This document shows positions 1 to 22,436 of a DNA stretch of 22,436 nucleotides, piece after piece; the stretch's first letter is position 1, and each line of letters opens with the position of its first letter. Where the stretch lies: positions 1 to 22,436 of the IMG/VR virus record IMGVR_UViG_3300034093_000302. One strand, written 5' to 3'. The notes under the pieces were generated by a model, which saw nothing but the letters and a program-made list of their open reading frames with translations, made no database searches and was not told where the DNA came from. The position numbers were made by a program, and so were the translations under genes. This stretch comes from a virus.

Positions 1-500
1 CAGGCACTAACATTATCACAAGGATCTACTAATGCGTTCATGCAACATAGTCCGTCTACATGCCAAATACCCGGATAGTTTGGATCATCAATTTCTATGA
101 GATGATCTATAACAGTTTCCCAATCTGCATACTCACTTGAATTTACTACACCAAGAGCTACATTTAAAGTTAGACCTGTTACACAATTTGTTACAAGAGC
201 ACAACAGTTTGTTGATGTTATCTCTTCACCGCATGGCCCAATACCAACAACTGTGATTGAACCAATTGATGGTGCCAGTATAGCCGTTAAACATTCAGGA
301 TCAAAAGCTGGATCAGTGCTAAGTATAACAGAATCAACATACCATACGTTAGGACCATAGGTACCATTTAATTGTATCCTTGATCCCACTAAAGCTTGCC
401 AAGCTGTAATGTTTACTTGTAATGTACGTAGATTAATATTATCACCTGTCCCAGTACAGGGTACAAGTGTTATACATCCTTCTATCTCAGCAGCTGCCAT
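1..500 (-). CDS. Cys-rich putative virion surface protein, 3' end outside window
   Basis: The reading frame opens with ATG at 500 and stays open for 166 codons to the window edge, so the C-terminus is missing. The product begins MAAAEIEGCITL and is rich in Cys, Thr, Val and Asn. Two segments look like copies of one module: residues 9-70, opening C-I-T-L-V-P-C, and residues 99-153, opening C-C-A-L-V-T-N-C. Each continues through beta-strand-like sequence to a W-Y-V-D or W-H-V-D motif and a later Cys. The same opening (C-Y-x-L-T-N-C) occurs twice at the end of the 946-aa protein just upstream, 8 nt away, so the two are probably co-transcribed and both displayed on the virion. A tail-fibre or adhesin role is inferred from this likeness and position; no family was recognised with certainty. 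Confidence 0.75.
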   Translation of the reverse strand, partial: MAAAEIEGCITLVPCTGTGDNINLRTLQVNITAWQALVGSRIQLNGTYGPNVWYVDSVILSTDPAFDPECLTAILAPSIGSITVVGIGPCGEEITSTNCCALVTNCVTGLTLNVALGVVNSSEYADWETVIDHLIEIDDPNYPGIWHVDGLCCMNALVDPCDNVSA

Positions 501-508
501 AATTTTAT

Positions 509-3349
509 TTATTTACATTGGTATTGAAAACAACACTCACAATCATCATAACTCTGTACTATACCAACTGTAGTAAATGGGCCCGGGCAGTTTGTTGTTT
601 TTAATACTGTCCAACATAGACCAGGGTAATCATTTAGTTCTACAACCTTACCTGAGAATATACTTAAGTTTTGATTAGTCAATAAAGTAATATCTGTATT
701 GTTACAGTTTGTAAGTAAGTAGCAAGGAGGTACTGCAATATATTGTTTGCATTCTTCACATGTTTCAAATGATTCTTCAACAGCATCAATACTAATCTCT
801 GTAGAGTTAGTGCAATCAAAAGTAATGTTTACATATAAACACTCATCAAGACCTGTTATCTTAAGCACCTGCCCTTCTAATGCGTTTAAGTAATCATTGG
901 ATAGACCGTAAGTATTAACCGTATATTCTACTAAACCTGTATCACAGTTAGTTAACGTATAACAGCATGGTACAAAACTATCAGCTGATGTACATTGGCA
1001 GTAAACAACATTGTTTATAGTAACAATTTCACAATTTCCGGTACATGTAATAGGATCTATTACGTCTGTACACAACAATGAATTTGATACAGACTTTGTA
1101 ATGCTATTTAAACTTTCCACTGTCCACTCTGCTGAAAACACAATCGGTGCTCCTGTTGCATAGTTACTTGGTAATTTTTTATAGGGACCCCCTAATGGTT
1201 GATCGTATTGCTTATAAATATCCGGACAATTAAATCCTGCAGGTACTACTGGATTATAGATTGCTTCCAGAGAAGCAGTAAAACCATTTGCAGTAGTTAT
1301 TGTATTATTAAAGGCAGCAGTGTCTAATAAACAAGGTATAGTAAACGTGCTATAGTTTGGAGCAGATTGTCCTACAAAGGCTCTTAGAGTTAGAGTTCTT
1401 TCATCTGAATTACCAATAACAACAAGGTTAATATCACAGTCATCTGTTATATCTGTAAATATAGGACTAGATCCTGCTTTGATTCCTTGAGCAAGATCCA
1501 TAGTTCTTTGGTAAATCCACATCTGATTTACTTGAAAATTAGTTTGAGTAAAGTTACCTAAAGGTGTTGTTATAGGATTGGTAAATACAAAAGTACCTTC
1601 TGTTAAGTTAGGTGCCGTACCACTACTTGGACAACCTGCTGTACTAAGTGCGGCAGATGGTAAATTAGCTGTTGTGCTATATCCTAAAAAATCAGATAGT
1701 TCAGTTACATCATTAGGCGTACCATCGGTAACCAATAATAATTTTCTAGCAGGTGGTGTAGAATTATTGATACGAGCACCTGAACTTGGTGTTGTAATCA
1801 TCTCATAAGCTACTCTTAAACCGTCCATTGTGTTGGTACTACCTGATCCTCCACCTGCATCATCTACAAGACCGTTAATTGCAGTATATAAAGTTGGTAC
1901 TTTACTTGTGTAGTAACCACCTGTTAATGTACCTGGTAAAAGAGAAGTAACACTACTACCATCATTAGAAAAACTTACTATACCAACTTGTACAGCACCT
2001 GATGAAATTCTCTGAGCGCTGTTAGCAACAGTATTTAAATTACCTGCTGCATCATATCCCAGTTCAATGGCATCAACAATTTGCTTTAAAAATGCTTTAT
2101 ATCTAATAGCTTCCTGACCAAGGTCTCCGCTAAAATCATCAGTTCCTGAAATAGAACCACCTGTGTCAACTACCAATACAATATCTGTTTCACATGGTAC
2201 AGTTGATCCAATACATTTATAGGTGTTACTAATAGGGTCAAGGCCATAGGTATAACCTGGAGGACAAGCTAGCGTATTCTGAATACATTGTTTTGTGGTA
2301 GGATCTAAAGTGAATCCTGGAGGACATCCGCAACCTGGTGTTACTTGTGTACTCCATAAAGAGTGTCCAGTAGAACCAGTTGCAAAATAATCTGTAGATG
2401 ACGTAGTCACCATTGAGGTATCAGCATCCGTAGCTTTATATACAAGACCTAAGTTATCACCTGGTAGATCATATGTAAAAAAACCTTCTGTGGCTGAGTA
2501 AAAACTTGCTCCAAAAATTCTTCTACCATCTAATACAAATCCATCTGGAAATACTTCTGACCAGGTTGTACCCATATCAGAACTATATACTATAGGCCCA
2601 TTAGCAGCAGATACCCATAAACTTGAATCAGTATCAAGAGTATAACTTGGATGATATCCTGCAAGGTTAGTATATTTTGGAGCAGCTCCATAATAACTAA
2701 CGTCAGACCAAGTATAAACAACTGAGAAGCTTGCTCCTCCGTCTATACTCTTGTAAACCTTTTTATCAGTTGCTGCAATAATAGTTTGTTGGTCAAAAGA
2801 CATACACAAACCAGATACAAGTTCACCAGCAGCTAGAACTACACCTCCATTAAGATACGTCCAGTTGTTTGCACCGTCTATTGTTTTAGCAATTGCTCCA
2901 CCATGACCTAAAATACCAGTGTCAACATCTGTAAAGTATATACTTCTAGCAATAGAAGAAAATGCTGTATTAAGACCTGTTACTTGAGAAGTATATGTAA
3001 GACCTCCATCTACAGATTTTATAACAGCGCATTGAGCAAAAAGGCCGCTACCTGCTATATAAATACCAGGGTTATTTAAACCAACTGATTCAGGTATAGA
3101 TATTTGAAAAGCTTTAGCAATACTAGGAGGAGTTACTTGGGTAACTGATGCCCCTGCATCCGTAGTATACCCAACATATACATCTCCAGCAATAATAGCA
3201 TAGTCAGGAAAGTTAGGCAGCTGTGCAGTTTTAACATCAAAAAGATCTGATGTTGTAAAACCAGAATAATCAGTCCACGCGCTTGTAGAATGATTATATA
3301 CTCTAAAGAGACCGTCTGATCCTGCTAGATATGTTTTACCGAAAGCCAT
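509..3349 (-). CDS. Multidomain surface protein: beta-propeller, von Willebrand A domain, tandem Cys-rich modules
   Basis: A 946-aa product starting MAFGKTYL with no evident signal peptide. Residues 1-330 carry repeated blades of the Ycf48/BNR type, visible as KSVDGGLTY (111-119), KTIDGANNW (155-163), KSIDGGASF (200-208) and YSSDMGTTW (255-263). Residues 340-387 hold Cys-Pro-Pro-Gly linkers (CPPGFTLDP, CPPGYTYGL). A von Willebrand A domain starts near 388: the metal-site motif reads D395-T-G-G-S399, with Thr505/507 and Asp542 (VTDGTPND) as the likely remaining ligands. Position 397 is Gly where the canonical DxSxS motif has Ser. The C-terminus has two Cys-rich modules (795-868 and 876-946), each opening C-Y-x-L-T-N-C and ending in a Cys cluster (ETCEEC, DDCECC). 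Such architecture suits binding to host surface or extracellular matrix, so a receptor-binding or tail-tip adhesin is inferred. It follows the zinc-ribbon gene by 11 nt. Confidence 0.85.
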   Translation of the reverse strand: MAFGKTYLAGSDGLFRVYNHSTSAWTDYSGFTTSDLFDVKTAQLPNFPDYAIIAGDVYVGYTTDAGASVTQVTPPSIAKAFQISIPESVGLNNPGIYIAGSGLFAQCAVIKSVDGGLTYTSQVTGLNTAFSSIARSIYFTDVDTGILGHGGAIAKTIDGANNWTYLNGGVVLAAGELVSGLCMSFDQQTIIAATDKKVYKSIDGGASFSVVYTWSDVSYYGAAPKYTNLAGYHPSYTLDTDSSLWVSAANGPIVYSSDMGTTWSEVFPDGFVLDGRRIFGASFYSATEGFFTYDLPGDNLGLVYKATDADTSMVTTSSTDYFATGSTGHSLWSTQVTPGCGCPPGFTLDPTTKQCIQNTLACPPGYTYGLDPISNTYKCIGSTVPCETDIVLVVDTGGSISGTDDFSGDLGQEAIRYKAFLKQIVDAIELGYDAAGNLNTVANSAQRISSGAVQVGIVSFSNDGSSVTSLLPGTLTGGYYTSKVPTLYTAINGLVDDAGGGSGSTNTMDGLRVAYEMITTPSSGARINNSTPPARKLLLVTDGTPNDVTELSDFLGYSTTANLPSAALSTAGCPSSGTAPNLTEGTFVFTNPITTPLGNFTQTNFQVNQMWIYQRTMDLAQGIKAGSSPIFTDITDDCDINLVVIGNSDERTLTLRAFVGQSAPNYSTFTIPCLLDTAAFNNTITTANGFTASLEAIYNPVVPAGFNCPDIYKQYDQPLGGPYKKLPSNYATGAPIVFSAEWTVESLNSITKSVSNSLLCTDVIDPITCTGNCEIVTINNVVYCQCTSADSFVPCCYTLTNCDTGLVEYTVNTYGLSNDYLNALEGQVLKITGLDECLYVNITFDCTNSTEISIDAVEESFETCEECKQYIAVPPCYLLTNCNNTDITLLTNQNLSIFSGKVVELNDYPGLCWTVLKTTNCPGPFTTVGIVQSYDDCECCFQYQCK

Positions 3350-3360
3350 TTGTTGTAGTG

Positions 3361-3492
3361 TTATTGTTTAGGGGCTGCATTCTTTTTGGCCTCATACGTA
3401 TGTATACATTTTGTACATACTTGTTTACCATCTTTAGTTGTTCTCTTTTGACAGCCACAACTTAGGGCTGTTCCACAATTTGCGCATTTCAT
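3361..3492 (-). CDS. Small zinc-ribbon protein, 43 aa
   Basis: A short gene starting MKCANCGTALSCGCQKR and ending TAA. Six cysteines plus one more are arranged as C-x2-C, then C-x-C, then C-x2-C: C3/C6, C12/C14 and C27/C30. This is typical of a treble-clef or zinc-ribbon fold holding one or two zinc ions. A Lys-rich tail (EAKKNAAPK) follows. It lies between the 184-aa gene and the 946-aa adhesin, with 21 and 11 nt gaps, and carries the AAAAACCAAC leader motif 5 nt before its ATG, which supports both its reality and its start. Similar small proteins with an L-S-C-G-C-Q core recur near structural genes of uncultured phages, from memory. The function is unknown; it may bind DNA, RNA or protein, or be a small virion component. 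Confidence 0.8.
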   Translation of the reverse strand: MKCANCGTALSCGCQKRTTKDGKQVCTKCIHTYEAKKNAAPKQ

Positions 3493-3497
3493 GATAT

Positions 3498-3507
3498 GTT
3501 GGTTTTT
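3498..3507 (-). promoter_or_regulatory. Leader motif AAAAACCAAC before the zinc-ribbon gene
   Basis: The exact decamer AAAAACCAAC (minus strand) ends 5 nt before the ATG at 3492. The same decamer lies 4 nt before the starts at 12282 and 15268. It is not a Shine-Dalgarno sequence. Its fixed place suggests a translation-initiation enhancer of the A-rich kind used in Bacteroidota; that role is inferred. Confidence 0.45.
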
Positions 3508-3513
3508 AAATTA

Positions 3514-4068
3514 TTAACACGTTCCGCAACCACAACCACAAGCTAGCTTAGTAAGTTTACCAGTAACATATGTATACATTGCCATTCCTTCTACAGGATT
3601 ATGACAATATTCTACACGTGCTTTAGCTGCTTGTAACATAGTCCAGAGAAGTTGTACCTCTCTTAGTTTATTTGTCAATGGTGCCTGAGGTTCGCAGTTA
3701 GGAACATCAAGACAACAAAGCAATTCATTTATTTGATTTAATGCTTGAGTAATACGTAAGTGGTTATACTCTACGTATACAGTATCATTTGGGGCTACAC
3801 TATATCTAACAACATATACACCATCAGGAATAGTGTTACGAGTTGTACTACAGTTAGTTAACTGCATACCTAATTCACAAGCTGTGTAGTTAACTGAGAA
3901 ATCTGTACCTGGCTGTAACTCAACAGCACTGGTAAATCCAGGAGCTGTTATCTGAAGCTTTGGGCAATCCAAAGGTACAGTATCATTATACGTACTAGTA
4001 TCAATAACTCTAAAGATACAGTTAGTAAGAACATCAGGAATTTCTATTGAGAGTGCGTGTTGTGCCAT
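3514..4068 (-). CDS. Unknown Cys-rich structural-region protein, 184 aa
   Basis: Starts MAQHALSIEIPDVLTNC at an ATG only about 12 nt downstream of a TAnnTTTG promoter element, so the leader is very short. The N-terminal 110 residues look like beta-sandwich sequence, with Cys pairs and L-T-N-C / D-C-P-K segments. Residues 104-155 look helical (ITQALNQINELLCCLDV, then KLREVQLLWTMLQAAKARVEYC). The last eight residues are CGCGCGTC, four cysteines alternating with glycine or threonine, which could chelate metal or form disulfides. I did not recognise the family. Its place between the abundant 499-aa structural protein and the adhesin suggests a tail or connector component. The C-terminal Cys cluster parallels those ending neighbouring proteins (GGCGCKK at 9271, DDCECC at 509). 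Confidence 0.75.
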   Translation of the reverse strand: MAQHALSIEIPDVLTNCIFRVIDTSTYNDTVPLDCPKLQITAPGFTSAVELQPGTDFSVNYTACELGMQLTNCSTTRNTIPDGVYVVRYSVAPNDTVYVEYNHLRITQALNQINELLCCLDVPNCEPQAPLTNKLREVQLLWTMLQAAKARVEYCHNPVEGMAMYTYVTGKLTKLACGCGCGTC

Positions 4069-4080
4069 AGTACTAAGTTA

Positions 4081-4088
4081 CAAAGATA
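4081..4088 (-). promoter_or_regulatory. Bacteroidota-type -7 promoter element TATCTTTG
   Basis: The minus strand reads TATCTTTG, a full match to the TAnnTTTG element of Bacteroidota housekeeping promoters. It sits directly after the terminator at 4101-4138 and 12 nt before the ATG at 4068, so it would restart transcription for the 184-aa, zinc-ribbon and adhesin genes. A convincing -33 TTTG box is not visible, because the T-rich terminator tail occupies that place. Confidence 0.5.
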
Positions 4089-4100
4089 TAGTGTAAAAAT

Positions 4101-4138
4101 AAAAAAGGGAAGGAGTTTTTTTTGCTCCCTCCCTTTTT
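4101..4138 (-). terminator. Intrinsic terminator after the 499-aa structural gene
   Basis: In the minus-strand transcript a 14-bp stem is formed by 4138-4125 (AAAAAGGGAGGGAG) and 4115-4102 (CTCCTTCCCTTTTT). The loop is nine bases and A-rich, and a T-run follows. The one non-Watson-Crick position is a G-U wobble in the minus-strand RNA but an A-C mismatch in the plus-strand RNA, so the hairpin is better built for minus-strand transcription. It begins 17 nt past the stop codon of the 499-aa gene. Confidence 0.85.
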
Positions 4139-4155
4139 ACAAGTTTTAGTTAAGA

Positions 4156-5655
4156 TTAACCTCCTTCGTTAGACCCATTAGGATCAATTCCCGCACATGG
4201 CAATCCACCATTTGGACAAGCATATGGAGTTAGAGTTTCACAAGCACCACAGTTAGATAACCAAGTGTTAACAAAGCTCTCAAAGTCAGCTAATGATGGG
4301 TCAGAGAACTTAATGTCAGTACCTATAGGGTAGTCACCAGCGTAGTCTTGATCAAAAGTAATTACGTTACCAACAATTGATAAGATTGTTGCAGTATCAC
4401 CACCACCATCAAAATCAATCTCACCACCTACATAAGCACCAGTTGCATCAGCTACTGTTACACTACCTACTGTAGTAAATGTTATAGCTGATGTTGTTGT
4501 AGTATACATCTCAGGCATACCTACAATCTCTAACAAGTACTGCTCATTATCAAATGTTCCAGTTGGGTTGTTAAAGCGTGGTACACTATGTTGCAAGTAG
4601 TATGCAGTATAGAAAGAAGAACGGCTAATTGCAGCAGTAACATCATTACCGTTAGTGATCTCACGAATACGCAAGTCTTGTCCAGTATAAAAAGGCTGTT
4701 GCATGTATCCTTCAGTTAAGATAAGATCACGTATAACTGTTTCTCCTGTTCCTTTTATTTGAATTGGTTGACATGAGTTGTTCTCACAAAGACCTGTGAA
4801 AGCACAAGGATCTCCGTTAAGATCTACCTCAGAAGCAAAAAGCTTAACTGGCTCTAAGAACGCAATGATAGAATCATTAGGGTAGAAAGTACAGTCATTG
4901 AAACGAGTATCAGCATAAGCTCCAGTGATAATCAAACCAGCAAGGTTGTTCTCATCTCCAGGTAAAACAGCACCTTCTAAAGTGTAAGGTAACAATGCTT
5001 CAGCAGTTGTGCTATCATCAGCTAACTGTGGCTCAAATGCCTGCCAGTTCAATCCAGCATCAGTTGAGTAAGTAATTGTTACGTGGATAAATGGGTTAAT
5101 CAAAGGACTGTTCAAGAAGTCATAAGCCCATTGAGTGTAAACAACCAAAGGATTTACAGCTACTGGAGCAATTGCATCATCAGGACAACATCCAGTGTAA
5201 GCACCAGAAGTGTAGTAAGAGTTACGAGTTAAGTAACGTAATGCAGGTGATCCTTTAATGTCTAAACGCAAAGAATAAGTTTCTCCACACAAGAAATCTT
5301 TAACACAAGATCCAGTATAGCTATCAACGTTAGCACCTACAGTGATCTGTGCTTGTTGTGGTAAGCAAGGATTTACTTTGTAGAAACGGTGTACATACTT
5401 AGGGTTGATAGTCTTAGACTTTACAGACTCAGCATATCCACCGTGGAATGGACCAATTTTGTCATTTGGGTGGATAGATCCAGAAACCAAAACTAATGGA
5501 CAGCAATTGGTAGGTGCTTCGTCAGCTTGCACCCAAGTTTTAGGATAATAGAATGCAAATTGCCCAAGAGTAAGATCTTGTGTAGCATCCCCATTTGTTA
5601 CAAAACCATTTGTTCCCACAAAGGTTTTTTGAAAGGCATGATTAAAATAAGCCAT
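4156..5655 (-). CDS. Abundant virion structural protein candidate (major tail or decoration protein)
   Basis: A 499-aa product starting MAYFNHAFQKTFVGTNGF. The opening, followed by a T-L-G-Q-F-A-F-Y segment and a Lys-Thr-Trp, resembles the N-termini of major structural proteins in uncultured Bacteroidota phages, as recalled from memory. The middle has a virion-like stretch (SGSIHPNDKIGPFHGGY). Residues 391-452 form a compact Val/Thr/Gly/Asp-rich beta segment that may be an inserted Ig-like or barrel domain, followed by a helix (ADFESFVNTWL) and a Cys/Gly/Pro-rich tail. Expression appears independent: it has its own strong terminator and a leader with AACCCTTAAA plus an A-run ending at ATG, shared only with the capsid gene. 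A tail tube or sheath-like protein, or a capsid decoration protein, are the main options; neither is proven. Confidence 0.75.
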   Translation of the reverse strand: MAYFNHAFQKTFVGTNGFVTNGDATQDLTLGQFAFYYPKTWVQADEAPTNCCPLVLVSGSIHPNDKIGPFHGGYAESVKSKTINPKYVHRFYKVNPCLPQQAQITVGANVDSYTGSCVKDFLCGETYSLRLDIKGSPALRYLTRNSYYTSGAYTGCCPDDAIAPVAVNPLVVYTQWAYDFLNSPLINPFIHVTITYSTDAGLNWQAFEPQLADDSTTAEALLPYTLEGAVLPGDENNLAGLIITGAYADTRFNDCTFYPNDSIIAFLEPVKLFASEVDLNGDPCAFTGLCENNSCQPIQIKGTGETVIRDLILTEGYMQQPFYTGQDLRIREITNGNDVTAAISRSSFYTAYYLQHSVPRFNNPTGTFDNEQYLLEIVGMPEMYTTTTSAITFTTVGSVTVADATGAYVGGEIDFDGGGDTATILSIVGNVITFDQDYAGDYPIGTDIKFSDPSLADFESFVNTWLSNCGACETLTPYACPNGGLPCAGIDPNGSNEGG

Positions 5656-5666
5656 GTTTTTTGTTT

Positions 5667-5676
5667 TTTAAGGGTT
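5667..5676 (-). promoter_or_regulatory. Leader motif AACCCTTAAA before the 499-aa gene
   Basis: The minus strand reads AACCCTTAAA followed by an A-rich run with single Cs up to the ATG at 5655, 11 nt away. The same decamer and A-run precede the major capsid gene (14011-14020). Shared by the two genes that also have dedicated terminators, it may raise translation or mRNA stability. A partial -7-like TATATTTA lies just upstream in the same gap. Confidence 0.4.
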
Positions 5677-5720
5677 ATAAATATATATTCAATATAGGAA
5701 AAGTTTCTCAACTCTCCAAA

Positions 5721-6245
5721 TTATTTCAAGAAAAGTAATTTGTATTTAGCAGAATTAATAGAATCCTTAACTAAATCTAGGTTATTAACTATCTCTGAGT
5801 AAGGTAACATACCTTGAAGTTTACTAATAGAGTTATACATATCTCTAAGATAAGCTACCGCATCTGCTGTATTATCTAAGGTGCGTATAGGCATGTCTTT
5901 GTAACTTAAAAGTTTTTCAGCAGCTCCCTGATAACTTTCTACAAGAGTATCTGCAGAATCATGTAAGCCACCATAAAAATCACCAAGAGCTTTGTGAGCA
6001 GCATAAGAGCCATCTCCTTTTATTTTCAGGTGTAATCTATGAAAACTAATAGCAGCATTCATCATCTCTGTTGCGCATGCTGCAGTCATGTTATCTAATG
6101 AGCTACCACCAACGCCTGTATCAGGTGTAGGTTGTGGTTTTGCAGGCTCCTCTTTAGGTTGTGTTACAGTAACCTCAGGTCTGCTAATTTTCTTAACAGG
6201 TTCAGAGTCTCTCTTTAGTAAATTTCTTGACGGGGCTTCAGCCAT
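5721..6245 (-). CDS. Ferritin/Dps-like four-helix protein
   Basis: A 174-aa product. Residues 1-50 are a disordered, Pro/Lys-rich lead (KPQPTPDTG). From residue 50 on the sequence is helical, with the spacing of a Dps/ferritin-like bundle: helix A with FHRLHLK (His69, His72), helix B with AAHKALGDFYGGLHDSADTLVESYQG (His84, Asp99, Glu103), then two further helices to the end. This matches the pattern H-x-x-H ... H-K-x-L-x-x-F-Y-x-x-L-x-D-x-x-D-x-L-x-E of phage Dps-like proteins; I recall one such family as DUF5856, unverified. Whether iron is bound is uncertain, since the full ferroxidase set is not obvious. It sits between the adaptor-like gene (11 nt gap) and the abundant 499-aa protein, so it may be packaged in or on the virion, protecting DNA or acting structurally. 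Confidence 0.65.
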   Translation of the reverse strand: MAEAPSRNLLKRDSEPVKKISRPEVTVTQPKEEPAKPQPTPDTGVGGSSLDNMTAACATEMMNAAISFHRLHLKIKGDGSYAAHKALGDFYGGLHDSADTLVESYQGAAEKLLSYKDMPIRTLDNTADAVAYLRDMYNSISKLQGMLPYSEIVNNLDLVKDSINSAKYKLLFLK

Positions 6246-6256
6246 TATATTTAGTT

Positions 6257-6964
6257 TTATGTATTACTTTGTGTTGAAGTTTGAGCTATCTGATATTGAG
6301 TAATTGACTCCATATCTCCTGCTAAAATTTGTACTGCTTCATCAACTAAGATTTCAGCAATATCATCTTTGAATTCACATTCTACATCTGTTGTAGATAC
6401 CTGTAAACTATATGGGTCTGAGCAACCTGCAATTTGAACCAAGGCTGGAAATCTATAATACATTAAAATAGCTGTTGCTACTTCAAAGTCATTACCTGTA
6501 TAAACTCTAAGATGATTACCTACAAATGTGCAAAAGGTTTCTCCCCACTCAAAACTAGGTCTCTTAAGAGCATCGCTTAGTAATAGAGCTATGTTCTCTT
6601 CTTCTGCTAAGTATGTAACAGTCATGTCTCTTCTTGTCTCGCAACAATCTTTGTGAGCATGAATATTAACTTTCTTATAATACATGTAATTAGATGGTAG
6701 TATACCTGACTCATAATAGGTATCTCTAGAATTCATATCTAATCTCTCTTCTATAAGCAATCTTTGTAAGTCATCAACACGCATAGTAGTTTGCTCATCA
6801 CCAGTTTTGGTAATGTTCAATCCTTGAATCTGACGTCTTACCCATTCAACCTGACCCTTATTGAAAGCTTCAACCATCTGCCAACACTGAATGTTGTCAA
6901 AGTCTTGGCTATCAAGTTTATTGAGTCTCTGCTTAATTTTAAGCTGTAAGGTTGTGTTGTTCAT
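6257..6964 (-). CDS. Putative head-tail adaptor / neck protein
   Basis: A 235-aa product with no confident family match by eye. The N-terminus (LQLKIKQRLNKLDSQDFDNI) and the segment with VEAFNKGQVEWVRRQ are helical. A centre of beta strands contains ILPSNYMYYKKVNIHAH, a pattern (L-P-x-x-Y) often seen in phage neck and connector-ring proteins. The C-terminal helix EFKDDIAEILVDEAVQILAGDMESITQYQ resembles the 'E-I-x-x-x-A-V-x-x-x-x-G-D' ending of head-completion adaptors. Start and stop overlap its upstream neighbour by one nucleotide (TAATG), so translation is likely coupled. Position after the head genes and before the putative tail genes fits an adaptor or ring protein; that role is inferred. 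Confidence 0.6.
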   Translation of the reverse strand: MNNTTLQLKIKQRLNKLDSQDFDNIQCWQMVEAFNKGQVEWVRRQIQGLNITKTGDEQTTMRVDDLQRLLIEERLDMNSRDTYYESGILPSNYMYYKKVNIHAHKDCCETRRDMTVTYLAEEENIALLLSDALKRPSFEWGETFCTFVGNHLRVYTGNDFEVATAILMYYRFPALVQIAGCSDPYSLQVSTTDVECEFKDDIAEILVDEAVQILAGDMESITQYQIAQTSTQSNT

Positions 6965-7437
6965 TATTTTTTGCTTTTGCCTTTTTTAATGGTACCGCCT
7001 AGCTTAGATGGTTTGTTATAACTAACATCTACTTTTATAGGGACTTTTCTTTTCTTTCCAACGGTGCCTTCATAACTTACACCAGCATTAACTTTTTTAG
7101 CAGCTGGATCATAACCAACGTTTGCACCAAAGCCTCCTTTACCAGTATAACCAGCTTTATAGGTACCTACGCTTAAAGGTTTATCTGCATTTAGATTAGT
7201 CTTCATACCTGCATTAAAAGAACCAATTTTAAATGATGCATCAAGCGGTTTAGGTGCTCTTGGTACACCAAGTGGACCAATTTCAGGAGGAGGCAGAATA
7301 CCATCAAAAGGGCCACCATTATCTTTTTTAGTTAATGACTTTTTAAAAGCTTGCATTGAAGCATTAGCTTTCTTATAGGCTTCAACTTTACTATTAGTAA
7401 AGTGTGCAATTGGATGAATCTTCTTTGCTGCTTTCAT
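6964..7437 (-). CDS. Unknown basic protein with Gly-rich beta segment, 157 aa
   Basis: Starts MKAAKKIHPIAHFTN and ends in a Lys-rich tail (GGTIKKGKSKK). The first 40 residues look helical and basic, followed by a Pro-rich linker (ILPPPEIGPLGVPRAPKP). Residues 70-140 alternate hydrophobic and Gly/Lys positions with short repeats (SVGTYKAGYTGKGGFG, VGYDPAAKKVNAGVSYEG), suggesting a small beta-barrel or meander. The tail contains the GG-x-I-x-K-x-K motif shared by several neighbours. The gene overlaps its two neighbours by one nucleotide each (at 6964 and 7437), so it is translationally coupled to both. No function is known; a virion-internal or DNA-associated role is a guess from charge and context. 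Confidence 0.7.
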   Translation of the reverse strand: MKAAKKIHPIAHFTNSKVEAYKKANASMQAFKKSLTKKDNGGPFDGILPPPEIGPLGVPRAPKPLDASFKIGSFNAGMKTNLNADKPLSVGTYKAGYTGKGGFGANVGYDPAAKKVNAGVSYEGTVGKKRKVPIKVDVSYNKPSKLGGTIKKGKSKK

Positions 7438-8636
7438 TATCCTTTAACTCTTTTTAATCTTGGGTTAGCTGCCTTTGCTTTAGCAGAAGCCTTACGCGTA
7501 CCAGCAGCTAGTATAGCTCCAGCAGCTTTTTTAGATAATCCTTGCTTAGCAGCAATCTTTGCTTGTACTGCTTTAAATCCAGGATGCTTTACACCACCTC
7601 CTTTAGCCATGTTACCACCAGCCATTGGTTTATTTCCTAAACGCGTTTGAATAGGAGAAGATATAACAGGACCTCCTTTAGCCATTTTCTTTTTAACCAT
7701 ACCACCTTTTGACATAGAAGCTTCAGTATAATTAGTTAAAGCATCGCGTTCTTTACGTAATGCACCTCTCTTATCTCCTATAGCATAAACTTTATCCAGT
7801 AATCTACGCTCTCTCTTTTCATTTGTAGAATTATTGTATCTACTTTGAATTCTGTGTGATTTATTTTTTAAACGATCCATTTTATTATCTATTCTACCAG
7901 CTTTCTTTATACGATCTCTTGCACTCATTGTTTCTTCTGCTACGGGTGGAGTTGATTGAACACCAGGTTTTGGTATCATGGATGTAGATCCAGTTGGAGG
8001 AGTCTTTTTCATAGCTTGACGATCTCCTACCATTTTGGGGTTTGGTTTCATGGCTGACATCATTCTAGTATCTTCCATTCCCCTCATAGGAGCAGGGGGT
8101 GTAGTAGCAGGGGGTGTACTAGTAGTAGGTTTTTTAGGATCTCCTGTCATGCCACCACCTACGTCATACCTTTTTTTTTTGGTAACCATACCTCCTCTCC
8201 TCATAGAACCACCTGTTAAAGGATTAATAGTTGGGCTACCTGCTTTTTTTGAGTCTTTCTTCTCTTCTTTAAGAACTCTTACTTTAGCTCTAAGTTGCTG
8301 CCTTTCACTTGGTGCAGAAACCTTCTCACTACGGTTAGCTTTTATTTCATTAAGCTTGTTACCTACAGCTTCTTTAGCACCATAAAAAGATTTACGAACT
8401 CCACTAGCATAATCAGAAGCAACACCTTTAATAGTAGGTATTGTCTTTGTAGTTGAAACAGTACCTTGTTTACCTGGTCTGTCAACAGTTTTAGTTTTAA
8501 CAATAGTCTTAGAGTAACCTCCAGGATTAGTTGTTACAGTTCTTGTTTTTACTTTAGGTGGGTTACCATTAGTACCACCATCATTATACTTTTTCTTTTT
8601 AGTAACAGTACCACCAATTTTAGCTGCGTTTCTCAT
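7437..8636 (-). CDS. Large, very basic low-complexity protein with repeated GG-K motifs
   Basis: A 399-aa Lys/Arg/Thr/Pro-rich product, largely disordered by composition. It repeats a short motif in which GG precedes a hydrophobic residue and a Lys/Arg cluster: IGGTVTKKKKYNDGG near the start, MRRGGMVTKKKRYDVGGG in the middle, MSKGGMVKKKMAKGG and MAKGGGVK toward the end. Residues 240-310 are highly charged and helical. The last 50 residues form an apparently ordered basic domain (HPGFKAVQAKIAAKQGLSKK ..., ending NPRLKRVKG) that I recall from many uncultured phage proteins. The motif repeats resemble a linear binding signal. It is coupled by a one-base overlap to the 157-aa gene. Role unknown; DNA condensation or capsid cargo is plausible. 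Confidence 0.75.
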   Translation of the reverse strand: MRNAAKIGGTVTKKKKYNDGGTNGNPPKVKTRTVTTNPGGYSKTIVKTKTVDRPGKQGTVSTTKTIPTIKGVASDYASGVRKSFYGAKEAVGNKLNEIKANRSEKVSAPSERQQLRAKVRVLKEEKKDSKKAGSPTINPLTGGSMRRGGMVTKKKRYDVGGGMTGDPKKPTTSTPPATTPPAPMRGMEDTRMMSAMKPNPKMVGDRQAMKKTPPTGSTSMIPKPGVQSTPPVAEETMSARDRIKKAGRIDNKMDRLKNKSHRIQSRYNNSTNEKRERRLLDKVYAIGDKRGALRKERDALTNYTEASMSKGGMVKKKMAKGGPVISSPIQTRLGNKPMAGGNMAKGGGVKHPGFKAVQAKIAAKQGLSKKAAGAILAAGTRKASAKAKAANPRLKRVKG

Positions 8637-8655
8637 TATATATAAGTTTTAATAT

Positions 8656-8928
8656 TTAGCAATTCCATTTTCTAAGTGATAAGGCTTTCCTTGTAGGTTT
8701 ACCTTTTTCATCTTTCATAGGTCCGGGCATTCCGGACATTCTAGCACAAAAACTTTTTCTTCTGTTAGCATCTTTGCTGCCAGCTTTTAACTTAGATGGT
8801 TTTGTAGTTACAGCTGTCTGTAACTTAGAACCAGGGTTTGCAGCTCTGTAAGATGCAACTCCTTTTTTGTTAAGCCCGCCTTTAGGATCTTTACCTTCTT
8901 TGCGAGTCCAAGCTGGTGTCTTTGCCAT
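8656..8928 (-). CDS. Small basic protein, DUF6321-like
   Basis: Starting at ATG 8928 gives 90 residues beginning MAKTPAWTRKEGKDPKGG. The frame also contains a TTG at 8964, but that would overlap the neighbour by 32 nt, and the recognised conserved family begins at M-A-K-x-P-A-W-T-R-K-E-G, so the ATG is preferred. Conserved-looking blocks are the opening, the middle A-N-P-G-S-K-L-x-T-A-V-T, the R-R-K-S-F-C-A-R-M block and the C-terminal R-K-W-N-C. I recall this arrangement in small proteins of marine phages and algal giant viruses, filed as DUF6321 (unverified). It follows the DUF5872-like gene by 4 nt. The function is not known; the charge suggests nucleic-acid contact. Confidence 0.75.
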   Translation of the reverse strand: MAKTPAWTRKEGKDPKGGLNKKGVASYRAANPGSKLQTAVTTKPSKLKAGSKDANRRKSFCARMSGMPGPMKDEKGKPTRKALSLRKWNC

Positions 8929-8932
8929 TAGC

Positions 8933-9271
8933 TTATGCTTTTTTAACTCTTGCTCCCATCCCAACTCTTGACTTCTCAGCTTTCTTAGAAGCTAGTTTAG
9001 ATGGAGTAAGTTCATACTTTGTTTTAGGAGTATCCTTAGATACTTTCTTGGTAGGTCTGCAATATTCATTCTTACCACCGGCTCCACAAGCTTTACCACT
9101 TTTAGTGTCTTGCCATTTCTCAGATTCCCATCTTTTTAGATCAGACCCCGCTTTAGTTTTTCTAACAGTACCTGATCCCTTTCTACATTTAGCAATAGCT
9201 TGAGAAGCCCTTGCTGAAGGGAAGACAGCATACTGTGCTTTTACTTTACTATAGCAAGCATCTTTAGGCAT
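8933..9271 (-). CDS. Small Cys-containing basic protein, DUF5872-like
   Basis: A 112-aa product with two recognisable blocks. Block one is DACYSKVKAQYAVFPSARAS followed by A-I-A-K-C-R-K (residues 4-31). Block two is LKRWESEKWQDTKSGKACG, then YCRPTKKVSKDTPKT (residues 45-84). Both recur in small proteins of marine phages and of large algal viruses, as I recall under DUF5872 (unverified). Two Cys in each block could bind zinc. The C-terminus is Lys/Ser-rich. It overlaps the 43-aa gene by one base (TAATG) and is followed 4 nt later by the DUF6321-like gene; the two families often occur together, again from memory. Function unknown. Confidence 0.8.
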   Translation of the reverse strand: MPKDACYSKVKAQYAVFPSARASQAIAKCRKGSGTVRKTKAGSDLKRWESEKWQDTKSGKACGAGGKNEYCRPTKKVSKDTPKTKYELTPSKLASKKAEKSRVGMGARVKKA

Positions 9272-9402
9272 TACTTCTTGCAGCCGCAGCCACCTTTTTT
9301 AGTAGGGTAACTAGATGTCAAAGCCCCGCCTCGTTTATAGGCAGGGGACTTTGAAGCACCTATTAATTTGTTCTTCTCAGTATTATTTAATATCTGATTC
9401 AT
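9271..9402 (-). CDS. Micro-protein with C-terminal GG-Cys-Gly-Cys motif, 43 aa
   Basis: Starts MNQILNNTEKNKLIGASK and ends KKGGCGCKK-stop. An R-G-G-A motif precedes the Cys tail. Its stop overlaps the next start by one base (TAATG at 9271) and it begins one base after the stop of the 71-aa gene, so it fits snugly into the operon. The tail is like the GG-K endings of its neighbours with two cysteines added, as in the CGCGCGTC end of the 184-aa protein. It is short, so reality rests on this packing and the shared motif. Confidence 0.65.
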   Translation of the reverse strand: MNQILNNTEKNKLIGASKSPAYKRGGALTSSYPTKKGGCGCKK

Positions 9403-9403
9403 C

Positions 9404-9619
9404 TTAGTAACCTCTACGCATTTGCGAAGCACCCTGTCTCTTAGGAGTAGGTACTGGTTTGTTTACACCCCCTGAAGACTTACCGGCAGATACCTTAGTA
9501 GCTTTAAGTGGTGTATTAACGTGACCTGATGATTTACCTAATGATACAGGTGTATAGTTAAATACTGATTTGCTGTTTGGATTAGTCTTGCAACCAACTC
9601 CTTTACCTGAAGCTTTCAT
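9404..9619 (-). CDS. Small basic protein with tandem GKSSG repeat, 71 aa
   Basis: Starts MKASGKGVGCKTNPNSK and ends QMRRGY. Residues 28-57 contain two copies of G-K-S-S-G-x-V-N-x-P separated by a short Lys/Ala spacer (S-L-G-K-S-S-G-H-V-N-T-P and S-A-G-K-S-S-G-G-V-N-K-P). One Cys is near the N-terminus. There is no hydrophobic core to suggest a stable fold; it is probably disordered. It lies between the basic 238-aa protein (18 nt gap) and the 43-aa gene (1 nt gap). The family was not recognised. Its basic, repeat-rich makeup fits the surrounding cluster. Confidence 0.65.
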   Translation of the reverse strand: MKASGKGVGCKTNPNSKSVFNYTPVSLGKSSGHVNTPLKATKVSAGKSSGGVNKPVPTPKRQGASQMRRGY

Positions 9620-9637
9620 TTTATATTGTTTTTATGT

Positions 9638-10354
9638 TTAACACTTTTTACTTTTCATAGCACCACCCAATCTCTTCTTACTGTACTTGTCAACTGTATT
9701 GTTCCAATCAGTCATACCAGGTACGCGCATGCGAGGAGTTTCTTTCTTTTTAGGAGGAGCTGGTTTTTTATACTTATCTTGTATAGCCTTTAAGTCCTCA
9801 ACAATTTTTTTAACATTATCAACCTTTACTTTACTTTTCTGCTCCATGTTTCTAGACTCTGGTTTAGTAATGTAAGTACCTTGTTGTTGTTTTTTTCTGT
9901 ACTCCTCATAGTTTTTCTTAGCGATAGCTAATTCTACAGCAGGACTATACTTTTTAGCAGGTGCCGGAGCAGGTGTCTTAGCTTTTGGAGTAGATTTTGG
10001 AGTAGACTTCTTAACAGGAGCTGTTTTCTTTACTGGTGCTGCTGGAGTTACTGAACGTGGAGTACTAGGTTTAGGACCAGTAAGTTGAGGTGCAGGCACT
10101 AGTCCTGTAGATCCACCTTTTGGTTCAATCTTAGTCATTCCCTTAGGCTCCATCTTTATCATGGGCTCTTTATTAGCTCTTGTTACAACTTTGTCGTTAA
10201 TCTTGTTAACTTTAGTAGCTGTTCTTTTTACTATCTTATCTACTTTAGCAGCAGTTCTAATAGTACGTGCATCTTGACGGTTTGTAATTCTCGCAGAGCG
10301 CACAGCTTGTCTTGATGCTTGACGAGCAGCTCTTACTGGGTTTTTTGGAGGCAT
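9638..10354 (-). CDS. Histone-H1-like basic protein, paralogue 1
   Basis: A 238-aa product starting MPPKNPVRAARQASRQAVR. The first 55 residues match the start of its upstream neighbour almost throughout (same M-P-P-K-N-P-V-R-A-A-R-Q-A, T-N-R-Q-D-x-R-T and R-T-A-T-K-x-x-x-I-N). Residues 85-135 are Pro/Lys/Ala/Thr-rich like a histone H1 tail (KKTAPVKKSTPKSTPKAKTP). Then comes a charged helix (AIAKKNYEEYRKKQQQG), and the end reads KRLGGAMKSKKC, the GG-K motif. Arg/Lys spacing every three to four residues in the N-terminus suggests an amphipathic basic helix. Tandem duplication with divergence is clear from sight. A DNA-binding or capsid-internal role is inferred. Confidence 0.8.
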   Translation of the reverse strand: MPPKNPVRAARQASRQAVRSARITNRQDARTIRTAAKVDKIVKRTATKVNKINDKVVTRANKEPMIKMEPKGMTKIEPKGGSTGLVPAPQLTGPKPSTPRSVTPAAPVKKTAPVKKSTPKSTPKAKTPAPAPAKKYSPAVELAIAKKNYEEYRKKQQQGTYITKPESRNMEQKSKVKVDNVKKIVEDLKAIQDKYKKPAPPKKKETPRMRVPGMTDWNNTVDKYSKKRLGGAMKSKKC

Positions 10355-10365
10355 TGTATTATATT

Positions 10366-11232
10366 TTATTTTTTACGTTTAATTGATCCACCCCTTCTCT
10401 TCGTGACATAGTTTCTTTTTACAGCAGGTCCTTCAGGAGCTTGTCCGTATGCATTATTTTTCATACGGTCAAAATTCTGAATACCTATATAGTCATTCTT
10501 AGAAGATGGTCCATAGCGGCCTACATCAGCTTTCTTCTTTTTACCAAAAGATATTTTATCTATGGCCCCCAATAAAGCTTTCTTAGCCTCATCCGCTTTA
10601 GCCTTATCTGTAAAGGTATATGGTAAAGTGTTTTGACGGGTCTCACCTTTCTTAGGATCTAAGAACATATCTGGTACATAACCGTAGTCATCCTTCTTTT
10701 TAACAGGTGCTGTTTTTTTCTTAACTGGAGCCGCCTTTTTAACTGGGGCAGCCTTCTTAGCAGGGGCAGCAGCTTTTTTAGCATCATCAGCAGTCTTTCT
10801 AGCAGCAGCTTCAGCAGCACGTCTCTTAGCATCTGCTGTCATTTGTTGAGATTGCTGTTGCGCTGCTGGGCTTTTATATGGAGCATAAGAAGGTCCTTTA
10901 GCTGCAGGAGCTTTAGGCTTAACACCATATGTAAGTAAGTCCTTACCAGTAAATCCTGTTTTAGGAGTTGTTTTAGTTGATGCTGTAGGAGTAGTAGCAG
11001 TAGACTTTTTCTCAACTGCTTTTGCAGCTGGGTATGCTTTTACTTTAGATTCTGTTTTAGGAGTGGGCTTAGCATTAATTCTAGCAATCTTAGTAGCTGT
11101 TCTTGCTTGTATATTAGCTATTTTTTTGCCGGTCCTAACTGTACGTTCATCTTGACGGTTGGTTACTCTAGCTGCTCGTACTTGTTGTCTACCGGCTTGT
11201 CTTGCTGCCCTAACTGGATTCTTTGGAGGCAT
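10366..11232 (-). CDS. Histone-H1-like basic protein, paralogue 2
   Basis: A 288-aa product sharing its N-terminal 55 residues with paralogue 1 (MPPKNPVRAARQAGRQQVR) and its C-terminal signature (KRRGGSIKRKK versus KRLGGAMKSKK). Between them it has a long low-complexity part: Thr/Lys/Pro segment, an Ala/Lys/Gln helix (QQQSQQMTADAKRRAAEAAA), then a run of A-P-V-K-K repeats, as in histone H1 and bacterial Hc1/AlgP-type proteins. Residues 195-270 look more ordered and include YGYVPDMFLDP and KADEAKKALLGAIDKISFG. It lies 33 nt after the 338-aa gene and 11 nt before paralogue 1. The organisation suggests a duplicated pair of DNA-condensing or capsid-cargo proteins. Confidence 0.8.
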   Translation of the reverse strand: MPPKNPVRAARQAGRQQVRAARVTNRQDERTVRTGKKIANIQARTATKIARINAKPTPKTESKVKAYPAAKAVEKKSTATTPTASTKTTPKTGFTGKDLLTYGVKPKAPAAKGPSYAPYKSPAAQQQSQQMTADAKRRAAEAAARKTADDAKKAAAPAKKAAPVKKAAPVKKKTAPVKKKDDYGYVPDMFLDPKKGETRQNTLPYTFTDKAKADEAKKALLGAIDKISFGKKKKADVGRYGPSSKNDYIGIQNFDRMKNNAYGQAPEGPAVKRNYVTKRRGGSIKRKK

Positions 11233-11265
11233 TGTTTTAAATATATATTGTTTATACTAAGTTAA

Positions 11266-12282
11266 TTAAGAATTCCAATACTTCTCCACTTTTTTTGTAA
11301 TATCTTGAAGAAGTTCATCATTTAATGGATTCTTAAGATACTCAACAACATCCGCCTGGGTTCTTCCTAAAAGAGATGCACTATCCTTGTGATAGATAAA
11401 TCCATCTGCTTTTGCAATAACAACTTTATAATACACAGAGTCTTTTACAACACAGCGTAGTTTTAAAGTTTCCATATCTAGTGCACATGCATCTAAGAAG
11501 TTTTGTGCTGCACGGTTTCCAGATTTCTCAGTTCCTTCTCCTGTAATGAATCCATCCATGCTGTCATAGATTACATCATTTGAAGTATTCTTCTTATACT
11601 GGGCACCTGCTACGTCAACTACCTTAGCTACATATAACAGTTTATTTGTATTCTTATCAAACAATTTCTGCAACTCAGCAAGTGCTTTGTTACGTAATTT
11701 CTTAGTTTCAGTTTTAGTAGATACAGTTTCTTCATACTTATCTAAATAAAACTTTGGTGCTTGTTGACGTGAACGTGCATCTTCATAGCTTCTTGCAATA
11801 ATACTAAAACCTCCTGCATTAATAGCACAGATCTTAACCATATCATAAGGATCATTTGGATCCAAATAGATTGGAGTATTACCACACTTCATGTCAATCT
11901 TTCCCCAGAACTCATCATTGTCTGGTCTTAGCAATTCTACTTTACTCCAAAAGTCTTTATCTTCTGGGTCAAGAACATTAGATGCTAGCATTTGCTCAAG
12001 CTCGCATATAGTCTTTCTTATATCCATGATCTTAGCAGCACGTACTTCAGGATCTGGAATATTTCTAATGTCTGGAGCAAACTCATTAAGTCCTGTAACA
12101 TAGCGCTTAACGCCATTGTTCTCAAGACATGCTAATTGTTCAAAGTGTGTTACTCCCTCAAATAGAGAAAGTCCATACTGCTCAAGACCCATATTAGATA
12201 GTTTCCCATCAAAATAAGGTTTTACAGCCAACGGGCTGCGTTTATTATTAAACTTAGTTTCTACAAGTGTAAAGCTGCTCAT
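11266..12282 (-). CDS. Unknown virion-region protein, 338 aa
   Basis: Starts MSSFTLVETKFNNKRSPLAVKPYFDGKLSNMGLE at an ATG 4 nt after the AAAAACCAAC leader motif. No family was recognised. Visible parts: a beta-like N-terminus, a helical stretch with I-C-E-L-E-Q-M-L, a charged central helix (KTETKKLRNKALAELQKLF, about 188-206), and a mixed C-terminal region ending in a helix (DDITKKVEKYW-like). It contains no signal peptide, membrane segment or obvious catalytic motif. It begins the transcription block that follows the capsid terminator and is the first gene after the capsid protein, where capsid-associated, cargo or completion proteins usually lie. That is the only hint of function. Composition is balanced, unlike the basic proteins after it. 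Confidence 0.7.
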   Translation of the reverse strand: MSSFTLVETKFNNKRSPLAVKPYFDGKLSNMGLEQYGLSLFEGVTHFEQLACLENNGVKRYVTGLNEFAPDIRNIPDPEVRAAKIMDIRKTICELEQMLASNVLDPEDKDFWSKVELLRPDNDEFWGKIDMKCGNTPIYLDPNDPYDMVKICAINAGGFSIIARSYEDARSRQQAPKFYLDKYEETVSTKTETKKLRNKALAELQKLFDKNTNKLLYVAKVVDVAGAQYKKNTSNDVIYDSMDGFITGEGTEKSGNRAAQNFLDACALDMETLKLRCVVKDSVYYKVVIAKADGFIYHKDSASLLGRTQADVVEYLKNPLNDELLQDITKKVEKYWNS

Positions 12283-12286
12283 AACG

Positions 12287-12296
12287 GTTGGTTTTT
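12287..12296 (-). promoter_or_regulatory. Leader motif AAAAACCAAC before the 338-aa gene
   Basis: The exact decamer AAAAACCAAC ends 4 nt before the ATG at 12282, as it does before 15268 (4 nt) and 3492 (5 nt). A second related run, ACCAATAAAAAAC, lies directly upstream. A translation-enhancer role is inferred from the fixed spacing. Confidence 0.45.
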
Positions 12297-12319
12297 GTTT
12301 TTTATTGGTTTTTGTAAAA

Positions 12320-12353
12320 GTAGTAAAAAAGGGGGAGATTTTACCCTCCCCCT
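12320..12353 (-). terminator. Intrinsic terminator after the major capsid gene
   Basis: The minus-strand transcript forms an 8-bp GC-rich stem from 12353-12346 (AGGGGGAG) and 12337-12330 (CTCCCCCT), with an 8-nt loop, then a T-run (12329-12325) and a T-rich stretch. It lies about 19 nt past the stop of the capsid gene, as expected for an abundant transcript. Read-through or a weak promoter in the T-rich tail must serve the next genes. Confidence 0.85.
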
Positions 12354-12372
12354 GTTTACAGATTATTTATGA

Positions 12373-13995
12373 TTAGAATGATCCACCAGTGATTGGGTTA
12401 CGCATAACAATCTTCAATACTTTGGTTGGGTCTTTAACCCAGATCGCAGGCATTGTTTGAGACATGTATACACGGTATCCGTTAAACTGTCCAGAGCTTT
12501 GGAAACCTTGGGTACGTCCCATGTAATCCATAGTTCCGTTCTGGTACCACCACTTCAATTGGTTATCCCAATCTAATTTCAACAAGTAGATGTTGTCATT
12601 AGTGTTGTCAGTGATATCAAAAATGATGAATGAATAAGAAGACAATGGGAAACCATCAATGATTGGGTTTTCAATGTCATTGGTATGTAAGTTGTCAAAC
12701 GCTGGATTCAACACAAACTTAACGTTAGCCAAGAATGGGATAACATAAGAAGTGTAAGCAAATCCAAAGTTCAAATCCATACCTGAACCAGTGATAGCTC
12801 CGATGTCATGAGCTTGGATCAACAATCCAGAAGCCATTGCCTCACGCTTGATTGCCTCATTAACCATACGCATACCACCCATACCAGTTTGTACAATCAA
12901 CTGACGCTTAGGGTCTGGACCTTGAAAGTCAACCTTACCAGCATAGAAGTTGTAAATCTCTGAACGGAACAAATCCAAGTTGAAGTTAGACTTGTTGTAG
13001 ATACGCTTGAATGAGTTATCCAATTGTCTCCAAAGACCCACAGACAAACGGATATCATCTGGACCATCTTGACGCACACGTCCACCTTGTCCCCACATTA
13101 AGTAAGTCTCAATGTCAGTTGCTACTTTAGTCAAGTGAGCTGCTTCCATTGCAGTCAAGAATGTACGAGATAATGAACCATTATCCATAGCACGCTTAAC
13201 ATAATCCTTACCCATGCGTGAAACCATAGTCTCAAGACTAGTTACAGCTGGATCAGTTGTTTTGTCAAAGTTACGCCAGATCTCTACTACAGGTACAGTA
13301 CCATCTGCTTTCATTCCACCTTTGATCATAAGATCAGCGCGAGAAGATACAGAATAGTGTACGTGTGCTTCTGATCCTCCTACAAAGTTGTAGAATTCAC
13401 GGAAACCAGTAGCAGTTACAATGTCAGAGAAACGCTCTCCGTACTCACCACGAGCAGAACCTTTACGGTAAAGCTTAGTACCAGGAGTTAAGTAATCTGC
13501 ACTAAGTCCATAAGATGAATCATTGTTCACCAATTGAACTGTGTATAAGAAAGCATCACCTAGAGGAATAATATCATCTGCAGTGATGTACATCTCAGCA
13601 CCGTTGTATTTGTCATAAGTGATTATATCACCATGTCCAAATTCTCTGCGTGAGATTTTGATTTGGAAGGTTTGTCCGTCAACACCTACGTTGTCAAATG
13701 AACCACCATTCTCTTCTAAGTCAACAATGTAAGGAAGATCCATTACAACTGGTGTTTGCCACTTGTACTCTCCACGAGCATTATTAACATTAATTACGTT
13801 CTTTCCACCAAAGCTAGACATTTGGTACAAAGGCATTTCTACCTTTTGCGCCATTGCCCAAAGATCCACTGGTCCTAAGTCCATAGGTTCAGCGTTCTTG
13901 AGCATGTTAACCAAGTGGTAAGAATCTACGTGTGAACTAGCTGCGTAGTTGGTATCTCGTAGAAATATACCATTGTTTAAAACTGGAGTTGCCAT
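12373..13995 (-). CDS. Major capsid protein (candidate, HK97-like)
   Basis: A 540-aa product starting MATPVLNNGIFLRDTNYAAS. It is the gene directly after the acidic scaffold-like protein and downstream of terminase and portal, which is the usual capsid position. It has no signal peptide and no low-complexity region, and a length typical of major capsid proteins of large Bacteroidota phages. Alternating hydrophobic and polar strands (YKWQTPVVMDLPYIVDLEE), a long central helical part (about 265-330) with many charged residues, and a beta-rich end (YVIPFLANVKFVLNP ... IDGFPLSSYSFIIFDI) fit an HK97-type fold, though that cannot be proved by eye. Its own strong terminator and the AACCCTTAAA leader support abundant expression. 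No maturation protease gene is visible in the window, so proteolytic processing is not indicated. Confidence 0.8.
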   Translation of the reverse strand: MATPVLNNGIFLRDTNYAASSHVDSYHLVNMLKNAEPMDLGPVDLWAMAQKVEMPLYQMSSFGGKNVINVNNARGEYKWQTPVVMDLPYIVDLEENGGSFDNVGVDGQTFQIKISRREFGHGDIITYDKYNGAEMYITADDIIPLGDAFLYTVQLVNNDSSYGLSADYLTPGTKLYRKGSARGEYGERFSDIVTATGFREFYNFVGGSEAHVHYSVSSRADLMIKGGMKADGTVPVVEIWRNFDKTTDPAVTSLETMVSRMGKDYVKRAMDNGSLSRTFLTAMEAAHLTKVATDIETYLMWGQGGRVRQDGPDDIRLSVGLWRQLDNSFKRIYNKSNFNLDLFRSEIYNFYAGKVDFQGPDPKRQLIVQTGMGGMRMVNEAIKREAMASGLLIQAHDIGAITGSGMDLNFGFAYTSYVIPFLANVKFVLNPAFDNLHTNDIENPIIDGFPLSSYSFIIFDITDNTNDNIYLLKLDWDNQLKWWYQNGTMDYMGRTQGFQSSGQFNGYRVYMSQTMPAIWVKDPTKVLKIVMRNPITGGSF

Positions 13996-14010
13996 GTTTT
14001 TTTTTGTTTA

Positions 14011-14020
14011 TTTAAGGGTT
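14011..14020 (-). promoter_or_regulatory. Leader motif AACCCTTAAA before the capsid gene
   Basis: The minus strand reads AACCCTTAAA, then AACAAAAAAAAAC just before the ATG at 13995, 15 nt away. The same decamer plus A-run precedes the 499-aa structural gene (5667-5676). No Shine-Dalgarno site is present. Role inferred as a high-expression leader. Confidence 0.4.
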
Positions 14021-14026
14021 AGTTAA

Positions 14027-15268
14027 TTATCTTTTAAAGAAATTACCACTGCGTGGAATTTTTCTTTGTGTTGTTTCTTCTTGTTCTACAACTGGAGTAC
14101 TGCTTGCCATCTTAGCTTGTTCAGTCTTAAGCTGACGTACTGTCTTCTCCACTTGTGCATTTTTGCCTTGTTCCTTTACTCTTGCTTCATATCCTTCTTC
14201 ATCAGCAAGTAACCAAAGTACCTTAGCAATTTTATTATAATCAGGTTCTACATACTGGTATTTCTCCAATAAGTGACCTAACATATTAGTTTGCTTACCA
14301 GAGATAGATGGGTAGTTAGGTTGTACAAGACCAGTGTATAACATACCTTGAGTCTTCTTATCTATCTTAATCCCATTAACCTCACCTGCATTTAATGTAT
14401 TATATACATTTTGCATGTAAGCGTTTGCTGCTGCAGTTTGTTGTTTACGCATGTTCTCTTGCTGTGCAAGTTTCTGCGCTACAATGTGTTCCTGCATTTT
14501 ATCCAACTTTGGTTTGAACTTAAGAGCTTTTGCTTCTAAATCTCCACGGTCTTTCCAACCATAGATCTCTTCATCAATCTCTTCATCATTACCAAAGCTT
14601 GTAGCTCTAAGGTATTCCCGTATAATTTGTTCTTGGTCCTTAGTATCCTTTGGATCAAGTTGACGGTGTTCTTCTACCTCAGACAGCACGCGGAACAATC
14701 CTTTAAGATCTTCTCCGCCATCTGCTACATATTTTGCAGCTACCTGTAGTTCTTCTGGAAGTGAATCAAAAAATTCAACAGGAGTAGATTGACGGATCTG
14801 ATTCTCTTTGTCAGCAATGTTTGCTTCTAATAGTTCTTCAAAATCCTTTTCAGTGTAATCATCTAAAGACTTGTCATCTTCAAATGGTACAATCTGTCCC
14901 TTTTCAATAAGCTTGTTAAACAATTTGCTTAATCCACTTTTATCTACTTTAGGACGTCCTGGTTTTGGTTGATTGTCTTCCTGATCATTCTCTTCAGATC
15001 CACCTAAGAACTCTTTGTCAAGTTCTTTAAGTACATCTGCTGGGTTTTCTGCAGGTTTCTTATCTTCATTTGATTCTGAGTCTTCTTCATCAGAATCTTT
15101 GTCAAGGAAAGAGAGATCAGTAGAAGGCTGAGTAAACATACTAGGCTTCTTCTCTGTCTCAGGGAGCATAACGTTTTCTGCACCCGGTGTGCCTAGAATT
15201 TCATCTAGGTTCATCTCTACTTGTTCAATAGAGGTAGTTTCTTGGTTGGTTTTTTCTTCAGTAGCCAT
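14027..15268 (-). CDS. Acidic scaffold-like protein
   Basis: A 413-aa product whose first 130 residues are strongly acidic and disordered (LDKDSDEEDSESNEDKK, LKELDKEFLGGSEENDQEDNQ). The middle has helical blocks, for example KSGLSKLFNKLIEKGQIVPF and EQIIREYLRA. Residues 250-300 form a predicted coiled coil (KPKLDKMQEHIVAQKLAQQEN), and the C-terminus is short and basic (RKIPRSGNFFKR). An acidic, coiled-coil protein placed between portal and capsid genes is the usual scaffold profile, with a basic end often contacting capsid. It starts 4 nt after the AAAAACCAAC leader motif and about 36 nt downstream of a promoter-like element. The assignment rests on composition and gene order, not on a recognised family. 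Confidence 0.65.
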   Translation of the reverse strand: MATEEKTNQETTSIEQVEMNLDEILGTPGAENVMLPETEKKPSMFTQPSTDLSFLDKDSDEEDSESNEDKKPAENPADVLKELDKEFLGGSEENDQEDNQPKPGRPKVDKSGLSKLFNKLIEKGQIVPFEDDKSLDDYTEKDFEELLEANIADKENQIRQSTPVEFFDSLPEELQVAAKYVADGGEDLKGLFRVLSEVEEHRQLDPKDTKDQEQIIREYLRATSFGNDEEIDEEIYGWKDRGDLEAKALKFKPKLDKMQEHIVAQKLAQQENMRKQQTAAANAYMQNVYNTLNAGEVNGIKIDKKTQGMLYTGLVQPNYPSISGKQTNMLGHLLEKYQYVEPDYNKIAKVLWLLADEEGYEARVKEQGKNAQVEKTVRQLKTEQAKMASSTPVVEQEETTQRKIPRSGNFFKR

Positions 15269-15272
15269 GAGT

Positions 15273-15282
15273 GTTGGTTTTT
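15273..15282 (-). promoter_or_regulatory. Leader motif AAAAACCAAC before the scaffold-like gene
   Basis: The exact decamer ends 4 nt before the ATG at 15268. It is the third copy in the window at nearly the same spacing (others 3498-3507 and 12287-12296). Inferred translation-initiation enhancer. Confidence 0.45.
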
Positions 15283-15303
15283 AGTCTACAATAATAATAT
15301 ACA

Positions 15304-15311
15304 CAAAAATA
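15304..15311 (-). promoter_or_regulatory. Bacteroidota-type -7 promoter element TATTTTTG
   Basis: The minus strand reads TATTTTTG, a full match to TAnnTTTG. It lies in the 104-nt gap between portal and scaffold-like genes, 35 nt upstream of the ATG. The gap also holds the palindrome GTTTAAAC (15315-15322) and TTTACAAAG near the -33 position. It could start a separate scaffold-capsid transcript. In AT-rich DNA such a match can arise by chance. Confidence 0.4.
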
Positions 15312-15372
15312 AGAGTTTAAACTTTGTAAATTAGCATGAATTATTTATTAGTCTGCATTATATCGCTAAAGT

Positions 15373-18123
15373 TTATTTCTCTTTCTTTTTCTTTTGAGAT
15401 TCCTTGTCATACTTATTCTTATTCTCACGTGCAATCTCCATTTGAGTCTGTGCAATCTCACGTTGAGTGTTTAACTTTTGCTGCTCCATGTTCATTTTAT
15501 CTCTATGGGCATTCTCTTTGGATGCTTCTTTCTGTTGGTTAAGATTCATAGTTTCTTGATACTGATCTGTTTTCTGTAAATTGTTCATGTAATCTACATA
15601 GTCATTCTGTTCATTTTTATTAGTATCCTGCATAGCACTATAACCAGCAGCCTTAATCTGAGCCTCCATGATACCAGCCTCTCTATCTTTCTGATTTTCA
15701 GCAGCTTCAAACTCCATCTTCATTCTAGCTTCTTCAGTCTTAGCTTGTAGCATTTGATCTTGCATTTGTTGTTGAGACTGCATTTGTTGTTGTTTCTCAG
15801 CTTGTTGTTTCTTCTCAGCTTCCTTAAGAATATGAGTTACTTCAGCAATAGACTCAGATTTAATAACATTACCTATATCAAATATAGAAGCTCCTGTTGT
15901 ATTATTCTGAATAGCAATCTGCTTCAGTTGTTCCAACATAGCTCTATGATTAGCTTTAGTAGTACAGAAGATATTAAGATCTCTCATTAATAAGTCAGTA
16001 CCATTGATCTCAAAGTTCTTACGCTCATCCATTCCAGTGATATACTGCAATCTTGTAGATGGCTTAGTTGAGTTATAGTACTGAGCCAGGTCTGTACGCA
16101 TCTGATGCACGCGAGGCATCAAGTAATCACAGTGTTGTATGAAGTATGTCTCAGTTTGAGCATAACTTGCATTAACTGATTGCTCAACTCCTGTAGCAGT
16201 TTGTTGTCCAATCTGTTGTCCTAAACGCTGTGGAGTAATACCAATTACCTCAAAGGCTTGTTGTTTAAAATAGTTAGCTAACTGAATACGAGACATCAAG
16301 CGGTTAGTTTGCTCAAGGTCAAGCTTCTGATAGTGTTGGAAAGAAAGTGCATTCTCTGTATTGGTAATGGAAGTATCCAATGGTAACATCTGGAAGTTCT
16401 TCATTGCAACATAAGCTTTTGCTAAGTTGTTCTTTCCCCAATCTTCCCCTAGTGAGTGTCTTGGTAAAGCGTTCTGATCCAGTAAGATAACAGTTCCTAA
16501 TTCATCTACAAGGATGTCAGCAATCTGGTTATTTACAATATTGTATCCAATCTGGAAAGGTTTCATTAAGTCAACCAAAGAAGTAGATCTTGTATTACGG
16601 TCTGTAAATACAGATCCTTCTACTGGTAACTTACAACCATACATTGAGTTGTCACCTTTAAATTGAAACTTAAGGGGACTAATCAAGTTTTGATTAATAC
16701 CTAAGTAGATAGGATTAATACCTCCGGGGTTATTACTTCCCCAGAATGTAGGACGGTTAGGTCCAATCTTAACACCACCCCATACCTCATTGATCCAGAT
16801 CCAGTCTATGTGCTCACCAAATACTAAGTTATCCTTAGTCTTATTCTTAATGATATTGGTATCATAAACAGGTTTATCTGTAACCTTATATGTTTCATCT
16901 ATGATATCTTGGGTAATGTTACCATTATCAGAGATACGTGTAAGGTGACCAACTCTACGTTGTGATTTCCAGTATACAGATGTAACACGTAACATGTTAC
17001 TCATACCCATATCAAAGTAGTCTTCACTACTCATCATGATCCAGTTTACTATATCTCCACCATACTTTGCATTATCCCACATTGATGTAAACTGACGGTA
17101 ACCTAGTGAAGGCATCTTAGTGTTCCAATCATGAGACTTAGTAGCATCATAGTAAGCTCCATCATTTTGATAACCTTGAATGGGATAACCAGCAGATCTT
17201 ACAGGATAGATAAGCTCTAATGCTTTCATTTGATCCTCTGTCATCAACCAACCATAGCGGTCAATAACATCTGCTACAGTCATCATGTCAAACTTACCAA
17301 CCCATTGTGATTGAGATATATAACGGTTGTCTGGAGACTTATGATAGAATGTAAGAACCGGGTTCCATAACTCTACATCATAATCATCTTCAAGCATACG
17401 GAAGTGCCAGAACTCTCTGTCTGTAATAAGCATGTCACGGAAGCCACGCTCTTCTAACTCATCCATTCTAAATCTTTCTACATCTACACGGTGTTGGTGT
17501 TCTGACCACTGCTCCACCATGCTTCTATAATCCTTATTAAAAAACTGTTGAATCTCTGGAAGAGACTTTAAGTTATCAGGACTCATTTGTTGTTTGAAAT
17601 CTTCTGAATTTGGATCAGCCTCCATCTCAGCTAATTTCATAGCCATTTTCTGTTCAGCTTCATAAAGAAGAGATTGTTCTACTTGACTTCTTTTAAGCTC
17701 AAGCATCTCATTATATGAGGTCTCATCTACGGCAGTATAAGTTACACGAGTATTTCTTTTAGCAAACTCAGCAACTAATGTATTAATTACATTAGGTACA
17801 ATAGGGTAGAATTTAAGTTCTAGGGCTGACGCATCTTCTTTAGTTAAAGTATCTATAAGATCAGCATACTCGTTATCCTCTTCTACTATATAGTCAGTCT
17901 TATCTATAATACCTTTTGCAAGTTTATAGTTTTTCATAAGTCTGCGTGCATTTCTACGCACATGCTTAAGGCCTTCCCACTCCAGCCAGTCAAGATTCCA
18001 AGCAGCCCATTCCTGATCCTTCTTAGATTTTGGTAAAAATTGAATAGGCTGATTGAGAGTACCCATACGGTTGTACTCACCCTTAGCTCCATTCTTTAAC
18101 TGCATTGCGTTATATACCTGCAT
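15373..18123 (-). CDS. Portal protein with long coiled-coil tail
   Basis: A 916-aa product directly downstream of the terminase gene, the standard portal place; one base separates TerL's stop and this ATG. The body (about 60-760) has features of large phage portals: an N-terminal helical clip-like region, SPDNRYISQSQWVGKF, a central W-x-W-I-N-E-V-W-G-G segment, and a helix-rich stem part (LARTQ-like, QQIGQQTATGVEQSVNASYAQ) before the crown. Residues 768-916 form a Gln/Glu/Lys/Met-rich coiled coil ending in ESQKKKKEK, which could make a barrel extending into the capsid, as in P22-like portals. It is large compared with the usual 450-700 aa, but large portals occur in crAss-like and related phages. 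The dodecamer would sit at the capsid vertex, passing DNA driven by the terminase. Confidence 0.8.
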   Translation of the reverse strand: MQVYNAMQLKNGAKGEYNRMGTLNQPIQFLPKSKKDQEWAAWNLDWLEWEGLKHVRRNARRLMKNYKLAKGIIDKTDYIVEEDNEYADLIDTLTKEDASALELKFYPIVPNVINTLVAEFAKRNTRVTYTAVDETSYNEMLELKRSQVEQSLLYEAEQKMAMKLAEMEADPNSEDFKQQMSPDNLKSLPEIQQFFNKDYRSMVEQWSEHQHRVDVERFRMDELEERGFRDMLITDREFWHFRMLEDDYDVELWNPVLTFYHKSPDNRYISQSQWVGKFDMMTVADVIDRYGWLMTEDQMKALELIYPVRSAGYPIQGYQNDGAYYDATKSHDWNTKMPSLGYRQFTSMWDNAKYGGDIVNWIMMSSEDYFDMGMSNMLRVTSVYWKSQRRVGHLTRISDNGNITQDIIDETYKVTDKPVYDTNIIKNKTKDNLVFGEHIDWIWINEVWGGVKIGPNRPTFWGSNNPGGINPIYLGINQNLISPLKFQFKGDNSMYGCKLPVEGSVFTDRNTRSTSLVDLMKPFQIGYNIVNNQIADILVDELGTVILLDQNALPRHSLGEDWGKNNLAKAYVAMKNFQMLPLDTSITNTENALSFQHYQKLDLEQTNRLMSRIQLANYFKQQAFEVIGITPQRLGQQIGQQTATGVEQSVNASYAQTETYFIQHCDYLMPRVHQMRTDLAQYYNSTKPSTRLQYITGMDERKNFEINGTDLLMRDLNIFCTTKANHRAMLEQLKQIAIQNNTTGASIFDIGNVIKSESIAEVTHILKEAEKKQQAEKQQQMQSQQQMQDQMLQAKTEEARMKMEFEAAENQKDREAGIMEAQIKAAGYSAMQDTNKNEQNDYVDYMNNLQKTDQYQETMNLNQQKEASKENAHRDKMNMEQQKLNTQREIAQTQMEIARENKNKYDKESQKKKKEK

Positions 18124-18124
18124 A

Positions 18125-20338
18125 CTATCTTAAATTTTTAAATGCTGAGCGTGGCATTGGCATACCATCAAACTTATGCCCTCCACCACCCATGTGACGG
18201 AACGGGCTCTTATTTAATTTACTGAAATTATTGCGGTTATCCAAGTTTTTTCCCGCTCCAGTTTCTTCATAGCGCTTTTTATAACCTCTATTTGCCTGTT
18301 GTACTTTAGCAAAAGCTACTAAAGCTGCAAATGATACAAGTCTATCCACGTTAACTCCATCCCTATATGCCATCATTTCTCTGAGTAACATTATGTCTGG
18401 GATACGCTCTATACCATATGTTGTCTTAACTATCTTACCATCCTTGGTAGTTTCTTCATGTAACTCTTCTTTTAGGAAGTCAATAGCATAACTTAACATA
18501 TGACTTTTAAATAAAGTCCCTGTATTTCTCCAACCATATTCTTGGAACACATTAGCATTAGCACCAATGTCTTTTAGGAATAAGATCTGAGATCTGGGTA
18601 CAAGATACTTCTGTTTTTTTCTAAACATCATATAATTGATAAACTGACTAATATTATTCTCAACAATAGTCCATGCGTTATACCATTCTATAATAAGTTC
18701 TAATCTCTCATGAGTTTTATTAATATCATCAAAACGTCCGCACCAAGCAGCTACAATTTTATCTTGTTCTATATAAGTCTCAACAAGTTCACCATCATTT
18801 TTAGTTACTTCTACAGGAGTCTTATATACATAGATAGAGCATAGGGATTCTGATGTTGTGGTTTTTCCTTCACCCACGGGGTCAACACTAGCATAGTACA
18901 TTCCAAACTCAGGGTCTTTAACCGGACGCTCATATACCACAAGTACTCCTGTTTTATCCTCAGTAGTTTTTGTAATAGGAAATTCTGTTATAGGTAACTT
19001 ATTTGTATCTGCTACAGATACATCTCCTTTATCACTTCTATAAATATCTAGATACTCATATGGATATGATTTGTCCTCAATTCTACGGATCTGAGCAGTA
19101 ACCAAATGCTGTGGAAACATTGATACTGTTCTAAAATCAAATGCTTCTTTAATATTTCTAGGATGCTGAGATATACGGAGTTGATATTCTTGAGGAGCAA
19201 GTTCTCTTTTCCATTCAGCAAACTGTTCATCTAATGCAATAAGAGCCTCTTCTACTTTAGAGTTACCGTACTGATCAATAAAGGGAGGCATTGACCATTG
19301 CTCAGGAATAAATAATCCTGTTCTACCAGAAATACCGGTCTCATCAATAAGATTAGATTCAACTGAATATATATCATTAGCATCTGGTCTAGTGATCATT
19401 TTCTTAAGTGGATCACACTGAGACAAGTCACCCACAGATCCTGCAGCAATAAACATTCCGGTGGTCATGAATCCTGATTTCATAGCAGGACGTATGTACT
19501 CAAATGTTGTATCCATCTTAGGAGCAATACCTGCTTCCTCATGAAAGAAGTACTTACATGGTCCACCTACACCATTAGTAGGGTCCTTCTCAAAAGACAT
19601 ACCTTGCATTACACCTTTAAGTCCTATCTCTGTTTTACGTTTCTGAATACCTGTAGTAGTCTCAATCTTTTGTTGCCACATCATGACCTTGTTAGGGTTC
19701 ATAGGACGGTACCAAGCTGTGTGCTGATTTAAGAAAGCCTCATATTCATTAAGGAATTTCCAAGTACCTTTCTCATTGATATAGTCTTTAAGACTAGCGC
19801 CCATCTTAAGAGTAACTCCTTCCTCAAACCAGATCTGATTAATTAGCTTACCCGCATGGTAGTATGATGATGCAATCTGACGTTTCTTTAAAATAGCAGC
19901 ATGTCTATAATGTAACTCTGCTAGACATTCATATAGGGCTAAGTGATACTGAGCATCTCTTACATCAGCAAAACCAAACTTTTGAATCTCTTTATTGAAG
20001 ATAGGTAGAAAGTTTAACCACATATAATAGTCACGTGGTATATACCAAGCATTACCATTATTTTTATATATAGCCCCTACTCTACATTTATTCTTCTGGT
20101 CATTCCAAAATATTATAAAATCTTTAGTTCCTTGTGGGGCCTTGCAATAAAAGTTAAACTCATTAAAGTGTCTAGCTTGTTCATTAAACATCTTGCTAGT
20201 CTCATCAAACTCATACTGACCAGGTTCTTTAAATATGCTAAATACAAAGTCCTTGAAATCATCACGAGTAGGAAAGGTGGTCACTGACCACTCTCCATTT
20301 TCCCATGTAGGAATTTCTATATCAGTTTGTTGTAGCAT
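18125..20338 (-). CDS. terL: Terminase large subunit
   Basis: A 737-aa packaging motor, ATPase plus nuclease, that cuts and translocates DNA through the portal. The ATPase part has a deviant P-loop, KKRQIASSYY (151-160): Lys at the front and Ser-Ser at the end, with Ala-Ser where classical Walker A has Gly-Lys, similar to the Lys-first loop of lambda gpA. Walker B is KYFFHEEAG (262-270), with His-Glu-Glu where Asp-Glu is usual, followed by the coupling motif FIAAGS (296-301). The RNase H-like nuclease shows Asp486 (YASVDPVGEG), Glu560 (TIVENN) and Asp660/Asp665 (YRDGVNVDRLVSF). The C-terminal 55 residues are basic and Gly-rich. It ends in TAG, showing that TAG is a stop here. The gene follows the 172-aa gene by 5 nt. 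Confidence 0.9.
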   Translation of the reverse strand: MLQQTDIEIPTWENGEWSVTTFPTRDDFKDFVFSIFKEPGQYEFDETSKMFNEQARHFNEFNFYCKAPQGTKDFIIFWNDQKNKCRVGAIYKNNGNAWYIPRDYYMWLNFLPIFNKEIQKFGFADVRDAQYHLALYECLAELHYRHAAILKKRQIASSYYHAGKLINQIWFEEGVTLKMGASLKDYINEKGTWKFLNEYEAFLNQHTAWYRPMNPNKVMMWQQKIETTTGIQKRKTEIGLKGVMQGMSFEKDPTNGVGGPCKYFFHEEAGIAPKMDTTFEYIRPAMKSGFMTTGMFIAAGSVGDLSQCDPLKKMITRPDANDIYSVESNLIDETGISGRTGLFIPEQWSMPPFIDQYGNSKVEEALIALDEQFAEWKRELAPQEYQLRISQHPRNIKEAFDFRTVSMFPQHLVTAQIRRIEDKSYPYEYLDIYRSDKGDVSVADTNKLPITEFPITKTTEDKTGVLVVYERPVKDPEFGMYYASVDPVGEGKTTTSESLCSIYVYKTPVEVTKNDGELVETYIEQDKIVAAWCGRFDDINKTHERLELIIEWYNAWTIVENNISQFINYMMFRKKQKYLVPRSQILFLKDIGANANVFQEYGWRNTGTLFKSHMLSYAIDFLKEELHEETTKDGKIVKTTYGIERIPDIMLLREMMAYRDGVNVDRLVSFAALVAFAKVQQANRGYKKRYEETGAGKNLDNRNNFSKLNKSPFRHMGGGGHKFDGMPMPRSAFKNLR

Positions 20339-20343
20339 ATTAA

Positions 20344-20862
20344 TTACATTTGATCATATGCAAGTCCTGCACCCCCGCGTGCGCGACCCCCTTGTTCTTC
20401 TTGAAGATCTTTATAAGCACCCTTATAAGCATCACGTATTTGCTGGTATTTTGCTGCAGCATTTATAAGTGCTGTTAAGTTACCATCTCTACCATCAGTT
20501 ATATTGGTTACCTCCATATACTTACCAAGTCTATCAAGCATTTGCTTGATACCATTGTAAGCTCTAGATGTTGGTGTCTCATATAATTTTCTACAGAACT
20601 CTAGCGCTCCGGGGATAAAGTCATCCTCAGAAGTAAAATCTGCATCTATCTCAACTAGTACAAACTCTTCCTTATCATCATCTGCAATATGGAAAAAAGG
20701 GTTAATGTCTGGGTTCGGACAACTCATATAGAATAAATACTGATATACTTTTATGTAATTCTCAGGATACTCATCCATGATTCTTCTAAGTGTAGGTAAT
20801 GTATAACAGCTTTCACTTGGTACCATCACCCCATCCTGTATATCAAATAACTTAACTAGCAT
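20344..20862 (-). CDS. Unknown protein upstream of TerL (small terminase candidate)
   Basis: A 172-aa product. The N-terminal half contains TLPTLRRIMDEYPENYIKVYQYLFYMSCPNPDINPFFHI, with a Cys-Pro-x-Pro-Asp-x-N-P-F motif I have seen in proteins of uncultured phages but cannot name. An acidic stretch (ADDDKEEFVLVEIDADFTSEDDF) follows, then two helices (LEFCRKLYETPTSRAYNGIK, ALINAAAKYQQIRDAYKGAYKDL) and a Gly/Arg-rich tail. Its position immediately before the large terminase, and its size and helical C-terminus, would suit a small terminase subunit, but no helix-turn-helix is evident. A later Met (residue 13) is an alternative start. It overlaps the nuclease gene by 11 nt, so the two are translationally linked. 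Confidence 0.6.
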   Translation of the reverse strand: MLVKLFDIQDGVMVPSESCYTLPTLRRIMDEYPENYIKVYQYLFYMSCPNPDINPFFHIADDDKEEFVLVEIDADFTSEDDFIPGALEFCRKLYETPTSRAYNGIKQMLDRLGKYMEVTNITDGRDGNLTALINAAAKYQQIRDAYKGAYKDLQEEQGGRARGGAGLAYDQM

Positions 20863-21667
20863 CTTTTAAAAGGTTTATTATACTTATCACTTCATTCTTA
20901 AGGTAAGGTGCCTCATATTCTACAACTGAGTTTACAACAGGTTCTCCTGACATGTCATATAATACAACTCTGTTATCATAAGCATCTTTACCAGCTTCTT
21001 CAAATAAGATATGTTCTATAACCATCTTCCCGGGCTTAAGCTTAGGATTATGTTTAAGAATCATATACATATAAAAACTTAACTGTAATGCATAATAGTT
21101 AAGATTACAATCATCCAGATGACTGAGTGGAGGAAGCATTCTATCACTAACTCCTTCCCAATTAATGTAAGACTCTGTTTTGATTTCTTTATTAGTTTTG
21201 TAATCATATATGTTGACCTTTCCATTAATTACTTCTATTCTATCCGCTTGACCACATAGCCCCGCACTCTTAAGATACGTCATATGCTCAGGATATATAC
21301 CTTCTACAAGTTTTTGATCCGGTGCATTCTTAATTCCATCAATTTCAACAGGTTTAAAAATAGGTACTATACAACCATCTTTTTCTATGGTGCTACATGA
21401 TGTATAAGCAAGCTCTCTTTGGTTATGATACCATGTACCAAGATTAACAGCTTTCTGTGATTCATTTCTCCAAGCTTCTTTCACATCTTCAGCTTGCATC
21501 CCGTACCACTTGCTTCTATTGTTCTTAATAGATTTCTCAGCTACAACATCTGGATCAAAAGGTTTTTTAAATTTAGATATAATACCTGTTACACTAACCC
21601 ATGAGATGTTCTCACTAGGATCAATGCTGGTATAAGTATGTGTATCAGCTTTAAATAGTATTGCCAT
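20852..21667 (-). CDS. PD-(D/E)XK nuclease, RecB/Cas4 superfamily
   Basis: A 271-aa product with the motif order of RecB-type nucleases: GTWYHNQRE (His81, motif I), AGLCGQADRIEV (Asp142, motif II), NIYDYKTNK (Asp155 and Lys157, motif III) and NYYALQLSFYMYM (Gln195 and Tyr199, the QxxxY motif). These residues would bind the metal ion and DNA end. Four-Cys clustering of the Cas4/AddB type is absent, so no iron-sulfur cluster is expected. A DNA exonuclease or end-processing role in replication, recombination or packaging is likely. It starts 17 nt inside the end of the Cys-rich gene and overlaps the 172-aa gene by 11 nt. A nuclease next to the IHF-like gene and the terminase is the kind of set seen in crAss-like phages. 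Confidence 0.85.
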   Translation of the reverse strand: MAILFKADTHTYTSIDPSENISWVSVTGIISKFKKPFDPDVVAEKSIKNNRSKWYGMQAEDVKEAWRNESQKAVNLGTWYHNQRELAYTSCSTIEKDGCIVPIFKPVEIDGIKNAPDQKLVEGIYPEHMTYLKSAGLCGQADRIEVINGKVNIYDYKTNKEIKTESYINWEGVSDRMLPPLSHLDDCNLNYYALQLSFYMYMILKHNPKLKPGKMVIEHILFEEAGKDAYDNRVVLYDMSGEPVVNSVVEYEAPYLKNEVISIINLLKDAS

Positions 21668-21977
21668 GATTTTCTAGTTTAGCATTCATATCATCTTCTT
21701 CTTCTTCTGTCATTACAGCAAACCATCTACCTTGTGGGCAGGATGAAGACATGCTATAAGTCTTATACTTAAGAGAGCAGCCGCAATCACCACAACAAGG
21801 CTGTGTACCTGGTATCTCACACTTAGATCCTTCTGAATCAAACAGAGGACAGGTCTTACATATCTCATTGCGCCAATAGGCAACACGCTTAATCTTCTTT
21901 CTAGTAAAGTAATAGTTAAGGACTCCTTCAAGAATGAGCCACTTATTCTCCCAGATTTTCTTTATTTTTTTGAGCAT
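21651..21977 (-). CDS. Small Cys-rich putative zinc-binding protein, 108 aa
   Basis: Starts at ATG 21977 with MLKKIKKIWENKWLILEG, a basic helical lead. The middle has the cysteine pattern C-x2-C-P-x7-C ... C-C-x2-C-x-C ... C-P (ICKTCPLFDSEGSKC, PCCGDCGCSLKYKTY, SSCPQGRW), consistent with two metal sites. The C-terminus is acidic (EEEEDDM). Similar small proteins with C-C-G-x-C-G-C and a W near the end occur in uncultured Bacteroidota phages, from memory. It overlaps the IHF-like gene by 35 nt and the nuclease gene by 17 nt. Function unknown; a nucleic-acid or protein-binding zinc module seems likely. Confidence 0.75.
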   Translation of the reverse strand: MLKKIKKIWENKWLILEGVLNYYFTRKKIKRVAYWRNEICKTCPLFDSEGSKCEIPGTQPCCGDCGCSLKYKTYSMSSSCPQGRWFAVMTEEEEDDMNAKLENHGNTI

Positions 21978-22332
21978 TGACCCTGTTTACTTTTAGTGTT
22001 ATACCTTTTCTATTCTCTTGAACTATCATATCTTTGATTTTAGCTAGCTGTTCATGATTATGTAAAACAGCATCATACCTAGCAAAGGATTTAAACTCCT
22101 TGGGGTTTAAACTTTTAAGATGCACATGACTCTTTGCTAATACACGGTCTAACTTTTTCTCATTTATCATAAAATTTCCTAAGCCCTTTAATGAAAAATT
22201 AAAGTGTTCTTTGTTGGTCATTGCTTTCCTAAGGTATAGCCAGTAGTGCTGAACTATATCTTCTGTTAAAGCAGGATCATCAAACTTCTGACTGAACTCC
22301 TTCAGGAGTTCTTTCAACTTCTTTGGTTTCAA
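21943..22332 (-). CDS. IHF/HU-like DNA-bending protein (probable)
   Basis: About 129 aa. An N-terminal helix precedes TEDIVQHYWLYLRKAMTN (helix) and NFSLKGLGNFMINEKKLDRV, the F-x-x-x-G-L-G-x-F-x-I segment typical of IHF/HU-like subunits of crAss-like phages, followed by a C-terminal basic tail. The usual long beta-arm with Pro at its tip is not recognisable, so affinity and bending are uncertain. The start is unclear: no ATG precedes the domain. TTG at 22332 opens the frame (a stop lies two codons upstream), and TTG at 22317 is another option. It overlaps the upstream unknown gene by about 53 nt. As part of the packaging-side block it may organise DNA for replication or packaging. Confidence 0.55.
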   Translation of the reverse strand: MKPKKLKELLKEFSQKFDDPALTEDIVQHYWLYLRKAMTNKEHFNFSLKGLGNFMINEKKLDRVLAKSHVHLKSLNPKEFKSFARYDAVLHNHEQLAKIKDMIVQENRKGITLKVNRVNAQKNKENLGE

Positions 22333-22436
22333 CTCTTACAAATTTATAGTCCAATAATATGTTACCTTGTATCTGAATGTTTAGTTCCGGATTCAGTGTA
22401 ATTGTCTTTCTATTCTTACCATTCTTTACAAGAAGA
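22280..22436 (-). CDS. Unknown protein, N-terminus outside window
   Basis: An open frame runs from the window edge to a TGA at 22282-22280, giving the last 51 residues: LLVKNGKNRKTITLNPEL, then NIQIQGNILLDYKFVRVE and an acidic/Thr-rich end. The pattern is beta-like and basic, ending acidic. Too little is present for a family call. It overlaps the IHF-like gene by about 53 nt in another frame, which makes the IHF-like start uncertain. The TGA end shows TGA is a normal stop in this genome, if this frame is real. Confidence 0.45.
   Translation of the reverse strand, partial: LLVKNGKNRKTITLNPELNIQIQGNILLDYKFVRVETKEVERTPEGVQSEV

Follow-up and report, generated by a model that had tools for sequence, protein, structure and literature searches.

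Introduction

The targeting sequence (CTS) of phage T4 is located at the N-terminus and is removed by the prohead protease. The T4 internal proteins are highly diverse; what they have in common is a single sequence that directs them to the precursor scaffolding core, and their lysine residues touch the phosphates of DNA (PMC3012670). How phages besides T4 select small proteins for the head is largely open. Among crassviruses, gp45, gp46 and the RNA polymerase subunits of phiCrAss001 are cargo proteins stored in the virion (PMC10172136). In T4-like cyanophages, the gp114-type proteins (T4-GC 119) are Lys-rich and contain DUF5872 and DUF6321, and one of them was found in virions. The DUF6321/DUF5872 protein of S-SM1 belongs to T4-GC 119.

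Here we describe an island of small basic proteins in a crass-like phage. The island recalls T4 IPI-III, a set of diverse, fast-changing, small Lys-rich head proteins with one short signal. Its short element, hereafter the tag, is mostly C-terminal and has the form GG-hydrophobic-Lys. Since the sequence differs and the element stands mostly at the opposite end, the tag is not the T4 CTS, and a CTS-like N-terminus (MKTYQEFIxEA type) was detected in none of the eight window proteins. The phiCrAss001 cargo proteins differ from the island proteins in being large, mostly alpha-helical and encoded in another part of the genome. The gp114-type proteins share DUF5872, DUF6321 and the Lys-rich composition with the island, but their domains are fused in one long protein without the KKGG C-terminal tag.

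Results

Gene order around the island

The window, the whole stretch of DNA analyzed in this study, is a 22.4-kb virus record of a crass-like phage. Its major capsid protein (MCP) matched the Crassvirales profile PF23898 with 115.6 bits against a cut-off of 27, while the portal and terminase belong to phrog_6547 and phrog_6681, respectively. On the minus strand, the genes are aligned in the order weakly HU-like protein, PD-(D/E)XK nuclease, terminase, portal, probable scaffold, MCP and 338-aa protein; the eight small basic proteins follow, and after them the 235-aa virion protein and other genes (Table 1). The probable scaffold occupies positions 14027-15268. Among the annotated phages of the collection, the closest were Leptolyngbya phage Lbo-JY46, with 28% identity in the MCP, and Cellulophaga phages phi17:2 and phi4:1. 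Relatives are abundant, as an MCP search of IMG/VR detected at least 590 encoding stretches.

Two conserved genes form the borders of the island. The upstream 338-aa gene is located at the position of the auxiliary capsid gene and may have that function. The downstream 235-aa protein is homologous to phi17:2 gp64, annotated as a virion structural protein, and is probably a neck or ring protein. Since a search of its profile against PDB sequences gave no convincing match, the 'ring' label rests on the PHROG assignment and synteny.

Table 1. Coordinates of the island, its tag copies and its flanking genes in the window
Feature	Position	Strand	Evidence or remark
Crassvirus major capsid protein	12373..13995	-	PF23898, E 2.6e-33
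Conserved 338-aa gene, upstream border of the island	11266..12282	-	Lbo-JY46 homologue adjoins ring homologue
288-aa basic protein	10366..11232	-	
C-terminal tag of 288-aa protein, KRRGGSIKRKK	10369..10401	-	
238-aa basic protein	9638..10354	-	N-terminus duplicated in 288-aa protein
C-terminal tag of 238-aa protein, RLGGAMKSKKC	9641..9673	-	
71-aa basic protein, without tag	9404..9619	-	
43-aa ORF ending KKGGCGCKK (weak, Cys-rich motif variant)	9271..9402	-	Conserved small ORF in relative locus L008
DUF5872 protein, 112 aa, without tag	8933..9271	-	PF19197, 49.5 bits, cut-off 27.5
DUF6321 protein, 90 aa, without tag	8656..8928	-	PF19846, 87.6 bits, cut-off 28.5
399-aa basic protein, several internal motif copies and C-terminal HPGFKAVQ...RLKRVKG module	7437..8636	-	Shuffle p<0.001
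Motif copy IGGTVTKKKK, 399-aa protein	8589..8618	-	
Motif copy RGGMVTKKKR, 399-aa protein	8169..8198	-	
Motif copy KGGMVKKK, 399-aa protein	7686..7709	-	
HPGFK...RLKRVKG module of 399-aa protein	7440..7586	-	Separate 57-aa gene in relative locus L008
157-aa basic protein, last gene before 235-aa virion gene	6964..7437	-	
C-terminal tag of 157-aa protein, KLGGTIKKGKSKK	6967..7005	-	
Conserved 235-aa virion protein, downstream border of the island	6257..6964	-	phrog_29507 'virion structural protein'

Basic proteins and the shared motif in the window

The eight island proteins have pI values of about 10-11 and contain 18-27% Lys plus Arg. In the alignment of the 157-aa protein with its putative relatives, the GG and the following K are invariant, even though the identity drops to 20-33% in distant members. 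The predicted structure of this protein is mostly disordered. For the DUF6321 protein, the ATG start agrees with that of its relatives by alignment, and the structure was predicted with a pLDDT of 73; neither a structural match of this model nor a sequence relative was found in PDB.

A preliminary description of this DNA had reported GG/Lys peptides in neighboring basic proteins encoded between the capsid and neck genes. The peptides, their positions and the location of the cluster were all correct. The motif is indeed common to the 157-, 238-, 288- and 399-aa proteins, the last with four matches to the regular expression, three of them clear (Table 1), but the DUF6321, DUF5872 and 71-aa proteins lack a convincing copy. 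The peptide GGCGCKK, also listed there, belongs to a separate 43-aa ORF, of which the stop codon overlaps the start of the next gene, and is a weak variant. No match was present among the 14 other window proteins. In composition-preserving shuffles of the window proteins alone, p<0.001 was reached solely by the 399-aa protein, with about 0.02 for the 238-aa protein and 0.06-0.11 for the other matching proteins.

The tag in related loci

The motif observation is stronger across relatives than within the window alone. In its common form, the motif reads K-[M/Y/F]-x-x-G-G-[S/T/A/M]-[V/I/M]-K, which often forms the exact C-terminus (K)KGG[STA][VI]K-x-KK. In the first 34 loci, the strict C-terminal tag was found in 24 of 160 non-redundant basic ORFs against 0.09-0.29 expected from three kinds of shuffle (maximum 4 in 1000 shuffles), and reversed sequences gave 0. 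In 105 related loci, 44 of 345 basic ORFs, counted as non-redundant by C-terminal sequence, carried the strict tag against 0.28-0.76 in shuffles, and the core [MYF]xxGGx[VIM][KRT] occurred 66 times against 1.3 expected. A chance motif in Lys/Gly-rich proteins is thus ruled out by the shuffled and reversed controls. The ORFs were called by simple rules, so that some small ORFs may be wrong, and the locus counts are not fully independent because some contigs were retrieved by both searches. A strictly tagged ORF was present in only 37 of the 105 loci, and many island proteins carry no motif.

When the last 18 residues were removed, the tagged proteins fell into 31 sequence groups, and thus, as in T4, diverse bodies carry one signal; some of the groups are visibly related (for instance, several MKKTNK...NPITF groups), so the independent origins are fewer than 31. 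Taking the first G as position 0, the enrichment at -3 was 6.2-fold for M, 4.8-fold for Y and 3.4-fold for F; the other enriched positions are -2 (K/Q), +2 (S/T/M/A), +3 (V/M/I) and +4 (K).

This residue pattern bears on the idea that the tag is a DNA-binding or charge-neutralizing tail on nucleoid-type proteins, which would compact the genome ahead of packaging or while it proceeds, with GG as a mere flexible hinge before the lysines. The content of basic residues, the high pI, the disorder predicted for the 157-aa protein and the contacts between lysines of T4 internal proteins and DNA phosphates (PMC3012670) all agree with such a tail. The conservation of V/I/M at +3, of M/Y/F at -3 and of the strict GG is however more specific than charge alone requires, and other Lys-rich island proteins do without the tag. 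We regard a DNA-binding tail as the less likely reading, though one with a fair chance.

The codons of the tag bear on whether the peptide was selected or the DNA copied. Two observations would fit a common C-terminus that is a functionless remnant of common descent, or of recombination between neighboring genes: the 238- and 288-aa proteins have N-termini in common, and GGT encodes the first Gly of 40 out of 46 tags, compared with a usage of 58%. Codon usage for the second Gly is near background, however, the Gly codons of tags within one locus are identical in 17 of 32 cases, and the Ser, Thr, Val and Ile codons of the tags differ. Such variation of synonymous codons favors selection on the peptide over recent DNA copying. 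With the bodies diverging while the tag persists, a functionless remnant appears quite improbable.

Search for a prohead protease

Some proteases of eukaryotic viruses cleave at the sequence GG-X. By this precedent, the GG could be the site at which a maturation protease cuts off the tag during head maturation, and the 399-aa protein, with its internal copies, would be cut several times. Against this, a prohead protease of family S78 was not found in the 11 records searched, with the control working. Searches for the S77 and C48 families also returned nothing, but their own controls were silent, so that this result is no sign of absence. A cleavage role of the tag is unlikely, and we give very little credence to its being a maturation site.

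The slot between the two border genes

In the 123 mapped loci with both borders, the gap between them ranged from 9 to 4908 bp, being 9-27 bp in 32 loci and 145-4908 bp in the rest. The slot is therefore empty in 32 of 123 loci, indicating that the island is accessory. Overlapping phage-contig tiles were joined solely for placement of ORFs. All but one of the 60 tagged ORFs in these loci were located inside the slot, the remaining one being between scaffold and MCP, and the loci with an empty slot contained no tagged ORF within the DNA covered. Likewise, in six long contigs with 729 called ORFs, all six strict tags were in the head cluster and none elsewhere.

Among annotated phages, Lbo-JY46 has overlapping homologues of the two border genes. 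In phi17:2, the 235-aa homologue is abutted by its upstream gene, for which no homology with the 338-aa protein could be detected.

The tag was also considered as a general cargo signal, but this was rejected, as the large late proteins of the six long contigs lack it. As a separate observation, some large late proteins carry another N-terminus, KVRIKKxPQAxTG.

The tag outside the crass-like lineage

A scan of IMG/VR for tag DNA gave 45 matches. Classified by their neighbors, they comprise 26 in the slot, 10 with one family of 39-aa proteins and nine others, several of which are crass-like late genes. The 39-aa proteins have the form MKKKLKPxPxxNKG...MGFxKKGGxVKxKK, and their 10 scan matches were assigned to HTVC023P-like podoviruses, in which they lie next to the portal and DUF6321 genes. 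Two of these ten contigs were inspected; the portal belongs to phrog_1216 in both, and terminase phrog_38 was found in one. The portal of one contig (L253) shares 64.6% identity with its counterpart in Pelagibacter phage HTVC027P. The 39-aa protein had no match in the phage collection. In the isolate HTVC027P, gp47 carries MYKKGGSVKKKK at an internal, not C-terminal, position. The gene for gp47 is located between those for portal gp43 and capsid gp59, an interval that also includes DUF5872-like and DUF6321 genes.

The basic block of these pelagiphages thus resembles the island in the tag core, the DUF6321 and DUF5872-like neighbors and the similar place, whereas the terminase and portal families (phrog_38 and phrog_1216) are unrelated to those of the window phage. 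A literature search for tag strings returned no paper. In the parts of the literature on HTVC023P/HTVC027P-type phages that were consulted, no description of this block was found, nor were data on its genes from the HTVC027P transcriptome; the multigene-transfer paper on HTVC023P-type phages deals with curli and other auxiliary genes and not with this island.

DUF6321 and DUF5872 relatives and virion data

In the phage collection, 545 records matched DUF6321. T7-like pelagiphages and a cyanopodovirus carry DUF6321 as a stand-alone gene, placed between those for scaffold and capsid. In T4-like cyanophages, DUF6321 and DUF5872 are parts of long proteins, mostly rich in Lys, whose genes lie among those for the neck and terminase. 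One DUF6321 match lies in S-CREM2 ORF137 (108049-109521), an untagged relative of the island proteins, which was identified in the virion proteome by 4 unique peptides at 4.1% coverage (PMC10665884). About 10 DUF6321 proteins from T4-like phages were sampled, and only two of them have a CTS-like start of the T4 type, namely those of S-SZBM1 (MKTFKQYITEA) and marine virus AG-345-E15 (MKTFEQFTEG). For the DUF6321 ORF of S-SZBM1, no matching entry was found in the published virion table. Because trypsin digestion works poorly on Lys-rich proteins, published negative virion results are weak.

The S-CREM2 data also concern whether the island proteins enter the virion at all, or instead work inside the host cell late in infection, for instance on its nucleoid or ribosomes, and are simply co-encoded in the late operon. 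The four peptides are few, and the authors warn that some virion-associated proteins may have been co-purified (PMC10665884). A DUF6321 protein was nevertheless detected in S-CREM2 virions, and the placement among head genes is repeated in unrelated lineages, making an exclusively cellular role improbable.

Discussion

Based on the features shared with T4, namely hypervariable, Lys-rich, proteins encoded with the head genes and having one short element in common, we favor the view that the island proteins reside inside the head and that their tag is for docking. That the island is an exchangeable accessory set of such proteins, with the tag as a head-loading or DNA-docking element, is in our judgment somewhat probable. 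Support for the interior of the head is only indirect and comes from the untagged relative S-CREM2 ORF137. By analogy, the system is best read as working like the internal proteins of T4 with their CTS, without being homologous to them. The tag would probably serve as a common docking element, through which unrelated proteins reach the prohead and/or the packaged DNA; the charge of the DNA would then be neutralized by the Lys-rich bodies, which might be injected together with it. We infer each of these steps, from internal location and docking to DNA contact and injection.

The preliminary description had suggested one shared signal for loading into the capsid or for DNA binding. This suggestion stands as the best reading of the distribution, which combines many bodies, a head slot and an unrelated lineage, but it does not extend to the whole cluster, as several of its proteins carry no motif. 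In its widest form, our proposal is that a portable C-terminal tag, KKGG[STA][VI]K-x-KK, loads an exchangeable Lys-rich pool into the heads of unrelated crass-like and HTVC023P-like phages, as an independent counterpart of the T4 CTS and apparently without cleavage. We put this forward tentatively, as a plausible extension that may well not hold in full.

The tag-bearing crass-like phages are a large, uncultured, aquatic family. A tag of about 10 residues on many proteins is a directly testable candidate in this abundant environmental group, and HTVC027P, with HTCC1062 as its laboratory host, is an isolate in which the role of the tag can be tested. If the proposal is true, a role would be suggested for widespread families without a function such as DUF6321, the tag could serve to load foreign proteins into heads, and unrelated aquatic phages would have in common a gene pool beside their capsid genes.

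N-terminal motifs and other gene features

The 238-aa and 288-aa genes of the window share their first ~35 residues (MPPKNPVRAARQA.RQ.VR.AR.TNRQD) and are a tandem duplication in which the remainder has diverged. The 174-aa protein, acidic to neutral, has matches to DUF5856 (PF19174) and to phrog_858, which is annotated as starvation-inducible and Dps-like; the position of its gene after the 235-aa virion gene is kept in relatives. The 946-aa protein is acidic, contains a von Willebrand factor A domain (PF00092), has a Cys-rich end and is possibly involved in adhesion or part of a fibre.

The GLYANIHAKR.RI...AAKTAKK family is present in both T7-like pelagiphages and the crass-like islands of small Lys-rich proteins, which the KFIQKAIKKPGSLRKSLGIKKGK family connects with HTVC027P gp44. 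In cyanophage S-CREM2, Lys-rich gp136, adjoining the DUF6321 gene and beginning with MQTFSMFFSEDA, which resembles a capsid targeting sequence, is represented by 8 peptides in the published virion proteome (PMC10665884).

Coordinates of the features (G, related contigs; L, other DNA stretches)
Feature	Location
238-aa and 288-aa genes	window 9638-11232
174-aa protein	window 5721-6245
946-aa protein	window 509-3349
S-CREM2 gp136	L140:4029-4742
GLYANIHAKR family member	L014 about 8720-8873
GLYANIHAKR family member, HTVC168P gp30	L136:3843-3992
Large late protein	G002:2327-5335
Large late protein	G006:50753-54178
Large late protein	G003:53251-56073
Large late protein	Lbo-JY46 (Leptolyngbya phage) 77867-79321

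The tabulated large late proteins have a common short N-terminus, [KR]VRIKKxPQAxTG or KIRIIGLPKAQIG, different from the Gly-Gly/Lys tag; in G003, RKVRIKK recurs at the C-terminus. This N-terminus is possibly a second sorting signal, for large cargo-type proteins.
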